From Chrysiogenes arsenatis DSM 11915 (GTDB lineage: Bacteria > Chrysiogenota > Chrysiogenetes > Chrysiogenales > Chrysiogenaceae), in contig NZ_AWNK01000001.1 in the NCBI RefSeq assembly GCF_000469585.1, positions 248,731 through 312,730 on the forward strand: a stretch of DNA of 64,000 nucleotides. The letters are read 5' to 3'. Numbering within the stretch: the stretch's first letter is position 1; every line of letters begins with the position of its first letter. A program made the translations under genes and the position numbers. Of this stretch, positions 1-64,000 are shown piece by piece. Below the pieces are notes generated by a model, which saw nothing but the letters and a program-made list of their open reading frames with translations, searched no databases and was not told the DNA's origin.

Positions 1-577
1 AATGGGAAAGATCAGAGCTAATAATGATAATGGTATCCTCGCCACCCCACAGCCGTTCCAACACTTCCGCAATTTCCGTTGCGGTGGTATCTCCCACCGC
101 CAAAGGGATCAGGGTGAAACTGGGCAAAATCGTTTGTAAAAAGGGCAGATGCACTTCCAGCGAGTGCTCTTCAGCGTGGGCGCCATCATGAATAGTAACG
201 GACGGCAAACCGTGCAGTTGTGCTATTGCTGCCTGATCGAGCGAAACATTGCCCAGCGGCGTGGCAAAATTGGCGGTACTTGGCACGGCCATTCCCCGCA
301 CGGCAACGCGGTGGCACGGGCCAAGCAGCACGACGCGCCGAATCGTGCTGGCATTGGCGGCAATAATCGAATAGGCCGGAGCCGCCACGGGCGCGGAATA
401 GATATATCCCGCATGCGGAATAATGAACGCTTTGGCGTGTGCAAGGGCGGGGTGTTGTTTGGTTGGCACCAAGAAGTGCTCAATCGTTTCGGTTAAGGTG
501 TCGCGCTGTTCAGGATAAAAAAGACCGGCAACGGCGGCGGGGCGAGTGGATGACGCTGAGGTGGCATCGTGTGGCAT
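1..577 (-). CDS. MEMO1-family protein (AmmeMemoRadiSam system protein B), 3' end outside window
   Basis: This minus-strand gene runs off the left edge, so only about 192 N-terminal residues are visible. The protein opens with the family's signature AAVAGLFYPEQRDTL, followed by IIPHAGYIYSAPVAA and VVLLGPCHR, and later HAEEHSLEVHLPFL and IIISSDLSH. These are the conserved blocks of the MEMO1 family, which has the fold of extradiol dioxygenases; in bacteria it often sits beside AMMECR1 and radical SAM genes, and its biochemical role is not settled. The ATG at 577 is preceded by a strong GGAGG ribosome site. It diverges from the PEP/pyruvate-binding gene at 693, with about 115 bp for both promoters. 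The family call is firm. Confidence 0.85.
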   Translation of the reverse strand, partial: MPHDATSASSTRPAAVAGLFYPEQRDTLTETIEHFLVPTKQHPALAHAKAFIIPHAGYIYSAPVAAPAYSIIAANASTIRRVVLLGPCHRVAVRGMAVPSTANFATPLGNVSLDQAAIAQLHGLPSVTIHDGAHAEEHSLEVHLPFLQTILPSFTLIPLAVGDTTATEIAEVLERLWGGEDTIIIISSDLSH

Positions 578-692
578 AGAAACCTCCAGAAGGTTTATTC
601 TCTTTCAAAAACCTTACTCTCTTTGTCCTGCACGTGAAATTCATGATATGTTTTGGCGAAAAGTTCTGACTGTGTCACGCGTGGAGAGTACC

Positions 693-3290
693 ATGAGCTA
701 TGCCAAAAGAGAAAAAATTTCAACGGGTCTCAGCGGCCTTGACGCGATACTTGATTCACTCCGCCTTGGCGATAACGTGGTGTGGAAAGTCGACTCCCTT
801 GAAAGTTACCAGCGAGTCGTCACCCCCTTTGTGCATCAGGCACTCGCCGAAAAACGGCGCGTGGTGTACCTCCGTTTTGGGGCGCATCACCCCGTAATTG
901 ATCCTGCGCTCGCTGGCGTCGAAGTTGTCGACCTCAATCCCCGCCTCGGTTTTGAGCCGTTTGCCAGCACCGTGCATCGCATCCTTTCGACACGAGGGCG
1001 CGGCGTCATGTACGTGTTCGATTGCCTTTCCGACCTTGTGTCTGCGTGGGCGACCGACTACATGGTGGCCAACTTTTTTCAAATCACCTGCCCGTACTTA
1101 CTTTCGCTCGATACGGTGGCGTATTTTTCCTTGCGCAATCAGCATCACAGCCTCGAAACGATTCAGCGTATTCGCAAAACAACTCAGCTTTTTCTGAGTT
1201 TTTACCGTCACGAAGACCATTACTATGTGCACCCTTTGAAAGTGTACGCCCGCAATTCACCAACAATGTTTTTGCCACACCGCGAAGAGGATGAAAAATT
1301 CGTCCCGATGGCACGCAGTTACGAGGCAACGGCACTGATGAGCAGCTTTATGCCGCGCGAAGGGGGCGCGATTGTGCGGCAACTCGATCATTGGCAGCGG
1401 CTCTTTTTGCAGGCGGAAGAGCTGTTTGCCTCCGGTGCATCACCGCGCGAACAAAAGGATATGGTGCGTCACCTCTGTCGCCATTTGATGGGGAAAGATG
1501 AGCGGGTATTGCAATTGGCCGAAACGTACTTTTCGTTAACCGATCTGCTAGAAATCAAACGGCGCATGGTCGGCACTGGGTATATTGGCGGGAAATCTAC
1601 GGGCATGCTGCTGGCAAGACGTATTTTGCACGCTACCGAGCCTGAATACTGGGAAGATGTGCTGGAACCGCACGATTCGTACTATATTGGTTCCAACCTC
1701 TATTACTGGTATTTGATCCATAACGACTGCTGGAACCTCTTTATGGAGCATAAGGAGAGCGAACAGCATGGCAGTTTTGCCGCCCAGCAGCTCCGCTCGC
1801 GCATTTTGCACGGCCACTTTCCGAGCGCCATCCGGCAGGAATTTGAAAATATGCTCGATTATTATGGCCAATATCCGATTATCGTCCGCTCTTCGAGCTT
1901 GCTCGAAGATGGCTTTGGGAACGCTTTCGCGGGAAAATACGACAGCTTTTTCCTCGCCAACCAAGAGATTACCCCCGAAGAGCGTTTGGAACATTTTGAA
2001 GACATTGTGCGGCGGATTTTCGTCAGTACCATTGGCAAAGATGCGCTGGTCTACCGCCGTCAGCGCGGTTTGGCGGAACAAGACGAACAGATGGGCTTGC
2101 TCGTGCAGCGGGTCATCGGCTCCTACCGCAATCATTATTATTTCCCCGACGTTGCTGGCGTGGGAATTTCCTATAACACCTTTGTTTGGGATAGTTCCAT
2201 GGATCCCCATGCCGGGATGTTGCGCCTTGTGGTGGGTCTCGGCACCCGCGCCGTTGATCGTGCCGAAGGTGATTATGCGCGGATTGTGGCACTCGATCAC
2301 CCGCGCAAAAAGCCGTATCACGATGGCGACGACACGCGCCGCTTTGCGCAAAAAGATGTTGATGTGCTCGACCTAAACGCCAACACCCTCACGACCATTC
2401 CGCTCAACTCGCTGATGGGCGAAGATATCGAACGGGTGCTGGCGCGCGTTGCGCTGCACGAACGGCGCGAAATTACCCATCGCGGCAAATTGAGCCGGAC
2501 ACATATCAGTTGGATTCCCACGTTTGATATTTTGTTTGAACAAACCGATTTTGCCGAGCGGATGCAGAAACTCTTACAAACCCTTGATCGAGTGTACGAT
2601 TATCCGGTTGATATCGAGTTCACCCTGAACTTTCGTGACGACGGGAGTTACTGCCTGAATATCGTGCAGTGTCGCCCGTTGCAGACGCGCAAAATCGGTC
2701 AGAAAGTAGAAATTCCCGACGATATCGTCGAAGAACACATCATCCTGAAGCAACACGGAGGATTTGTCGGCGGCAGCCTGATTCAGCCCATTCGCCGCAT
2801 CATTTTGGTCAACGCGCCGGGCTATCACGAACTTTCTTTGGCGGGAAAACATGAAGTCGCTAAGATTATCGGCGAAATCAACATGAACACCGACCGCACC
2901 GAAGAACCAACCTTGTTGATCGGCCCAGGGCGCTGGGGAACGAGCACACCCGCGCTAGGCGTTCCGGTGAATTTTGCCGAAATCAACAATATGTCGGTTC
3001 TGGCCGAAGTGGGCTGGTCGCGCGGTGGATTTGTCCCCGAACTTTCGTTCGGCACCCATTTCTTTCAGGACTTGGTAGAAAATGAAATTTTTTATATCGC
3101 CATTTTCCCTGATCGTGCGGGAGTGCTGTTGCGCGAAGAGTGGTTTCAAGCCTTGCCGAACGACTTAGAAGGTCTGGTACCACGGGCGCGAGGGTATGAA
3201 AATGTGATCAAAGTCAGCTCGCTTTCCAAAGAGCTTTGCTTGCGCGCCGATGTGCTGTCGCAGCAGATACTTTGCTTTGTAAACGAATAA
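693..3290 (+). CDS. PEP/pyruvate-binding domain protein (pyruvate phosphate dikinase N-terminal-like)
   Basis: The protein has 865 residues. I start it at 693 (MSYAKREKIS, GGAG-type site just upstream) rather than at the in-frame ATG at 546, which would lie inside the divergent gene. Residues 9-60 (STGLSGLDAILDSL...GDNVVWKVD) resemble the N-terminus of KaiC/RecA-like proteins. From about 295 (YIGGKSTGMLLARRIL) to 665 (NIVQCRPLQTR) it matches the ATP-grasp PEP/pyruvate-binding domain, including PIIVRSSSLLEDGFGNAFAG near 395. A C-terminal block (LLIGPGRWGTS, about 743) is shared with homologues I associate with Geobacter-like bacteria. The swivelling phosphohistidine and PEP-hydrolysing domains of true PEP synthase are not apparent, so it is probably a nucleotide-dependent regulatory or phosphotransfer protein. 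Specific function unknown. Confidence 0.7.
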   Translation: MSYAKREKISTGLSGLDAILDSLRLGDNVVWKVDSLESYQRVVTPFVHQALAEKRRVVYLRFGAHHPVIDPALAGVEVVDLNPRLGFEPFASTVHRILSTRGRGVMYVFDCLSDLVSAWATDYMVANFFQITCPYLLSLDTVAYFSLRNQHHSLETIQRIRKTTQLFLSFYRHEDHYYVHPLKVYARNSPTMFLPHREEDEKFVPMARSYEATALMSSFMPREGGAIVRQLDHWQRLFLQAEELFASGASPREQKDMVRHLCRHLMGKDERVLQLAETYFSLTDLLEIKRRMVGTGYIGGKSTGMLLARRILHATEPEYWEDVLEPHDSYYIGSNLYYWYLIHNDCWNLFMEHKESEQHGSFAAQQLRSRILHGHFPSAIRQEFENMLDYYGQYPIIVRSSSLLEDGFGNAFAGKYDSFFLANQEITPEERLEHFEDIVRRIFVSTIGKDALVYRRQRGLAEQDEQMGLLVQRVIGSYRNHYYFPDVAGVGISYNTFVWDSSMDPHAGMLRLVVGLGTRAVDRAEGDYARIVALDHPRKKPYHDGDDTRRFAQKDVDVLDLNANTLTTIPLNSLMGEDIERVLARVALHERREITHRGKLSRTHISWIPTFDILFEQTDFAERMQKLLQTLDRVYDYPVDIEFTLNFRDDGSYCLNIVQCRPLQTRKIGQKVEIPDDIVEEHIILKQHGGFVGGSLIQPIRRIILVNAPGYHELSLAGKHEVAKIIGEINMNTDRTEEPTLLIGPGRWGTSTPALGVPVNFAEINNMSVLAEVGWSRGGFVPELSFGTHFFQDLVENEIFYIAIFPDRAGVLLREEWFQALPNDLEGLVPRARGYENVIKVSSLSKELCLRADVLSQQILCFVNE

Positions 3291-3297
3291 AGACGCA

Positions 3298-3319
3298 GGG
3301 CAGACACAAAGGTCTGCCC
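3298..3319. terminator. Hairpin between convergent genes
   Basis: GGGCAGAC and GTCTGCCC form a perfect 8-bp stem around a 6-nt loop, just after the stop of the upstream gene and before the convergent lipoprotein gene. There is no strong T-tract on either side. It may be a weak bidirectional terminator or one copy of a dispersed palindromic repeat. Confidence 0.45.
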
Positions 3320-3351
3320 CTACATAAATAAATACATTACTGGTTTAAGGG

Positions 3352-4731
3352 TTAGAGTGTTGTAGGAGCCGGTGGTGTTTCGATATTTGTGTTGGGGATT
3401 TCTGGCGGAGTTTGCACACCATCAGGAGTGTTTGCGCCAGTTCCCGGTGCGGGCGGTGTTTCAATGATTATATCTGAGGCTGCTGACACCGTAAAGGTAA
3501 TCTGACCGTTTGAGCTGGCGCTTTTGGAGTCGATTGCCGTGAACGTGACGGTGAAAGAGCCAATATGAATAGCCTCTGGTATCCCACTGACCGCACCAGA
3601 TGTTTGATTGATGGTTAGCCAGTTCGGCAGGTTAGCAGCACGAAATTCCAGCGTATCATTGGTATCACTGAAGTACGTTGTAAGAGAAAGTGTGTACGGC
3701 ACACCAACGGTCAACGGTTGTGTTGCTGGAGCGGTAAAGATAGGAGCAAAGTTGATGCTCGACTCGATGCTGTTCTTCAGATCTGACGTGTCGCTAATTG
3801 CTTCAGAGGTATCTGTCGCAATCATAATGGCATTCCATTCTGTTTCACTAAAAGCGGCAGCTTTTTGCCTACCAATTTCGAGCGACGCAATCACGCTTAC
3901 GACTGATTGCGCATTGGCATACACGTTGGTTACCAAAGCAGGGTCGACAGTGTCGCCGGCAACCGCTTTCTTTGCAAGAACACGGGTAACAACTTCTACT
4001 GCTCTTTGATCAACGCTATCAGCGTTTAATGTAGCAATAACATTCGTCAAGGCAGCAATAGCCGGAGCTGCTTTCTCAATGCTGTCTGCCAGGGTGCTAT
4101 TATTGGTAATCAAGGTTGCGACAACCTTCGCGTCATCACTATCAAAACTGTCACTCAGAATGTTTTTGTTCGCCCATACTGTTGCCTGAGCTCCATAAGC
4201 GACGCTTGTATCTGTAACGCCAACCGCTTTAAGCATTTTAGCAACAGCTTGCAGTTGTTGTGCTGCTTTTCTTGCACTCGCGTTTGTCACCGGGTCGAGC
4301 TTTTTAAAATTATCTTTTAACATGGGTGTGTTAGCAAACACCTCAGGAGTATAGATATATGCTGTCGTTAGCGGGCTCAGGTTCATTTCGCCGGTGTCAT
4401 CAGAACCTTCATACCTCGTTTTCAAGTTAAAAGGCACTCCAGCTTCTAGAGATCCGACATCACTAGAAGATGATATATCCGCTACGATAACGCTATTCAA
4501 TGTGACGTCCGCCAGTATGTATTCGCCACTATCATTGGTTGTCACCTCAATGCTGCTGCCTTCAACCTTAACTTTTGCACCGGAAATATAGCCATCAACG
4601 ACTACGCCGGATATAGAACTTGTGGCTACCGGTGGCGTTCCACCGCCGCTGCCCCCACCACCGCAACCGGTGACGAACGCAGCACCACCAAGCGCCAGTG
4701 CTGTCATAAATACCAGAAATTTTCTACTCAT
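3352..4731 (-). CDS. Secreted lipoprotein with Ig-like domain
   Basis: This 459-residue protein begins with a signal peptide ending in a lipobox (FVTGC) followed by a glycine-rich linker, so it is predicted to be a lipid-anchored envelope or surface protein. Residues about 38-80 (SISGVVVDGYISGAKVKVEG...) look like a carboxypeptidase-regulatory or beta-sandwich domain. Residues about 325-420 (PLTVGVPYTLSL...SGAVSGIPEA..GSFTVTFTAID) match the putative Ig domain found in cell-surface proteins. The C-terminus is a proline-rich tail with repeated IETPPAP. It lies 83 bp downstream of the decaheme cytochrome with a strong GAGGAGA site, so it is probably co-transcribed, with a hairpin between them. 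It may be a surface partner of the cytochrome; no catalytic motif is seen. Confidence 0.75.
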   Translation of the reverse strand: MSRKFLVFMTALALGGAAFVTGCGGGGSGGGTPPVATSSISGVVVDGYISGAKVKVEGSSIEVTTNDSGEYILADVTLNSVIVADISSSSDVGSLEAGVPFNLKTRYEGSDDTGEMNLSPLTTAYIYTPEVFANTPMLKDNFKKLDPVTNASARKAAQQLQAVAKMLKAVGVTDTSVAYGAQATVWANKNILSDSFDSDDAKVVATLITNNSTLADSIEKAAPAIAALTNVIATLNADSVDQRAVEVVTRVLAKKAVAGDTVDPALVTNVYANAQSVVSVIASLEIGRQKAAAFSETEWNAIMIATDTSEAISDTSDLKNSIESSINFAPIFTAPATQPLTVGVPYTLSLTTYFSDTNDTLEFRAANLPNWLTINQTSGAVSGIPEAIHIGSFTVTFTAIDSKSASSNGQITFTVSAASDIIIETPPAPGTGANTPDGVQTPPEIPNTNIETPPAPTTL

Positions 4732-4768
4732 TGTTTTCTCCTCGTTATTTCACGGAATGTGCCAACGG

Positions 4769-4798
4769 AAAAGCGCTTCCCTCCAAGGAAGGAAGCGC
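4769..4798 (-). terminator. Intercistronic hairpin between cytochrome and lipoprotein genes
   Basis: On the minus strand GCGCTTCC...GGAAGCGC is followed by TTTT, the form of an intrinsic terminator. It lies 17 nt after the cytochrome stop and before the lipoprotein start. It may reduce read-through so that less lipoprotein than cytochrome is made, or protect the cytochrome mRNA 3' end. A related hairpin lies in the leader of the cytochrome gene (7715-7742). Confidence 0.55.
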
Positions 4799-4814
4799 AG
4801 AAAGGCATTTTCTG

Positions 4815-7634
4815 TTAGTTCTTAAAATGGCAGGAGATACATGAGGTTTCGCCTTCAGGGTTATCGAAATACCCTTTGTGCGTGCCGGTACCAAACATGT
4901 TTGTGTTCAGACCCAAACGGCTCATGTGTGTTTTTAAGCCAGTATTGGCAGTGGTGTCGGCAGTGTTCTGGTGACATGAGTAGCATACTGATGCCATTGG
5001 TGCATTCACTCCACTATCTGGACTATCGGCATAAACACCCGCGCGCTTGGCAAAGTCAATCGGAAATTTATGACTGTCGTTGACGTGACAGGCGGTACAG
5101 TCAAGGATGCTGTTCGGCTGTGTATGGCCTGCATAGTTCGATGCTGCATAACGGCGGATGAACTCGCCGCGCTTTTCGCCAATCGAGTGAATCGCATGCA
5201 TGAGGTACATCATGTCGACGGTTCCTTGTATAATGCTACCACTACGGCTGAGTGAACCTGCATTGTGGCACGAGACACAGCCGTTGATGTCATTGTTGGC
5301 GAAGGTTCCATGGCGACCAGTCGAGCCGTGGCAATCATTACACTTAGCAATATCGACGACTTTGCGGCGCTCTCCAAGTGTTGTGATATCGCTTTTGGCT
5401 AAGGTGAAAGTACGTGTGATGGTATTCAGTTGCACGCCAGAGGTCGTGCCTACAGTAAGCCTTTTTGCGGTATCTTCGCTTCCCATATAGACTGCCACGT
5501 AGCCATTACGTCCTGCGGTAGCCGTCGTTGGGATGTTGGCAATACTGGTAATCGCTTTGGTGCTGTCCGCATTCAGTGTGCTGTTGCCAAAGGCGCTTAC
5601 ATAAAAGGTGTCGCCGTCGGCACCATTTGTGCGTTTGTTGAACCCGTCATTTACCCAGTCATTGCCATTACCCCAGCCGATACCAACTCGGACTGCATCG
5701 GTAGTGTCATATTGGGCTGTCATGAGATTGAGGTAGTTTCCGGTTTGGGTGTCCTTGATACCCCACTCGACTTCCGCGGTTTCGCCTGCTACCGGATTTT
5801 TCACGCGGATAACATCAAAAACATACCTGTTGCGGAGTTTGGTGAGTGTGACGGCACTGTCTACGCCATGATAGCCTGCGGCTGTTTTCGCTGTCGCTCC
5901 ATCGTGGCAGCCTGTACAGCTGTTTGCAAGGGTTGAGTTGAAAGCATTATCGTGAAATGAGAATTTTGCATCAGCTCTGCTCTTAAGGTTTTCAGGAGTA
6001 TGGCATGTTGCACAGGCGTTAACTGACACGGTATTCCATGACGTATTGACTGCTGGCACATCACCGATATGGCACGCAACGCAATTCTTTGTTTGCTGCT
6101 TGTATCCATCTCCTACCGATTGTTGATTGCGGCGGAATGTATGGTCAGGGAAGCGCACTTGTTCGAATGGTTTACCGTCAACCGTATATCCAGGGATGCC
6201 AGCGTGGATTTTATGAGCGATGGTGGTCATGCTCAGGCTCGCCCATCCTCCCGCTGTTTTGCTCGAGGCTGAGCGATCAAAGGTGAAGTTGTTGTGACAG
6301 TTTGTGCAGACATTTGGGTCATGGCGTTGCGCTCCATGTGCACGCAGGTTCATCCGTTCGCCATGGCATTTGGTACATGATGCCATATCGATCACGCGCA
6401 CACCTGCAGCGGCTGGATCATTTACCACTGTCCCGTCACCCTTAAAGTAGGCCAGTGCATTAAACCGCTCAGGTTGATCTGCATTTGTGCGACTTGTTAC
6501 GGCAACCCGATAAACGGTGTTATTGTTCCATGAGTAGGCATTGATATTGTTCATGATGCCTTGGACATAGCTGCGGTAATCTGCGCTATCTGTTGAAGCA
6601 TACGAATCAATGTTGGCGCTTGCCGCAGTGTTCCACACTGGTCCATTGCTGAAGTCAATTGGGTTTGCTCCACCATAGTTACTTCCTGCTCCTACAAGAA
6701 TAGCACTAAAGACGCCATTATTTCTCTTTATAGCTGTTGCTCCCTCAAGACGGAGGTTGCCACCACGGATAACACGTGTTTGTGCTGGTGGGGTTCCAAC
6801 GGATTGCTGCAACATGCTGACCCAAGTTTTTTTGTCATTATCCCACATTGCCATAGTGAATTCGGCACGTACGGAATCTCTTGGATAGTCGTCAATGGAG
6901 AGGGTGAGTTCAACATGTTTTTTTGTTCCATCTGTGATGACGTTGATGGTGTCTATACGAGATGGAAGGATTGGTGCTAAGCTCATTTCTTTATGGGTTG
7001 CAGGCATTGGCGGAGTTACTCCAGCCGCATGCAGTGTATTCACCCAGAAGCCTTCGCCTTCAGCGATAGTAGCGAGTTTTCTAAACCCAGCGTCTCTTAG
7101 GCGTTGAGCTGTCGAGCTGTTTGGTGAATAGGTTTCCCAGTCGTTATTTGACCACTTCCAGACGGAAGCATAGGTGGTGGGGTGGGTAAACTCACTTGCG
7201 GCAACAAACGACTTGCCGATAGGGGAAATTAGGTTCCACCCTTTCGCAAGCTGGAGATTGGCAGACGATGGTGCGGTTCCGCTCAACGTCACCGCTCCAA
7301 TGTTGGTGCTGGCGTTGATCCAGAATCCTTGTCCGGCATTAATGGTTGCCAGTGAGTCAATACCAGCAGCCGAAAGTTTGCTGCTCATGGTAGTGCTGGG
7401 TGAATAGGCAGACCATTTTTGGTTTGCCGTCTGCCATCCCCATACGGTGGCAATATTGCTGTTGTTAAACGTGGTGGAAACGTTGACTCCATCGAGTGCG
7501 GAGCCTTTCAGGTTCCATCCTTCGGCAATGGTAATGCTCTGTGCGAGAGCGCTGCCGCTGGTGATTCCAATGACGCTGGCAATTGCCAGTGACTTGGCGA
7601 GGTTTTTTCGCCAAAAGTCATGTGCTTTTCTCAT
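4815..7634 (-). CDS. OmcA/MtrC-family decaheme c-type cytochrome
   Basis: The 939-residue protein starts at 7634 (MRKAHDFW, preceded by AAGGAGG); an upstream in-frame ATG at 7856 would add an untranslatable leader containing a hairpin and overlap the promoter. A Sec signal peptide ends near ALAQS, and no lipobox is present, unlike many MtrC and OmcA proteins. Residues about 35-200 hold two copies of a domain of about 80 residues (EGWNLKG...VWGWQ...WSAYSPS...LATI..GQGFWIN). The rest contains exactly ten CXXCH heme sites in two groups of five: CTKCH, CTNCH, CVACH, CATCH, CTGCH, then CNDCH, CVSCH, CTACH, CYSCH, CISCH. This arrangement is typical of outer-surface decaheme cytochromes that pass electrons to metals or other external acceptors. 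Probably regulated by the adjacent two-component system. Confidence 0.93.
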   Translation of the reverse strand: MRKAHDFWRKNLAKSLAIASVIGITSGSALAQSITIAEGWNLKGSALDGVNVSTTFNNSNIATVWGWQTANQKWSAYSPSTTMSSKLSAAGIDSLATINAGQGFWINASTNIGAVTLSGTAPSSANLQLAKGWNLISPIGKSFVAASEFTHPTTYASVWKWSNNDWETYSPNSSTAQRLRDAGFRKLATIAEGEGFWVNTLHAAGVTPPMPATHKEMSLAPILPSRIDTINVITDGTKKHVELTLSIDDYPRDSVRAEFTMAMWDNDKKTWVSMLQQSVGTPPAQTRVIRGGNLRLEGATAIKRNNGVFSAILVGAGSNYGGANPIDFSNGPVWNTAASANIDSYASTDSADYRSYVQGIMNNINAYSWNNNTVYRVAVTSRTNADQPERFNALAYFKGDGTVVNDPAAAGVRVIDMASCTKCHGERMNLRAHGAQRHDPNVCTNCHNNFTFDRSASSKTAGGWASLSMTTIAHKIHAGIPGYTVDGKPFEQVRFPDHTFRRNQQSVGDGYKQQTKNCVACHIGDVPAVNTSWNTVSVNACATCHTPENLKSRADAKFSFHDNAFNSTLANSCTGCHDGATAKTAAGYHGVDSAVTLTKLRNRYVFDVIRVKNPVAGETAEVEWGIKDTQTGNYLNLMTAQYDTTDAVRVGIGWGNGNDWVNDGFNKRTNGADGDTFYVSAFGNSTLNADSTKAITSIANIPTTATAGRNGYVAVYMGSEDTAKRLTVGTTSGVQLNTITRTFTLAKSDITTLGERRKVVDIAKCNDCHGSTGRHGTFANNDINGCVSCHNAGSLSRSGSIIQGTVDMMYLMHAIHSIGEKRGEFIRRYAASNYAGHTQPNSILDCTACHVNDSHKFPIDFAKRAGVYADSPDSGVNAPMASVCYSCHQNTADTTANTGLKTHMSRLGLNTNMFGTGTHKGYFDNPEGETSCISCHFKN

Positions 7635-7714
7635 CTTGTCCTCCTTCATGTCTTTGTAAAGCATATCCAAACCCGCAGACTGCGGTGCATTGGTACATGT
7701 GTGTCTCACCGTGT

Positions 7715-7742
7715 AAAAGCAAGCTTCCCCCGTGGGGGAAGC
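7715..7742 (-). terminator. Leader hairpin upstream of the cytochrome gene
   Basis: GCTTCCCCC and GGGGGAAGC form a near-perfect 9-bp stem. On the minus strand it is followed by TTGCTTTT, resembling an intrinsic terminator. It lies between the sigma-54-like promoter (7800-7815) and the cytochrome start, so it would sit in the 5' leader. It could end transcripts from the upstream regulator gene, or act as an attenuator or stabilising element for the cytochrome mRNA. Confidence 0.5.
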
Positions 7743-7799
7743 GCAGGAAAGCAGAGAGAAATAAAGAAGGTGAGAAACGAAACACACATGGCTATGCAA

Positions 7800-7815
7800 A
7801 GCAAAGATGTTGCCG
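7800..7815 (-). promoter_or_regulatory. Sigma-54-type -24/-12 promoter for the cytochrome gene
   Basis: The minus strand reads CGGCAACATCTTTGCT, with the diagnostic GG and GC separated by exactly 10 bases (GG at 7814-7813, GC at 7802-7801), close to the consensus TGGCAC-N5-TTGCW. It lies 166 bp upstream of the cytochrome start and directly downstream of a sigma-54-dependent response regulator gene. Predicted transcription start is near 7790. No clear paired activator site was found in the 150 bp upstream. Confidence 0.6.
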
Positions 7816-7969
7816 AAGTATAATGAGATATAAAACAATAACTTACACATGGACAATACGAAAGGAGTTGTTCAGTTTTGGGCGGCATTATCGGATTGTG
7901 CGGGAGGAAAACATTAAAGAATAATATGTTAGGCTGCCTATGGCGATGTTGTTCAATATCCGACACCTG

Positions 7970-9334
7970 TCAAAGGTGTTTCGGTATGCCGTATCGTTCC
8001 ATTTTGCTATAGAGGGTTCCCCGTGCGATGCCAAGTGCGTCAGCCGCCTGACTGAGGTTCCAGCTTTTTGACTCCAGCACCGAAAGGATAAGTGCCTGTT
8101 CCATAGTGGCGAGCGAAGTATCCTGACGTGAGAGAAGCGGTGTATTTTTCCCTTGAGTGGTGCCCTGAAGGGTTGCGGGGAGGTGTTCAGTGGTGATCGA
8201 GGAGCCTTTGCAAAAGACAACGGCGCGCTCGATGGTGTTGATAAGCTCACGCACATTTCCTGGCCATTCGTGCTGTGTGAGCAGCGCTAAAGCATCAGGC
8301 TCAATGCACGGGATAGCTTTTCCGATTTTCTGATTGAATTTTTCCAGAAAATACTGTGCCAGTAACGGGATATCGGCTTTTCTGGTGCGAAGTGGTGGCG
8401 CAGTAAGGGAGACAACGTTGATGCGATAAAAAAGGTCTTCGCGAAAAAATTTTTCTTTCATAGCCAGAGTTAGATCGCGGTTGGTGGCACAAACAATTCT
8501 GACATCGACGCTGATTGGACTGTTTCCTCCAACACGGTAGAAGCTACCGAGTTCCAGCACTCGTAGCAAGGAAACCTGTGTTTGTTGGGGAATGTCGCCG
8601 ATTTCATCGAGAAAAATAGTTCCTCCTGAAGCACTTTCAAAGTGACCGATATGACGCGATAGTGCTCCGGTAAATGCCCCTTTTTCGTGTCCAAAGAGCG
8701 CGCTGCTTACGAGTGTGTCGGTGAACGCAGCACAATTGACGCAGATGAAAGGGTGATTTTTGCGGTTACTGCGCGCATGGATGGCGGCGGCGATGAGTTC
8801 TTTGCCGGTTCCGCTTTCGCCATGAATCAATACGGTGCTGTCGGTTGCCGCAACGCAGTCGATTTGTTCATACAGTTTAAACATGGCAGGATCGCGTCCG
8901 ACAATATTTTCAAAGCGAAACTCATCGTTCTGTGCAGTGATGGCTTGTTGCAGGAGTTGTTTGTGTTGATAGATTTTATCCAGTTGCTTGCGGATCATGT
9001 CCATATCAAGTGGTTTTAGAATGTAATCGTAAGCGCCAGCTTTTAACGCCTGTACCGCTTCGGAAGCGGAGTCGACGCTGGTGACAATCAAAACAAAAAT
9101 GTCGGGGTATTGTTCGCGGATGGCGCTGAGTAAGGCAAGCCCATTCATGCGAGGCATGCGAATGTCGGTAATAACCACATCCACTTGAGAGTCGGCAATG
9201 CGTTGGAGGGCTTCCTCTCCGTTGGTGGCCGTTTCGGTTTTGTATCGTGAGTCGCTGAGAATCCCGCGCTTAAAGAGTCGGTGATAGGCGGCTTCATCAT
9301 CAACGTAGAGTATATGAAGTGGCGTTATGCTCAT
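7970..9334 (-). CDS. Sigma-54-dependent response regulator, NtrC family
   Basis: The 454-residue protein has the three classic modules. Residues 1-125 are a receiver with the acceptor aspartate in VVITDIRMP and the KP motif in YILKPLD. Residues about 145-380 are an AAA+ ATPase with Walker A GESGTGKE and the sigma-54 contact loop GAFTGA, both intact. The C-terminus is a Fis-type helix-turn-helix (LSQAADALGIARGTLYSKM). It overlaps the sensor kinase gene by ATGA at 9331-9334, so the two form one operon and a cognate pair. Its target is probably the sigma-54-like promoter about 150 bp downstream, driving the decaheme cytochrome and lipoprotein. The signal is unknown. Confidence 0.92.
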   Translation of the reverse strand: MSITPLHILYVDDEAAYHRLFKRGILSDSRYKTETATNGEEALQRIADSQVDVVITDIRMPRMNGLALLSAIREQYPDIFVLIVTSVDSASEAVQALKAGAYDYILKPLDMDMIRKQLDKIYQHKQLLQQAITAQNDEFRFENIVGRDPAMFKLYEQIDCVAATDSTVLIHGESGTGKELIAAAIHARSNRKNHPFICVNCAAFTDTLVSSALFGHEKGAFTGALSRHIGHFESASGGTIFLDEIGDIPQQTQVSLLRVLELGSFYRVGGNSPISVDVRIVCATNRDLTLAMKEKFFREDLFYRINVVSLTAPPLRTRKADIPLLAQYFLEKFNQKIGKAIPCIEPDALALLTQHEWPGNVRELINTIERAVVFCKGSSITTEHLPATLQGTTQGKNTPLLSRQDTSLATMEQALILSVLESKSWNLSQAADALGIARGTLYSKMERYGIPKHL

Positions 9335-11301
9335 AGCAGATTATCCTCATTGTGACGGGCAAAACTGAGCGTAAAGGTTGTCCCTGAGCCTGCTTTGCTT
9401 TTGACCTGAATGGTTCCGTGGTGGCGGGTAATTATTTCTTGTACAATACTTAATCCTAATCCCGTGCCGACTCCGACGGGCTTTGTGGTGTAAAACGGTT
9501 CAAAAATGTGGGTTAATTGTTCAGGGATCATCCCACTGCCGGTGTCTTCGATTTCGATGTAGAGCTTACTGTCATCCGCCCAGGTTCGAATCCAGATAGT
9601 GCCCCACTCCTGAATGGCCTGAGATGCGTTAATCAGCAGGTTCATAAAGACCTGATTGAGCTGTTGGGGATAGCAGTACAGCAAGGGAAGTTCACCGTAC
9701 TCGCGTATGATTTCGGCTTTATAACGAAGCTCATTGGCGACAATGGCCAATGTGCTTTCTAAGCAGTTATGAATATCGGTGTAGCGTGCTGCACCGTCAT
9801 CGGAGCGGGAAAAGCCTTTTAAGTTTACAACGGTTCGGTTGATTTGTGCGGTTCCCTCCAACGACTCTGTGATGAGTTCAGCTGCATCCTGATAGATTTC
9901 GGTGATCTTCATCTGCTCGTGTTGCTGTTGCAGGGAGTGTTGTCGTTCGGCAGGGGCGTAGTGGCGGATGATCTCGCTCTGGGCGGCGCTGTAGTGCGCC
10001 ATCTTCTGAATGTGCTCGCGGAGAATTTCCAAATTTCCGCTGACAAACCCATTTGGGCTATTGATGTCATGGGCTACCCCGGCCGCAAGCTGGCCGATAC
10101 ACGCCATTTTGTCTTGTTGAAGAATAGTAGCCTGTTGGGCTTGGAGATTGCGGTAAGCCGTATCAAGTTCGTTGCGGCTGCGCTCAAGGTCTTGGTTCAG
10201 TAAATCAAGTGCTTGTGTCCGCTCTTGCACTTTTGTTTCCAGTGTTTCATTGAGAATCCGTATGCCTGACTCGGCTCGCTGCCTTTCTTCGACTTCTTGT
10301 TGGAGTTGTTGGTTCATATCTTTTTGTTTGGAAAATTCATGCTGAAGTCGAATTTCTGCTTTTACAAGTTGCTCATCTATACGTCCGAGTACGCGGTAGG
10401 CAAAGACAAAAAGAGCCGATGAGAGGAGGAGGCTGAAACCAATCACAAAAAAAAGCGAGTTGCGAAAGGCCGTATCTTCTTCAGTAGTGTTCTTTAGTAG
10501 GATAAACTCTCCAACTTCTTTTCCCGTCACATCCCAGAGCGGAAAGGAGCGCGCTCGGTAATGAAAGGTAGCATTATTGAACGTGAAACCGTGCTGCTGA
10601 TGAAGTGATGGTGCATTTAAAAGCATTTTTAGCGTGGGACTATCGAGTGAGAGTGTTTTATCGATAACCACTTTCTGTTCGTGCAAATTCCATTTTGCAC
10701 TACGCCCTAAAAGCTCCATCCCCTGCTCCCACTTATCCTGCTGTAGGAACTGCTTGTAAAGCACAAGGACGAAGTCTACTTGCGTAATAGCACCAAGCTC
10801 ATGGAGGATAGGATCAATTTCCTGACCAAGCTCAATATATCCGATAATCTTACCATCTACTTGCCAGGGGGCAACCACGCGCAAGGTAAACGTTCCAGAA
10901 TCGCCAAGCTCCATGCCAGAAATAATGGTATTGGTAACTCTGGCATGTTCACGGGTATAACGCGGGGTGGATTCTCGTGTGTTTTCCGGTTGGTAGACGC
11001 GAAGGAATAACTCGCCATCGACATCGTAGTAGTAAAAATGCGTTACCTGCTGGTGCCGGTTCAGGCGCTCAAGAACCAAGGAGCTATGTTCAAATAGCTT
11101 CTCTCTGTCGAGAGTCGCCATCGAATCCTGAAATCGTTTTTGTTCACGGATAAATTCAATGCTTGAGATAAGAAATTCTGTCCTGCTGGTAATAAGACTT
11201 TCTAGAACATGTTGAGTTCTTTGCTGGCGATGTTCCATCCCGCTGACATGTTCTCGCGACTGTATGCGGTAGTTCGTGACGATAAAAGCTCCAATAAGCA
11301 C
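9331..11301 (-). CDS. Membrane sensor histidine kinase (N-terminus frameshifted)
   Basis: As it reads, the frame opens at a GTG at 11301 (VLIGAFIVTN...) and gives 656 residues: the rest of a first membrane helix, a periplasmic sensor region of about 260 residues, a second helix (LFFVIGFSLLLSSALFVFAY), a coiled coil, an H-box (GQLAAGVAHDINSPNG), and an ATPase domain with N-box QVFMNLLINASQAI and GTGLGLSIV. The GTG has no ribosome site. The expected N-terminus lies in another frame starting at 11347, so one extra base near 11305 seems to break the gene. It partners the NtrC-type regulator downstream (ATGA overlap). The periplasmic domain may sense redox state or an electron acceptor; that is inference. 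Confidence 0.85.
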   Translation of the reverse strand: MLIGAFIVTNYRIQSREHVSGMEHRQQRTQHVLESLITSRTEFLISSIEFIREQKRFQDSMATLDREKLFEHSSLVLERLNRHQQVTHFYYYDVDGELFLRVYQPENTRESTPRYTREHARVTNTIISGMELGDSGTFTLRVVAPWQVDGKIIGYIELGQEIDPILHELGAITQVDFVLVLYKQFLQQDKWEQGMELLGRSAKWNLHEQKVVIDKTLSLDSPTLKMLLNAPSLHQQHGFTFNNATFHYRARSFPLWDVTGKEVGEFILLKNTTEEDTAFRNSLFFVIGFSLLLSSALFVFAYRVLGRIDEQLVKAEIRLQHEFSKQKDMNQQLQQEVEERQRAESGIRILNETLETKVQERTQALDLLNQDLERSRNELDTAYRNLQAQQATILQQDKMACIGQLAAGVAHDINSPNGFVSGNLEILREHIQKMAHYSAAQSEIIRHYAPAERQHSLQQQHEQMKITEIYQDAAELITESLEGTAQINRTVVNLKGFSRSDDGAARYTDIHNCLESTLAIVANELRYKAEIIREYGELPLLYCYPQQLNQVFMNLLINASQAIQEWGTIWIRTWADDSKLYIEIEDTGSGMIPEQLTHIFEPFYTTKPVGVGTGLGLSIVQEIITRHHGTIQVKSKAGSGTTFTLSFARHNEDNLL

Positions 11302-11347
11302 AATACAGTGGAATCAATACTTGCCGTCTTACTCGTGCCCTTTTCAT
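11302..11347 (-). other. Frameshifted N-terminal codons of the sensor kinase
   Basis: An ATG at 11347 with a good upstream GGAG reads MKRARVRRQVLIPL in 14 codons, then leaves the kinase frame. Removing the single T (minus strand) at 11305 fuses it to IVLIGAFIVTNYRIQ, giving a positively charged start and a complete first membrane helix as expected for a sensor kinase. Either a sequencing or assembly error or a real inactivating or phase-variable insertion. Confidence 0.7.
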
Positions 11348-11555
11348 ATATGCTCCAACTGGTGTCATGCGCCTGTTTTTTCAAGAAGCGTTTCTCCAAG
11401 CCAAAGGAGATCAACAGTGAAAAAAGTTACCCCGAGTGATAACGAATTGCAAGCAAGTCTTTGTGATGAAAAAAACAAGATTATAGCCTCCTGTGGGCAA
11501 TATAGATGCCACCCCTTCAAATAGTGGAAAAGTTGAGAATAATGAAACGATCCTC

Positions 11556-11584
11556 TTGACAAGAATCTCTCGCAAAGCGTAAAA
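11556..11584 (+). promoter_or_regulatory. Promoter of the tetR-efflux operon
   Basis: TTGACA at 11556-11561 matches the -35 consensus perfectly. A 17-bp spacer leads to GTAAAA (11579-11584), a weak -10. The operator-like dyad follows directly at the expected start site. Confidence 0.5.
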
Positions 11585-11588
11585 AACC

Positions 11589-11610
11589 TGAACGAACATT
11601 CACTCATTCA
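11589..11610 (+). promoter_or_regulatory. Probable TetR operator
   Basis: TGAACGA and TCATTCA flank 8 bases to form a 22-bp imperfect dyad (one mismatch in the arms) resembling AcrR-type operators. It lies between the -10 region and the ribosome site of the tetR-like gene, so binding by that protein would block its own transcription and that of the pump. Confidence 0.6.
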
Positions 11611-11633
11611 TGATTACCAAGGAGGTTTTTCCC

Positions 11634-12203
11634 ATGGCACGCCGTAAACCAAATAAAAGAGAGATCTTACTTCGATCTGCCCTTGAGCTTTTTTCTGAAA
11701 ATGGATTTCATGGCACACCCATCTCGCAAATTGCCGGTAAAGCCGGCGTTGGAGTAGGGACGATTTACCGCTATTTTGCTGGCAAAGACGAACTAATCCA
11801 AGAGCTTTTCCAGGAGCTTTTCGTCAAGATAAGTACACAAATCAACCAAGGGATCGACGATGCGCTGCCGATACGCGAACGGTTCATTGCACTTTTCGGG
11901 CGCTTACTCAGTCATTTCATCAACGAACCACGCCAGTTCCGCTTTATGGAGCAATATTACTACTCGCCGTACGCCCAGCATAAGCCAGAGGAAGTGGGTG
12001 ATCATGAACGGATTCGCCTGCTACTCCAAACCGCACGCAACAGCGGAATTTTCAAAGATCTACCGCTTCCGGTTATGGAGTCTATCGCCTTTGGACCAAT
12101 TGTAGCATTGGCAAAAGAACACTTGAGCGGTCGCTTTCAAGTCAATGACCATATTGCCAACGAAACCGTCCTCGCTTGCTGGGATGCACTTGTCAAGCGC
12201 TGA
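11634..12203 (+). CDS. TetR/AcrR family transcriptional repressor
   Basis: The 189-residue protein starts at 11634 (MARRKPNKRE) behind AAGGAGG; the ATG at 11610 would place the ribosome site inside the gene. Residues about 7-55 form the TetR helix-turn-helix (ILLRSALELFSENGFHGTPIS...AGVGVGTIYRYFAGKDEL). The remainder is the variable ligand-binding domain. It is the first gene of the efflux operon, 38 bp before the adaptor gene, with an operator-like dyad just upstream, so it most likely represses itself and the pump until a toxic ligand binds. The ligand cannot be read from the sequence. Confidence 0.9.
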   Translation: MARRKPNKREILLRSALELFSENGFHGTPISQIAGKAGVGVGTIYRYFAGKDELIQELFQELFVKISTQINQGIDDALPIRERFIALFGRLLSHFINEPRQFRFMEQYYYSPYAQHKPEEVGDHERIRLLLQTARNSGIFKDLPLPVMESIAFGPIVALAKEHLSGRFQVNDHIANETVLACWDALVKR

Positions 12204-12241
12204 GGCATGTACATTAGATACCAAGAACTGAGGTAAGAATT

Positions 12242-13318
12242 ATGACGTTTTCTCCCCGTAAAGCCTTGCTTTCAAAAATCCCTGCGACAACATTGCTGGC
12301 GATTTCACTTTTTTCTTTTGCCCCTTCAGCCATCAGCGCGGAGCCACCTAAGCCCCAAGGAATGCCCGTTGAGGCCATTACCGCAAGCACCGAACTTCTT
12401 GAACGCCACATCAGCGCAATTGGCACCATCCGCTCCAATGAGTCGGTTGTCATTGTCGCCGAAATCCCGGGACGGGTGACCGAACTCCCTTTTCGCGAAG
12501 GTGAAGCAATAAAAGCAGGTCAACTGCTGGTTCGTTTAGATCAGTCTGTGCTCAGTGCCGAACGGGATCGCGCATCCGCCACCCTCAAACTGGCGGAAGC
12601 CAACCTGCGCCGCTCCGAAGCACTCTTAAAAGACCGAGCGACTTCTGCTCGCGAAAAAGACGAAGCGTTTTCGCAGTGGCAACTGGGCGAAGCCAATCTG
12701 CGGCTTGCCGAAGCACAACTGGCGAAAACACAAATCCACGCCCCGTTCAGTGGCGTGCTTGGATTGCGCCAAGTCAGCGTAGGCAGATACCTTCAGCCCG
12801 GACAAGCCGTTGTATCGCTGGATGATATCAGCAAAGTTAAAGTGGATTTCCGTGTCCCTGAAGTGCTCGCCGATAAAATTGGTGTAGGGCAAACGATTAA
12901 CGTTACCGTTGACGCCCTTTCTGGACGCTCATTCAGCGGCAAAGTGTACGCCATTGATCCGCAGGTAGAAACTGCTGGGCGCAGCATTGCGCTTCGTGCT
13001 CAAATTGACAATAACGATGGCCTGTTGCGCCCCGGAATGTTTGCCCGCGTGTCGCTGCTCCTGACGTCCAATGCCAACGCCATCATGATTCCCGAAGAAG
13101 CGCTGGTTCCTGAAGGAAACACCCACTTAGTGTTCCGCGTTGTTGACGGCAAGGTCGCCGTCACTCCCGTCAAAATCGGACAACGTCGTCAAGGTGGCGT
13201 TGAAATACTGGAAGGGATTCAAGCGGGCGATGTTATTATGACTGCTGGCCACTTGAAAGTGCGACCAGGAGCCGACGTAATGGTGCTTCCTGCTGCTGCG
13301 CCAAAAGACGGGGGATAA
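12242..13318 (+). CDS. RND efflux periplasmic adaptor (membrane fusion protein)
   Basis: The 358-residue protein has a Sec signal peptide (cut near ISA-EPP, residue 33). It follows the HlyD/AcrA plan: a barrel-sandwich (lipoyl-like) half AEIPGRVTELPFREGEAIKAG, an alpha-hairpin coiled coil rich in Ala, Glu and Arg (about 100-165), the returning lipoyl half (IHAPFSGVLGLRQVSVGRYL), a beta-barrel and a membrane-proximal domain. It would link the inner-membrane RND pump to the outer-membrane channel encoded just downstream. No lipobox, so it is probably periplasmic and not lipid-anchored. Confidence 0.92.
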   Translation: MTFSPRKALLSKIPATTLLAISLFSFAPSAISAEPPKPQGMPVEAITASTELLERHISAIGTIRSNESVVIVAEIPGRVTELPFREGEAIKAGQLLVRLDQSVLSAERDRASATLKLAEANLRRSEALLKDRATSAREKDEAFSQWQLGEANLRLAEAQLAKTQIHAPFSGVLGLRQVSVGRYLQPGQAVVSLDDISKVKVDFRVPEVLADKIGVGQTINVTVDALSGRSFSGKVYAIDPQVETAGRSIALRAQIDNNDGLLRPGMFARVSLLLTSNANAIMIPEEALVPEGNTHLVFRVVDGKVAVTPVKIGQRRQGGVEILEGIQAGDVIMTAGHLKVRPGADVMVLPAAAPKDGG

Positions 13319-13321
13319 CTC

Positions 13322-16300
13322 GTGGTACTTTCTGACATATCTATCCAGCGCCCAGTACTTGCAACAGTCATGAGCTTAGTGCTGATTCTCGTCGGGATTA
13401 TCAGTTACGACCGCCTTTCTGTGCGCGAGTATCCAAAAATTGACGAACCGACCGTCAATGTCGACACCACCTATCAGGGTGCCTCAGCAGAAATTATCGA
13501 AACACAGATCACCAAAACACTTGAAGAGAGCTTGGCAGGCATTGAAGGAATTGACATCATGACCTCCATGTCACGCCCAGAGCGGAGTCAGATTACCGTT
13601 AAGTTTAAACTGACGCGCGACCCAGACGAAGCGGCCAACGACGTGCGTGACCGCGTTTCCCGCGTCCGCGCCATGCTCCCCGACGAAATTAAGGAGCCGG
13701 TAATCAGTAAAGTGGAAGCCGATGCGCAACCAACCATATATCTGGCGTTCTCTTCGGCCAACCATACCCCGCTGGAAATCACCGACTATGCGGATCGCTA
13801 TGTCAAAGACCGCTTGCAAAACATCAATGGTGTTTCCAACGTCATGATCTTTGGCGACCGACGCTACTCCATGCGCCTGTGGCTTGATCGCGACCGTTTG
13901 GCCGCTTACCAGCTGACAGTACAGGATGTCGAACAAGCGCTGCGGCTGCAAAACGTAGAGATTCCTTCGGGACGGATTGAATCCACCATGCGCGAATTTA
14001 CCGTGCTTTCTGAAACCGATTTAAAAACGCCGGAAGAGTTTGAGGCGATTATTCTACGCAGTGCGGATGGATACCCTGTGCGCTTTGGTGATGTCGGACG
14101 GGCGGAACTTGGTGCGGCCAGCGAGCGCACAGTCGTCCGTTTTAAAGGCAATGCGGCGGTTGCACTCGGCGTGGTGCGTCAGGCAACGGCCAACCCGCTT
14201 GATATTTCGGATGAAGTGCGCGCCATGATTCCTGTTATCGAAGCCTCGCTACCAGAGGGGATGAAGGTCAACATTGCGTATGACAGTTCGATCTTTATTG
14301 ATCGCTCTATCAAAAATGTTTTTACAACGATCATCGAAGCTGTTGTCTTGGTTATATTGGTTATTTTCTTCTTCCTGCGCAGCTTCCGCGCGACCTTAAT
14401 TCCGCTGGTCACGATTCCCGTTTCGCTGATTGGCTCATTGGGAATTATGTACGCGTTCGGGTTCAGTATTAACACGCTAACCCTGCTGGCGATGGTGCTC
14501 GCGATTGGTCTTGTCGTTGACGATGCCATCGTTATGCTGGAAAACATACATCGCCATATCGAATCTGGTATGAAGCCAATCCAGGCGGCTTTTAAAGGAA
14601 GTCGGGAAATTGCTTTTGCGATCCTCGCTATGACGCTCACACTTGCCGCAGTGTATGCTCCAATCGGGTTTATGGAAGGGCGTACGGGGCGGCTCTTTGG
14701 AGAGTTTGCGTTGACACTCGCAGGTGCGGTAATCATTTCGGGGTTTGTCGCGTTGACACTTTCACCGATGATGTGTTCGCGCCTTTTGCGTCACGAAAAG
14801 AAGCACTCAACATTTTACAACGTCATCGAAGGTTTTATGGTTGGCATGACCAATGGTTATCGCCGTATTTTGAATATCACGTTACGCGCGAATGTCGTTG
14901 TTATGCTGGCGGCCTTAGCGGTTGGAGCTTCGTCTTGGTGGTTCTTTAGCGTGCTCAAGTCGGAACTTGCGCCGCTGGAAGATCGCGGAACAATTGTCAG
15001 CGTAGGGATTGCACCAGAAGGGGCAACGGTTGGCTTTACTGACAAATACGCTCGACAGATGGAACAGGTGTTCGCTTCAGTTCCCGAAATTGAACGCTAC
15101 TTTGTGGTGACGGGCTTTCCGGTTGTTTCGCAGATCATTTCGTTTTCTGGTTTAACTGACTGGGATGTGCGGGAACGCAAACAGCAGGCGATTGTACAGG
15201 AGATCCAACCGCGCCTATTCGGTGGCATTCCCGGCATTATGTCGTTTGCCATCAATCCACCATCGCTCGGGCAAAATGCCCGTTCGCAGCCGATCCAGTT
15301 TGTTATTCAAACGTCGGCGTCGTATGAGGAATTGCAAAAAATGGTTGATTCTGTGATGGTCGAAGCCCGTCAGTGGCCGGGCTTCATTAACCTTGATACG
15401 GATCTAAAGCTGAATAAACCACAGATTTCGGTGCAAGTGGATCGCGAAAAAGCACTCGAAAGTGGCGTTGAAGTTGCTACCATCGGACGGACGCTCGAAT
15501 CCATGATGGGTGGACGGCAAGTGACCCGCTTTAAGCGCGACGGCAAGCAATACGACGTTATTGTGCAAATGGAAGAGTCTGACCGCGTCACGCCTGATGA
15601 CCTGAACAGTGTCTTTGTCCGCACAAATTCCGGCAATATGCTCCAACTAGCCAACCTTGTCACCATACAGGAGACAGTGGCACCTAGAGAACTCAACCAC
15701 TTTAACCAATTGCGAGCTGCCAAAATCACAGCCAACCTCGCGCCGGGCTTTGTTCTTTCTGATGCCTTAAACCAGCTCGAAGGGATTGCCGGACGGGTGC
15801 TGCCGGGCAATGCCATTGTCGACTACGACGGTCCTTCGCGCGAATTTAAAGAGAGTAGTGCCAGCCTCTACATTACGTTCCTTTTGGCGCTCGGATTCAT
15901 CTATCTGGTTTTGGCGGCACAGTTTGAAAGCTTTATTGACCCGTTTATCATCATGCTTTCCGTTCCGCTCAGTATCGTTGGCGCGCTGCTGGCACTCTGG
16001 TTGACGGGCAATACACTCAATGTGTACAGCCAGATCGGCTTAGTAACGCTGATCGGCCTGATCACGAAGCACGGAATTTTGATCGTCGAATTTTCGAATC
16101 AACTGCGGCAAGATGGCAAAGAGAAGCTCGAAGCAGTGATCGAAGCAGCATCGCTGCGCTTACGTCCTATTTTAATGACCACGGGTGCGATGGTGCTCGG
16201 CACCGTGCCACTGGCGTTTGCCGCGGGTGCGGGCGCGGAAAGCCGCCAGGCGATTGGCTGGGTTATCGTTGGCGGGATGAGCTTTGGGACGATTCTTACC

Positions 16301-16399
16301 CTCTTCGTGGTACCAACCGCGTACATGCTCCTCTCGCGAAAAAGACGTATTGTGGCGTATGAAGGCAACCAAGTCGAACTTGGCCGTGGGGTGAATTAA
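13322..16399 (+). CDS. RND efflux inner-membrane transporter, HAE1 family
   Basis: The 1025-residue protein begins with GTG 3 bp after the adaptor stop, with the usual opening (DISIQRPVLATVMSLVLILVG...YPKIDEPTV). It has the typical 12-helix RND layout with two large periplasmic loops. The proton-relay aspartate pair is visible in helix 4 (GLVVDDAIVMLENI, near residue 400) and the lysine in helix 10 (LIGLITKHGILIVEFSNQL, near 916), so proton-driven transport should be intact. It resembles the MexF/AcrB/MdtB class; substrates are probably hydrophobic drugs, solvents or bile-like compounds, which cannot be narrowed here. Confidence 0.95.
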   Translation: MVLSDISIQRPVLATVMSLVLILVGIISYDRLSVREYPKIDEPTVNVDTTYQGASAEIIETQITKTLEESLAGIEGIDIMTSMSRPERSQITVKFKLTRDPDEAANDVRDRVSRVRAMLPDEIKEPVISKVEADAQPTIYLAFSSANHTPLEITDYADRYVKDRLQNINGVSNVMIFGDRRYSMRLWLDRDRLAAYQLTVQDVEQALRLQNVEIPSGRIESTMREFTVLSETDLKTPEEFEAIILRSADGYPVRFGDVGRAELGAASERTVVRFKGNAAVALGVVRQATANPLDISDEVRAMIPVIEASLPEGMKVNIAYDSSIFIDRSIKNVFTTIIEAVVLVILVIFFFLRSFRATLIPLVTIPVSLIGSLGIMYAFGFSINTLTLLAMVLAIGLVVDDAIVMLENIHRHIESGMKPIQAAFKGSREIAFAILAMTLTLAAVYAPIGFMEGRTGRLFGEFALTLAGAVIISGFVALTLSPMMCSRLLRHEKKHSTFYNVIEGFMVGMTNGYRRILNITLRANVVVMLAALAVGASSWWFFSVLKSELAPLEDRGTIVSVGIAPEGATVGFTDKYARQMEQVFASVPEIERYFVVTGFPVVSQIISFSGLTDWDVRERKQQAIVQEIQPRLFGGIPGIMSFAINPPSLGQNARSQPIQFVIQTSASYEELQKMVDSVMVEARQWPGFINLDTDLKLNKPQISVQVDREKALESGVEVATIGRTLESMMGGRQVTRFKRDGKQYDVIVQMEESDRVTPDDLNSVFVRTNSGNMLQLANLVTIQETVAPRELNHFNQLRAAKITANLAPGFVLSDALNQLEGIAGRVLPGNAIVDYDGPSREFKESSASLYITFLLALGFIYLVLAAQFESFIDPFIIMLSVPLSIVGALLALWLTGNTLNVYSQIGLVTLIGLITKHGILIVEFSNQLRQDGKEKLEAVIEAASLRLRPILMTTGAMVLGTVPLAFAAGAGAESRQAIGWVIVGGMSFGTILTLFVVPTAYMLLSRKRRIVAYEGNQVELGRGVN

Positions 16400-16400
16400 G

Positions 16401-17822
16401 ATGTATTTCAAAAAAAATCTCACGCTGTGGCGTCCCATTTCTTTGACGCTCCTGATAGCCGTTCTGGGCGGATGCGCGACATTGGGGCCAGACTATCAAC
16501 GTCCAGATACCGTCAGCACACCGGAATATTCCGAAAACAGCCGTTGGAAAGCGGCAGTCCCCGCCGAAGCGCTCCCCAAGGGGGCGTGGTGGGAAATGTA
16601 TCGCGATAACACGCTCAATGAGCTGCAACTCCAAGCGCGTAACGCAAATCAGGAAATTCAGGGAGCGCTGGCGCGGCTGGAGCAGGCACGTGCTGCAGCG
16701 CGCATTGCTGGCAGTGACCAATGGCCGCGCCTTGATTTTGACCCATCGGCGCGGCGCAGCCGTAGTTCCGATGCCCTTTCGCCATCAGGCAATGGAACGA
16801 TGGGCACCGTTATCAATGTGCCGTTTGATATGAGCTACGAAATTGACCTCTGGGGCAAAGTGCGCCGCAGTGCCGAAGCAGCCACGGCGCTCTATCAGGC
16901 GAGTGCCGCCGATGTGGAAAATCTTTTTCTTTCGGTACATGCCGAAGTCGCACGCAACTACTTTGTCTTGCGTGGACTGGATGCCGAAGTTGAGCTTCTG
17001 GAACGGACGACAGCACTGCGCGAGCAGAATCTGCAATTGGTTGAAAGTCGATATCGCAATGGGCAGAGTGCACGACTCGACGTCGCGCGCGCGGAAACCG
17101 AGTTGGCATCAGCACGTGCCGAAGTCGAAGCGGTTCGCCGACAGCGGGCGCAAATCGAACACTCCTTGGCGGTTTTGACTGGCAACGTAGCAAGTTCGTC
17201 GCGTCTTGCTGGGCAGGCATCATTGCCAGCCGCTCCAGTAATAGCGGCCGGATTACCATCGGAACTGTTGGAACGTCGCCCTGATGTAGCTGCCGCCGAA
17301 AGACGGTTAATGGCGGCGAATGCCCGCATTGGCGTAGCGAAAGCAGCGTTTTTCCCTTCGATCCGCTTAACCGGCAGTGCCGGATATAGCAGCGATGAAC
17401 TCAACGGATTGTTTGACTGGGGCAACCGCGTCTGGGCACTTGGACCATCCGTAACATTGCCAATTTTTAACGCCGGTCGCAACAGCGCCAATCTTGAACA
17501 AACTGAAGCGGCGTACACCGAAGCGGTAGCCAACTATCGCCAAAGCGTGCTCGTTGCCTTTCGCGATGTTGAAGACGCACTCTCAAACCGTGCCTTTCTG
17601 GATCGCCAACACGCCGCGCAGCAAGAAGCACTCCGCGCCGCACAGGAAGCCGCAACCCTATCGGCACACCGCTATCAGGCAGGACAAATCAGCTATCTGG
17701 AAGTCATCGACAGCGAACGGACAGCGCTGGCGCACGAGCGAGCGGTCACGCAGATTCGGGCACAACAGTTGCAAGCGAGTGTCGCGCTGGTGAAAGCACT
17801 TGGTGGAGGATGGGAAAAATAA
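16401..17822 (+). CDS. Outer-membrane efflux channel lipoprotein (OprM/NodT family)
   Basis: The 473-residue protein has a signal peptide and lipobox (LGGC, Cys25) typical of NodT-type channels. The mature part has two repeats of the TolC fold, visible as coiled-coil stretches (ARLEQARAAARIAGSDQWPRL; VESRYRNGQSARLDVARAET; AANARIGVAKAAFFPSIRL). It starts 2 bp after the RND gene stop and completes the tripartite pump. There is no obvious terminator after it; a repeat-containing spacer follows. Confidence 0.93.
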   Translation: MYFKKNLTLWRPISLTLLIAVLGGCATLGPDYQRPDTVSTPEYSENSRWKAAVPAEALPKGAWWEMYRDNTLNELQLQARNANQEIQGALARLEQARAAARIAGSDQWPRLDFDPSARRSRSSDALSPSGNGTMGTVINVPFDMSYEIDLWGKVRRSAEAATALYQASAADVENLFLSVHAEVARNYFVLRGLDAEVELLERTTALREQNLQLVESRYRNGQSARLDVARAETELASARAEVEAVRRQRAQIEHSLAVLTGNVASSSRLAGQASLPAAPVIAAGLPSELLERRPDVAAAERRLMAANARIGVAKAAFFPSIRLTGSAGYSSDELNGLFDWGNRVWALGPSVTLPIFNAGRNSANLEQTEAAYTEAVANYRQSVLVAFRDVEDALSNRAFLDRQHAAQQEALRAAQEAATLSAHRYQAGQISYLEVIDSERTALAHERAVTQIRAQQLQASVALVKALGGGWEK

Positions 17823-17871
17823 ATGTAACTATTCAGGGCGCTCAAAATGTTGCTCTTTCAAGGCATTACTC

Positions 17872-17984
17872 TGTCATTTCGAACGAGCAAAGCGAGGAGA
17901 AATCTGACTTCCGTTAGCATCGAATATATGTCATTTCGAGCGTTAGCGAGAAATCTATATCTCTCACATACGTTCGAGATGACA
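17872..17984. repeat. Palindromic intergenic repeat (TGTCATTTCGA family)
   Basis: A partial copy starts at 17872 (TGTCATTTCGAACGAGC) and a complete palindrome spans 17929-17984, beginning TGTCATTTCGAGCG and ending CGTTCGAGATGACA, able to fold into a long imperfect hairpin. The same family appears at 46811-46870 and three times within 47730-48515. This looks like a MITE or REP-type element. Apart from it, the 254-bp gap after the efflux operon holds only the toxin-antitoxin promoter. Confidence 0.75.
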
Positions 17985-18016
17985 GCATTTGAGCAATCCA
18001 GGACAACGATAATTGT

Positions 18017-18064
18017 TTGACATTAATCACGTGAAATATAAAGTAATACCAATCATTACTTTAT
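18017..18064 (+). promoter_or_regulatory. Promoter with embedded autoregulatory operator of the ParDE-like module
   Basis: TTGACA (18017-18022) and TAAAGT (18039-18044) form a sigma-70 promoter. A perfect inverted repeat, ATAAAGTAAT and ATTACTTTAT around 7 bases (18038-18064), covers the -10 and start region. Ribbon-helix-helix antitoxins normally bind such sites to repress their own operon. Confidence 0.7.
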
Positions 18065-18076
18065 AAGGAGTATCAG

Positions 18077-18364
18077 ATGGTAGCGGCAACTAAAAGCGTA
18101 TCATTAAAACTAGACAACGAAATACGTGAACGACTTACGCACATTGCTGAAGTAAAAAAACGCACAGCCCACTGGTTAATGCGCGAGGCTATTAAGCAGT
18201 ATGTAGAGCGAGAAGAACAACAAGAGGCGTTTCGCCAGGCAACTATTCATTCCTGGGAGGAATACCAACGAACCGGCGAACACATCACAGGTGAAGAAGC
18301 AATTGCTTGGCTTGAAACATGGGGAGAAACATCAGAGCAACAGGCACCTAAATGCCACAATTAA
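18077..18364 (+). CDS. Ribbon-helix-helix antitoxin (ParD/RelB-like)
   Basis: The 95-residue protein starts 8 nt after AAGGAG. Its N-terminus (TKSVSLKLDNEIRERLTHIAEVKKRTAHWLMREAI) is a clear ribbon-helix-helix DNA-binding fold; the acidic C-terminal half would wrap the toxin. It overlaps the toxin gene by 13 bp. As in other type II systems it should neutralise the toxin and repress the shared promoter, which holds a perfect dyad. Confidence 0.85.
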   Translation: MVAATKSVSLKLDNEIRERLTHIAEVKKRTAHWLMREAIKQYVEREEQQEAFRQATIHSWEEYQRTGEHITGEEAIAWLETWGETSEQQAPKCHN

Positions 18365-18657
18365 TTCTCACAGCGAATGCAGTACGTGACTTAGAGAATC
18401 ACCGCGAATACATTCGCGAACACAATGCAGCAGCAGCGAAGCGATTAGCCCACGAGATTATTGGATCACTGAAAAGCATCGCACAACATCCGTATGTCGG
18501 ACGCTGCATAGATGAAATGCCACTAGAATATAGGCAGTGGGTCATCGAGTATGGTAAAACAGGTTTTATTGCAAGTTATCGCGTTGAGCAAAACGCAGTA
18601 GTTGTTTTATCGATTAAACACCAAAAGCAAGAGATTCAGTTGCCTTCGGGCAACTGA
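18352..18657 (+). CDS. RelE/ParE-family toxin
   Basis: The 101-residue basic protein matches the RelE/ParE fold: LTANAVRDLENHREYIREHN at the N-terminus, a central PYVGRCIDEMP...YRQWVIEYGKTGFIASYRV, and a C-terminal strand VVVLSIKHQKQE that carries the expected basic residues. It could be a gyrase poison (ParE type) or an mRNA interferase (RelE type); the sequence alone does not decide. Translationally coupled to the antitoxin by overlap. Confidence 0.85.
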   Translation: MPQLILTANAVRDLENHREYIREHNAAAAKRLAHEIIGSLKSIAQHPYVGRCIDEMPLEYRQWVIEYGKTGFIASYRVEQNAVVVLSIKHQKQEIQLPSGN

Positions 18658-18675
18658 GCCTCCGATGACGGCGGC

Positions 18676-18692
18676 GTGCTGCGGAGCAGCAC
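18676..18692 (+). terminator. Hairpin after the ParDE-like module
   Basis: GTGCTGC-GGA-GCAGCAC is a perfect 7-bp stem with a 3-nt loop, followed 20 nt later by a T-rich stretch. It is a plausible but imperfect intrinsic terminator. Confidence 0.4.
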
Positions 18693-18845
18693 AATAAACG
18701 GGGTGAGTTTTTTACTTATTTTTTATTTTTTGTTTGTTGGCTTTCTTGTTCTTGCTTCACTTTCAAATTGACTTGCGCTTTTCAAACAGCTTATTCTTGC
18801 GTTTTAAAAATAACACTGTTTCGAAATGAGTACGCGAGGTGTTTC

Positions 18846-19490
18846 ATGGATGTTCTGCAGAATTTATTTGAGAATAACCGTCGGTGGGCAGGAAGAATCA
18901 AACGCGATAACCCGGATTTCTTTCGGACGCTTTCTAATCAACAAAATCCACACTACCTTTGGATAGGCTGTTCCGATAGTCGTATTCCAGCAAACGAAAT
19001 TGTTGGCCTGATGCCAGGCGAACTGTTCGTGCACCGCAATGTGGCCAATATCGTGCACCATTCGGACATCAACTGTTTATCGGTGCTGCAATATGCTGTC
19101 GAGGTGCTCAAGGTGGAGCATGTGATTGTGTGTGGTCACTACAATTGCGGTGGTGTAAATGCCGCGATGACCAATGCGCAATATGGTTTAATTGATCACT
19201 GGCTCCGCCCAATCAAATCAATTTACATGAAATATCGCACCGAACTTGAGGCGATAGAAAATCTTCGCGAACGCCAAGACCGCCTCTGTGAACTCAACGT
19301 TATTGAACAAGTGGCGAATGTCTGCCACACAAGCATTGTGCAGAATGCGTGGGAGCGCAAGCAGCCGCTCCATGTGCATGGTTGGCTCTATCACGTTGAA
19401 GATGGTCTGATTGTCGATCACAATGTAACTGTTTCTGCACTTGATCAGATTGATAGCGTATTTCATTTGACGCAGATAAAACTTCCCTAA
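18846..19490 (+). CDS. can: Beta-class carbonic anhydrase
   Basis: The enzyme interconverts CO2 and bicarbonate in the cytoplasm. I place the start at 18846 (MDVLQNLFENNRRW, GAGGTG upstream), giving 214 residues, the usual size. The zinc ligands and active-site dyad are visible: Cys42-Ser-Asp44-Ser-Arg46, His98 and Cys101 in GHYNCGG. The bicarbonate it makes could feed the biotin-dependent pyruvate carboxylase encoded 5 kb downstream, though the two are not in one operon. Confidence 0.95.
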   Translation: MDVLQNLFENNRRWAGRIKRDNPDFFRTLSNQQNPHYLWIGCSDSRIPANEIVGLMPGELFVHRNVANIVHHSDINCLSVLQYAVEVLKVEHVIVCGHYNCGGVNAAMTNAQYGLIDHWLRPIKSIYMKYRTELEAIENLRERQDRLCELNVIEQVANVCHTSIVQNAWERKQPLHVHGWLYHVEDGLIVDHNVTVSALDQIDSVFHLTQIKLP

Positions 19491-19509
19491 CAATTGTCAT
19501 AGGTGCCAC

Positions 19510-20808
19510 ATGATGACTCTTTCACGCCGCCGCTTTCTGCATGTTTCCGCTGGCACATTGGCTGCCGGAGCACTGACGGGTTGTGCCACAAACCCCGTGA
19601 CGGGCAAAAGTGAATTTTTGCTCCTTTCTCCCGCGCAAGAAGTGAATATTGATCGCGAAAACGCTCCGCACCAGTTTTCTGCCGATTATGGTGCCGTGCA
19701 AGATAAAGCGTTGGCAGCCTACATTGCGGGGGTTGGCACCGCGATGACTCCGATCACGCACCGTCCCGAAATGCCGTACAGCTTTACGTGTGTCAACGCT
19801 ACCTATATCAATGCGTACGCGTTTCCTGGCGGAACCGTTGGAATCACTCGCGGTATTTTGCTGAAAATGGAAAATGAAGCAGAATTGGGTGCGCTGATCG
19901 GCCATGAGCTTGGTCATGTTGCTTCGCGCCATACCGCACAACGGATGAGCCGCAGCATGCTCGCCAATTTAGCCGTTGCTGGACTTTCCATCGCCATTCA
20001 GGATGGTCGCACACGTGAACTGGTGGGCGGACTCGGTGCGATCGGCGCAGGGGTATTACTGGCGAGCTATAGTCGCGATCAGGAGCGCGAAGCTGATTCG
20101 CTTGGTCTAGAATATTCCACGCGCAGTGGGTATAGTCCAGAAGGGTTTATCGACCTGATGTCCATGTTAAATGACCTTTCTGGCAGCTCCGACCGTTCAC
20201 AAATAGATCTCCTTTTTTCGACGCACCCCATGAGCCGTGAGCGATATGATACCGCCGTGGCAGAGGTGCGCACGGGGCGGTATGACCGCACGCGTCCGAT
20301 TCATCGTGAGCGCTATATGGATAACATAAAATCTCTACGTACAATGGCTCCAGCCATTGAAGCTATGCAGCATGGTGACCGCGAAATGGCGGCCAAAAAA
20401 CTCGATGCGGCACAGGAGCAGTATGCACGTGCGGTGAAGCTGGCGCCAACGGACTACACGGCACGCATGTTACTGGCGAAATGTTATTACGCACAAAAAA
20501 AATCAACCGAAGCAACGGTACAGGTCAAACGAGCCGTTGAACTCTACCCCAATGAACCGCAGGGACATAACCTGCTTGGCTTTATCGCCATGAACAATAA
20601 GCAATACGAACAGGCACTTGAGAGCTTTAGCACGTATGAAAAACTCCTTCCGGGCAATCCCAACACAATATTCTTTCAGGGCTATTCGTATGAAGGGATG
20701 AATCGCCGCACTGAAGCCGCTCAAAAATATCGCGACTACCTGCAAAAAGGCGGCAGCGGCGAGTATGGGCAGCATGCGCAAAATCGTTTGGCGCAGTGGA
20801 GACTGTAA
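19510..20808 (+). CDS. M48-family zinc metalloprotease lipoprotein with TPR repeats (BepA/YfgC-like)
   Basis: The 432-residue protein has a Tat-like twin-arginine start (SRRRFLHVSA) leading to a lipobox (LTGC, Cys25), so it is probably an exported lipoprotein. The protease domain carries HELGH (His132-Glu133, His136) and the third ligand in READSLGLEY. Residues about 285-425 form TPR repeats. BepA proteins degrade or help fold misassembled outer-membrane proteins. It follows the carbonic anhydrase gene by 19 bp and may share its transcript. ATG at 19510 or 19513 are both possible. Confidence 0.9.
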   Translation: MMTLSRRRFLHVSAGTLAAGALTGCATNPVTGKSEFLLLSPAQEVNIDRENAPHQFSADYGAVQDKALAAYIAGVGTAMTPITHRPEMPYSFTCVNATYINAYAFPGGTVGITRGILLKMENEAELGALIGHELGHVASRHTAQRMSRSMLANLAVAGLSIAIQDGRTRELVGGLGAIGAGVLLASYSRDQEREADSLGLEYSTRSGYSPEGFIDLMSMLNDLSGSSDRSQIDLLFSTHPMSRERYDTAVAEVRTGRYDRTRPIHRERYMDNIKSLRTMAPAIEAMQHGDREMAAKKLDAAQEQYARAVKLAPTDYTARMLLAKCYYAQKKSTEATVQVKRAVELYPNEPQGHNLLGFIAMNNKQYEQALESFSTYEKLLPGNPNTIFFQGYSYEGMNRRTEAAQKYRDYLQKGGSGEYGQHAQNRLAQWRL

Positions 20809-20905
20809 TCAGCTTTTCCTGTGCCGTGCTACTTTCCTATCTCGCTTTTGATTCTTCGCTTGTGGTATCCTGCGCCCACTATGTTTCATGTGAGGAGGAG
20901 TACGT

Positions 20906-21874
20906 ATGCCAGTGAGCTACAAAACACTTGGGCTTCAGAACACGCGGAAAATGTTTCAGGATGCTATGGCAGGAAAATATGCCATACCAGCCTATAACTT
21001 CAACAATTTAGAGCAGTTGCAAGCTATTGTACTGGGCTGTATCGATTCGCGCTCGCCGGTTATTCTTCAGGTTTCAAAAGGGGCGAGAGAGTACGCCAAC
21101 GCAACGCTTCTGCGCTGCATGGCGATGGGCGCAGTCGAAATTACCAAGGAGGCAGGCGTCGAAATCCCAATTGCACTCCACCTTGATCATGGTGACTCGT
21201 ACGAGCTCTGTGTTAGCTGTATTGAAACAGGATTTTCCAGCGTTATGATCGATGGTTCGCACTTGCCGTTTGAAGAAAATATGGAATTAACGCGTCGCGT
21301 GGTGGAATACGCCCACAAGCATGACGTGACGGTTGAAGGGGAGCTTGGCGTCCTCGCGGGGATTGAAGATGAGGTTTCCCATGCGGTAAGTCATTACACA
21401 AAACCAGAAGAAGTCGAAACATTTGTGAAAAATACTGGCGTTGACTCGTTGGCTATTTCGATTGGCACCAGCCATGGAGCTTTCAAGTTTAAGCCCAATG
21501 AGCCTATCCCTCCATTACGTTTTGATATTCTGGAAGAGATTGAACGGCGCATCCCTGGTTTCCCGATTGTGTTGCATGGCGCCAGCTCCGTCATGCCGGA
21601 ATATGTCGATATGATCAACCATTATGGTGGCGACCTTATCGGCGCGGTTGGCGTGCCCGAAGAACAACTGCGCCGCGCAGCGGCTTCGGCTGTTTGTAAG
21701 ATTAACATCGACTCTGATGGCCGTTTGGCCTTCACCGCGAAAATACGCGAGGCGCTCATTAAAGATCCGAAAAATTTTGATCCGCGCAAATACCTTGCAA
21801 AAGCCAGAGAAGCCCTGAGAAGTGTCATCGTCCATAAGAATGAAAATGTCCTCGGCTCAGCAAATCGAATTTGA
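20906..21874 (+). CDS. fba: Class II fructose-bisphosphate aldolase
   Basis: The 322-residue protein matches the zinc-dependent ketose-bisphosphate aldolase family, which cleaves or forms fructose-1,6-bisphosphate in glycolysis and gluconeogenesis. Seen: AIPAYNFNNLEQLQAI, the catalytic and zinc segment IALHLDHGDSYE, TVEGELGVLAG, AISIGTSHGAFKF and VLHGASSVMPEY. A strong GAGGAGG site precedes the ATG. In an organism with pyruvate carboxylase a gluconeogenic role is likely. The family also includes tagatose-bisphosphate aldolases, but no such pathway genes are nearby. Confidence 0.93.
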   Translation: MPVSYKTLGLQNTRKMFQDAMAGKYAIPAYNFNNLEQLQAIVLGCIDSRSPVILQVSKGAREYANATLLRCMAMGAVEITKEAGVEIPIALHLDHGDSYELCVSCIETGFSSVMIDGSHLPFEENMELTRRVVEYAHKHDVTVEGELGVLAGIEDEVSHAVSHYTKPEEVETFVKNTGVDSLAISIGTSHGAFKFKPNEPIPPLRFDILEEIERRIPGFPIVLHGASSVMPEYVDMINHYGGDLIGAVGVPEEQLRRAAASAVCKINIDSDGRLAFTAKIREALIKDPKNFDPRKYLAKAREALRSVIVHKNENVLGSANRI

Positions 21875-21886
21875 CCGATAATAGCG

Positions 21887-21916
21887 TTGACAACCTTTTG
21901 ACCCTTTCGCTACACT
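21887..21916 (+). promoter_or_regulatory. Promoter of the thioredoxin gene
   Basis: TTGACA (21887-21892), an 18-bp spacer and TACACT (21911-21916) form a good sigma-70 promoter starting 13 bp after the aldolase stop and 63 bp before the thioredoxin start. Confidence 0.65.
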
Positions 21917-21978
21917 CGTTCATTAGGAACTGAAAGTAACACGCTTTCTATATACCCAATTACACAAAGGAGTAGAGT

Positions 21979-22308
21979 ATGGCCGCGGAGAATGTTCTCG
22001 AATTTACCGATGCTAATTTTGAAGTAGATGTTCTTGGTGCAGATGTGCCCGTGCTAGTTGATTTCTGGGCAACATGGTGTGCGCCATGCCGGATGCTCGC
22101 TCCAACGATTGACGGCCTCGCCGCCGATTTTGCAGGCAAAGCGAAAGTCGGCAAAGTCAACGTTGACGAAAATAGTACCATAAGCGCCAAGTATGGGATC
22201 CGCAGCATCCCGACCATGATGATCTTCAAGGGTGGGCAAATGGTTGATCAAGCGGTTGGCGTCCAGTCAAAAGAAGCGCTAGCAGCATTAATCACGAAGC
22301 ATATTTGA
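21979..22308 (+). CDS. trxA: Thioredoxin
   Basis: The 109-residue protein is a single thioredoxin domain with the redox motif WCAPC (Cys34, Cys37) and the cis-proline in RSIPTMMIF. The second residue of the motif is Ala where E. coli has Gly (WCGPC), a common variant. It reduces protein disulphides in the cytoplasm (no signal peptide). It has its own promoter and a strong terminator, so it is a single-gene unit. Confidence 0.96.
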   Translation: MAAENVLEFTDANFEVDVLGADVPVLVDFWATWCAPCRMLAPTIDGLAADFAGKAKVGKVNVDENSTISAKYGIRSIPTMMIFKGGQMVDQAVGVQSKEALAALITKHI

Positions 22309-22316
22309 TCTTTCCA

Positions 22317-22350
22317 AAAGGCTTTCCGCCTCTGCGGGAAGCCTTTTTTT
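22317..22350 (+). terminator. Intrinsic terminator after trxA
   Basis: AAAGGCTTTCCGC and GCGGGAAGCCTTT form a long stem (one mismatch) followed by seven Ts, 9 nt after the trxA stop. It ends just before the ribosome site of the next gene, which must therefore have its own promoter within or beyond this hairpin, or depend on read-through. Confidence 0.9.
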
Positions 22351-22367
22351 ATACACAGGGAGGAAAC

Positions 22368-22829
22368 GTGATTTTTCGGGCACTCAGCCAGCTCAATCTC
22401 AAAAGTGCCTTCGTCATGCTGCTCGTTGCGATTGCGTTCCATCAGCTTTACAGCTATCGACTCGGCCAAGCGGCCATCCCCAAGACACTCCCCCCCAGCA
22501 TCTATTTTTACTCACTCAATGGAGAACAAGTTCATTTCGTCCGTTTCCTTGGGCAGAACTTTGAGCTATTCCTTGGCAACATCACCCCAGCACTCCTTAA
22601 CCACTGCCAGCAACGCTCCACTGACGAATTGACATTACTCATTCCAACAAATTTTTCCGATATACCTTCTTTTCAGGCCACGTATGGCAACGCCACGGGG
22701 TCGTGTCAGGTGCTTATCGGCACGGGAGCCATGATCGAAAGTTTTCGCAACACCATGCGTATCGAAAAAACGCCAGTCATACTGCGAGTCGATGGAGATT
22801 TTACAATAGTGGAGCGCATATACCAATGA
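22368..22829 (+). CDS. Small membrane-anchored protein, possible thioredoxin fold, upstream of prepilin peptidase
   Basis: I start this 153-residue protein at GTG 22368, with AGGGAGGAAAC just upstream; the ATG at 22305 would overlap trxA and its terminator. An N-terminal helix (SAFVMLLVAIAFHQLY) anchors it in the inner membrane. The remainder (IYFYSLNGEQVHFVRFLG...LTLLIPTNFSDIP...EKTPVILRVDGDFTIVERI) has the strand pattern and a KTPVILRVDG segment resembling the cis-proline loop of thioredoxin-like proteins, but no CXXC. It overlaps pilD by ATGA, so it may work with type IV pilin or secretion assembly. I do not recognise the family. Confidence 0.6.
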   Translation: MIFRALSQLNLKSAFVMLLVAIAFHQLYSYRLGQAAIPKTLPPSIYFYSLNGEQVHFVRFLGQNFELFLGNITPALLNHCQQRSTDELTLLIPTNFSDIPSFQATYGNATGSCQVLIGTGAMIESFRNTMRIEKTPVILRVDGDFTIVERIYQ

Positions 22830-23596
22830 GCCAAGAGACACTTTTTCTCATTATAACCCTCACGCTTCTCGGCGCAGCGCTGGGGAGTTTTTTGATGGCG
22901 GCCTTCTACCGTATCCCGCGCGGAATCAGCTTGTGGTGGCCACCTTCGCGCTGTCCAGCTTGTGATGCCTCCATTCCACCATGGTTGAATATTCCTGTTT
23001 TCGGATACCTCTTTGCTAAAGGAAAATGCCGCTCTTGTAGCGTGCCAATCCCCTGTCGATACCCACTGTTCGAACTTGCCGTTGCTGCCGCCTATGGCAT
23101 GCTGGCATGGCAGTTTTGGAGTAACTCTGACCTTCTGATTCGCGCTGCTATTTTTCTTTTCTTTCTCCTTGCGTGTGCCGGCGTTGATCTTTTTGTCGCA
23201 CTTGATGATGAAGAAAACGAAGGCATCATCCCTGACATTTTCAGCCTTGGCGGTCTCGTCGTCGGGCTTGGACTGGCGTGGTGGCAAGGGCGACTGGGGA
23301 TTGCCATTCCCGCCGCATTGGTGGGTGGCGGGGTCTTGCTGGCAATTTACCTTTTTTATCTCTATGTGCGCCGTATCGAGGCGCTGGGATTGGGTGACGT
23401 GAAAATGATGGCCATGATTGGTGCATTCAGTGACATTCCGACGGTTTTCCTCTCTATTTTCGGCGGGTCGGTATTGGGATTAGTTGCCGCTGGACTCTAC
23501 ATGCTGAAACTGCGGACATTTTCGCTGCAACTTAAAATACCGTTTGGGCCTTTCCTTGCTGCTGGAGCCATTATTGGCCTCCTACAGTGGCAATAA
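22826..23596 (+). CDS. pilD: Prepilin peptidase (type 4 prepilin leader peptidase/methylase)
   Basis: The 256-residue integral membrane protein starts at 22826, overlapping the upstream stop by ATGA. It has the N-terminal domain with two CXXC pairs (CPAC at 43-46, CRSC at 68-71), and the aspartyl protease motif GLGDVK. The first catalytic aspartate is probably in GVDLFVALDDEENEGIIPD; the stretch before IPD is longer and more acidic than usual. The enzyme cleaves and methylates type IV pilins or pseudopilins at the inner membrane. Its substrates are not in this window. Confidence 0.92.
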   Translation: MSQETLFLIITLTLLGAALGSFLMAAFYRIPRGISLWWPPSRCPACDASIPPWLNIPVFGYLFAKGKCRSCSVPIPCRYPLFELAVAAAYGMLAWQFWSNSDLLIRAAIFLFFLLACAGVDLFVALDDEENEGIIPDIFSLGGLVVGLGLAWWQGRLGIAIPAALVGGGVLLAIYLFYLYVRRIEALGLGDVKMMAMIGAFSDIPTVFLSIFGGSVLGLVAAGLYMLKLRTFSLQLKIPFGPFLAAGAIIGLLQWQ

Positions 23597-23643
23597 AATG
23601 TCATTTAAAACGTTATTTTAACTATTCACGATCCCGCCCACTT

Positions 23644-23677
23644 GCATTTCAAATGCACAATTTCGCAGTTCAAATGT
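23644..23677 (+). promoter_or_regulatory. Pair of operator-like dyads upstream of the pyruvate carboxylase promoter
   Basis: A perfect palindrome GCATTTCAAATGC (centre 23650) is followed by a near copy GCAGTTCAAATGT (centre 23671). Their centres are 21 bp apart, two helical turns, and both sit just upstream of the -35 at 23697. This is the geometry of two dimer-binding sites for a regulator, probably an activator. The regulator is unknown. Confidence 0.5.
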
Positions 23678-23696
23678 CAAAAATCACCATTCAATG

Positions 23697-23726
23697 TTGA
23701 CAAAAAGCGCTCAGCTCTTCTAGGAT
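23697..23726 (+). promoter_or_regulatory. Promoter of pyruvate carboxylase
   Basis: TTGACA at 23697-23702 with an 18-bp spacer to TAGGAT (23721-23726), 42 bp before the start codon. Confidence 0.65.
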
Positions 23727-23767
23727 ACCCCCATCGTTGAATGCGATTTATATCCAAAGGGGGTTTT

Positions 23768-26700
23768 ATGAAACGTCGTCCCATTAAGCGAGTACTGGTT
23801 GCCAATCGTGGCGAAATAGCGATTCGCGTTTTTCGTGCCTGTACTGAACTCGGCTTGGAAACCATCGCCATATACTCTCAAGAAGATCTCCTGAGCCTCC
23901 ATCGTTATAAGGCTGACGAAGCATATCTGATCGGCAAAGGGAAAGATCCTATCGGCGCGTACCTCGACATCGAAGGGATTATCTCGCTGGCGATCGAAAA
24001 AAAGATTGACGCGATTCATCCCGGATATGGGTTCCTTGCCGAAAATGCCGTTTTTGCCAAGCGTTGCGAAGACGAAGGAATTAAATTCATTGGCCCTTCG
24101 GCAGCCACCATTCAGTGCATGGGCGATAAGGTTGAAGCGAAAGTTATGGCTGTCAAAGCAGGACTACCCGTCATCCCCGGCACAGAAGAGCCGATCAAAA
24201 CTGAACAAGACGCGTTGCTTTTCGCGAAAAAGTCTGGCTACCCCATTATGATTAAAGCGGCAGCTGGTGGCGGTGGGCGCGGCATGCGGATCGCCCGCAA
24301 CAAAGACGAACTGATTTCCGGCATCGAATCTGCTCGCTCCGAGGCACTCAAAGCATTTGGCTCCGACTCTGTCTTTCTCGAAAAACTTCTCGAAAAACCA
24401 AAACATATCGAAGTACAAATCCTGGGTGACGATTACGGCAATATTGTTCACCTCTATGAGCGCGACTGCTCGATTCAGCGCCGCCACCAAAAAGTTATCG
24501 AAACTGCTCCCAGTTTGACCCTGAGCGATATGCAACGCAAAGAAATCTGTGATGACGCCGTCAAACTCGCCAAAAACATTGGCTACATTAACGCGGGCAC
24601 GGTCGAATTTCTGGTTGACCAAGAGGGGAAGCATTACTTTATCGAAATGAACCCGCGCATTCAGGTTGAACATACCGTGACGGAAATGGTAACCGGTTGG
24701 GATCTGGTGCAGGCACAAATCAATATCGCGCGCGGAAGCAGCCTTGATTCGACCGAAATTGGCATGAAGAGCCAAATGGATATATCACTCCACGGCTACG
24801 CCATTCAGTGCCGCGTGACCACCGAAGATCCGGCAAACAACTTTCTTCCCGATACCGGGCGCATCACAGCGTACCGCAGTGCGTATGGCTTCGGCGTTCG
24901 TCTTGATGCTGGGAACGCCTTCGAAGGGGCGATTATTTCGCCGCACTACGATTCGCTCCTCGTCAAAGTTACCACGTGGGGCAAGACACACAAAAAAGCT
25001 GCGTTGAAAATGAACCGTGCCCTGAAAGAATTCCGGATTCGCGGTGTAAAAACCAACATCGCCTTCATGGAAAATGTCGTAACCGACCCCTGCTTCCTTG
25101 CGGGAAAAACCGACACTTCCTATATCGAAAGTAACCCACACCTCTTCCAATTCCGCGAGAAAAAAGACCGCGCCACAAAATTGCTGAGCTTCATCGGCAA
25201 TGTAGTCGTGAATGGAACCGAAGGGATACCCAAAGGAAAACCACAAGGCGTTGTGTTCTTTGAGCCGGATATCGTAAAAGTGAAGGCAGCGCAAATTATC
25301 CCTGGCACCAAGCAGATCTTGGACGAGCGTGGCCCGGCTGGGCTGGCAAAGTGGATGCTCGAACAAAAACAACTCCTGATTACCGACACCACCATGCGCG
25401 ACGCCCACCAATCGCTGTTTGCCACGCGGATGCGCACCAAAGATATGATGAAAGTTTCGCGGGCAGCGGCAGCACTTATGCCAAATATGTTCAGCTACGA
25501 AATGTGGGGTGGCGCAACATTTGACGTAGCCTACCGGTTCTTGCACGAATCGCCATGGGATCGCTTACGCCAAATGCGTGAAGCAGTCCCGAACACGCTC
25601 TTTCAGATGCTGCTGCGTGGTGCAAATGCCGTTGGGTACACCAACTATCCTGATAACGTCGTGCGCGAATTCATCCGCGTCAGCGCCCGCGAAGGGATGG
25701 ACATCTACCGCATTTTTGACTCGCTGAACTGGCTTGACGGCATGAAAATAGCTATCGAAGAAGTGGGCAAGCAAAATAAGATTGCTGAAGCGTGCGTCTG
25801 CTATACCGGCGATATTCTCGATAAAAAACGGACAAAGTACGACCTGAAATACTACGTCAATATGGCCAAAGAATTGGAAAAAATGGGGGCGCACGTTCTT
25901 GGCATTAAAGACATGGCGGGTCTTTTAAAGCCATACGCCGCGACGGAGCTTGTTAAGGCACTTAAAGATGCCATTTCGATTCCGATTCACTTCCACACGC
26001 ATGACACGAGCGGTAACGGCGTAGCGACCATTATGAAAGCGGCTGAAGCCGGAGTTGATGCGGTCGATCTGGCACTCGCTTCGATGGCCGAACTCACCAG
26101 TCAGCCTTCGCTGAACGCCATACTCTACGCTCTGCAAGGACATGAACGCGATCCGAAAATTGACATCGAAGGAGCGCAAAAGCTCTCGAACTACTTCGAA
26201 ATCATCCGCGACTACTACGCGCCATTTGAAAGCGGCCTGAAAGCTGGGAACGCCGAAGTGTACGAGCACGAAATCCCCGGCGGGCAATACTCAAACCTCC
26301 GCCCACAAGCTATTTCCATGGGACTTGGCGAACGGTTTGACGATATCAAAAAGAAATACGCTCAGGTGAACATGATCCTCGGCGATATCGTGAAAGTAAC
26401 GCCATCATCAAAAACCGTTGGGGATTTGGCGCTCTTTATGGTGCGCAACAATATCGAAACCAAAGATGAGTTGGTCGAGAAAGGGGCGAAACTCGGCTTC
26501 CCGGATAGTGCCGTTTCCTACTTTAAAGGGATGATGGGACAGCCGATGGGTGGCTTCCCTGAAGATCTAAAAGCCGTTGTTCTCAAAGGGGAAGAACCGA
26601 TCACCTGCCGTCCGGGCGAACTTCTTGAGCCTGTTGATCTTGAAGCGGCTCGACTGCAACTCGAAAAGAAATTCGGCATCAAAGCCAACGATGAAGATGC

Positions 26701-27217
26701 CGTGAGCTATGTACTCTACCCACGCGTCATTGAAGATTATTATAAGCTACTCGACGCCTACGGCGATGTCAGCGTGCTCGATACTCCAACGTTCTTCTAC
26801 GGACTCGAAATTGGCGAGCAAAAAGAGATCGTGATCCAGGAAGGGAAAACGCTGGTTATGAAATTGGTTGCCGTGGGCGAAGTCAACGAAAAAGGGGCAC
26901 GTCCTGTTACCTTCGAACTCAACGGCGTCACCAGAACGGTTCACGTCAAAGATGTCGAAGCATCGAAAAGTGTCGTGACACGCGAAAAGGCTGACCTAGA
27001 CAACCCCGCGCACCTTGCCGCTTCAATGCCGGGAAAAGTCTTTAAACTCTTGGCAAAAGAGGGCGATGCTGTCAAAAAAGACCAAGCGGTTATTGTAACG
27101 GAAGCGATGAAAATGGAGACGAAGGTTTCCGCTGCCAAAGCTGGCAAGGTGGTGAAACTGCTTGTCAAAGAGGGCGAAGTTGTAGATGCGGGAGACTTGC
27201 TCGCCATCGTCGAGTAA
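23768..27217 (+). CDS. pyc: Pyruvate carboxylase, single-chain
   Basis: The 1149-residue biotin enzyme carboxylates pyruvate to oxaloacetate using ATP and bicarbonate. I choose the ATG at 23768 (MKRRPIKRVLVANRGEIAIR, GGGGG-type site) over 23741. The domains run in order: biotin carboxylase (1-450; AAAGGGGRGMRIARN near 160, EMNPRIQVEHTVTEM near 293), carboxyltransferase (from ITDTTMRDAHQSLFATRMRT near 537), tetramerisation region, and the biotin carrier domain with EAMKMET, biotinylated Lys1115. Everything needed is in one chain, unlike two-subunit forms. It has its own promoter, upstream dyads and terminator. The role is to refill the TCA cycle and start gluconeogenesis. Confidence 0.95.
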   Translation: MKRRPIKRVLVANRGEIAIRVFRACTELGLETIAIYSQEDLLSLHRYKADEAYLIGKGKDPIGAYLDIEGIISLAIEKKIDAIHPGYGFLAENAVFAKRCEDEGIKFIGPSAATIQCMGDKVEAKVMAVKAGLPVIPGTEEPIKTEQDALLFAKKSGYPIMIKAAAGGGGRGMRIARNKDELISGIESARSEALKAFGSDSVFLEKLLEKPKHIEVQILGDDYGNIVHLYERDCSIQRRHQKVIETAPSLTLSDMQRKEICDDAVKLAKNIGYINAGTVEFLVDQEGKHYFIEMNPRIQVEHTVTEMVTGWDLVQAQINIARGSSLDSTEIGMKSQMDISLHGYAIQCRVTTEDPANNFLPDTGRITAYRSAYGFGVRLDAGNAFEGAIISPHYDSLLVKVTTWGKTHKKAALKMNRALKEFRIRGVKTNIAFMENVVTDPCFLAGKTDTSYIESNPHLFQFREKKDRATKLLSFIGNVVVNGTEGIPKGKPQGVVFFEPDIVKVKAAQIIPGTKQILDERGPAGLAKWMLEQKQLLITDTTMRDAHQSLFATRMRTKDMMKVSRAAAALMPNMFSYEMWGGATFDVAYRFLHESPWDRLRQMREAVPNTLFQMLLRGANAVGYTNYPDNVVREFIRVSAREGMDIYRIFDSLNWLDGMKIAIEEVGKQNKIAEACVCYTGDILDKKRTKYDLKYYVNMAKELEKMGAHVLGIKDMAGLLKPYAATELVKALKDAISIPIHFHTHDTSGNGVATIMKAAEAGVDAVDLALASMAELTSQPSLNAILYALQGHERDPKIDIEGAQKLSNYFEIIRDYYAPFESGLKAGNAEVYEHEIPGGQYSNLRPQAISMGLGERFDDIKKKYAQVNMILGDIVKVTPSSKTVGDLALFMVRNNIETKDELVEKGAKLGFPDSAVSYFKGMMGQPMGGFPEDLKAVVLKGEEPITCRPGELLEPVDLEAARLQLEKKFGIKANDEDAVSYVLYPRVIEDYYKLLDAYGDVSVLDTPTFFYGLEIGEQKEIVIQEGKTLVMKLVAVGEVNEKGARPVTFELNGVTRTVHVKDVEASKSVVTREKADLDNPAHLAASMPGKVFKLLAKEGDAVKKDQAVIVTEAMKMETKVSAAKAGKVVKLLVKEGEVVDAGDLLAIVE

Positions 27218-27232
27218 AACAACGCACAACAA

Positions 27233-27265
27233 GGGGCGGTTTGCTGCGGCAAATCGCCCTTTTTG
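27233..27265 (+). terminator. Intrinsic terminator after pyc
   Basis: GGGGCGGTTTGC and GCAAATCGCCC form a stem with one mismatch and a small loop, followed by TTTTTG, 16 nt after the stop codon. Confidence 0.9.
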
Positions 27266-27369
27266 CGTTTGTTATTTAGAAGAAGTATGACCACTCAATT
27301 GGTTCACATGTGCCCACGGTTGTGGTATACCGTAGCCATATCACCGCTTGGGGGTTGACCTCTTTAATT

Positions 27370-30300
27370 ATGGGAAGATATCGCACCCGCACCATTATCG
27401 CGATCCTCATCTGCACTCTCCCATTTGTATCGTGGGCTGGCGGCATCAGCTTTCGGGTTGACACCACTGCCCCACAAGGCTTTATGCGTGAAGTTATCTC
27501 CCTGACACTTCCAGAACCCGTTCCATACAACGTACTGGATTACACCATCGTCAATAAGGCGGTCATTGAATTTCCTGATTTTATCGTCGACTTTGGCGAT
27601 ACCACGCAAATCTCCCTTCCGAACGCCCAAATCGTGAGTCACATTACGAATGACTCCGGCAAACTCATTATTCACCTCAAACAAACCCCCGTAACCATTC
27701 AGGACACTTTCCGCAGTGATCCGTTCGTGGTTCAGATTGTTTTTGAAAGCGAGCAGGAGCGGGTTGCGGAAGTTGAGCGCAATATGAATAACCTGCTGCA
27801 AGCGCTCGGTCGTGAATTTGTACTCCCATCGCGCACCACGGCAGCAACAACAAGTGCCGCAACGACCGAGGCAACCATCCCTACCCAACTCAGCCGTGAC
27901 GAATTGCGCCAACTCGAATTGCAGGATTCAAGCCGCGGCATCATTAACCCGTATCGCGCCGATGATCGGCAAAAAGGGCTGAACACGCCAGATGCCATCA
28001 GTCTGCGGCGCGGTCAAGCGAGCCTAAGCGAAGGGAACTACAAAGAAGCGCTCGAGCATTTTCTCAGCATCATCCGCAACTCTCCCGAATCGCCCCTCGT
28101 CGAAGAAGCCACCTTCCTCCTTGGCGAATGCTACCGCAATATCCCGCAAGTTCCAGTCGCTGTCCAATACCAAGACGCGATTACCATTTATCAAAAAGCA
28201 ATGGAGTTATATCCCGACAGTAGCTTTGTGCCGATGGCCGAATTTGGCATTGCTCGCGCCTATGAAGATCTTGGACTGCTCTACGAAGCGAAATATCACT
28301 ATGAAGCAATTGCCGAGTTCTACGGCATGAGTGAATACGCTGGGCCAGCGAGGCTAGCGATTGCACGGTTAAACATGGCCGATAATGACTCCAAAGGGGC
28401 GATCGAAATACTCGAAAAAATCCTCAGCGACTACTCGGAAGATAACTGGCGCATTGAGGCACAACAACAGCTTGCAAAAATTCATTATGCGTTGGGGGAA
28501 TTTGAAAAAAGCACCCGCTATTTTGAACAAATGCAGCAGGAATATCCTGAATTTACCCTTTACGATGCCGCGTACATGCTCAGTGTCGGGCGAGCTTTCC
28601 AAGGGAGTGGCAAACTGGAGCAGGCCGCACACGTCTACTCAAAAGTCATCAATATCTTTCCGGATGCTCCTGAGGTACCTGAGGCGCTGCTTCACCTCGT
28701 CGAAGTACTGAAAGAAGCCGGCAATCCGCAGGTTGCTCAAGTCTATATCAGCGAACTGACTGGACGTTTTTCGGAACAGATTACGGCGTCAAAAGCGCAA
28801 CTTATTCATGGTGACATCTTGCACGATAGTGGCGATTACGAAGGGGCGTTGGGGCTTTTTGCCATCGTCGACCTTGGCCTGCACGGTGCAGAACTGCGAG
28901 ATAGCATCCTCATGCGGACAGCACGAGCCGAAGTGAAAACTGGAGAATACGATAACGCTATTGCTCACGTGGGCGAAATCATTCAATTCTACCCCGACTC
29001 ACCGTACAAAAACGAAGCAACGGCATTGCGTGATGAAGCGCTCTACGAAAAGGCTGTGGCCGCCGCGAACAGGGGCGAGGCGCACAACAGCTATATGCTC
29101 GCTGACATGTTAGTGCAAAGCTACCTTGGCGAAGAAGAGAGCGACATCTACCGCAAAGCTCAAGCGCTGGCGGAAAAATCGCACTACAATATGGGTCTCA
29201 ATCTCCAAACAGAAGATCCATATCGCGCGCTGGCGCACCTTGACCAGCAATTAGCGCTCTACCCAACTGGCGCTCACAGCGACTCTGCCGAGCGCACTCT
29301 GCGCGAACTTACCCTGAATCTTGCCGAACAAGAGATACGCGATCTGCGATTCCAGGATGCACTTCGTCGCATCAACAACGCCATTGAACGTTTCCCCGAA
29401 GGATATTTAGCCGCACAATTCCGTGACTTGAAAGTCATGGCCTTGTTTAAGCAAGGCGAATTCCTCTTTAATAACGGCAACTATCAAGATGGATCTGGCT
29501 ACTTCGATACTATTTTTTCACAGCACGCCCACACCCCATACGCTTCTGTTTCGCGTGATTTCCTGATCAATGCAGGCAAAGCCAATGTCTTCGCCGCCTA
29601 TACCGCCAGCAACTATCCCGAAGCCATTGACCAGTTCGGCATCTACGATCAATACCTTCAAGAAGATCCCGAAGAGTATTTTTATGCCGGAAAAATGGCC
29701 GCGCAAAGCTACAGCCGCCTTGGTTTCTATGATCGCGGCCTAGAACATATCAACGATATGGATGCCAAACTCCCGAGTGCCTATGACCCACAGCTCGACG
29801 ATTTACGCGCCCTGAATTATTGGGGACTAAAGCAATACGATCGCCTTATCTCAATACTCGCCCCACGGCGCCAGAATGGCATCTTATTGCCCGAAGCATA
29901 TGAAGTGCTTGCCCAAGCCTACCAACAAACGAATCGACCTGACGAGGCACTGACCACCTACTTGCAGGGAGCCGATAAACTGGTGGGAGATGAAGGGCGT
30001 GCATTGCGCTTAAAAGCAGCGGAAATAATGACCCGCAACGGGACATATCCCGAAGCAATAGAACAGTTCGCTATGATTGTCGGTAGCGACACGCCCGACC
30101 GAGTGCAAACGAATGCGGCCAAGCAACTGCTCACGCTGTATGACTCGACGGAAAACCGTCAAGATACGATTAGCCTTGCCCGTGCCCAAGCACAAATGGC
30201 CAGTGATACCAACGACCGCCTCTTCTTTCTAGAAAAAGAAGCGACCGCCCTGAAACAAACAGGAAAAACCGCTGAAGCACAACAAGTCTACCAACGGATT

Positions 30301-30396
30301 TTTGAACTTGACCCAACCGGGGTGTACGGGCTGCGCGCCAAGCAAGAGATTGACGATTTTGCGTGGCGTAACCGCGTGAGGAGAAACGCCCCATGA
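27370..30396 (+). CDS. Large exported TPR-repeat protein with AMIN-like N-terminal region
   Basis: I start at 27370 (MGRYRTRTIIAILIC) because it begins a typical signal peptide ending near VSWAGG; an in-frame ATG at 27310 would prefix 20 non-signal residues. The 1008-residue protein has an N-terminal beta-rich stretch (about 20-135) reminiscent of the AMIN domain, a Thr/Ala-rich linker, then roughly 20 TPR motifs covering residues 210-990 (for example GNYKEALEHFLSII, GDYEGALGLFAIV, GKTAEAQQVYQRIFELDP). It is probably a periplasmic scaffold. It overlaps a soluble histidine kinase by ATGA, which ties the two functionally, although one is outside and the other inside the cytoplasmic membrane. 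Precise role unknown. Confidence 0.75.
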   Translation: MGRYRTRTIIAILICTLPFVSWAGGISFRVDTTAPQGFMREVISLTLPEPVPYNVLDYTIVNKAVIEFPDFIVDFGDTTQISLPNAQIVSHITNDSGKLIIHLKQTPVTIQDTFRSDPFVVQIVFESEQERVAEVERNMNNLLQALGREFVLPSRTTAATTSAATTEATIPTQLSRDELRQLELQDSSRGIINPYRADDRQKGLNTPDAISLRRGQASLSEGNYKEALEHFLSIIRNSPESPLVEEATFLLGECYRNIPQVPVAVQYQDAITIYQKAMELYPDSSFVPMAEFGIARAYEDLGLLYEAKYHYEAIAEFYGMSEYAGPARLAIARLNMADNDSKGAIEILEKILSDYSEDNWRIEAQQQLAKIHYALGEFEKSTRYFEQMQQEYPEFTLYDAAYMLSVGRAFQGSGKLEQAAHVYSKVINIFPDAPEVPEALLHLVEVLKEAGNPQVAQVYISELTGRFSEQITASKAQLIHGDILHDSGDYEGALGLFAIVDLGLHGAELRDSILMRTARAEVKTGEYDNAIAHVGEIIQFYPDSPYKNEATALRDEALYEKAVAAANRGEAHNSYMLADMLVQSYLGEEESDIYRKAQALAEKSHYNMGLNLQTEDPYRALAHLDQQLALYPTGAHSDSAERTLRELTLNLAEQEIRDLRFQDALRRINNAIERFPEGYLAAQFRDLKVMALFKQGEFLFNNGNYQDGSGYFDTIFSQHAHTPYASVSRDFLINAGKANVFAAYTASNYPEAIDQFGIYDQYLQEDPEEYFYAGKMAAQSYSRLGFYDRGLEHINDMDAKLPSAYDPQLDDLRALNYWGLKQYDRLISILAPRRQNGILLPEAYEVLAQAYQQTNRPDEALTTYLQGADKLVGDEGRALRLKAAEIMTRNGTYPEAIEQFAMIVGSDTPDRVQTNAAKQLLTLYDSTENRQDTISLARAQAQMASDTNDRLFFLEKEATALKQTGKTAEAQQVYQRIFELDPTGVYGLRAKQEIDDFAWRNRVRRNAP

Positions 30397-31577
30397 GCAC
30401 ATCACCAGAAGGCGCTACGACTCCCATCGACATTCAAGAGTTAATGCGTGCAATGGAGTACTTTAACGAGCAATCAGCTCGACTCAGTGCTTCCTACCAA
30501 AAGCTCGAAGAAGAAGTGGCATCGCTCAATATCGCCCTTGATGCCAAAAACCGCTACCTGACGAATATCCTGCAAAGCATTTCCAACGGTGTTATCAGCG
30601 TCGATAGCCAAGGAATCATTACGTTGATCAACCGTGCCGCTGGCGATATGACTGGGCTTACGCCTGAACAGGTCGTTGGTACTGCGATAAGCGACTTACC
30701 CGAATTTCACGATCTGACTCGCACCGAAGGCAACATCGCCCACCAAACACTGAAAGACTTTTCACGAACCGCCACCCTTCACCTGCGTAGTGGTGCAAAA
30801 AAAGTTATCGAATACAGTCTGACGCCACTGGAAGAAGATGCGGGCGGCATTTTATTTTTTCGCGATATGACGCGCATCATAGAACTGGAACAACAGGCCA
30901 AGCGCAACGAAAAACTCACCGCCATGGGGGAAATGGCGGCCAATATTGCCCATGAAATTCGCAACCCACTTGGCTCTATCGAGCTTTTTGCTTCGCTCTT
31001 GCGGCGCGATCTTGAGCAGGAACCTGAAAAACAACAACTCGCCACCAACATCGTCAGTGGGGTACGCAACCTCAACACTGTCATCAGCAACCTGCTTTTA
31101 TTTACCCGCAATGTCAGCCTGAGCAAAGAGTTGATTGACCCGCAAGAACTGGTAAACGAGGTGCTAACGTTTTGCGAGCATCTGAAACATCGGCGACATA
31201 TCAACCTGACCCACACCATCACGCCAGGAACACCTCTTTATGGCGACTTCGACCTCCTCAATCAAGTACTCCTGAACCTGCTGCAAAATGCGATGAATGC
31301 TATCGAAGGGGATGGTGCTGTCGCCATACGTGTCTATGCCGAAGAGAACCATACCTTACTTGAAGTGTCCGATGATGGCTGCGGCATGAATCAGGAAACG
31401 CTTGATAAAATCTTTATCCCCTTTTACACCAGCCGCGCCAAAGGGACAGGGCTTGGCCTTTCTATTGTGAACCGCATTATCGAAGCGCACCAGGGGGTGA
31501 TCCGTGTTGAGTCAGAACTTGGCCACGGCACGCGCTTTACCATCAAGCTGCCGATCCCTGAACGTGCCTCCGAATGA
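30393..31577 (+). CDS. Soluble PAS-domain sensor histidine kinase (AtoS/FlgS-like)
   Basis: The 394-residue protein has no membrane helix. It contains an N-terminal coiled coil (about 15-50), a PAS domain (ILQSISNGVISVDSQGIITLINRAAG...), the H-box with phosphoacceptor His187 (ANIAHEIRNPLGSIELF), and a full ATPase domain (N-box LLNLLQNAMNAIEG, SDDGCGMNQ, GTGLGLSIVNRI). This layout is shared with AtoS-, ZraS- and FlgS-type kinases that pair with sigma-54 regulators; no response regulator lies beside it. It is coupled by ATGA overlaps to both the TPR gene upstream and yraN downstream. Confidence 0.88.
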   Translation: MSTSPEGATTPIDIQELMRAMEYFNEQSARLSASYQKLEEEVASLNIALDAKNRYLTNILQSISNGVISVDSQGIITLINRAAGDMTGLTPEQVVGTAISDLPEFHDLTRTEGNIAHQTLKDFSRTATLHLRSGAKKVIEYSLTPLEEDAGGILFFRDMTRIIELEQQAKRNEKLTAMGEMAANIAHEIRNPLGSIELFASLLRRDLEQEPEKQQLATNIVSGVRNLNTVISNLLLFTRNVSLSKELIDPQELVNEVLTFCEHLKHRRHINLTHTITPGTPLYGDFDLLNQVLLNLLQNAMNAIEGDGAVAIRVYAEENHTLLEVSDDGCGMNQETLDKIFIPFYTSRAKGTGLGLSIVNRIIEAHQGVIRVESELGHGTRFTIKLPIPERASE

Positions 31578-31915
31578 AGTCGACTCGCGCGACCGGAGCG
31601 CAGCACGAAGAGGAGGCGGCGCGCTATCTGGAAAGGCGAGGATATGGTATTGTGGAGCGAAATTTTCGCTCACGGCGTGGTGAAATAGACATTATTGCTA
31701 CCGAAGGGTCGGTGTTGGTTTTTATTGAAGTGCGCTACCGCGCTGCTGGCGGAATCGGCGCTGCGTATACGGTCAACCATCAAAAACAGGAGCGACTGCG
31801 CCGTTGCGCTGCGGCATATCTTATGAGATACCCGTGGTCTGGCGATGTCCGATTCGATGTCGTCGCCATCAATGGAAATCAAACAACCCTTTACCAAGAC
31901 GCTTTCAGAGGTTAA
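31574..31915 (+). CDS. YraN/UPF0102 family nuclease-fold protein
   Basis: The 113-residue protein has the family signature: GAQHEEEAARYLERRGYGIVERNFR, RRGEIDIIATEGSVLVFIEVRYR, then FDVVAI. The spaced E, D and EVR residues match the PD-(D/E)XK nuclease core (EID...FIEVR). Its cellular role is unsettled. The ATGA overlap with the kinase gene and a 3-bp gap to the next gene place it in the same operon. Confidence 0.9.
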   Translation: MKSTRATGAQHEEEAARYLERRGYGIVERNFRSRRGEIDIIATEGSVLVFIEVRYRAAGGIGAAYTVNHQKQERLRRCAAAYLMRYPWSGDVRFDVVAINGNQTTLYQDAFRG

Positions 31916-31918
31916 CGT

Positions 31919-33301
31919 ATGATTACATGGCATTCGTGGAATGTAGACAATCTTCGGCGCGCCGATGCCGAACTTCGCCCAGTTATCCTCCAGATTACAT
32001 CGGAAATCAATCGTCGCTGCGTTGATCCCCGTTTAACGCCAGATCAGCAGGAAGCGTACACCTTTGAGGAGATCGAAAGAAACTTCCTTCCCGTGCTGGT
32101 TGTGGCTGAAGAGCGCCCCGATATCGACATGATTTTTGGCTCTGGAACCTATCCTTGCCTCGTCGTTATCACACCGCATGGCAGAGTGCTCAAAACATTA
32201 GAGCCGGAAATGGAGCAGGATCTTTACAACCCACTGCTGGAATGTCGCCGGACATATATCAACGCTGGGCACACGGCAGGTCACGCCGTTGTGCTGCCCC
32301 ACTATCTGTTTGCCGATCTGCCAGCTATCCCCGAAGATTTTGCCCAAAAAGGGATCGAACAACTTTTTCAGGACGCCAACCGTTTTGTTTCGACGATGCC
32401 AGCAATGATGGATGCATCGGACAGCACCCTGTATGGTCAAGGCGATATGCTTAATTTCCTCGTCGAGCTGGGCAATGCACGGCAGGACGAATCTATCAGC
32501 GAACTTGCCGGAACCTGTCTGAATGTGCTGACCGCAACGTTGTGGGATCCGGAACTCGGCGGTTATTTTCTGGCCAAAGAAAAAGAACATATCATTGGCG
32601 TAAAAAAACTCTCTGACCAACTCGATATCCTTGAAGCGCTCATTAATTTTTCCGAATTTGATCGCGCCCCCGCGCATCAGGCAATCACCGCTCTGCGCCA
32701 GAGCATCACCGCCAATTTCTATCAAGAAAACGGGTTATTTGCTTTCTACTCAACATCCGATGCCATCGGCCTAGAAAACAACTTTCGCTATCTTGCCTTG
32801 CTGGCAAAAGGGATACGCAACGCTCTGATTGCTGACCTCAGCGTGAACGATATTACCCCCATAGCGCAGACGCTCGCCAACTTGCAACAGGCCAATGGAA
32901 CCTTTCCGCCACTGCTCCATCGCTCTGACAGCGCACCACTACTGGGCGTTCAAAGTACGGCGGCTATTGCGTTTGCCGAAATAGCTACCCTCTGCAATGA
33001 TGAATCATGGCGCGAAAAAGGGCTGCAAGCGCTCTATCCTTGCTTTGGAAGCATGTGGCGTACTGCTGGTGGCTGCCTTGGAACCACTAACACGGCCTCT
33101 GAACCACTTCCGCCCGTCTGCCCACTGCGCGAAAACATGCTTTTTGCACACGCTTGCCGCCTCTATCGTGATGGCACGATGGGAGAAAATATCACCACCT
33201 ACCGCAATCAAACACTCCAAATCTTCATGCAGAATGCCTTTGCCAGCTTCGGTGCGCAACGATACTGCTATGGACGCGAATTGTTATTTATTGGCAGGTA
33301 A
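31919..33301 (+). CDS. Shortened DUF255/YyaL-like protein lacking the thioredoxin CXXC
   Basis: The 460-residue protein resembles the YyaL/spermatogenesis-associated-20 family: an N-terminal thioredoxin-like domain (WHSWNVDNLRRADAELRPVI, EEIERNFLPVLVVAEERPDID, YPCLVVITPHGRVL) followed by an alpha/alpha-barrel region. Family members normally have CHWCH where this protein reads SEINRRCVDPRL, and are about 650-700 residues long. Here the redox motif is gone and the barrel is shortened. It probably keeps a structural or binding role. The assignment rests on the spacing of the conserved EERPD and TPDG-like blocks and is moderately sure. Confidence 0.6.
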   Translation: MITWHSWNVDNLRRADAELRPVILQITSEINRRCVDPRLTPDQQEAYTFEEIERNFLPVLVVAEERPDIDMIFGSGTYPCLVVITPHGRVLKTLEPEMEQDLYNPLLECRRTYINAGHTAGHAVVLPHYLFADLPAIPEDFAQKGIEQLFQDANRFVSTMPAMMDASDSTLYGQGDMLNFLVELGNARQDESISELAGTCLNVLTATLWDPELGGYFLAKEKEHIIGVKKLSDQLDILEALINFSEFDRAPAHQAITALRQSITANFYQENGLFAFYSTSDAIGLENNFRYLALLAKGIRNALIADLSVNDITPIAQTLANLQQANGTFPPLLHRSDSAPLLGVQSTAAIAFAEIATLCNDESWREKGLQALYPCFGSMWRTAGGCLGTTNTASEPLPPVCPLRENMLFAHACRLYRDGTMGENITTYRNQTLQIFMQNAFASFGAQRYCYGRELLFIGR

Positions 33302-33305
33302 AATC

Positions 33306-33344
33306 AAAAAAAATCCCGGACGCTTTCGTGCGACCGGGATTTTT
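33306..33344. terminator. Bidirectional terminator between convergent genes
   Basis: AAAAATCCCGG and CCGGGATTTTT flank a 17-nt GC-rich loop that can extend the stem (CGC...GCG). T-tracts occur on both strands, serving the gene ending at 33301 and the convergent peptidase ending at 33369. Confidence 0.9.
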
Positions 33345-33368
33345 ATATGTGTTGTCTGTACTTGTCCG

Positions 33369-34781
33369 TTAAAACGTAAACGTCTCTTCGCTGAGAATCT
33401 TCCACTTCCCTTTTTCGTTTACCAAATACAAGAGCTTATCCGTTACGTCCGAGTAATTATTTGAAACGTACCGTTGGCGGAACTTCGCCAATGCCAACTC
33501 TTTACCATGCTCCATAGATGGGTAGCGAAACAGTTGCACATTTTCCAACGTCACACGCACCATTGTTTTGCCGCGATTTACCCGTTCTTTATAGCTGTTC
33601 CACGAATCATAATTATACTGGTCGACAGCGAATTTCCGTGAATAGTGCGACATGTAGCGACCATGGTCACGCGACTCCCAGTCGCGTTTCCACGCATCCA
33701 AAGTTGCATGAAGTGCCTGACGCACCGCTCCTTGTTCCGTGGCAGTCGTGTATTGGAACGATTCGGCTAAAATTACAGGAGTTTTGCCTAATTCAATATG
33801 GCGCGAAATTAAGAATATATTTTCATTGCTAAAAACAATACAACCCTCACTATTATAAGGCGTTATATTGTTTTCCTCGTTAATTCCGTGCAGCCAGATA
33901 CCATTACCGGTTTTCCCAAGCGATACGTCAATCGCATTCGGATAGTTAATCGGGAAGGCATAGACCCCGTATTTTTGCGGCAGTGCCGATGAAGGGAGTT
34001 TCTTTACCGGAAAGTAGACGCCTGTCGGGGTGCGGTTATCGCCTTGTACCTTCTTTTCGCCCGGCTCTTTACCGGTATCCGAGTGGTAAGCGCCAAGAAT
34101 TTCCGGAGTATTTTTACTATAGCGGATCAAATAGGTAATCCGCTCACTCTTGGCCGTCCAAAAGAATTTTTCCCCTTCCGGCATATCAACAACGGCCACC
34201 GGAAAACGCTCAGAACCAATCAGTGGCATGTCAATCGCAAGAGCATCGTCGATGAAATTCATCTGATTGCGTTCTGACTCATAGAGAGAAAGCAACTCAG
34301 CCACAAGCGTCTGCTTGCGCTCTGAAAGCTCCCCTTCATTTTCCCGCACTAACCGTATCCCTTTTTCGATCGTCAAATATCCAGCCAGCTTTTTGGCCTG
34401 AGCACTGCCCAGTTGAGCTAAAATCGATTCCGCTTCATTATATGAGCCGTTTTTCCAGTGGGCGTACGCCAGATTGTATTGCGTATTGTGTGGGTCGCGC
34501 CCCTTTTCAAGGCGCTTCAGGCTTAGTTCAAGATTCTGAATGGCACTCTGGTAGCGCTCCATACGCAACTCGACTAAGGCGGCAAGATAGTAATACTTGT
34601 AGTCTCTCTCGCCATCTTTTACGGCATTCGATATCGCGTTACTTGCAACACGAAAATTACTTTCACCATACTGAAACAACGCTTGTTGATACCAATACTC
34701 AGACGAAAATCGCGCTTCGGCAGTAACCGGAAGAAACAAACAGCTAAAAGCGATGAGCAGTGAATAGATCCGGACAGTCAT
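33369..34781 (-). CDS. Csd6/Pgp2-like L,D-peptidase (YkuD fold) with NTF2-like C-terminus
   Basis: The 470-residue exported protein starts at 34781 (MTVRIYSLLIAFS..., signal peptide cut near AEA-RF). Residues about 25-160 are TPR-like helices. The middle is an L,D-transpeptidase/carboxypeptidase domain with the catalytic set HGINEENNITPYNSEGCIVF (catalytic Cys314). The C-terminal 110 residues (TLDAWKRDWESRDHGRYMSHY...KWKILSEETFTF) form an NTF2/SnoaL-like domain. That domain order is characteristic of Csd6 of Helicobacter and Pgp2 of Campylobacter, periplasmic L,D-carboxypeptidases that trim peptidoglycan peptides and set helical cell shape. A role in cell curvature is inferred. Confidence 0.75.
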   Translation of the reverse strand: MTVRIYSLLIAFSCLFLPVTAEARFSSEYWYQQALFQYGESNFRVASNAISNAVKDGERDYKYYYLAALVELRMERYQSAIQNLELSLKRLEKGRDPHNTQYNLAYAHWKNGSYNEAESILAQLGSAQAKKLAGYLTIEKGIRLVRENEGELSERKQTLVAELLSLYESERNQMNFIDDALAIDMPLIGSERFPVAVVDMPEGEKFFWTAKSERITYLIRYSKNTPEILGAYHSDTGKEPGEKKVQGDNRTPTGVYFPVKKLPSSALPQKYGVYAFPINYPNAIDVSLGKTGNGIWLHGINEENNITPYNSEGCIVFSNENIFLISRHIELGKTPVILAESFQYTTATEQGAVRQALHATLDAWKRDWESRDHGRYMSHYSRKFAVDQYNYDSWNSYKERVNRGKTMVRVTLENVQLFRYPSMEHGKELALAKFRQRYVSNNYSDVTDKLLYLVNEKGKWKILSEETFTF

Positions 34782-34888
34782 ACACATCCCACAAAAGAGT
34801 AGATTTTCGTGCACCACAGTGCAGCAAGAAGAAATGCGGCTGGTTATATATCAAAGGAAGGTACGAATGCAACGAGAACCGTTCGGCA

Positions 34889-34920
34889 GAAAAGAAAAGA
34901 GGCCGGATATACATCCGGCC
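34889..34920 (-). terminator. Intrinsic terminator of the Bax-inhibitor-like gene
   Basis: GGCCGGAT-ATAC-ATCCGGCC is a perfect 8-bp stem; on the minus strand it is followed by TCTTTTCTTTTCT. It lies 73 bp after the stop at 34994. The rest of the gap 34782-34993 shows no gene I can support. Confidence 0.8.
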
Positions 34921-34993
34921 AGGCAGGAAAAACAAGTCGACAAAGTCGACGTCTCTACAACTACTCAATTTTATCCGAAAAAGCAAGAAAGAA

Positions 34994-35659
34994 TTAATCG
35001 CGCCCAGAAAGCGAAGCAAGGAGTCGCAAAAGGTGCAAGAACAGATTCACGATGTCAAGGAAAACCGCAAAGGCCGCCCGCACAGGTGACGGATAGGCGC
35101 GGTTGCGAATCAGATACATATCATACGCAATGTAAAGCGAAAAAATTCCGGCGCCAAGAAACGATATTCCCATCTCCATCATAGAGCTTTTCAGCCAGAA
35201 AATATTCAGTAGACTCCCGACAATCAGCGCAATCAACAGGCCAAACAGCGGCAATCCTAAACGCGAAAGATCCTTCGTCGTCCGCATAGCCCACATGCTC
35301 ATGCCTGCGGTGATCGCGGCGGTCAATAGAAGCGCTTGGAAAACCACTCCGGGTCCGATGGTTGTCAAGTAAAATGTCACGTTTACCCCAACACCATACC
35401 CCATTGCTGCCGTAAACGCATAGTACACATACGGGTTTTCTGACTTGAACGCGAGCATGAGACCAAGCACAATAACGGCTCCGATGCTGGCCAGCGACAG
35501 CACGCCGCTTACGCCACCGAGCACAGGCACCAACGAAGCGAGAGCCGCAATCATCAGCCCTTTGTTCAGATAGTTCCAAGTTGCGGCCACAAACGCATCG
35601 GTCGAAAGCTCGCTCTGTGATTGTGGAAAAGGGATACTCCGAGTCGATCCAGTATTCAT
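34994..35659 (-). CDS. Bax inhibitor-1/YccA family membrane protein
   Basis: The 221-residue protein starts at 35659 (MNTGSTRSIPF) behind GGAGGTTGATA. Seven hydrophobic helices follow (for example GLMIAALASLVPVLGG, LLLTAAITAGMSMWAM, LGLPLFGLLIALIVGSLLNIF). The BI-1 signature is seen in the C-terminal helices (LGAGIFSLYIAYDMYLIRN..., then DIVNLFLHLLRLL). Homologues are proton-linked calcium leak channels or partners of the FtsH protease. It has its own promoter and terminator. Confidence 0.9.
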   Translation of the reverse strand: MNTGSTRSIPFPQSQSELSTDAFVAATWNYLNKGLMIAALASLVPVLGGVSGVLSLASIGAVIVLGLMLAFKSENPYVYYAFTAAMGYGVGVNVTFYLTTIGPGVVFQALLLTAAITAGMSMWAMRTTKDLSRLGLPLFGLLIALIVGSLLNIFWLKSSMMEMGISFLGAGIFSLYIAYDMYLIRNRAYPSPVRAAFAVFLDIVNLFLHLLRLLASLSGRD

Positions 35660-35690
35660 TATCAACCTCCATAGCATTTTTGCTCGGCTG

Positions 35691-35719
35691 AAGTATTACA
35701 TAACCCACCCCCCTGTCAA
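35691..35719 (-). promoter_or_regulatory. Promoter of the Bax-inhibitor-like gene
   Basis: On the minus strand TTGACA (35719-35714) is followed by a 17-bp spacer containing a G-run and then ATACTT (35696-35691), 32 bp before the start codon. Confidence 0.6.
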
Positions 35720-35780
35720 GCGAAATCGGATTTTTTTTCGTGTTAAGTATTTGTGAATAAAAGAGAGCGATGGTGCACGC

Positions 35781-35809
35781 TTGGCAAAAATTGCACACTC
35801 AGCTACACT
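35781..35809 (+). promoter_or_regulatory. Promoter of hisIE
   Basis: TTGGCA (35781-35786), a 17-bp spacer and TACACT (35804-35809), 31 bp before the GTG start. Confidence 0.65.
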
Positions 35810-35839
35810 CACGCGCATTTCCATATAGAGGAGTGAATC

Positions 35840-36493
35840 GTGTCGAAATTTTCAGATTCTTTGAAATATGACAAGAGTGGCCTTGTCACCGTTATCGCAC
35901 AGGAATGGCGCACTGGCGAAATTCTGATGGTAGCGTTTGCCAACAGCGAAGCGGTTGACAAAACGCTCGAGACTGGATACGTCCACTACTATTCGCGCTC
36001 GCGTCAGCAGCTCTGGCTCAAAGGTGAAACCAGTGGCGCACTGCAACTGGTCAAGGAAATCCGGGTAGACTGCGACCGCGATGCCCTGCTTATCCAGATT
36101 GACCAGCAAAAAGGGGTTGCTTGCCATACCGGTGCGCGCAGCTGTTTTTTTGATATCGTACAGCCGGGAAACGTAGTTTTTTCTGTCCTCGACCGTCTTG
36201 ACGAGGTAATAGAAAACCGTCGTCATGCCAGCAGCGGTTCTTCGTACGTCAAATCGTTGTTTGAAAAAGGGGAAGACACGCAACTCAAAAAAATTGGCGA
36301 AGAAGCAGTGGAATTCGTCTGTGCCGTGAAGGATAACGACGCCAATAAAATGATTGCCGAAGCGGCTGATGTCGTGTTTCACCTTGCTATCGCACTGGCT
36401 GACAAGGGGATTTCGTTCAGTGCCGTGAAAGACGAACTGGCGCGCCGCTTCGGTACCAGCGGCATTGCCGAAAAAGCAAGTCGCCAGCCATAA
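35840..36493 (+). CDS. hisIE: Bifunctional phosphoribosyl-AMP cyclohydrolase / phosphoribosyl-ATP diphosphatase
   Basis: The 217-residue enzyme performs the second and third steps of histidine synthesis. The N-terminal cyclohydrolase half shows VTVIAQEWRTGEILMVAFAN, YSRSRQQLWLKGETSG and the zinc site VDCDRDALL...GVACHTGARSCFF. The C-terminal half is the diphosphatase, with KKIGEEAVEFVCAVK and EAADVVFHL acidic metal ligands. It starts with GTG behind GAGGAG. No other his genes are near, so the pathway is scattered in this genome. Confidence 0.95.
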   Translation: MSKFSDSLKYDKSGLVTVIAQEWRTGEILMVAFANSEAVDKTLETGYVHYYSRSRQQLWLKGETSGALQLVKEIRVDCDRDALLIQIDQQKGVACHTGARSCFFDIVQPGNVVFSVLDRLDEVIENRRHASSGSSYVKSLFEKGEDTQLKKIGEEAVEFVCAVKDNDANKMIAEAADVVFHLAIALADKGISFSAVKDELARRFGTSGIAEKASRQP

Positions 36494-36501
36494 GCGCTGT
36501 T

Positions 36502-37260
36502 TCAGGCATTCGCACGACCCACTAAATGCTCGCCGCCATCAACCGGAATATCGCTTCCATGAATAAAATCACACTGCAGTAAAAACTCCAGTGCAGCGAC
36601 ACAATGCTGTGCTGATCCTTGGCGTCCAAGTGGTGTGTAGCGTTCAATCAAGCGACGAAACTCTTCGTCGCTTTCTGTGGTGGCTCGTAAAATAGGTCCT
36701 GGCGAAATCGAGTTCACCCGCATCCGGTCGGCAAAAGTGAGAGCCGCCATGCGGGTGAATTCAGCCAAGCTTTTTTTGCTCAGCTCATACGCCGCGCGCG
36801 TCTTACTTAACTGGTATATTCTTTGATCGCAGATGTTGATCATATGTCCGCCAGTGCTGTCGTGCGCTTGCAAAAACTGGTAGAATCCCTGCCCTAGAAA
36901 CATTGGCGCGAAGAGATGTACTTGAAAATTGTCCAGTACATGCGCGAAAGTTACGTTTGCGAGTGACGAAGGCTCAAAGAAACTGGCATTATTGACCAGC
37001 ACGGTAACCGAAGCGCCCAGCGCCGTCGATAGCGATTCAAACAACTCTTGCTGTGAACCGTGTACTGCGGCGGCATCCCACTGAAATGAAATCGCTTTCC
37101 CGCCCGCTCTTTCGATGAGAGCAACCGTCTCTTCCGCACCATGTTGATTGCTCCGCCAACTGCACGCTACCGCGTATCCCCGCTTTGCCAAAGCACACGC
37201 CATTTCACGCCCCAGACGTTCACTTCCACCTGTGATAATCGCTCCATTTTTGTGTTCCAT
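36502..37260 (-). CDS. Short-chain dehydrogenase, pteridine reductase-like (FolM-like)
   Basis: The 252-residue protein has the SDR Rossmann motif (AIITGGSERLGREMACALAKRG), the NNAS motif (VLVNNASFF) and the active-site YELSKKSL. SERLGR in the cofactor loop and the Asp-containing DQRIY segment resemble pteridine reductases (PTR1, FolM), which reduce dihydrobiopterin-type pterins with NADPH. The substrate is inferred from this resemblance; another SDR role is possible. It is convergent with hisIE with only 8 bp between stops and has no clear operon partner. Confidence 0.7.
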   Translation of the reverse strand: MEHKNGAIITGGSERLGREMACALAKRGYAVACSWRSNQHGAEETVALIERAGGKAISFQWDAAAVHGSQQELFESLSTALGASVTVLVNNASFFEPSSLANVTFAHVLDNFQVHLFAPMFLGQGFYQFLQAHDSTGGHMINICDQRIYQLSKTRAAYELSKKSLAEFTRMAALTFADRMRVNSISPGPILRATTESDEEFRRLIERYTPLGRQGSAQHCVAALEFLLQCDFIHGSDIPVDGGEHLVGRANA

Positions 37261-37353
37261 TTCGTCACTCCGCTCCGCACGATTTTGATTGCAACCTTTT
37301 TGTGTTTTGGTATATGAACATACCTGCTTTTATAAAATTTTTCAGAGGTTTTC

Positions 37354-37821
37354 ATGCAAGTCAACATCGACGACACGTGTGACGATCCATCCTCGTGCAC
37401 CATCGTCACACGTACCGCGCAGCAGGTGATCCAGCACCTTGCTCCAGATGCTCGTTTTTCCGTTAATTTTCTCCTCTGCGACGACGCGCGCATTCAGCAG
37501 ATCAACCGCGACTTCCGCCACAAAGACACCCCGACTGACGTTCTGAGCTTTGCGTATTTTGACGCCGACGCCATTCCGCCACTGGCCGAAGAAGTTGAAA
37601 TCGGCGATATTGCTATTTCGCTCCCCCGCGTTCGGGAAAATAGCGTCACGCATGGCGTAAGTTATCAGCAGGAACTCGAATTTATGGTAATCCACGGAAT
37701 CCTCCACGTGTTTGGCTACGACCACGAAACTTCACTGGAAGATGAGCAACGCATGCGCGAACTCGAAACGCAATTGCTCAAACTCGTCGAATCCAACCAA
37801 ACAACACCGACGGTGCAATAA
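37354..37821 (+). CDS. ybeY: Endoribonuclease YbeY
   Basis: The 155-residue protein carries the diagnostic zinc motif HGILHVFGYDHE (HxxxHxxGYDH), preceded by FRHKDTPTDVLSFAYFD and GDIAISLPRV. YbeY acts in 16S rRNA 3'-end maturation and ribosome quality control. It heads the conserved run ybeY-corC-era-recO, with 2 bp to the next gene. Confidence 0.95.
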   Translation: MQVNIDDTCDDPSSCTIVTRTAQQVIQHLAPDARFSVNFLLCDDARIQQINRDFRHKDTPTDVLSFAYFDADAIPPLAEEVEIGDIAISLPRVRENSVTHGVSYQQELEFMVIHGILHVFGYDHETSLEDEQRMRELETQLLKLVESNQTTPTVQ

Positions 37822-37823
37822 TC

Positions 37824-39143
37824 ATGGAAAGTGCCTTATACTTTGAATCGATCATCCTTTTTCTTTGCTTGATTTTTTCGGGAATGTTTTCTGGGAGTGA
37901 GACGGCTCTTACCTCGCTCAGTACGCTGAAATGTCGCCATATTATAGAAGTATCAAACGGACGTGCCAACGCCCTTAGGATATGGTTGCGGCACCCCAAT
38001 CGTATCCTGACGACTATTCTCATCGGAAATAATCTGGTGAATATTCTTGGTTCCGCCGTTGCAACGGGTGTGGCAATTGATCTTTTTGGTAGCGTTGGTA
38101 TTGGTATCGCCACCGGGATAATGACACTTATTATCCTTGTTATTGGCGAGCTTATCCCCAAAACATTCGCAAAACATAACGCTGAAAGACTCGCACTTCC
38201 TGCAATTAAATTTCTGTTGGTAATCTATTTTACCTTATACCCACTGGTACTTTTCTTTACGTGGCTCACCACAACATTTATTTCTTTGAGTGGTGGTAAA
38301 ACCGAGCACTATGGCCCTGGCATCACCGAAGAGGAAATTGAATACATCATCAACGCCAGCTCTGAAGAGGGCGTGATTCATATGGATAAGTCAGACATGC
38401 TTTCGTCAATCTTCGAGTTCAGCGCCACGATTGTCAAAGAAGTCATGCTCCCCAAACCCCATGTATTTATGCTGAGTGCTGATCTGCCTTTTAACGAGAT
38501 TGTCAGCCGCATCATTGAACGCGGCCACTCACGCATCCCAATTTTTCGCGGTTCCGACGATAATATCGTTGGTATTCTTTTTGCGAAAGATCTTTTGAAA
38601 GTATTGCGTGATGGTACTCCGGTGAAAGATTTTAGTATTGAAAAGCTTTTGCGCAAACCCATCTACGTTCCAGAAGTCAAAAAAGTCGACGCACTGTTCC
38701 AGGAATTTAAAGAGAAGCGCTTCCACTTCGCTCTCGTGGTTGATGAATACGGGTCGTTTAGCGGCATTGTTTCTATGGAAGACCTTCTGGAAGAAATAGT
38801 TGGCGAAATTCGTGACGAATATGACATCCGCGAGAAAGACCTTATTAAAGAGATCGACGGCAACAACTGGACGATTGACCCACGCATTAATATCGACGAT
38901 TTCAAGGCCTTTTTCGATTTGGAAGAATTTGAGCACCCGCTCGAAAAAGATGGCGACTTCGACAGTGTCGGCGGTTTGATTACGACCATCAACGACGGAC
39001 TCCCCCACAAAGGGCAGCATTTTATCTATGGCGATTTTGAATTTATTGTTGAAGAAGTGGATGAGCGCAAAATCAAGATGCTCCTCTTCTGCCGTAAAGA
39101 TACCAGTGAGTGCCTTCTGCCCGACCCACTCAGAGAAGATTAG
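37824..39143 (+). CDS. CNNM/CorC-type transporter-associated protein (DUF21-CBS-CorC_HlyC)
   Basis: The 439-residue protein has an N-terminal DUF21 membrane domain of about four helices (FSGMFSGSETALTSLS, VNILGSAVATGVAI), a CBS pair (LSADLPFNEIVSRIIERGHSRIPIF; FALVVDEYGSFSGIVSMEDLLEEIVGEI) and the C-terminal CorC_HlyC domain. Such proteins are linked to magnesium efflux or membrane ion balance; older annotations as haemolysins are misleading. Its place between ybeY and era is conserved in many bacteria. Confidence 0.9.
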   Translation: MESALYFESIILFLCLIFSGMFSGSETALTSLSTLKCRHIIEVSNGRANALRIWLRHPNRILTTILIGNNLVNILGSAVATGVAIDLFGSVGIGIATGIMTLIILVIGELIPKTFAKHNAERLALPAIKFLLVIYFTLYPLVLFFTWLTTTFISLSGGKTEHYGPGITEEEIEYIINASSEEGVIHMDKSDMLSSIFEFSATIVKEVMLPKPHVFMLSADLPFNEIVSRIIERGHSRIPIFRGSDDNIVGILFAKDLLKVLRDGTPVKDFSIEKLLRKPIYVPEVKKVDALFQEFKEKRFHFALVVDEYGSFSGIVSMEDLLEEIVGEIRDEYDIREKDLIKEIDGNNWTIDPRINIDDFKAFFDLEEFEHPLEKDGDFDSVGGLITTINDGLPHKGQHFIYGDFEFIVEEVDERKIKMLLFCRKDTSECLLPDPLRED

Positions 39144-39159
39144 ATAAAGGATCAATTAC

Positions 39160-40062
39160 ATGTCATTTAAATCAGGCTTTGTCGGCATCATCGGTCGCCC
39201 GAACGTTGGCAAATCGACCCTTATGGCGACTATCCTCGGCCAGAAAATCAGCATTATCAGCGATAAACCGCAAACCACGCGTAACCGCATCCTTGGTGTG
39301 TGGCATACACCGGACGCACAGGTGATTTTTGTCGACACGCCAGGAGTCCACCGTGGCAAGCACTCCATCAACACATTCATGCTGAAAAGTGCCCTCTCTG
39401 TGCTTGACGATACCGACCTGATCCTGCTCATGGTTGATTACCGCGAAACCGGCGGCGAAGAGTTCGACCTTATCCGCCACGAGCTTGCACGCATGCCGAA
39501 AGGGCGCAACGTCATCCTGATTATCAATAAAATCGATCTCGCACCGAAAAAAGAGGCAATTTTACTGGCAATAGAACGCCTGAAAGAGACCTATCCGTTT
39601 CGCCATATCGTCCCGATCAGTGCCACGACAGGCGAAAACCTGACCGCGCTGATACCGCTGATCATCGAAGCACTCCCGGAAGGGCCGCGGTATTTCCCCG
39701 AAGATATGATCACCGACCGCAGCGAACGATTTTTAGTCGCCGAGTTTATTCGCGAAAAAATCTTCCACCTGACGCACGACGAAATTCCGCACTCCGTGGC
39801 CGTAACCATTGACAGCTTTACCGAAGAACCGAAAATCGTCAAAATTGAAGCAACTATTCACGTCGAACGTCAGTCGCAAAAAGGGATTATCATCGGCAAA
39901 AAAGGAGCCGTCCTGCGCGAAATCGGCACCACCGCACGGATTGACTTGGAAGCACTGCTCGGCGTCAAAATATTCCTGCAACTCTTTGTGCGCGTTTCCG
40001 ACGACTGGCGCAAACAGCAAAGCAGACTGCGCGAGTTCGGGTACTCCGACCAGAGTCAATGA
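39160..40062 (+). CDS. era: GTPase Era
   Basis: The 300-residue protein has the G-domain motifs GRPNVGKST (G1), DTPGVH (G3) and NKID (G4), and a C-terminal KH RNA-binding domain (GIIIGKKGAVLREIGTTAR). Era binds the 3' end of 16S rRNA and checks 30S subunit assembly, working with YbeY encoded two genes upstream. It overlaps recO by ATGA. Confidence 0.96.
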   Translation: MSFKSGFVGIIGRPNVGKSTLMATILGQKISIISDKPQTTRNRILGVWHTPDAQVIFVDTPGVHRGKHSINTFMLKSALSVLDDTDLILLMVDYRETGGEEFDLIRHELARMPKGRNVILIINKIDLAPKKEAILLAIERLKETYPFRHIVPISATTGENLTALIPLIIEALPEGPRYFPEDMITDRSERFLVAEFIREKIFHLTHDEIPHSVAVTIDSFTEEPKIVKIEATIHVERQSQKGIIIGKKGAVLREIGTTARIDLEALLGVKIFLQLFVRVSDDWRKQQSRLREFGYSDQSQ

Positions 40063-40727
40063 TCGAAGCTATTCCCCTGCTGCAACGTTCTATGCGTGGC
40101 CACTCGCTGTTCTACCTCCTCTTCACACCGCAGGGGATCAGCGAGGGAATACTCCATTCCGTCCGCACGCGGGGGGCACTCAATCGCGGCGAAATAGCGC
40201 AGGTGGAGCTGGATGGCAAAATCATCCGTTCATTTACTGCCGAACCAAACCCCCATTTACTCCATCCCGCATCACTAGCGGCCACCCATTTTTGGTGCGA
40301 AGTGATTGCCATGCTTGGCCGGAATAGCGATCCTACCGAGCTCTACCCCAGCATTCGCCACACACTGCGCACAGGCTGCCCGCCGCATGCCATGATTACC
40401 ACCTATCTTCACTTTGTCGCCATGCTGGGAACCGGTCTGTTTGCAGAACACTGCCCCCAATGCCACAGCGCTATGCACCAAGCCGTTGTCACCGCGCACG
40501 GCATCGGTTGCCAAGAATGCTGCCAGCGCGGAGCCACACTCCCGCACCATCGCATAGCGTATACCCCAGCCCAAACAGCACTGCTGCGCATTGCGCAACA
40601 TTTGAGTGCCGAAGAATTTGTGCAACACTGCACGCTTGACACTGACATGTATCGCCAACTCCTCCCGAGCATCGTCGCTCATATCCACTGGCATACGGGA
40701 AGAACCGCTTCTGGACGACATCTTTAG
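40059..40727 (+). CDS. recO: DNA repair protein RecO
   Basis: The 222-residue protein has an N-terminal OB-like domain (RSMRGHSLFYLLFTPQGI...) and a zinc-finger block CPQC...CQECC near residues 132-158, as in RecO, which loads RecA on SSB-coated DNA with RecR. Sequence similarity to well-known RecO proteins is weak in the N-terminal half, but the position after era, with ATGA overlap, and the cysteine pattern support the call. Confidence 0.85.
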   Translation: MIEAIPLLQRSMRGHSLFYLLFTPQGISEGILHSVRTRGALNRGEIAQVELDGKIIRSFTAEPNPHLLHPASLAATHFWCEVIAMLGRNSDPTELYPSIRHTLRTGCPPHAMITTYLHFVAMLGTGLFAEHCPQCHSAMHQAVVTAHGIGCQECCQRGATLPHHRIAYTPAQTALLRIAQHLSAEEFVQHCTLDTDMYRQLLPSIVAHIHWHTGRTASGRHL

Positions 40728-40785
40728 TTTTTTTAATATGTCCTCAAACTGGATAACCATAATTCATTGTTGAAAACATACCCCA

Positions 40786-41166
40786 ATGGAGTATACATTG
40801 ATCTACAAGACTAAAGTTTTTGCTGCGCTAAGCAAAAAGGAACCCTTTTCTGATGACGACCTTATTGGTGCATGTGAAGAGTTGCAAAGTGGCCTCTTCG
40901 ATGCTGATTTGGGTGGTAACGTCTATAAAAAAAGAATTTCTAAAGGCAATAGAGGCAAGAGCAGCGGCTACCGGACTATTATTGGCGCAGTAGTGGGGGA
41001 GAGATATTTTTTCCTGTACGTGTTCGCGAAAAACAAAAAGTCAAATGTCAGCATAAAGGAACAATTTGCTTTAAAAGAGCTTGCAAAAACACTCTTTGGA
41101 CTTGATCAAGATAGCATCGAACAACTTCTCAATGATGGAGAGCTAATAAAGGTAGGTGAATTATGA
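40786..41166 (+). CDS. RelE/HigB-like toxin (COG4737 type)
   Basis: The 126-residue protein matches a RelE-fold subgroup with the line ACEELQSGLFDADLGGNVYKKRISK...GYRTIIGAVVGERYFFLYVFAKNKKSN. Its pattern GG-V-KKRI...SSGYRT is typical of HigB-like toxins whose gene precedes the antitoxin, as here. It is likely a ribosome-dependent mRNA interferase. No clear ribosome site is seen before the ATG. It begins the accessory region after recO. Confidence 0.8.
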   Translation: MEYTLIYKTKVFAALSKKEPFSDDDLIGACEELQSGLFDADLGGNVYKKRISKGNRGKSSGYRTIIGAVVGERYFFLYVFAKNKKSNVSIKEQFALKELAKTLFGLDQDSIEQLLNDGELIKVGEL

Positions 41167-41465
41167 GCGATATATTAAAGTCAGTACACCAAACAGCAAA
41201 AGGGTTAAAAAAATCTGGTGTAATCGACAAAGAAACCATGCGTAAGTTTGATTCATTGTGCCTGACAGTTGTGCATGACTTTACCCCTGAGCAAGTTCGG
41301 AATTTACGGCTTAAATATAAACTATCACAGCCTGTGTTTGCCCAATATCTGAATGTCAGTGACAAGCTGGTAAAAAAATGGGAGCAAGGGCTCAGTAAGC
41401 CACGCGGTGCGGCACTGAAGATGCTCTCCATTGTTGAACAAAAAGGCCTTGAGGTGATTACTTAA
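41163..41465 (+). CDS. XRE-type antitoxin (HigA/NadS-like)
   Basis: The 100-residue protein has a helix-turn-helix (VRNLRLKYKLSQPVFAQYLNVSDKLVKKWEQG) and ends with a short basic and hydrophobic tail. It overlaps the toxin gene by ATGA. It should neutralise the toxin and repress the pair. The following 240 bp before the next gene hold one degenerate GACACCC repeat (about 41551) and the palindrome at 41663. Confidence 0.85.
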   Translation: MSDILKSVHQTAKGLKKSGVIDKETMRKFDSLCLTVVHDFTPEQVRNLRLKYKLSQPVFAQYLNVSDKLVKKWEQGLSKPRGAALKMLSIVEQKGLEVIT

Positions 41466-41662
41466 ATGCGTTTCCCATTCAGAAATGGTTAAATGCTCCT
41501 CTGATAGAGAATGACGGTTGGGAATAGTACAATCACGGAATTTCGTAACTAGACACCCACCTCACCTCCCTCCGCTATGGCCAATTACCCTACCAGCAAA
41601 CGGATCCGCTGGCAAACTGCCACTCGCTAAACGTGAATTATGACTTGAAGTTGCTACATATT

Positions 41663-41697
41663 TCGTTCAATATGGAATTGGATTCCATATTGAACGA
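41663..41697 (+). promoter_or_regulatory. Perfect 16+3+16 palindrome at the start of the DUF4143 ATPase gene
   Basis: TCGTTCAATATGGAAT and ATTCCATATTGAACGA are exact reverse complements around TGG. The right arm ends 8 nt before the ATG at 41706 and touches the GAGG ribosome site. It could be a high-affinity operator, or a hairpin in the mRNA that hides the ribosome site. Confidence 0.7.
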
Positions 41698-41705
41698 GGT
41701 AGTTT

Positions 41706-42920
41706 ATGTATGCACGAACTTTGGCAGCCACAATCAAACAAGTGAGCGAAAGCTTTCCGGTGCTGCTTGTGACCGGCCCAAGACAGGTGGGAAAGACCAC
41801 ATTGCTCGAAATGTGCGCCCCACGGGGTATGCAATACGTTTCACTGGATGATCTTGATGTGCGAAGTTTGGCGCAAAGCGACCCCGCACTGTTCTTGCAA
41901 ACGTACAAGCCTCCGTTGATTATCGACGAGATTCAATACGCTCCCCAGTTGTTTTCGGCCATAAAAATCGTGGTAGATCGGAGCCCGCAAAACGGCCAGT
42001 TCTGGCTGACCGGTTCGCAGAAATTCCATCTCATGCAGGGGATTACAGAAAGTTTGGCCGGACGGGTAGCGGTGCTTGACCTACTGGGGCTTTCTGCTGC
42101 CGAAATTGCACATCAGGGAGCATCGTCCATACCATTTTTACCTTCAAACGAAATAAAACCGCTCGTAGGTGTTGGGTTAATGGAAACCTACCGCCGAATA
42201 TGGCTTGGCTCGTTTCCCCGGGTGGTCGATCACCCAGAAATAAGAGATATTTTTTATCGTTCGTATGTGCAAACGTATATCCAGCGTGATGTTCAAGATG
42301 TGCTCAGTATCAGCGACGAAATTGCCTTTCACACTTTTCTCGGAGCCATTGCCGCACGAACCGGGCAGCTGCTCAATTATGCCGATGTAGCCAGAGATGT
42401 CGCCGTTGACAATAAAACCGTCAAGGCCTGGCTTTCTGTGCTGGAGGCATCTGGCCTTGTCTACCTCCTCCGCCCCTATCATACCAATGTCACCAAGCGG
42501 ATTATCAAAACGCCCAAACTCTATTTTCTTGATACCGGCCTGTGTGCTTATCTGACCAAGTGGACGAGTCCCGAAGCGCTTGAAGCTGGGGCAATGAGTG
42601 GGGCGATATTAGAAACGTTCGTTGTTGCGGAAATTTTGAAAAGCTATTGGCACCATGGCAAAGAGGCGAATCTCTATTTTTATCGTGACACCGATCAAAA
42701 AGAGGTTGACGTGCTGATAGAAGCGAATAATACCCTTTACCCGATAGAGATCAAAAAAACCGCAACCCCGTCGCAAAACAGTACCAAGAGTTTTTCTGTA
42801 CTGCAAAAACTGGGCAAGCCAATCGGGCATGGCGCGGTTCTTTGCTTGACAGAAAAAATAGTACCTTTGTCACTACACGTTATGGCGATGCCAATTGGAG
42901 CTGAACGCGCTACACAATAA
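41706..42920 (+). CDS. AAA+ ATPase with DUF4143 (COG1373)
   Basis: The 404-residue protein has Walker A GPRQVGKTTLL (residues 24-34), Walker B LIIDEIQYAP, sensor segment WLTGSQKFHLM, then a winged-helix segment (TVKAWLSVLEASGLVYLLRPY) and the DUF4143 C-terminus with PD-(D/E)XK-like residues (GAILETFVVAEILKSY ... FYRDTDQKEVDVLIE). The family is widespread in mobile and accessory DNA; its function is not established. It stands alone behind a perfect palindrome. Confidence 0.88.
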   Translation: MYARTLAATIKQVSESFPVLLVTGPRQVGKTTLLEMCAPRGMQYVSLDDLDVRSLAQSDPALFLQTYKPPLIIDEIQYAPQLFSAIKIVVDRSPQNGQFWLTGSQKFHLMQGITESLAGRVAVLDLLGLSAAEIAHQGASSIPFLPSNEIKPLVGVGLMETYRRIWLGSFPRVVDHPEIRDIFYRSYVQTYIQRDVQDVLSISDEIAFHTFLGAIAARTGQLLNYADVARDVAVDNKTVKAWLSVLEASGLVYLLRPYHTNVTKRIIKTPKLYFLDTGLCAYLTKWTSPEALEAGAMSGAILETFVVAEILKSYWHHGKEANLYFYRDTDQKEVDVLIEANNTLYPIEIKKTATPSQNSTKSFSVLQKLGKPIGHGAVLCLTEKIVPLSLHVMAMPIGAERATQ

Positions 42921-43029
42921 AGAGAGCAATCAGTGGGAAGAGGCCGTAATTTTTTCTCACCGCTTGATATCTATCAATTCAGGAACCGTTTTCGTGTGGT
43001 AGTTTCTGCCTCACATTGGAGGTGCATCT

Positions 43030-44265
43030 ATGTCACAAGTTCGTTCTGATATGTCCGTCAAAGAAATTCTTGATACGTGGCCACAAACATTACCGGTTTT
43101 CCGTTCTCACGGATTTGAACAGTTTGCCGATGCCAAAACAGTCGATACCGTTGGGCGTTTTTTGAAACTCGACACACTGCTCAAGCAAAAGCAGTTTGAT
43201 ACCGCCACCTTTATCGCTCGCCTCGAAGAGATCATTACCGAAAAGGATGACTCCGCTGATATCAGCTTAACGCACGACAAACACGCGGCGGGTGACGTGC
43301 GTGTCGCTGGCCTACTCCCCTGTCCAGTGCGGATTCCAATTACCGAAACATTCCACGCCCATGCGCAGGAGTTTGAAAAAAGCAGTGGTCTGAAAGTGAG
43401 CTATCAACTGGAAGCGGCTTCTGTCGGCGCTCACTGGTTTGCCAACAATATTGATACCGCCAAAGGGATCGATTCACTGCCGGATATTTTCCTTTCTGCC
43501 GGATTTGAAATGTTTTTCGATAAAAAAGCGATTGGCGAATGGAAGCGCAATAAAAAGTTTGTCGATACCACGTCGCCCACGGTTAACACCGCCTTTGATT
43601 CCATCCAAATCAAAGATCCAGACGGTGATTATTCGATCGTCGCTGTGGTCGCCGCCGTTTTCGTTATTCACAAAGAAAACTACCCTGACCTAGCCATTCC
43701 CCGCACATGGGGCGATATCCTGAAGCCGGAGTATGAAAAAAAGGTAGCCCTGCCGGTATCCGACTTCGATCTTTTTAACGGCATGCTACTGACGATTCAC
43801 AAAGAATTTGGCGATGACGGCGTGCGCTCGCTGGCTCGTTCCATGATCGCCAACCTACACCCCGCGCAGATGGTGAAGGCGGCGAAGCAGCAACGAACCC
43901 ACAAACCGTTCGTGACAATTATGCCGTACTTCTTCACCAAGATGGTACGTAACAGCGCCCGTTCCGAAGTGGTTTGGCCAGAAGATGGCGCTATCATCAG
44001 CCCAGTTTTCATGCTGGTAAAGCGCGAAAAAGCTGAGTTACTAAAACCGTTGACCGACGTCCTGGCGGGAAAAGAAATTGGGGAAATTCTGGGGATTAAC
44101 GGCCTGTTCCCGTCGCTCAATCCTGAAGTACAGAACGACTTGCCCGCGAGTGCGCCGTGGAAATGGATTGGCTGGGACTATATTTATCAGCACGACATCA
44201 GCGATCTTATCGCTCAAACCAATCAGGTATTTGAAGCAGAATGTCAGAAGGAGCCACTGCCATGA
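43030..44265 (+). CDS. Cytoplasmic solute-binding-like protein with N-terminal DUF1858-like domain
   Basis: The 411-residue protein starts behind GGAGGTG. Residues 7-70 (SDMSVKEILDTWPQTLPVFRSHGFEQFA...) resemble DUF1858, a small helical domain. From about 95 it looks like an ABC-type solute-binding protein of the iron or polyamine class (VRIPITETFHAHAQEFEKSSG, LPDIFLSAGFEMFFDKKAI, IPRTWGDILKPEYEKKVALP, NGLFPSLNPEVQNDLPA). There is no signal peptide or lipobox, so it should stay in the cytoplasm, which is odd for this fold. A CPVRIP segment precedes the first lobe. It overlaps the GTPase gene by ATGA. First gene of a three-gene operon without a permease; ligand unknown. Confidence 0.75.
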   Translation: MSQVRSDMSVKEILDTWPQTLPVFRSHGFEQFADAKTVDTVGRFLKLDTLLKQKQFDTATFIARLEEIITEKDDSADISLTHDKHAAGDVRVAGLLPCPVRIPITETFHAHAQEFEKSSGLKVSYQLEAASVGAHWFANNIDTAKGIDSLPDIFLSAGFEMFFDKKAIGEWKRNKKFVDTTSPTVNTAFDSIQIKDPDGDYSIVAVVAAVFVIHKENYPDLAIPRTWGDILKPEYEKKVALPVSDFDLFNGMLLTIHKEFGDDGVRSLARSMIANLHPAQMVKAAKQQRTHKPFVTIMPYFFTKMVRNSARSEVVWPEDGAIISPVFMLVKREKAELLKPLTDVLAGKEIGEILGINGLFPSLNPEVQNDLPASAPWKWIGWDYIYQHDISDLIAQTNQVFEAECQKEPLP

Positions 44266-44948
44266 AAGTGATTACCGTCGCCGGGCCGCCATCTTCGGGA
44301 AAAACATCGGTTATTCTCGGTGTAATTGATGCGCTCAAACAGCACCAAAAAGTTGGCGTGGTAAAGTTTGACTGTCTGAACACTGATGACGATAAACTCT
44401 ACGAAAAGCGGGGAGTTCCCGTCAAAAAAGGGCTTTCCGGCTCCATGTGCCCTGACCACTTTTTCGTCAGCAATATTGAAGAGTGCGTACAGTGGGGCAT
44501 CGCGCAGGGGGTGGATATCCTGATCAGCGAATCGGCTGGGCTGTGCAACCGCTGTTCGCCACACATTAAAGATGTGAAAGCCGTCTGCGTGATCGATAAC
44601 CTCAGTGGAGTTGCTACTCCGAAAAAGATCGGCCCAATGCTCAAATCTGCCGACATTGTGGTGATCACCAAAGGCGATATCGTGTCGCAAGCCGAACGGG
44701 AAGTGTTCGCCTACCGCGTCAAAAACGTCAACCCGAATGCGATTATCCTGCACGTCAACGGTATCACCGGACAAGGGGCATACGAACTGGCCACGGTATT
44801 TACGGACGCGCCGGAAGACATCACCATGAATGGGAAGCAACTACGCTTTTCGATGCCGTCGGCGCTCTGCTCGTATTGCCTTGGCGAAACGCGCATTGGC
44901 GCATCGTACCAGATGGGCAACGTGCGTAAAATGGAAATGAAGGAGTAG
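44262..44948 (+). CDS. HypB/CobW-like P-loop GTPase with cysteine motifs
   Basis: I start at 44262 (MKVITVAGPPSSGKTSV, GGAG upstream). The 228-residue protein has Walker A GPPSSGKTS, a switch-like VVKFDCLNTDDD, and ITKGD as the likely nucleotide base motif (NKxD position). Cysteines recur in GSMCPDHF, EECVQWG, ESAGLCNRCSPH and a C-terminal SALCSYCLGETRIG. The layout resembles the SIMIBI GTPases that deliver metals (HypB, UreG, CobW), where cysteines bind nickel, zinc or cobalt. It lies between a solute-binding-like protein (ATGA overlap) and an ABC ATPase (5-bp gap). Substrate unknown; metallochaperone role inferred. Confidence 0.7.
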   Translation: MKVITVAGPPSSGKTSVILGVIDALKQHQKVGVVKFDCLNTDDDKLYEKRGVPVKKGLSGSMCPDHFFVSNIEECVQWGIAQGVDILISESAGLCNRCSPHIKDVKAVCVIDNLSGVATPKKIGPMLKSADIVVITKGDIVSQAEREVFAYRVKNVNPNAIILHVNGITGQGAYELATVFTDAPEDITMNGKQLRFSMPSALCSYCLGETRIGASYQMGNVRKMEMKE

Positions 44949-44953
44949 GAATC

Positions 44954-45961
44954 ATGAAAAATGCCACTGATATACTGACGCAGCCACTCGCTTCGTTGCT
45001 GGAAGCTGCCCCCTATATTCCAGACTTTTTCGACTCCTACGGCATGTCGCTTAACCTTACAGCGCCAACATTGGCAGACTTCCTAGCAACGCTTTCCGAA
45101 GATGCCTACGAAGATGCCGGCACAACACCCGAAGCGCTCCGCGAAACCTTCATCGCCTTCTATCAGGGGATGTGCGCCATGAACGCCAGCAATGAGCGCG
45201 TAGTCGAATCACTTACCATTATTGGTGGGTTCAGCAAAAGTGGCGAGCCGGAAAACTTTGAACTTACCTTGCGCCCCGGTGACGTCGTCAGCATCGTCGG
45301 GCCGACGGGATCGGGCAAAAGCCGCCTGCTCGCCGATATTGAGTGGGTGGCGCAGAAAGATACGCCGACGAAACGGCAAGTGCTCATCAATAATGCCGTA
45401 CCTGATTCACAATGGCGTTTTTCGCTGGAACATAAGTTGGTTGCGCAGTTGTCGCAAAACATGAATTTTGTTATGGATTTAAGCGTCCATGAATTTGTGG
45501 AAATGCACGCCGAAAGCCGCTTAATCGAAAACAAAGATGAAGTCATTCGCAAGATTATTCACGAAGCCAACGAACTCGCTGGCGAAAAATTCAGTGCCGA
45601 TACCCCAGTGACTTCACTCAGCGGCGGGCAATCACGCGCACTGATGATCGCCGATACGGCCTTTCTCAGCCGTTCGCCGATTGTTCTGATTGACGAAATC
45701 GAAAATGCCGGTATTGATCGCCGCAAAGCACTCGACCTGCTCGTAAAAGGGGAGAAAATCGTGTTGATGGCCACGCACGACCCGATCTTGGCATTGATGG
45801 CCAGCCGCCGTTTAGTTATCCGCAATGGCGCAGTGTATAAGATTCTGGAAACCTCGCAGGCCGAAAAAGATAACCTCGTTGCCCTGTCTGCTCTCGATCA
45901 AAAAATCCTCCGCCTGCGGAATCGATTGCGTAGCGGCGAGACAATCGACAGAGTCGAGTAA
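44954..45961 (+). CDS. ABC-type ATPase with N-terminal DUF1858/ScdA_N-like domain
   Basis: The 335-residue protein begins with a helical domain (residues 1-75: DILTQPLASLLEAAPYIPDF, FFDSYGMSLNL) similar in pattern to the first domain of the solute-binding-like partner. The ATPase follows: Walker A GPTGSGKSRLL, a Q-loop region (AQLSQNMNFVMD), signature SLSGGQSRALMI, Walker B SPIVLIDEIENAGI and switch histidine MATHDP. In place of the usual DEP(T) it reads DEIENAG, closer to UvrA/SMC-type or soluble ABC ATPases. No permease gene is adjacent, so it may power a protein complex rather than transport. Last gene of the operon. Confidence 0.75.
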   Translation: MKNATDILTQPLASLLEAAPYIPDFFDSYGMSLNLTAPTLADFLATLSEDAYEDAGTTPEALRETFIAFYQGMCAMNASNERVVESLTIIGGFSKSGEPENFELTLRPGDVVSIVGPTGSGKSRLLADIEWVAQKDTPTKRQVLINNAVPDSQWRFSLEHKLVAQLSQNMNFVMDLSVHEFVEMHAESRLIENKDEVIRKIIHEANELAGEKFSADTPVTSLSGGQSRALMIADTAFLSRSPIVLIDEIENAGIDRRKALDLLVKGEKIVLMATHDPILALMASRRLVIRNGAVYKILETSQAEKDNLVALSALDQKILRLRNRLRSGETIDRVE

Positions 45962-45988
45962 GAGACATGTGACGTGAAATTTTTTATT

Positions 45989-46372
45989 TTATCGCCTCAT
46001 ATCGCTGATAATAGAGAGAGTTGTTTCGAGTAACGTATCCATTTCATTTTGGCATATCTCGAAAATGATTTCAGAATCAAGATGAAAATAGTGATGTGAA
46101 ATAATATCCCGTATGCCTTTGACTTGCCTCCACGGGATATTCGGATAGCTGAGGAGCAATTTGTGTTCGCTAATTTTATCGATATTTTTAAAACCCTCAC
46201 CGATCGCTACGAGCCTCATAGAGATACTATCAAGCTTCTCAAGACCATCATCATCCCTTAAAAAATCATCGCTTGAGCGTATTCCATTAAACCTTTTTAG
46301 AATAAGCTCTATTGAAAACTTAATATCTTCGAGAGTTGACAGAAGTAATATTTTTTGCTCAGCATCATACAT
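45989..46372 (-). CDS. hepT: HepT-family toxin (DUF86 HEPN RNase)
   Basis: The 127-residue helical protein carries the HEPN catalytic motif R-X4-H-X-Y as RDIISHHY. HepT toxins are RNases kept inactive when the partner MntA adds AMP to the tyrosine of this motif. It overlaps mntA by 8 bp, in the order antitoxin then toxin on the minus strand. Base composition is more AT-rich than the neighbouring operon, consistent with acquisition. Confidence 0.88.
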   Translation of the reverse strand: MYDAEQKILLLSTLEDIKFSIELILKRFNGIRSSDDFLRDDDGLEKLDSISMRLVAIGEGFKNIDKISEHKLLLSYPNIPWRQVKGIRDIISHHYFHLDSEIIFEICQNEMDTLLETTLSIISDMRR

Positions 46373-46664
46373 AAATCAAATCTTTCCGAATGGTTTCTAA
46401 AAAAAGTGGCTTGATATTTTTATGATCACGAACGATATCAACTTTCCTCTGCAAATCATACTCAATCTGCTCTTTAATAGCTGCCATAGCAAAAAGCGAT
46501 GGTTTCATAGTGACAAACAAGTCAATATCGCTGCTGTCGCTTGCCGTGTCTTTTGCGTAACTCCCAAACAAGCCAATCCTTTCGACAGAATATTTTTCCT
46601 GAAACTCAGGAGAGTGCTCCTTTAAGTAGTTAAGAATGAGAGATTTATCAAGTTTCTTTCTCAT
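46365..46664 (-). CDS. mntA: MntA-family nucleotidyltransferase antitoxin
   Basis: The 99-residue protein has the minimal nucleotidyltransferase core: IGLFGSYAKDTASDSSDIDLFV (GS...DxD), followed by VDIVRDHKNIKPLF with the third acidic residue (VDIV). It should AMPylate and silence the HepT toxin. Ribosome site AAGGAGG is seen a few bases upstream. Confidence 0.88.
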   Translation of the reverse strand: MRKKLDKSLILNYLKEHSPEFQEKYSVERIGLFGSYAKDTASDSSDIDLFVTMKPSLFAMAAIKEQIEYDLQRKVDIVRDHKNIKPLFLETIRKDLIYV

Positions 46665-46801
46665 TTTAAGGAAACCTCCTTAGACTTCTATGCCCTGAGT
46701 TTAATCATAGTTGAATAAAAAACAATGGAGAGGATTACACTTTTCCCTTGAGAAGCAACCCCATTCAACCCTGGTTGCGTCGCCAGCTCAGCCAGATCCA
46801 G

Positions 46802-46910
46802 CACCCACTCGTCATCTCGAACGAATGTGAGAGATCCAGATTTCTCCTCGCGATGCTCGTCGAAATGACAACAGCCTGAAGCAGTAAGACACCTGTTCCT
46901 GAATATTTTA
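46802..46910. repeat. Single diverged copy of the 275-bp repeat core
   Basis: CACCCACTCGTCATCTCGAACGA...GATTTCTCC...GTCGAAATGACAACAGC..GAAGCAGTAAGACACCTGTTC matches the middle of the tandem repeats at 47730-48515. It contains the same palindrome (46811-46870). The 274-bp gap 46665-46938 otherwise holds only the mntA upstream region. Confidence 0.8.
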
Positions 46911-46938
46911 CAGCATCCACCCGCTTACCCAGTGCAGA

Positions 46939-47142
46939 TTATTGCTCCACAAAAACGTCATCAAAAAACAGCTCTTGATCGAGGGACTTTTGCCATTCGC
47001 GGTGTCTTTTTACACTTTCTATACGGCGCTCGCGGGGAAAGTTAAGGAATCGCAGTGCTTCCGCAGGCCCTAAGCCTTTCACCAGTAATTCAACACCTTT
47101 TTGCACGACCAACTCGTCACTCATATATCGCGTTGCTTTCAT
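46939..47142 (-). CDS. Small partner protein of PIN toxin, putative antitoxin
   Basis: The 67-residue protein starts at 47142 (MKATRYMSDELVVQKG) behind AAAGGAGGATCTGAG. It has a helical, charged sequence (GPAEALRFLNFPRERRIESVKRHREWQKSLDQELFFDDVF). It overlaps the PIN-domain gene by ATGA and follows it, the reverse of the usual VapBC order. I recall similar small proteins beside PIN genes but no named family; the antitoxin role is inferred from context. Confidence 0.6.
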   Translation of the reverse strand: MKATRYMSDELVVQKGVELLVKGLGPAEALRFLNFPRERRIESVKRHREWQKSLDQELFFDDVFVEQ

Positions 47143-47591
47143 CTCAGATCCTCCTTTCCACAAAACTCTATCGGAGTGCCGCACCAGACGGTACTCTGTA
47201 CCAGACGACATTTGCGAAGTAGACGATCGTCACACGTAACAAAATCTGACAGCGCAGCTTCAGCAAATGATACATGAGCAGCATCCGCAATGCCAAAACC
47301 GCGCTGCACTAAATATTCCGCCCTCGTTCGTGTTGCTTTGGCGTCTAACAGTGTCACAGGATGCCCCACACTGGAAAGGATCGCAAGCAGCTCCATCCGC
47401 TCAAAAATTTCAGTAATAGCTGCAATTTCCCGTTGATGTACTGGCGAGTAAACAAGACGAAGCTCCCCAGCACGAACGTGTTGCAAGATAAGACGCACGG
47501 CATCACTTTCCAGCCTTATCCTTACAAAGCTTTGATCATCAAACGGACGACAGAGTGCGCAAACATCAAGATAAATAGGACGCTGCGTCAT
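47139..47591 (-). CDS. PIN-domain protein (VapC-like toxin)
   Basis: The 150-residue protein starts at 47591 (MTQRPIYLDVCALCRPFDD) behind AAGGGG. Its PIN-domain acidic residues are visible: YLDVCALCRPFD at the N-terminus, a central glutamate in HQREIAAI, GIADAAHVSFAEA and the C-terminal DFVTCDDRLLRK. PIN toxins are magnesium-dependent RNases, often cutting tRNA or rRNA. The frame runs open far upstream through repeat DNA, but that stretch is repeat translation and not part of the gene. Confidence 0.82.
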   Translation of the reverse strand: MTQRPIYLDVCALCRPFDDQSFVRIRLESDAVRLILQHVRAGELRLVYSPVHQREIAAITEIFERMELLAILSSVGHPVTLLDAKATRTRAEYLVQRGFGIADAAHVSFAEAALSDFVTCDDRLLRKCRLVQSTVWCGTPIEFCGKEDLR

Positions 47592-47729
47592 GCAAATCCC
47601 CTTGCGAGTAATGAGTATACTGCAAAACATAAAGCAAAAAATGACCTGAGTAAACCCGTTTGACATTTCGTTAGCGCCTCCCACCCTCGACCCCTTGCTT
47701 TTGCTTGCCAACCTCAAAGATACGATCTG

Positions 47730-48515
47730 TAATTCCCCTCCCTTGGAGGGGTGTCGCGTAGCGACGGGGTGGTGCTGAGCAGGAAGTGGCCATAGAGCAG
47801 TACCGCACCCACTTGTCATCTCGAACGTATGTGAGAGATCCAGATTTCTCCTCGCGATGCTCGTCGAAATGACAACAGCTCGAAGCAGTAAGACACCTGC
47901 TCCAGAATATTTTCCTTTCCTTTCCTTTCTTTTCCCTCCCTCGGTAAGCTTTTGCCCATTGGGTGCGCCGCCTGCGTCAGAGATCCGGCAGACACAATGA
48001 CCCTCCGTAATTCCCCTCCCTTGGAGGGGTGTCGCGTAGCGACGGGGTGGTGCCAAGCAGGAAGTGGCCATAGAGCAGTACCGCACCCACTTGTCATCTC
48101 GAACGTATGTGAGAAATCCAGATTTCTCCTCGCGATGCTCGTCGAAATGACAACAACTCGAAGCAGTAAGGCACCTGCTCCAGAATATTTTCCTTTCCTT
48201 TCCTTTCCCTCCCTCGGTAAGCTTATGCCTCTTGGTTGCGCCGCCTGCGTCAGAGATCCGGCAGACACAATGCCCCTCCGTAATTCCCCTCCCTTGGAGG
48301 GGTGTCGCGTAGCGACGGGGTGGTGCTGAGCAGGCGGTGGCCATAGAGCAGTACCGCACCCACTTGTCATCTCGAATGAATGTGAGAGATCCAGATTTCT
48401 CCTCGCGATGCTCGTCGAAATGACAACAGATCGAAGCAGTAAGACACCTGTTCAGAATATTTTCCTTTCCTTTCCCTCCCTCGGTAAGCTTTTGCCCATT
48501 GGGTGCGCCGCCTGC
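47730..48515. repeat. Three tandem direct repeats of about 275 bp
   Basis: Near-identical units begin with TAATTCCCCTCCCTTGGAGG at 47730, 48008 and 48281 (periods 278 and 273 bp). Each holds GTGTCGCGTAGCGACGGGG, a palindrome from TCATCTCGAACG to CGTCGAAATGACA, a (TTTCC)n tract and TCAGAGATCCGGCAGACACA; the third is cut short. The 1.24-kb gap 47592-48835 contains these repeats, then unrelated sequence with a GGCCACAGGAAGTGGCC hairpin near 48540 and the porin promoter. No credible gene is present; open frames here are repeat-derived. Confidence 0.9.
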
Positions 48516-48752
48516 TCAGCTAGACCCCGCACGGGGCGGCCACAGGAAGTGGCCAGTCCGGCACATGTCCACGGAGGGGCATTGTGCCGGATCTCTGAGG
48601 CAGGCAAGCAAAACCAATGGGAAGCAAAAGCGCGAGGGCACTTTTCTTTGGTTCTCTCTTTTGGTTCCAAAAGAAAGAACAGCCACTACGCCATTTTGTC
48701 ACGCCACCCCAAAAAAATACGCCAAAATGACGCACTTGCTCAAGTTTTTTGC

Positions 48753-48781
48753 TTGACAGCCGAAACGCCCAGTGTTATCTG
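48753..48781 (+). promoter_or_regulatory. Promoter of the porin gene
   Basis: TTGACA (48753-48758), a 17-bp spacer and TATCTG (48776-48781), 54 bp before the porin start codon. Confidence 0.7.
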
Positions 48782-48835
48782 TCCACTCGTTACCAATTTT
48801 GTTTGTAAAAACAAAAAACAAAAAGGAGAAGAGTT

Positions 48836-50092
48836 ATGAAAAAAATCGTTCTTGCTGGACTTACCGTAGCCGCCGTTGCTGCTACATCTTTCGCTGCTGA
48901 TGTGAAAATTAGCGGGTCTTATGATCTTCGTGGATTTGCTCTCGACAACACAGACTTCAATGCAAATGATGACAATGGCACTGACGCTCGCTTCTACGAT
49001 CAACGCGTTCGCGTTCAAGCGGTCATGAAAGCTTCTGACGCTATCAGCGTAACTTTGAGAAGCGACCTTTCTGAAGGTGATTGGGGAACAAACGATACAC
49101 AGAGCAACAATGGTGGCAATAAATTCCGCCTTGATCGTGCTTTCTTGACCATGAAGCTCCCAAGCAACCTTGGTACATTGACTGCTGGTACCATTGGATA
49201 TGACATTGAGCGCACCGGTCTTCTTCTCAACCTCCACCGCAACGATGGCTTCTTGTACACGAACACGTTTGGCATGGTTGGCGTAGAAGCTGGTAACATT
49301 AAAGTTGAAGACAGTGAACTTAATGTAGGCGTAACAGCTGAAGGCGACAGAGATGTGTATCTTGTTAAAGCAACCGTAAAGCCTATGGACAACCTGACAG
49401 TAAGCCCATACTTCGTTTATGACAACGATAAAGATGAGGCTCTGGGCGCTAACGTAAAACGCATGGCTCTTGGTGTTGATGCAGGATTCAAAGCTGGAAT
49501 GTTTGGCGTTGATGGCACCTTGTATATGATAGATGGAAAAGAAGAAACTCCTGGCGCAGTTGACAAAGATCTTGAAGGTCTCGTGTTCAACCTCATGGCC
49601 AATGTTAAACCTATCCCTGGCTTGACCATCGGCGCAGGCTACACCTATATGCAAGGTGATGATAACGCAGCAGATAATGAAAATGAAGCCATTGTCTCTT
49701 TTGTTGATGGCGATCCAGGCAACAACCCAATGAGAGGGTTCATTTTCTGGAACGACTATTCGCATGACGGAGCTAAGCTCTATGGTACTGATGGAAAGAA
49801 CGTGTCTCAGCCAGCTTCTGGATACTTCAACGGTATCAATGCGTTCAAACTCTATGCTGACTATGCATTTGATAAGTTTGGTGTAGGTGCTCACGCTATC
49901 TATGCTGAAGATGCTGAAACCGTAACTGGCGCAAACGAAAAAGAGATCACAGAGTTTGGCGTGTATGGTAGCTACAAAATCTACGATAACGCTACTCTGA
50001 CTCTTCAACTCGCTACAGCTGAGCTTGACGAAGCAAATACACAAAGAGATGACGCCACTTTTGCTGGCCTTGGACTTTCTGTTAAGTTCTAA
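48836..50092 (+). CDS. Major outer-membrane porin-like beta-barrel protein
   Basis: The 418-residue protein has a short signal peptide (MKKIVLAGLTVAAVAATSFA-AD) and a mature part of alternating strands ending in phenylalanine (LGLSVKF), the outer-membrane assembly signal. About 16 amphipathic strands are suggested (VKISGSYDLRGFAL, AISVTLRSDL, FKLYADYAFDKFGVGAHAIY, TLTLQLATAEL). It has a strong promoter, GGAGAAG ribosome site and strong terminator, and narrow codon use, which suggest high expression. It is likely a general or anion porin. A repeat array lies immediately upstream, which may have placed it in the accessory region. Confidence 0.82.
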   Translation: MKKIVLAGLTVAAVAATSFAADVKISGSYDLRGFALDNTDFNANDDNGTDARFYDQRVRVQAVMKASDAISVTLRSDLSEGDWGTNDTQSNNGGNKFRLDRAFLTMKLPSNLGTLTAGTIGYDIERTGLLLNLHRNDGFLYTNTFGMVGVEAGNIKVEDSELNVGVTAEGDRDVYLVKATVKPMDNLTVSPYFVYDNDKDEALGANVKRMALGVDAGFKAGMFGVDGTLYMIDGKEETPGAVDKDLEGLVFNLMANVKPIPGLTIGAGYTYMQGDDNAADNENEAIVSFVDGDPGNNPMRGFIFWNDYSHDGAKLYGTDGKNVSQPASGYFNGINAFKLYADYAFDKFGVGAHAIYAEDAETVTGANEKEITEFGVYGSYKIYDNATLTLQLATAELDEANTQRDDATFAGLGLSVKF

Positions 50093-50124
50093 TCTCTAAC
50101 GCTTTGCCCTAAACGAATCTTCTT

Positions 50125-50160
50125 TACCCTCCCTGTGTGTTACACGGGGAGGGTATTTTT
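50125..50160 (+). terminator. Intrinsic terminator of the porin gene
   Basis: TACCCTCCCTGTGT and ACACGGGGAGGGTA form a 14-bp stem with one mismatch and a GTT loop, followed by TTTTTG, 33 nt after the stop. Confidence 0.92.
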
Positions 50161-50180
50161 GTTTAAGCACAGGTACTACT

Positions 50181-50198
50181 GCAGCAGCAGCAGCAGCA
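50181..50198. repeat. GCA trinucleotide microsatellite
   Basis: Six GCA units in tandem in noncoding DNA after the porin terminator. Short tandem repeats like this can vary by slippage but here affect no recognised gene. Confidence 0.7.
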
Positions 50199-50230
50199 TA
50201 GAACACCCAAACACACAATAGAGAAGGCAG

Positions 50231-50340
50231 TACTGGACACCCAGTGCGCCGGGATAAGCTGGCAAGAGATCAAGAGGAGGAATTACTGGACACCCACTTT
50301 AAGACAAGGAATTACTGGACACCCACTTTAAGACGCATCT
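50231..50340. repeat. Cluster of TACTGGACACCCA repeats
   Basis: Three copies of TACTGGACACCCA lie within about 110 bp; the last two share AATTACTGGACACCCACTTT. Related copies occur near 41551, 51052, 51093, 51477 and 52265. The 429-bp gap 50093-50521 holds these, the porin terminator and the GCA tract. Such GGACACCC elements resemble dispersed REP-like or transposon-end sequences. Confidence 0.75.
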
Positions 50341-50521
50341 AACTTTTCCCATGAAACATGGCATTTCTTTGGATTTTACTTAACACTCTCAAAGCTACAG
50401 TATACCAATTTCCTTTTCAGGTACTGCTTCCCTTACCCTACACACAAAGACCTATTCTTATATTTACTCATGGTTTGACTTTGCTTTGCCGGTTTGCTAT
50501 CGTTTGTCAAGAGGTGATGGT

Positions 50522-50794
50522 ATGCCAACGATCAGTATGTTTTACGGAATACTTATCAGGATGTTTTTCAAAGATATTGAGAGACATCATTTACCTCATA
50601 TCCATGCTGACTATCAGGGCGATGTAGCAGTATACTCAATCGAAGATGGATCTGTTCTCTCTGGCGGTATTCCACAAAACAAGCATAAACTTGTTGTTGC
50701 GTGGATTGAAATTCACAAGGAAGACCTCTTTGCAGACTGGGAATTAGCAGTAAATGGCAGGCAACCATTTAAAATAAAAGGACTTGATCAATGA
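50522..50794 (+). CDS. DUF4160 protein
   Basis: The 90-residue protein starts at 50522 (MPTISMFYGILIRMFFKD) behind GAGGTG. It shows the DUF4160 pattern: PTI..F.GI.I.M...D...HHLPHIHADYQGDVAVYSIEDG, LSGGIP, and a C-terminal VVAWIEIHKEDLFADWELAVNG. The conserved HxPHIHA segment is typical. It overlaps the DUF2442 gene by ATGA. The pair occurs widely in accessory DNA and is suspected to be a toxin-antitoxin type module; function not established. Confidence 0.88.
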   Translation: MPTISMFYGILIRMFFKDIERHHLPHIHADYQGDVAVYSIEDGSVLSGGIPQNKHKLVVAWIEIHKEDLFADWELAVNGRQPFKIKGLDQ

Positions 50795-51039
50795 GAATTG
50801 CTGATGTTAAACCATTAGATGATCTCAGTTTACTTATTACAGCATCGGACGGTATAGTTGGTCTCTTTGATGTGAAGCCATACTTGGACTGTGAGGCGTT
50901 TGAGGCTTTAAAAGAGCAGACTGAGTTTCGTAAAGTACGCAATGGCGGATACTTTGTCGAGTGGGATTGCGGTGCTGATCTTTCGGCAGATACCATTGCA
51001 GCCAAACTTTTGCCCTGTAATGGTCAAGTTTTTTTCTAG
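50791..51039 (+). CDS. DUF2442 protein
   Basis: The 82-residue protein fits DUF2442: VKPLDDLSLLITASDGIVGLFDVKPYL, FRKVRNGGYFVEWDCGADLSADTI. It is translationally coupled to the DUF4160 gene. DUF2442 proteins are small beta-rich proteins found as partners of DUF4160. Repeats of the GGACACC type begin right after its stop. Confidence 0.88.
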   Translation: MRIADVKPLDDLSLLITASDGIVGLFDVKPYLDCEAFEALKEQTEFRKVRNGGYFVEWDCGADLSADTIAAKLLPCNGQVFF

Positions 51040-51045
51040 GCTCTA

Positions 51046-51105
51046 TACTCTATTGGACACCTAAGAACACACCTAAGAATAAGAACACTACAGGACACCC
51101 ATATT
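51046..51105. repeat. GGACACC repeat copies
   Basis: CTATTGGACACCTAAG and CTACAGGACACCCATATT lie about 41 bp apart, with ACACCTAAGAA in between; they are diverged copies of the repeat at 50231-50340. Another single copy (AAAGGACACCCGAAATA) is near 51477. Confidence 0.6.
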
Positions 51106-51212
51106 AATACTGGCATCCAACACCCCCTTGTATAATTTTTGATTTTCTACGTAGCGCCTGTTATGCTACCAACTTATGTCTGCCCGATTGACTATCAGAT
51201 AAGGAGGCAATA

Positions 51213-51452
51213 ATGGCTACGGTTACTTTTGACACGCACAGCTACGTAAAAAGGCTAAAATCCGTTGGATTTTCAGAAGAACAAGCAGAGGTTTTTGCTG
51301 AGGAGCAAAAAAAACTTATCGAAGATCACTTAGTTACCAAACAGCACTTAGATATGCGGTTGCGCGAACTTGAATATTCTCTCACGATACGTCTTGGCGG
51401 TATGCTGGCAGCATCTATTGCTGTCGTAGCGGCTTTGGTGAAGTTACTTTAG
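51213..51452 (+). CDS. DUF1640-like coiled-coil membrane protein
   Basis: The 79-residue protein starts behind AAGGAGG. It has FDTHSYVKRLKSVGFSEEQAEVFAE, a charged coiled-coil middle, and one C-terminal membrane helix (LGGMLAASIAVVAALVKLL). This matches DUF1640 (CCDC90-like) proteins, which are common beside toxin-antitoxin genes and have no known function. It lies between two such modules but overlaps neither. Confidence 0.75.
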   Translation: MATVTFDTHSYVKRLKSVGFSEEQAEVFAEEQKKLIEDHLVTKQHLDMRLRELEYSLTIRLGGMLAASIAVVAALVKLL

Positions 51453-51550
51453 ACGACTGAATTACTAAGGCAGTAAAGGACACCCGAAATAAGGCTAAAC
51501 TAACTTACCCAAGAAAAGTAATTAATTCTTTAGAAAGTTGTTGTTTTCTG

Positions 51551-51572
51551 TATAATTATCATTGCAATTATA
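51551..51572 (+). promoter_or_regulatory. Operator-like dyad with -10 element before the Txe-type module
   Basis: TATAATT and AATTATA around 8 bases form an inverted repeat; the left arm includes TATAAT, a perfect -10. An AGTTGTTGTTTT direct repeat flanks it on both sides. This fits autoregulation by the antitoxin or toxin complex. Confidence 0.5.
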
Positions 51573-51610
51573 CCTTTAGAGTTAAGTTGTTGTTTTTGAA
51601 GGAGGTTTAA

Positions 51611-51829
51611 ATGAAAACCTTAACGTTAAAAATCGACGATAGCGTCAGCAACAAGTTTCTTTGGTTACTTCGGCAATTTTCTCAAAATGAAGTGAGTATT
51701 GTTGAAGTGGGTGACTTTTTGTCTGACGATGAGTATTTGCGCTCTTTTGACGGTATGGTCACAAGTATTGAGAAAGCAAGAGCAGAGCATGTGAAGAATG
51801 GTGTCAATTTAAATCAACTGGATTGGTAA
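51611..51829 (+). CDS. Antitoxin of the Txe/YoeB-type module
   Basis: The 72-residue protein starts behind AAGGAGG. The N-terminus (MKTLTLKIDDSVSNKFLWLLRQF) is a possible beta-strand and helix DNA-binding or dimer region; the C-terminal half is a charged helix that would bind the toxin. The stop overlaps the toxin start (TAATG). Named by position; its own family is unclear. Confidence 0.75.
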   Translation: MKTLTLKIDDSVSNKFLWLLRQFSQNEVSIVEVGDFLSDDEYLRSFDGMVTSIEKARAEHVKNGVNLNQLDW

Positions 51830-52089
51830 TGTACCAGATTTTGATCATGTCACAAGCTCAAAAGGATGCGAAAAAGCTTGCTGCTTCTGGGCTTAAACCA
51901 AAAGCATTAAAACTGTTGGAGCTAATTCAAAAAGATCCTTATGTATATCCACCAGCGTTTGAATATCTTCAGGGTAGCATGAAAGGCCTCATCAGTCGCC
52001 GCATTAATAAGCAGCACCGTTTGGTTTATGAAGTAGTTGAACAAGAACGATTGATTAAGGTGTACCGTATGTGGACGCATTACGAGTAA
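51829..52089 (+). CDS. Txe/YoeB-family mRNA interferase toxin
   Basis: The 86-residue protein (MYQILIMSQAQKDAKKLAASGL...) matches Txe/YoeB: KALKLLELIQKDPY, the PPAFEYLQGSMKGLISRRINKQHRLVYEV core, and the C-terminal IKVYRMWTHYE with the catalytic His-Tyr pair. These toxins bind the ribosome A site and cut mRNA. I choose the ATG at 51829 over the TTG at 51823 because of the TAATG coupling. Confidence 0.9.
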   Translation: MYQILIMSQAQKDAKKLAASGLKPKALKLLELIQKDPYVYPPAFEYLQGSMKGLISRRINKQHRLVYEVVEQERLIKVYRMWTHYE

Positions 52090-52156
52090 GGTCATCAGGT
52101 GCGTGAGGCGGTCAAGCTGTGCGGCAAGCGTAGGAAACACTACCGAGCATCTTGAC

Positions 52157-52395
52157 TCAATGTGGTTTTATTTCAACAACATCCTCAGGCTGAGTTGCGG
52201 TAATAATGTTTAATAGATACCTCTGCAATGAATCATGGTCAGAGTGATTAATTTTCTGTGCACTACTGGATACCCGCATTACAGAGTGATGGTATTCTCA
52301 GCAAGGAGAAAGTAGCGTAGCTGTGGGCAATATTCTTTGAGTTTAGGCTGAGCTGGTGCAATTAAATCGCGAATCTCGGTTTGTGTATTTACCAT
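52157..52395 (-). pseudogene. Decayed Rpn/PD-(D/E)XK transposase-like gene remnants
   Basis: Two minus-strand fragments in different frames remain. One (52395-52279) reads MVNTQTEIRDLIAPAQPKLKEY then CPQLRYFLLAENTITL, resembling the DLIAP...RYLLLDE segment of Rpn family recombination-promoting nucleases. The second (about 52260-52157) reads DHDSLQRYLLNIITATQPED and ends VVEIKPH-stop. A GGATACCC repeat lies between them. The rest of the 371-bp gap 52090-52460 has a CCTCTGCGGCCTCCGTGCC stretch like a common dispersed repeat. Confidence 0.4.
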
Positions 52396-52460
52396 AGAGA
52401 GACTACGAATAGTTCCCTCTGCGGCCTCCGTGCCTCTGCGTGATGTTCTTTTGTTTCTTT

Positions 52461-53756
52461 TCACGCTGAGACGCAAAAGGAGAGCAGTTCCGGGTGCTGA
52501 CGAATCATGCCATCCCACACGTCTTGGGCAACATCAATTTCGAGTTTCGCAATTCCATCATCCTGCACTATTTCACTTTTTACCAGCCGTTCACGGTACA
52601 GTATGCTGCGAAGCTTCCCGTAATGTGGCGGGAGCATCAGCGTAACGTTGCGTGTTGCCGGGCGTAGGCGTAGGGCGATGGCCTGCATCAACAAGTCGCA
52701 TCCGGCTCCAGTGAGTGCCGACAGCCACACGCGCACGGGGGTGACGCCATCAATGTCATATTCGATGCGCGGCACGTTCCCGAGCAGTCGATCAACTTTA
52801 TTATACACTTCGAGCATTGGCACTTCATCCGCCTTGATTTCACGGAGCACTTCCAGTACGTGCTGCTTTTGCACGTCGCGGTCGTCTTCGGCGGCGTCAA
52901 TGACGTGCAGCAAAAGGGTCGCTTCGCGCGTTTCTTTGAGGGTAGAACGGAAGGCGGCAACAAGGGCGTGCGGCAGGTGGCGGACAAAGCCAACGGTGTC
53001 AGCAATGACAGCTTCTGTCCCTTGTGGTAGGGCAATGCGCCGCATGGTCGTATCGAGCGTGGCGAAGAGTTGATCTTCCGCAAAGACATCCGCACCGGTC
53101 AGGTGATTAAAGAGAGTCGATTTTCCGGCATTGGTGTATCCGACCAGCGAGATGGAGGCGATATCGCTTTTCGCACGGTGCGCACGACCCAGCTCGCGCT
53201 GTTGGGCGACTTTTTCGAGTCGTCCGAGAATGTTGGCAATTCGCACTTTAATTAAGCGACGGTCGGTTTCCAGCTGAGTTTCACCTGGGCCACGCATCCC
53301 AATGCCACCGCGCTGGCGCTCAAGGTGCGTCCAACCGCGTATCAGACGGGTAGAGACATAGCGCAGTTGCGCGAGTTCAACCTGAAGTTTCCCTTCAAAC
53401 GAACGAGCCCGCTGGGCAAAGATGTCGAGAATGAGTCCCGTGCGATCGATCACGCGGCACTCGCAGAGCTTCTCTAAATTCCGTTCTTGGGACGGCGAAA
53501 GGATGTGATTAAAGATGATAATTTCGGTACCGTTGTTACGCACAAACTCAGCTATTTCTTCGGCTTTTCCGGTGCCAACAAAGAACTTTGCGTCAGGCGA
53601 TGGGCGATGGGCTCGCAGCACGGCCTGCACTTCGCCACCCGCAGATTCTGCCAAAAGCATGCACTCGCGCGGATCGTCTTGCTCATGGCGAAGGGAGTTC
53701 GTAAACTCAACGTGGACTATCAATGCTTTCTCGCCAGAGGCGACCCGGTCGAACAT
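52461..53756 (-). CDS. hflX: GTPase HflX
   Basis: The 431-residue protein has the HflX N-terminal domain (FFVGTGKAEEIAEFV, IIFNHILSPSQERNLE, RVIDRTGLILDIFAQRA, RSFEGKLQVELAQL, RGGIGMRGPGETQLETDRR) and a G domain with GYTNAGKSTLFN, ADTVGF and NKVD. HflX splits stalled 70S ribosomes after stress. It follows the tRNA cluster on the same strand, beyond a terminator. Full length and intact. Confidence 0.96.
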   Translation of the reverse strand: MFDRVASGEKALIVHVEFTNSLRHEQDDPRECMLLAESAGGEVQAVLRAHRPSPDAKFFVGTGKAEEIAEFVRNNGTEIIIFNHILSPSQERNLEKLCECRVIDRTGLILDIFAQRARSFEGKLQVELAQLRYVSTRLIRGWTHLERQRGGIGMRGPGETQLETDRRLIKVRIANILGRLEKVAQQRELGRAHRAKSDIASISLVGYTNAGKSTLFNHLTGADVFAEDQLFATLDTTMRRIALPQGTEAVIADTVGFVRHLPHALVAAFRSTLKETREATLLLHVIDAAEDDRDVQKQHVLEVLREIKADEVPMLEVYNKVDRLLGNVPRIEYDIDGVTPVRVWLSALTGAGCDLLMQAIALRLRPATRNVTLMLPPHYGKLRSILYRERLVKSEIVQDDGIAKLEIDVAQDVWDGMIRQHPELLSFCVSA

Positions 53757-53791
53757 ATCGTTCCTTTCGCATCGTTGCGGTTAAAATACGC

Positions 53792-53820
53792 AAAAAGCGG
53801 ACTCCAATGAAAGAGTCCGC
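53792..53820 (-). terminator. Terminator of the tRNA operon
   Basis: On the minus strand GCGGACTC and GAGTCCGC form a perfect 8-bp stem followed by TTTTTG. It lies 15 nt after tRNA-Gly and before hflX. Confidence 0.85.
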
Positions 53821-53834
53821 TGTCAGGTTTTTCT

Positions 53835-53911
53835 TGGAGCGGGAAACGGGGCTCGAACCCGCGACCCTCAGCTTGGAAGGCTGATGCTCTAGCCAACTGA
53901 GCTACTCCCGC
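53835..53911 (-). tRNA. tRNA-Gly (anticodon UCC)
   Basis: The minus strand folds as a standard cloverleaf: acceptor GCGGGAG/TTCCCGC, D stem GCTC/GAGC, anticodon arm TCAGC-CTTCCAA-GCTGA (anticodon TCC), T arm GCGGG-TTCGAGC-CCCGT, and an encoded CCA end. Last gene of a Thr-Tyr-Gly cluster. Confidence 0.97.
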
Positions 53912-53920
53912 AAGAAAAAA

Positions 53921-54005
53921 TGGTGGGGAGAGGAGGATTCGAACCTCCGAAGTCGATGACGACAGATTTACAGTCTGTTCCCTTTAGCCACTCGGGAATC
54001 TCCCC
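53921..54005 (-). tRNA. tRNA-Tyr (anticodon GUA)
   Basis: Acceptor GGGGAGA/TCTCCCC, anticodon loop CTGTAAA (anticodon GTA), a long variable arm (GTCATCGACTTC) as expected for bacterial tyrosine tRNA, T loop TTCGAAT and encoded CCA. It lies 9 nt upstream of tRNA-Gly. Confidence 0.97.
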
Positions 54006-54032
54006 CTATTCGGTTGTTGAAAGAGCAAAAAA

Positions 54033-54107
54033 TGGAGCTGGTGAAGGGAATCGAACCCCCAACCCGCTGATTACAAATCAGCTGCTCTACCGTTGAGCCA
54101 CACCAGC
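54033..54107 (-). tRNA. tRNA-Thr (anticodon UGU)
   Basis: Acceptor GCTGGTG/CACCAGC, D stem GCTC/GAGC, anticodon arm CTGAT-TTGTAAT with anticodon TGT, T loop TTCGATT and encoded CCA. First of the cluster. In many bacteria this cluster continues with tRNA-Trp and elongation factor Tu genes, which are absent here. Confidence 0.96.
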
Positions 54108-54196
54108 CCTTTGCCGTGCAACGGGGAGGGAATATAGGGAAATCGCCTGCAACATGCAATCTCGTTTAATGGCGATTAAATACAATCTAACACGTT

Positions 54197-54382
54197 TTAT
54201 TTCATCTTATCCTCTGTTTTCTCTGATTTTTCCGCATTTACTTTAACTGACCCTTCTGGAGCCGTAGTCGTCGCCGGCAAAGAAACATCGCGCGCATAGT
54301 CCACGCAACGGGAGGGGTCGGCAATGGAAAACTTCTTATTACAGCCGCCACGCCATGCACAGGTCGTACAGGTTTGCGTCAT
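54197..54382 (-). CDS. Small cysteine-containing protein of unknown function
   Basis: The 61-residue protein begins MTQTCTTCAWRGGCNKKFSI and has four cysteines in the first 26 residues (CTTC, C, C), suggesting a small zinc or iron-sulphur site; the C-terminal half is low-complexity and charged. A good AAAGGATAAC ribosome site precedes the ATG, only 3 bp after the upstream stop, so it is the last gene of the signalling operon. I recall small proteins of this type in related bacteria but no family name. Confidence 0.6.
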   Translation of the reverse strand: MTQTCTTCAWRGGCNKKFSIADPSRCVDYARDVSLPATTTAPEGSVKVNAEKSEKTEDKMK

Positions 54383-54385
54383 ACG

Positions 54386-55300
54386 TTATCCTTTCGATTC
54401 AGGAATAGTGGTGATTCTATCGGCATGACGAGCTAGGGTCACGCGGTTCCCTTTTTCGTTATACTGCACAGAATCCATATAGAAAAACGCCATCAAAATG
54501 CCACGTCCGGAGAAGTTGAGTAGGTTTTCTGTGTCGCGTGGATTTGGGACCGATTTCAGATCAAATCCATGGCCACTGTCTTCAATAATAAATGTGAATT
54601 GATTGTCGTCGAAGATATATTCAAAATAAACTCGTTTGGCGATGTTTTCCTGCTGCTTGGCACGAAGGAGATCATGATAGGTATCGCTTCCGATAGAGTC
54701 GAGTTTTTCTTGATATCCGATCCCAAGGTTGCCGTGTTCAATGGCATTGAGCAGGATTTCAAAAACGGCCATACGGATTTCACATGCTACTTTGGGCGAA
54801 CAGTGCACGTTGAGGGTCGGGATAATGGTATTCAGCGCACCTGTGGCAGATTCGACAGTATTATTCAGCCAAAAAACTTTCCGTTCCTGATGGAGTGTCC
54901 GTAGCGCAAGGCTCGTGGCAAAGCTGTGCATGACCCCTTCGGCAAGGCTATTGAGGGCATCGACGAGTTTTTTCTGCTCTATGGGGCTCGGGAAAAACTG
55001 GCTGACGCCACACTCAATGGCGGTCAATAGTCGCGTTTCAGACCCTTGATGCGAGAGGATAACAACAGGCGCTTGCGGAGCTGTCTTATGGATTTTACGG
55101 ACGATGTCCCACCCTTGCTCTTCACTGAGGTGCATTTCGAGGACGACAATGTCCTGCATATTGCTGAGAAAGGAATCGTAGCCTTCGGCGTAGGTCACGG
55201 AGTGCACAACGTAGCCCGCCTGCTCTAAAGAGCAGTTAAGCGCCTGCGCGTCGTGGTTCCAATCGCTATCGCGGATGTAGAGTACGGAACGGTGATACAC
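54386..55300 (-). CDS. Pseudo-receiver protein with RsbW-type ATPase domain
   Basis: The 304-residue protein joins an N-terminal receiver-like domain (1-120) to a C-terminal GHKL ATPase (about 145-295). In the receiver the acceptor aspartate position reads VVLEMHL (Glu55), the conserved Thr is Ser83, and the conserved Lys reads Ser105 in FFPSPIE, so ordinary phosphorylation is unlikely. The ATPase has the anti-sigma type N-box EILLNAIEHGNLGIGY, EDSGHGFD and SGRGILMAF, with no H-box. It may bind a sigma factor or anti-anti-sigma partner, with Glu55 acting as a fixed mimic of phosphorylation. It sits with cheW and an HD-GYP gene on the same strand. Confidence 0.8.
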   Translation of the reverse strand: MYHRSVLYIRDSDWNHDAQALNCSLEQAGYVVHSVTYAEGYDSFLSNMQDIVVLEMHLSEEQGWDIVRKIHKTAPQAPVVILSHQGSETRLLTAIECGVSQFFPSPIEQKKLVDALNSLAEGVMHSFATSLALRTLHQERKVFWLNNTVESATGALNTIIPTLNVHCSPKVACEIRMAVFEILLNAIEHGNLGIGYQEKLDSIGSDTYHDLLRAKQQENIAKRVYFEYIFDDNQFTFIIEDSGHGFDLKSVPNPRDTENLLNFSGRGILMAFFYMDSVQYNEKGNRVTLARHADRITTIPESKG

Positions 55301-55331
55301 TGCGGAAACTCCTTGCGTTTACCGGCGGCGA

Positions 55332-55847
55332 CTACAAGTTGGCAAACATCTCCATTTCGTCGGCACTAAACAGGCGGTCAATGGCAAGCAGAATCAACAG
55401 GCGGTCGCCGTATTGACAGATTCCAGAAACATATTCACGCTCAGCACGGGCGATGGTAGGCTTCAATTCAATCTGTTTTGCTTTTACTCTTACTACTTCA
55501 CGAACCGCATCGACAATCAATCCGATAAATTTCCCTTTATTTTCGACAATGACAATATTCCCTTCTTTTCCCTGCATGTCAGCTTTTAGAAGGCCAAGTT
55601 TGCGGCGCAGATTGACGATAGGAATAATCGCGCCTCGCAAATCAAGTATCCCCTCAATAAAGGAGGAGCTTTTAGGGAGCGTCGTTATTTTTACTTTTTT
55701 TATAATCTCCCGCACCAATCTGATATCGATCATGTACTCTTCATCTTCAACCAGAAAGCTGACAAACTGAACCATCTCTTCGCTTACATGCTCACCGGCA
55801 TCGTGGAGAGCAGTCTCTGGTGACGGCGATGCGGCTGTCTTTGACAT
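55332..55847 (-). CDS. cheW: CheW-like chemotaxis coupling protein
   Basis: The 171-residue protein is a single CheW domain (MVQFVSFLVEDEEYMIDIRLVREIIKKVKITTLP, FIEGILDLRGAIIPIVNLRRKLGL, VDAVREVVRVKAKQIELKP, YVSGICQYGDRLLILLAIDRL) after a 20-residue Ala/Ser/Pro-rich start. CheW links chemoreceptors to the CheA kinase. No CheA is nearby, so it may serve a distant array, or an alternative pathway with the neighbouring genes. Confidence 0.93.
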   Translation of the reverse strand: MSKTAASPSPETALHDAGEHVSEEMVQFVSFLVEDEEYMIDIRLVREIIKKVKITTLPKSSSFIEGILDLRGAIIPIVNLRRKLGLLKADMQGKEGNIVIVENKGKFIGLIVDAVREVVRVKAKQIELKPTIARAEREYVSGICQYGDRLLILLAIDRLFSADEMEMFANL

Positions 55848-55885
55848 AATGGACTCCTTGGCGTTCTTCTACCTTATGAGAAGGA

Positions 55886-57064
55886 TCAGACTCCCCGCAC
55901 TAATACGGAGGGGTTGGCTTCAAGATCAATGGTTATTTCCTGAACATAGCGCGTTTGCGATTCATCTTCGAGTAGTTTTACTATAGGGCGATTGAGCGCA
56001 TAGTGCGATATCTGTGCGACGATGGCACGGCTGCCGCTATAGTGACCATTTTGGACGATAACTTCGCTTCCCAGCGGATAACGTGGCGCATGCCCCAAAA
56101 AGAGACGAACCAGCTCCATATTCAGCCGCGTCCCCGCCAATCGCATAATCATATCGAGTCCCTTATCAAACGGCAAGGGAATGCGATTACGAGAGTCGCT
56201 GGTAAGGGTTACAAACGTATCAACAAGCGCACATATCTCAGCATAAGGATGTATTATCCCTTTCGATTGCATAAGTTCCTTGCCACGGAGGATTTTATTG
56301 CTGCCGGTAATTCCCTGCGGAAATCCCCTTCCGTCCTGATACTCATGGTGCTGATACGCCACTATCGTGCTTAATATCCCGACACGCGGTGTTTTGCGCA
56401 AAATATCGTACCCCACGGTAGTATGTTCCTCTTTGAGGGCTCCCGTGTCGTAAAACTCACCTTCGCTAGCGCCATCATGCTTTTCAGGAACGGGTAAAAA
56501 GAAGAGCGCAACGTCATGCAGCAGTGCACCAAGGGCGAGTTCACCTATTTCTTTCCCGGTCAATCCAGCCGCCTGCGCCAGCATAATACTTAAACACATC
56601 ACGTCGAGCGCATGGTCAACCAAGTAAAGTTCTTCCGAGGCGGCGGGCATGTACGCTATGACTTTTTTGCTGTCTTGCTCTATTTCCCGTTGTGCAGTAA
56701 GTGCGATATATTCGGCCAACTCGATGGCTATCGCTGGCAATGGTTGGCCGCGAAACTGCGCACAATAGTCACTCCACGTCGATTCTGGCGGGCGCGGAGT
56801 TGCTTTGCGAACTTCATCGACTAATTTCGTCATTTTTTTCTGTAAGTCGCGACGAACGCTGTCGCGCAATGGTTCCGTAGGCTCAATGCCCGCCGTTAAC
56901 GGATCGTCAACCATCACCCAATTGAGTTTCATATCGACAAGGCGTTCAATATTTTTTGGCGTGAGCACATATCCGGCGCCGATCAGCATACTATCGCCGT
57001 CAGTCACTACAGGACAGGCTGTTTTCATCCCGGGAAGAATGTTTTGAATCGGCATTTTACGCAT
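55886..57064 (-). CDS. HD-GYP domain protein (probable c-di-GMP phosphodiesterase)
   Basis: The 392-residue protein starts with a DUF3391-like region (MPIQNILPGMKTACPVVTDGD...). The HD-GYP domain covers about 150-320 with LLHDVALFF (HD), TTVGYDILRKTP and the GYP region AYQHHEYQDGRGFPQGI, in which GYP reads GRGFP. Most metal ligands (HD, HH, D) appear present, so it may still hydrolyse cyclic di-GMP, although the altered motif leaves this open. A C-terminal beta-rich region of about 70 residues follows (GSEVIVQNGHYSGSRAIVAQ). It lies upstream of cheW in the same direction. Confidence 0.85.
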   Translation of the reverse strand: MRKMPIQNILPGMKTACPVVTDGDSMLIGAGYVLTPKNIERLVDMKLNWVMVDDPLTAGIEPTEPLRDSVRRDLQKKMTKLVDEVRKATPRPPESTWSDYCAQFRGQPLPAIAIELAEYIALTAQREIEQDSKKVIAYMPAASEELYLVDHALDVMCLSIMLAQAAGLTGKEIGELALGALLHDVALFFLPVPEKHDGASEGEFYDTGALKEEHTTVGYDILRKTPRVGILSTIVAYQHHEYQDGRGFPQGITGSNKILRGKELMQSKGIIHPYAEICALVDTFVTLTSDSRNRIPLPFDKGLDMIMRLAGTRLNMELVRLFLGHAPRYPLGSEVIVQNGHYSGSRAIVAQISHYALNRPIVKLLEDESQTRYVQEITIDLEANPSVLVRGV

Positions 57065-57102
57065 GTGCTTTCACCCTCAATTGTCGTTCAGCAAAAGCGC
57101 TG

Positions 57103-58323
57103 TTATCCGAGTATGTGTCCGAGTTTGTCTTTTTTGGTGCCAAGATATCGTTCATTGTGTTCGCATGAGCCAGTCTGCATAGGCACCCGCTCAGATACCT
57201 CTAGGCCGTAACCCGCTAGACCAATGATTTTTCGTGGATTATTGGTCATCAGGCGAATACGGCGAATACCAAGATCGGCAATTATCTGCGCACCCATGCC
57301 GTAATCGCGCAAATCGTCGGGGAAGCCGAGGGCTTCGTTGGCCTCTACGGTATCGTATCCTTCGTCTTGCAAATGATAAGCACGGATTTTATTCATCAAC
57401 CCGATGCCGCGACCTTCTTGAAACAGGTACAGGATAACCCCTTTGCCAGCTTTATCGATGATTTTCATCGCTTCTTGCAGTTGATTGCCACAATCACAAC
57501 GGAGCGATCCGAACACATCGCCAGTCAAACATTGCGAGTGCACACGGACTAATACCGGGTCTATTCCCGCCACATCGCCTTTAATCAGCGCAACGTGTTC
57601 CGTACCATCGATTTTCGAACGATACCCGACGAGGCTAAAGTCACCGCCATGAGAGGTTGGAAGGTTCGCTGTGGCAATCCGTTCAACAGAAAATTCTTTC
57701 ATGACATGGACACGGTAGGAAATAAGGTCTTTAATGGTGACCAGTTTCATATCAAAGCGATCGGCAAATTCGCGCAATTCAGGGTAGCGCGCCATTGTGC
57801 CATCATCTTTCATGATTTCACAGATAACGCCAGCCGGTGTCAAGCCAGCCAGACGGGCGAGATCAACACTCCCTTCCGTCTGCCCTGTCCGCTGCAAAAC
57901 GCCGCCGTTCCGAGCGCGAAGTGGGAACATGTGCCCCGGACGCGCCAGATCGTTTGGTTTGCACTGGGGATCAACAGCGGCCAAGATAGTTCTGGCACGG
58001 TCGCTAGCACTGATCCCCGTAGTCACACCATGTTTGGCTTCGATCGAAGTCATGAATGCAGTACCAAAGCGGCAATCATTGTCGTCTGCCATTGGACGAA
58101 GTTTGAGCTCGTCGCACTTTTGTTCCGTGAGCGAAAGGCAAATCAGGCCACGCCCATGAGTCGCCATAAAATTGATAATTTCTGGGGTCACTTTATCTGC
58201 GGCACACACGAGATCGCCTTCGTTTTCACGGTCTTCATCGTCAACAAGAATGACCATTTTCCCTTGGCGGATATCGTTTATAGCGTCGACAATCGAATCA
58301 AAGCGTTGCTGATTTCCGCTCAT
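57103..58323 (-). CDS. ribBA: Bifunctional DHBP synthase / GTP cyclohydrolase II
   Basis: The 406-residue enzyme makes both precursors of riboflavin. The N-terminal half is 3,4-dihydroxy-2-butanone-4-phosphate synthase ([45 protein letters not shown]). The C-terminal half is GTP cyclohydrolase II with zinc cysteines in [20 protein letters not shown] and the motif [17 protein letters not shown]. It overlaps rpiB by ATGA; RpiB supplies ribulose-5-phosphate, the substrate of the N-terminal domain, which makes the pairing sensible. No FMN riboswitch is visible upstream of the pair. Confidence 0.97.
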
Positions 58324-58787
58324 CGTACTCTCCCCGCACTGCCATCAAAAAGAGCGATTTTTGAAAGCCGCTCGGCGTGCCTTCCACCTTCAAAGGTAGT
58401 CGTCAACCAAGTAGAAATAATCGCATCAGCTAAATCAATTCCGATTAAACGACCAGCAAGGCACAGCACGTTGGAGTCGTTATGTTCGCGGCAAAACCGT
58501 GCCGAATACAAATCATTGACCAACGTAGCGCGAATGCCTGGAAACTTATTCGCTGCGATGCTCATACCAATACCACTACCGCAAATCAGTACGCCGCGAG
58601 CGGCGTCGCCCTGAACTACCGCTTGGCTTACCTTTGCGGCATAGTCGGGATAATCAACTCGATTATCCGAGTGGGTACCCATATCAATAACTTCAACACC
58701 ATGACGTTGCAGCGTCGCGAGAAGGGTGTTTTTCAAAATAAATCCGGCGTGATCACAACCAACTGCTATTTTCAAAATGGCCTCCAT
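58320..58787 (-). CDS. rpiB: Ribose-5-phosphate isomerase B
   Basis: The 155-residue protein shows IAVGCDHAGFILKN, DMGTHSDNRVDYPDYA, the catalytic cysteine in GVLICGSGIGMSIAANK and REHNDSNVLCLAGR. It interconverts ribose-5-phosphate and ribulose-5-phosphate. Coupled to ribBA by a 4-bp overlap. Confidence 0.96.
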   Translation of the reverse strand: MEAILKIAVGCDHAGFILKNTLLATLQRHGVEVIDMGTHSDNRVDYPDYAAKVSQAVVQGDAARGVLICGSGIGMSIAANKFPGIRATLVNDLYSARFCREHNDSNVLCLAGRLIGIDLADAIISTWLTTTFEGGRHAERLSKIALFDGSAGRVR

Positions 58788-58832
58788 TTGAGAGTATCAA
58801 TCCAAAATGTATATTGAGCAGTAACTGCTCCG

Positions 58833-59219
58833 TTAACTATTTCCGAGTATGAGTCGTGCCATCCAAATTCCCAGCGCACACGCCCCAAGTGAAAGCACAA
58901 TGTTGGCCAGTATATTGAGGAAAGCGAGTCCCCATAGCCCATCGCGCCAGAGTACCAGTGTTTCTAAACTAAACGTGCTAAACGTCGTAAAAGCACCCAA
59001 GAAGCCGACCGCTACCGCGAGTCGAAGTTCGTTGGACACAAGCCCCTTATCATAAAAAAAAATAAAGATAGCGCCAATGAAAAACGACCCACTGACATTG
59101 ATCAGCAGCGTCCCTAAGGGGAACGCACTTCCAGCAAGGCGTGTTACCAGTGAGCCCAGATAAAAGCGACTCAGAGCGCCAAGAGCGCCGCCAGCGGCAA
59201 CGGAAAAAACCTTGAGCAT
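58833..59219 (-). CDS. crcB: Fluoride channel CrcB/Fluc
   Basis: The 128-residue four-helix membrane protein has the family landmarks GGALGALSRFYLG, PLGTLLINVSGSFFIGAIF and GFLGAFTTFSTFSLE (the Phe-box and the central sodium-site region). Fluc channels are dual-topology dimers that export fluoride. I looked for a fluoride riboswitch in the 140 bp upstream and saw none. Confidence 0.95.
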   Translation of the reverse strand: MLKVFSVAAGGALGALSRFYLGSLVTRLAGSAFPLGTLLINVSGSFFIGAIFIFFYDKGLVSNELRLAVAVGFLGAFTTFSTFSLETLVLWRDGLWGLAFLNILANIVLSLGACALGIWMARLILGNS

Positions 59220-59359
59220 GCAGCCTCCAAGATAAAACGCTTTTGTTTCTTATCACGAAGGTGATATTGTCGGCAAATCAAAAGCACGGTAGGTCTGCAG
59301 TAGAGAGCGCTTTATTGTAGAGTAATGTGTGCAGATTTTATACCTCGGAGCTATACTCG

Positions 59360-59626
59360 GTGACGCTTACCATTCTTTTCATTGCGATCTTTGCTTTTTT
59401 GGTGAATCTTCCACTCGGCTATATCCGCCCACAATTCCGAAAGTTTTCCTTCCAGTGGTTGCTGGTTATTCATGCTCCCATCCCATTTGTCGCGGCATTG
59501 CGTATTTTTTATGGCGTCGAGTGGCTCTATATTCCGCTCTTTTTAGCACTCAGCATTTGCGGGCAGATTATCGGCAGCCGTTACCGTCTGAAAAATCTCC
59601 TTGACAAGCCACATAGCAATACCTGA
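59360..59626 (+). CDS. Conserved small membrane protein, unknown function
   Basis: I place the start at GTG 59360 (GGAG 9 nt upstream), giving 88 residues with three membrane helices (TLTILFIAIFAFLVNLPLGY, FQWLLVIHAPIPFVAALRIF, LYIPLFLALSICGQIIGS). The pattern NLPLGYIR...FRKFSFQWLLVIHAPIPF is one I associate with small conserved membrane proteins of deltaproteobacteria-like genomes. It lies just before the rpsF leader in the same direction. Function not known. Confidence 0.65.
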   Translation: MTLTILFIAIFAFLVNLPLGYIRPQFRKFSFQWLLVIHAPIPFVAALRIFYGVEWLYIPLFLALSICGQIIGSRYRLKNLLDKPHSNT

Positions 59627-59649
59627 ATATACCGCGCTTTGGACTACTG

Positions 59650-59694
59650 TCCTCGCTGGTGCCGTGAGTGCACCGGCTATAACCCGAGAGGAGG
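59650..59694 (+). ncRNA. Probable S6:S18 ribosomal protein leader
   Basis: Upstream of rpsF the RNA can form an outer stem (CCTCG with CGAGAGG), a large one-sided bulge CTATAACC next to CCG, and an inner 8-bp hairpin GCTGGTGC/GCACCGGC. This matches the layout of the leader that binds the S6:S18 complex by mimicking its 16S rRNA site, with the conserved CCG at the bulge. The outer stem touches the GAGGAGG ribosome site, giving a way to block translation of rpsF-ssb-rpsR. Seen by eye only. Confidence 0.6.
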
Positions 59695-59707
59695 ATTTAT
59701 CGCGAAC

Positions 59708-60148
59708 ATGCGCAAGTACGAAGTCATGTTCATCGCCCAGCCAGAGCTAGGCGAAGATGAACTCAAAGCCTACATCGCCCGGATTGATGATATCATCGCC
59801 CGCTTTGAAGGAAAAATCGACAAGTTTGAGAATTGGGGCAAGAAGAAACTCGCGTACCCCATCCAGAAGAAGAGCTACGGACACTACCTGATGTATCATG
59901 TAGATGGCCAATCGGCAATGATCGACGAAATCGAGCGGATTTTTAAAATTTCCGACGAAGTAATGCGTCACATTGTTGTGAAGCTGGAAAAAGACGCGCT
60001 TGAAGCGATGAAGAAAGCGGCTGACGCCGTTGAAGCTCGCGCAAAAGCCCGTGCTGCCCGTCTTGAAGAAGAGACTCAGAGCGTAGAAACTCAAGAGCCA
60101 GTTGCCGCAGAAGCCGCCGCTGAGGAAGCACCGCAAGAGGCACAATAA
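59708..60148 (+). CDS. rpsF: 30S ribosomal protein S6
   Basis: The 146-residue protein starts at 59708 (MRKYEVMFIAQPELGEDELK); an earlier in-frame ATG at 59639 would read through the structured leader. The S6 fold is clear (KFENWGKKKLAYPIQKKSYGHYLMYHVDG, SDEVMRHIVVKLEK). It carries a long Ala/Glu-rich C-terminal tail of about 45 residues. The stop overlaps the ssb start (TAATG). Confidence 0.96.
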   Translation: MRKYEVMFIAQPELGEDELKAYIARIDDIIARFEGKIDKFENWGKKKLAYPIQKKSYGHYLMYHVDGQSAMIDEIERIFKISDEVMRHIVVKLEKDALEAMKKAADAVEARAKARAARLEEETQSVETQEPVAAEAAAEEAPQEAQ

Positions 60149-60600
60149 TGTCAAGTTTTAACAAGGTGGTGTTGCTCGGCAACTTAACCCGTGATCCTGA
60201 ACTGCGCTTTATCCCATCGGGTGCCGCTGTTACTACTCTCGGCCTCGCCGTAAACAACCCCCGTGTTGAAAACGAAACGATGTTTATTGATGTGACCGTC
60301 TGGAACAAACCAGCGGAAAACTGCGCAAAATACTTGACCAAAGGGTCAAGCGTTCTTATCGAAGGGCGCTTAACCTATCGCACGTGGGAAGACAAACAAT
60401 CCGGCCAGAAACGTGGGAAACATGAAGTGGTTGCAGAAACCGTTCAATTCATCCGCACCGGTCGTGGCGGTGGCGGAAATAGCGATGGCGAAGGGTACAG
60501 CAATGAGTACGCTCAGGAAAGCCCAGCTGCCGCTCCCGCATCACGTTCCAAAGGAACTATGCCACCAGTTGACATTCCCGACGACGATATTCCGTTTTAA
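60148..60600 (+). CDS. ssb: Single-stranded DNA-binding protein
   Basis: The 150-residue protein has the OB fold (FNKVVLLGNLTRDPELRFIPSG, VTVWNKPAENCAKYLTKGS, LIEGRLTYRTWEDKQSGQKR) and a disordered Gly/Ser linker ending in the acidic tip PDDDIPF, which docks repair proteins such as RecO. Position between rpsF and rpsR is conserved. Confidence 0.97.
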   Translation: MSSFNKVVLLGNLTRDPELRFIPSGAAVTTLGLAVNNPRVENETMFIDVTVWNKPAENCAKYLTKGSSVLIEGRLTYRTWEDKQSGQKRGKHEVVAETVQFIRTGRGGGGNSDGEGYSNEYAQESPAAAPASRSKGTMPPVDIPDDDIPF

Positions 60601-60621
60601 GAAACTCAAGGAGTACTGTAC

Positions 60622-60879
60622 ATGACTGCAGAAGCACGTCCTCGCCGTTTTCAAAAGCGCCGTTTTACGCGCCGCAAAAAAGTATGTCCGTTCTGTGCTG
60701 AAAAGATAGACTACATTGACTATAAAGACAGCAAACGTCTGCGCGGGTTTATCACCGAACGCAGCAAAATTAAGCCACGTCGCATGACTGGCACGTGCGC
60801 GAAGCACCAGCGTCTTCTTTCGACCGCAATTAAGCGTTCGCGGATGATGGCGCTCCTTTCATTTACCGCTGAATTTTAA
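60622..60879 (+). CDS. rpsR: 30S ribosomal protein S18
   Basis: The 85-residue basic protein shows [43 protein letters not shown] and the final [16 protein letters not shown]. The CPFC and GTCAKH cysteines make this the zinc-binding form of S18. The usual next gene, rplI for L9, is absent. Confidence 0.97.
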
Positions 60880-60899
60880 TTCACGCACTCGCACCTATA

Positions 60900-60930
60900 C
60901 GGCGGCCTGCATCATGCAAGCCGCCGTTTT
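60900..60930 (+). terminator. Intrinsic terminator after rpsR
   Basis: CGGCGGC and GCCGCCG, extended inside by TGCAT/ATGCA, form a long stem followed by TTTT. Confidence 0.9.
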
Positions 60931-60960
60931 GCGTATGAGCCGCTTGCTTGTGAGGGATAT

Positions 60961-61455
60961 ATGAGCACGCCACAGATTACGACCAGACGCGCCACACTTG
61001 ATGATTTTGCCGCCCTGAAAGCGTTTGACGAAGCACTGATCGCCTATGATGCGAATTTTGATGAAACACTCAATGCCAAGTGGCCAGAGAGTGAAGAAGC
61101 AACCGAGTATTTTCGCGACCGCGCCAGCGGCGCCGAAGGGGTGGCCTTCATGGCCGAAGTCGATGGGAAAACCGTGGGCTTTCTTACCGCTGTGATGCGC
61201 GAAGCGCACTCCTATCGCACCATTTCACAGGTTGCCGAACTTGAAAGCATGTTCGTTGATCCAGCGTGGCGTGGCCGCGCCATTGGCGAACAACTGGTCG
61301 AACACTTTTTAGCGTGGGCGCGCAGCAGTGGCGCTACGCGCGTATGCGTTGAGGCTTCCTATGACAACAGTGGCGCCGTAAAATTTTACCAAAAAATGGG
61401 ATTTATTCCGTATAACATACTGCTCGAACAAACCATTTCACCTATGAGGTCATGA
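60961..61455 (+). CDS. GNAT-family N-acetyltransferase
   Basis: The 164-residue protein has the GNAT core: TTRRATLDDFAALKAFDEALI, VAFMAEVDGKTVGFLTAVM, the acetyl-CoA loop VDPAWRGRAIGEQLVEHFLAWA and the end ASYDNSGAVKFYQKMGFIPY. The substrate is not evident. It lies 4 bp upstream of murC and probably shares its transcript, but that alone does not imply a cell-wall role. Confidence 0.88.
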   Translation: MSTPQITTRRATLDDFAALKAFDEALIAYDANFDETLNAKWPESEEATEYFRDRASGAEGVAFMAEVDGKTVGFLTAVMREAHSYRTISQVAELESMFVDPAWRGRAIGEQLVEHFLAWARSSGATRVCVEASYDNSGAVKFYQKMGFIPYNILLEQTISPMRS

Positions 61456-61459
61456 CGCA

Positions 61460-62830
61460 ATGTTTAGCAAAAAGAATCGTATCCACTTTGTCGGCATTGG
61501 CGGTATCGGCATGAGCGGCATTGCCGAAGTGCTGATCAACCTTGGCTACCGTATCTCCGGCTCTGATATTCGCGCCTCTGTCATTACGCGCCGCTTGGAA
61601 TCACTGGGTGCCGTACTCTACGAAGGGCATCACCGTGAAAACATTGCTGATATTGACGTCGTAGTGATCTCCAGTGCGATTCACAATGGTAACCCAGAAG
61701 TGGAAGAAGCACGCCGCCGCCGTATTCCGGTTATCCCACGCGCGGAAATGCTCGCCGAACTGATGCGGATGAAATACGGCATTCTGATAGCAGGCGCGCA
61801 CGGCAAAACGACGACGACCAGCCTCGCGGCGACCGTCCTGACCGACGCCAACCTTGACCCGACCGTAGTTATCGGCGGTCGCCTCAATATGATTAAAAGC
61901 AATGCTAAACTTGGCCAAGGGAAGCTGATTGTTGCGGAAGCAGACGAATCAGACGGCTCTTTCCTCCACCTCTCGCCAACGATTTCGGTGGTCACCAATA
62001 TCGACAACGAACACCTTGACCACTACGGCACGCTGGAAAATATCAAGCAAGCCTTTCTGCAATTTATCAACAAAACCCCTTTCTTTGGCATGAGTTTCGT
62101 CTGTCTCGACGACGAACATATTCAGGGCTTACTGCCACTCATTGAAAAACCTTTTATGACCTATGGTCTGAATGCCAATGCCGATATTCAGGCCGTTAAA
62201 ATCGAACGCATCGACGGAAAGTACCACTACAGCGTTAACTATAAAGGCGAAGAGATCGGTCGCTTTACGCAAGCCCTGCCCGGCATGCATAACGTGCTCA
62301 ATTCGCTGCCGGTCATTGGTATTGCGATCGAATGCGGTATGGCACCCGAGGCCATCGCCCGTTCCATCGCCAACTTTGGCGGCGTCCATCGCCGCTTTGA
62401 AATTGTTGGGCACCGCAACGGTTTTGCCGTGGTCGATGATTATGGACACCACCCAACCGAAATTACCGCCGTCTTGCAAGCCGCGCGCGATAGCTACACC
62501 GGAAAAGTGATCGCTATTTTCCAACCGCACCGCTACAGCCGCGTACAGTCGCTCTACGAAGAATTCACCAAATCGTTCTACCATGCAGATGAAGTAATCG
62601 TCGCCGACATTTATCCTGCTGGCGAAGCACCGATTGCCGGACTAAACTCGCATCAGATTGCCCTCGATATTCAAGCCCGCGGCCATAAATCCGTACGCCA
62701 CATTCCGAGTATCGACGAAATTGCAGACTATTTGCGGGAGCAGCATGGCGAGGATGGGATTATGATTACGCTGGGCGCAGGCAACATCAACCAAGTGTGC
62801 AGTGCATTGGTGCCACCAGTCACACCATGA
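61460..62830 (+). CDS. murC: UDP-N-acetylmuramate-L-alanine ligase
   Basis: The 456-residue enzyme adds L-alanine to UDP-MurNAc using ATP. Seen: IHFVGIGGIGMSGIAEVLINLG, the P-loop AGAHGKTTTTSLAATV, VAEADESDGSFLHL, VTNIDNEHLDHYG, VHRRFEIVG and DDYGHHPTEI. It overlaps murB by ATGA. Other mur genes are not in the window. Confidence 0.97.
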   Translation: MFSKKNRIHFVGIGGIGMSGIAEVLINLGYRISGSDIRASVITRRLESLGAVLYEGHHRENIADIDVVVISSAIHNGNPEVEEARRRRIPVIPRAEMLAELMRMKYGILIAGAHGKTTTTSLAATVLTDANLDPTVVIGGRLNMIKSNAKLGQGKLIVAEADESDGSFLHLSPTISVVTNIDNEHLDHYGTLENIKQAFLQFINKTPFFGMSFVCLDDEHIQGLLPLIEKPFMTYGLNANADIQAVKIERIDGKYHYSVNYKGEEIGRFTQALPGMHNVLNSLPVIGIAIECGMAPEAIARSIANFGGVHRRFEIVGHRNGFAVVDDYGHHPTEITAVLQAARDSYTGKVIAIFQPHRYSRVQSLYEEFTKSFYHADEVIVADIYPAGEAPIAGLNSHQIALDIQARGHKSVRHIPSIDEIADYLREQHGEDGIMITLGAGNINQVCSALVPPVTP

Positions 62831-63672
62831 AAACACTCTACGATGTCCCTTTTTCCCATTACACCACCCTGAAAGCTGGTGGCGTGGTCGGCATCCTGTA
62901 TCTGCCAGAATCGCCCGAGGAGTTTGGCGAAGTCGTCACCGCCCATCCCGATGTGCCGATTCTGGGTGGCGGATCAAATACGCTCCTCCTTGCGAGCGGC
63001 ACACACGCACTGATCGTCACCCGAGAGTTGCGCCACTGGGAAGAGAACGGCACGATAGCCCTTGTTGACGCTGGAGTGGCGCTACCGCCCTTGGCGAGCG
63101 CGCTGACGAAGCGGGGCTATGGCGGATTCGCCGCACTCGCCGGCATTCCCGGCACGGTTGGTGGCGCGCTGATGATGAATGCGGGCTGTTTTGGCACAAC
63201 GATTTCCGACCGTTTACTTTGGGTCGAGTGCCTTGAGCATGGCACACTCGTTCGTCGCGAGAAAGCCGCACTTACTTTTGCCTATCGCCAAAGTTCGCTG
63301 GCACATCCCGTGGTACGCGCCGCTTTTGATATTACCCTACAGCGCGACGACATGGCGATCTATCAGGAAAAACTGAGCCTCAAGAAAGCCACACAGCCCT
63401 ATACCGAACCAACACTGGGCTCAAACTTCAAAAATGGCGAAACCTACAGCAGTGCGAAACTACTTGATGAATGTGGGTTGAAAGGAAAGAGCATCGGTGC
63501 CATGAAGGTCAGCGAAGTGCACGCCAATTTCATTGTGAATAGCGCCCCCCATCACGCCAATCCCGATGAGTATCGTGAACTTTCGGAAGTCATGGCAGCA
63601 GCCGTCAACGAACGATTCCAGATTCCCCTCAGCCGTGAAGTCCGTTTCCTTGGGCAAAATGGATGGGAGTAA
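62827..63672 (+). CDS. murB: UDP-N-acetylenolpyruvoylglucosamine reductase
   Basis: The 281-residue flavoenzyme starts at 62827 (MKTLYDVPFSHYTTLKAGG). FAD-binding motifs ILGGGSNTLL and AGIPGTVGGALMMNAGCFG are present, as are YRQSSL and the closing KVSEVHANFIVN with the catalytic glutamate. It reduces the enolpyruvyl group to make UDP-MurNAc, the substrate of MurC encoded just upstream. It is at the short end for the family. Confidence 0.96.
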   Translation: MKTLYDVPFSHYTTLKAGGVVGILYLPESPEEFGEVVTAHPDVPILGGGSNTLLLASGTHALIVTRELRHWEENGTIALVDAGVALPPLASALTKRGYGGFAALAGIPGTVGGALMMNAGCFGTTISDRLLWVECLEHGTLVRREKAALTFAYRQSSLAHPVVRAAFDITLQRDDMAIYQEKLSLKKATQPYTEPTLGSNFKNGETYSSAKLLDECGLKGKSIGAMKVSEVHANFIVNSAPHHANPDEYRELSEVMAAAVNERFQIPLSREVRFLGQNGWE

Positions 63673-63692
63673 GCAACCCATGTTTTCTGCAT

Positions 63693-63735
63693 AAAAAAAG
63701 CGGTAGTCAGCCAAGGCCAACTACCGCTTTTGCCT
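63693..63735. terminator. Bidirectional terminator between murB and mrpG
   Basis: AAAAGCGGTAGT and ACTACCGCTTTT flank a 12-nt loop with A/T runs on both sides, serving convergent transcripts. Confidence 0.9.
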
Positions 63736-63742
63736 TTCGTCA

Positions 63743-64000
63743 TCAACTCTTCGGATCAGCCTCTTTGCGATGCAGTGAAGCTTTTGCAAGAATATGTGCA
63801 CTGATCGGCGCAGTAATGAATAAGAACAGGATGATCAGCACTTCGTGCACACTCACCCCGGAACCATACCAGCTGAAATAAAGCGCTGACGCGAGCGCAA
63901 TACTCCCGACACCAAGGGTCGTCGCCTTCGTTGGTCCATGCAGACGCGTGAAAAAATCCCGCAAACGGTACAGGCCAATCGATCCCGCTAAGGCGAAAAA
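63743..64000 (-). CDS. Na+/H+ antiporter subunit G (MrpG/MnhG family), 5' end outside window
   Basis: The gene enters from the right edge; about 85 C-terminal residues are seen, including AGSIGLYRLRDFFTRLHGPTKATTLGVGSIALASALYF and a second helix (VLIILFLFITAPISAHILAKA). This is the MnhG/PhaG/MrpG signature (RLxDFFTRLH..TKATTLG). MrpG is a small membrane subunit of the multi-subunit Mrp sodium/proton antiporter, so the remaining mrp genes are expected beyond the edge. Confidence 0.88.
   Translation of the reverse strand, partial: FFALAGSIGLYRLRDFFTRLHGPTKATTLGVGSIALASALYFSWYGSGVSVHEVLIILFLFITAPISAHILAKASLHRKEADPKS

Follow-up and report, generated by a model that had tools for sequence, protein, structure and literature searches.

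The gene at positions 54386–55300 of the window (the whole 64,000-nucleotide stretch of the Chrysiogenes arsenatis genome that was analyzed) is read here, from its sequence and predicted structure, as encoding a pseudo-receiver joined to an intact RsbW-like ATPase. The combination of a receiver (REC) with an RsbW-like domain is already known, and the new part, as far as sequence comparison goes, is a family whose receiver is degenerate. The protein is probably a regulator of the LvrC/TciR kind in which the receiver would act independently of phosphorylation, in docking or dimerization.

The gene product and its receiver pocket

The gene lies on the minus strand; a preliminary description, made from the DNA letters, had not given the strand but had rightly recognized a receiver–ATPase fusion. 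Translation begins at a GTG at 55300 and the stop codon ends at 54386, giving a protein of 304 amino acids. The sequence AAGGAG, a ribosome-binding site, lies 8 bases ahead of the GTG and just six codons are open upstream of it, which rules out a wrong start or a frameshift. Scans for promoters (6 against 5.8 expected) and terminators (8 against 5.0 expected, SD 2.2) were unusable.

The receiver occupies approximately residues 3–120 and the RsbW-like HATPase_c_2 portion approximately residues 139–295. Both are above their Pfam cut-offs, Response_reg at residues 18–116 with 44.0 bits (cut-off 30.2) and HATPase_c_2 at residues 165–289 with 55.5 bits (cut-off 27.4). The genome has 73 receiver matches in total, 71 of them over the Pfam cut-off, and the window receiver is the weakest of these 71 (46.4 bits). 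Structure prediction, which the preliminary description had proposed as a check, indicates that the receiver fold is kept: the AlphaFold model (mean pLDDT 91.5) shows the whole of this fold, with the ATPase after it.

The register of the pocket was set by pairwise alignment of the window protein to 40 relatives that have the acceptor Asp and the Lys. Glu55 falls at the acceptor position in 39 of the 40 alignments, Ser83 at the Thr position in 39 and Ser105 at the Lys position in 38, in full agreement with the three substitutions first proposed, and the predicted strands β3 and β5 end at residues 56 and 104, respectively. The agreement of 39 alignments on Glu55 also rules out an alignment slip concealing a true acceptor Asp, a possibility that the preliminary description had raised against itself. 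The metal-site pair is Arg10-Asp11, with Arg10 in place of the first metal-site acid. A phosphorylatable Asp accompanied by the Lys and the metal-site acids is thus absent from the window protein (Glu55, Ser105 and Arg10), which is recognized as a receiver and is missing the key catalytic residues, as is usual for a pseudo-receiver.

The ATPase, in contrast to the pocket, is intact, as had been supposed. Residues E181, N185, H189, D241, G243, G245, G265 and G267 are the same in all 60 of the sequences aligned; we take them to belong to the N, G1 and G2 boxes, all of whose residues are present in the window ATPase. Its profile matches include RsbW and SpoIIAB, which it resembles in this domain and its motifs. 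RsbW and SpoIIAB, however, are stand-alone proteins with no receiver, encoded in one operon with their STAS and sigma partners, while no STAS or sigma gene is adjacent to the pseudo-receiver/ATPase gene at this locus.

Relatives and the conservation of the receiver

A homologue search covered 59 genomes, counting the window's own, and 53 of them had matches; loci were listed for 30 matches. Among the matches listed, full-length proteins occur solely in the window's own genome and in two others, G001 and G002, whose proteins are each 39% identical to the window protein; the remaining matches listed extend over the ATPase, over a receiver or over some of each. Two small genomes (G038 and G040, 1.3 Mb each) yielded neither a homologue nor a STAS domain, a result too weak to interpret, and two genomes that are 86% and 57% complete (G043 and G049) yielded weak matches only.

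By ungapped register Glu55 is invariant across the window, G001 and G002 proteins, while the Lys position is Ser, Pro or Asn, the Thr position is Ser, Gly or Ser, and each protein lacks at least one metal-site acid. Other, scattered receiver positions are invariant in all three. In pairwise alignment the G001 register is firm (Glu at the acceptor position in 35 of 40), but that of G002 (L010) is uncertain, the acceptor aligning with D57 in 15 cases, E58 in 10 and D61 in 2, and with nothing in 13 of the 40. Thus, to the question of whether Glu55 is fixed among homologues, the family answers yes in ungapped register, with a reservation for G002. Judged by these residues, the receiver is degenerate in all three Chrysiogenes-type genomes.

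The search also gave 27 Deferribacterales loci, of which L034 was dropped for a broken frame. All 26 intact ORFs encode this same ATPase, preceded by an N-terminal domain that is shorter. In a model of one of them (mean pLDDT 87.9) the receiver is trimmed and retains two helices at least 4 residues long; the model matches LvrC best (Z 20.9 over 253 residues, rmsd 12.5), and receivers align with its N-terminal part at a Z of about 12. An Asp at the end of β3 is invariant in this group (17/17 in one alignment and 15/15 in another), and Lys is found at the Lys column in 2 of the 26 ORFs, although the domain is so diverged that the columns are uncertain. A quick ATPase tree places the window family and the Deferribacterales in separate clades. 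Independent decay of the receiver in the two groups was considered and dropped, since an AU test keeps the option of a single clade (p = 0.454). In 7 of 11 Deferribacterales neighborhoods (L052, L053, L054, L056, L057, L059 and L060) the counterpart adjoins a gene whose product has an LGTRGT-like start; this neighbor is absent at the other four (L055, L058, L068 and L069). The two such genes that were scanned, L053:8112–8921 (+) and L056:7179–7988 (−), have a metallo-β-lactamase fold.

The invariant Deferribacterales Asp, together with the Asp that directly precedes the Glu in G001 and G002 (IIDE), could mean that these receivers are still phosphorylated, at another acidic residue or through an unusual pocket. 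The window protein, however, has Leu54 at the position of that preceding Asp, all three family proteins have lost the Lys and at least one metal-site acid, and no histidine kinase gene was found in the conserved gene set of the window locus and both relatives, so we consider continued phosphorylation highly improbable.

Wider relatives were found by an alignment-based search (a search with the single protein gave none), and the best 80 of 363 were used, so that the counts are not a census; 18 belong to Deferribacterota and three were dropped (L120, L125 and L130), leaving 59 that were scored. Among these 59 relatives outside Deferribacterota, 39 have the acceptor Asp and the Lys and 35 a fully canonical pocket. 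The prospect that most homologues carry a normal Asp/Lys pair, which had been named as telling against the first reading, is thus true outside the phylum and untrue in the family and in the Deferribacterales examined. Apart from the family trio, Glu occupies the acceptor column in five of the 59 (L100, L110, L114, L119 and L140). Four of these (L100, L110, L119 and L140) are Leptospiraceae ORFs of 435–461 amino acids, L110 being cut by a contig end, in which an RsbW-like ATPase is accompanied by a part with the acceptor-column Glu and without the canonical metal-site pair. Six Bacteroidales REC + RsbW-like proteins (L083, L096, L102, L105, L122 and L136) have Asn as acceptor and retain the Lys. 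In a single quick ATPase-domain tree of 96 rows, made after ten identical rows were removed, at least 11 changes of pocket state are needed, a count that gives no direction, includes some rows from long multi-domain proteins and could be inflated by column errors; it suggests that such change recurs.

Receiver identity was compared among pairs at equal ATPase identity (47–56%); the pairs are not independent and the window family consists of three proteins only. Canonical pairs share 48.6% receiver identity on average (range 37.4–64.3%; 31 pairs, 37 proteins), and for the window receiver against the two relatives the values are 23.7% and 27.0%, with ATPase identities of 50–53%. At the level of sequence, canonical pairs therefore have about twice the receiver identity of the window family when the ATPase identity is matched, and a multiple alignment reproduces the low value. 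Deferribacterales pairs average 29.6% (155 pairs), five other proteins, whose acceptors are mostly Asn or Gly (L123, L124, L126, L129 and L143), are intermediate at 39.5% (4 pairs, multiple alignment), and the Bacteroidales Asn-acceptor proteins average 56.7% (4 pairs). Since these last keep normal receiver conservation, losing the acceptor is not by itself enough to make a receiver diverge; pocket loss accompanies low receiver conservation in the window family (24–27% against a mean of 49%) and not in the Bacteroidales Asn proteins.

Such figures are also what would be expected of a vestigial receiver under relaxed selection, in a protein whose ATPase alone would serve as an RsbW-like kinase or anti-sigma factor: the receiver has diverged this far while the ATPase is still 50–53% identical, and the pocket residues differ among the three family genomes. 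This plain decay would be the main rival to a docking or dimerization role, a stronger one than phosphomimicry by Glu55 (below), but we find it doubtful given that the window receiver is kept with a confidently predicted fold, that the domain is present in all 26 of the Deferribacterales ORFs examined and that the three family proteins agree at scattered positions of the receiver.

Comparison with known regulators

The best PDB sequence match of the window protein is 9QIH (phmmer E = 4.3e-21), which was deposited as SenB, is named LvrC in its Foldseek title and belongs to the LvrB paper. LvrC is also Foldseek's top structural match (E = 3.9e-19). The window model aligns with LvrC at a VIA-align Z of 19.9 over 278 residues, a score tied by single receivers (Z 18–20), and the rmsd of 14.4 indicates that the domains correspond and that their arrangement does not. 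According to PMC13269768, LvrC of Leptospira is an anti-sigma factor that has an RsbW-like domain and is regulated by its receiver, which is canonical, with acceptor D53, and obtains its phosphate from LvrB. The window protein is like LvrC in domain order and length but has no acceptor, no Lys and one metal-site acid fewer, and there is no kinase in its gene set.

TciR of Vogesella indigofera likewise has an N-terminal REC and a C-terminal RsbW-like domain, an architecture that PMC12826045 reports as widespread, and the window protein shares it, with an N-terminal receiver fold and a C-terminal HATPase_c_2 whose motifs are intact. TciR has a cognate kinase, TciK, whereas the window gene lies instead beside cheW and an HD gene. 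The TciR authors state that its species has no RsbV homologue (PMC12826045), and on that account a STAS partner is not general for proteins of the REC + RsbW-like kind. These regulators were characterized only recently (LvrC in 2026 and TciR in 2025), and the two papers are the only on-topic REC + RsbW-like literature among the matches listed. Literature searches on pseudo-receivers with RsbW and on LvrC/TciR-type proteins gave no report of a degenerate member, and the main text of neither PMC4395418 nor PMC12632262 mentions RsbW, anti-sigma or HATPase. The parts of the window protein are themselves known; because this family has lost the pocket but kept fold and ATPase, with canonical relatives alongside, the role of a pseudo-receiver can be asked directly, by comparison with a canonical receiver on the same output domain.

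Asp-less receivers such as ChxR resemble the window receiver in having a receiver fold without the acceptor. The preliminary description suggested that Glu55 might leave the protein constitutively "on", that is, that it mimics phospho-Asp and locks the receiver active, so that the ATPase would be under control only through expression or partner level. Glu is indeed the residue that most often stands in for Asp in Asp-less receivers (26%) and can partly activate many true receivers when it replaces Asp (PMC4395418, PMC12632262), and here it is invariant in the three family genomes in ungapped register. The mimicry, however, "perhaps" works by binding of the conserved Thr and Lys (PMC12632262), which are Ser/Gly/Ser and Ser/Pro/Asn in the family; 70% of Asp-less receivers are reported to retain a basic residue at the Lys position, and the window receiver does not. 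ChxR still bound DNA when its Glu alone was replaced (PMC4395418). Because the Thr and Lys are altered and DNA binding by ChxR survives this replacement, we give phosphomimicry low weight; the uncertain acceptor register of G002 and a receiver identity far below that of canonical pairs also stand against it, and the "on" state now seems poorly supported and quite unlikely. The 2025 review lists protein contacts among the mechanisms of pseudo-receivers and counts the activation and inactivation of bacterial pseudo-receivers among the major unknowns (PMC12632262).

Neighboring genes and candidate partners

Immediately upstream of the pseudo-receiver gene, by 31 bases, is a gene for a 171-amino-acid CheW-like protein (55332–55847, minus strand; PF01584, 117.5 bits), preceded by one for a 392-amino-acid HD-domain protein that is HD-GYP-like with an incomplete motif (55886–57064, minus strand; PF13487 and PF01966). 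Gene ribBA also lies upstream, in the same orientation as these three. On the other side, a 61-codon, Cys-containing ORF (54197–54382, minus strand) begins 3 bases past the pseudo-receiver/ATPase stop. The order HD gene, cheW, pseudo-receiver/ATPase gene and 61-codon ORF is common to all three genomes (the window's, G001 and G002); at L050 the pseudo-receiver gene was absent from the gene calls, which had an opposite-strand ORF there instead, so the gene's position was taken from the other comparisons.

The HD-GYP signature consists of the HD, HDxGK (with its Lys), HHE and DGxGYP motifs. The window HD protein has the HD and HHE motifs, HDVAL in place of HDxGK, and DGRGFP; those of G001 and G002 have HN in place of HD and retain DGSGYP. 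The full set is thus not present, and of the neighbors first described as cheW and an HD-GYP gene, both genes are there and conserved in the relatives but the second does not have the complete HD-GYP motif. Since the HDxGK Lys is missing and both relatives have HN for HD, the HD protein may, on its sequence, be a sensor rather than an enzyme.

A docking or dimerization role for the receiver, the reading that we prefer, is consistent with the retention of the N-terminal domain in the window protein, both relatives and all 26 Deferribacterales ORFs, and with the HD–CheW–pseudo-receiver/ATPase gene order in three of three family genomes; against it, low receiver identity also fits plain decay, and the comparison comprises three family genomes and non-independent pairs. 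Under a docking or dimerization role the receiver fold would be kept while phosphorylation of an Asp would no longer be its working mode, and Glu55 would be an ordinary pseudo-receiver residue rather than an "on" switch. The domain would most likely contact a protein partner, for example the co-encoded CheW or HD protein, both of which are suggested only by the position of their genes. Its contacts would determine when the ATPase acts on a target, by binding or phosphorylating a STAS protein or a sigma factor. The more specific proposal of a CheW-coupled partner switch in Chrysiogenes-type bacteria, in which the pseudo-receiver docks the co-encoded CheW (or the HD protein), we regard as unlikely; if true, an input of chemoreceptor or second-messenger type would be tied to an RsbW-like output, either anti-sigma or STAS-kinase.

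The 61-amino-acid protein, which has no Pfam or NCBIfam match, carries TCxTCAWRxxCxKKFSI and DPSRCxDY stretches and was matched in 15 of 58 genomes. At seven of its Deferribacterales loci (L170 and L172–L177) a tblastn search of the 1.5-kb flanks, which are too short to reach an HD gene, detected neither CheW nor the pseudo-receiver gene, and this weakens a functional link of the ORF to the pseudo-receiver. At six Deferribacterales loci listed (among L170–L177) it is adjoined by an ORF that we presume to be ispF-like.

A search of the genome for STAS partners, as had been proposed, gave seven matches, three of them in ORFs of less than 160 amino acids and none adjacent to the pseudo-receiver gene. 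The usual STAS phosphorylation site motif is D-S-S-G; one of the three short ORFs has it, one has N-S-A-G and one has neither. The genome also has four SpoIIE matches, none in the pseudo-receiver gene set, seven sigma region-4 matches over the cut-off, none linked to the pseudo-receiver gene, and a short RsbW-like protein encoded outside the gene set.

Three further loci combine domains of these types. L061:7076–10487 (+) has a fusion of a STAS domain with HEAT repeats, which comes after a PAS-SpoIIE gene and the short N-S-A-G STAS gene. At L066:7212–10602 (−), in the window genome, ATPase, receiver and SpoIIE matches follow one another in that order in a presumably SypE-like protein, after a gene labeled CheV-like without a Pfam scan. 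This gene looked like a second CheW-type link but was set aside, as its G001 counterpart is about 3 kb away and none was found in two G002 stretches. At L067:4688–9440 (+) a SpoIIE protein is followed by ORFs that we take to resemble SiaB and SiaC, and then by a 586-codon ORF with a receiver match.
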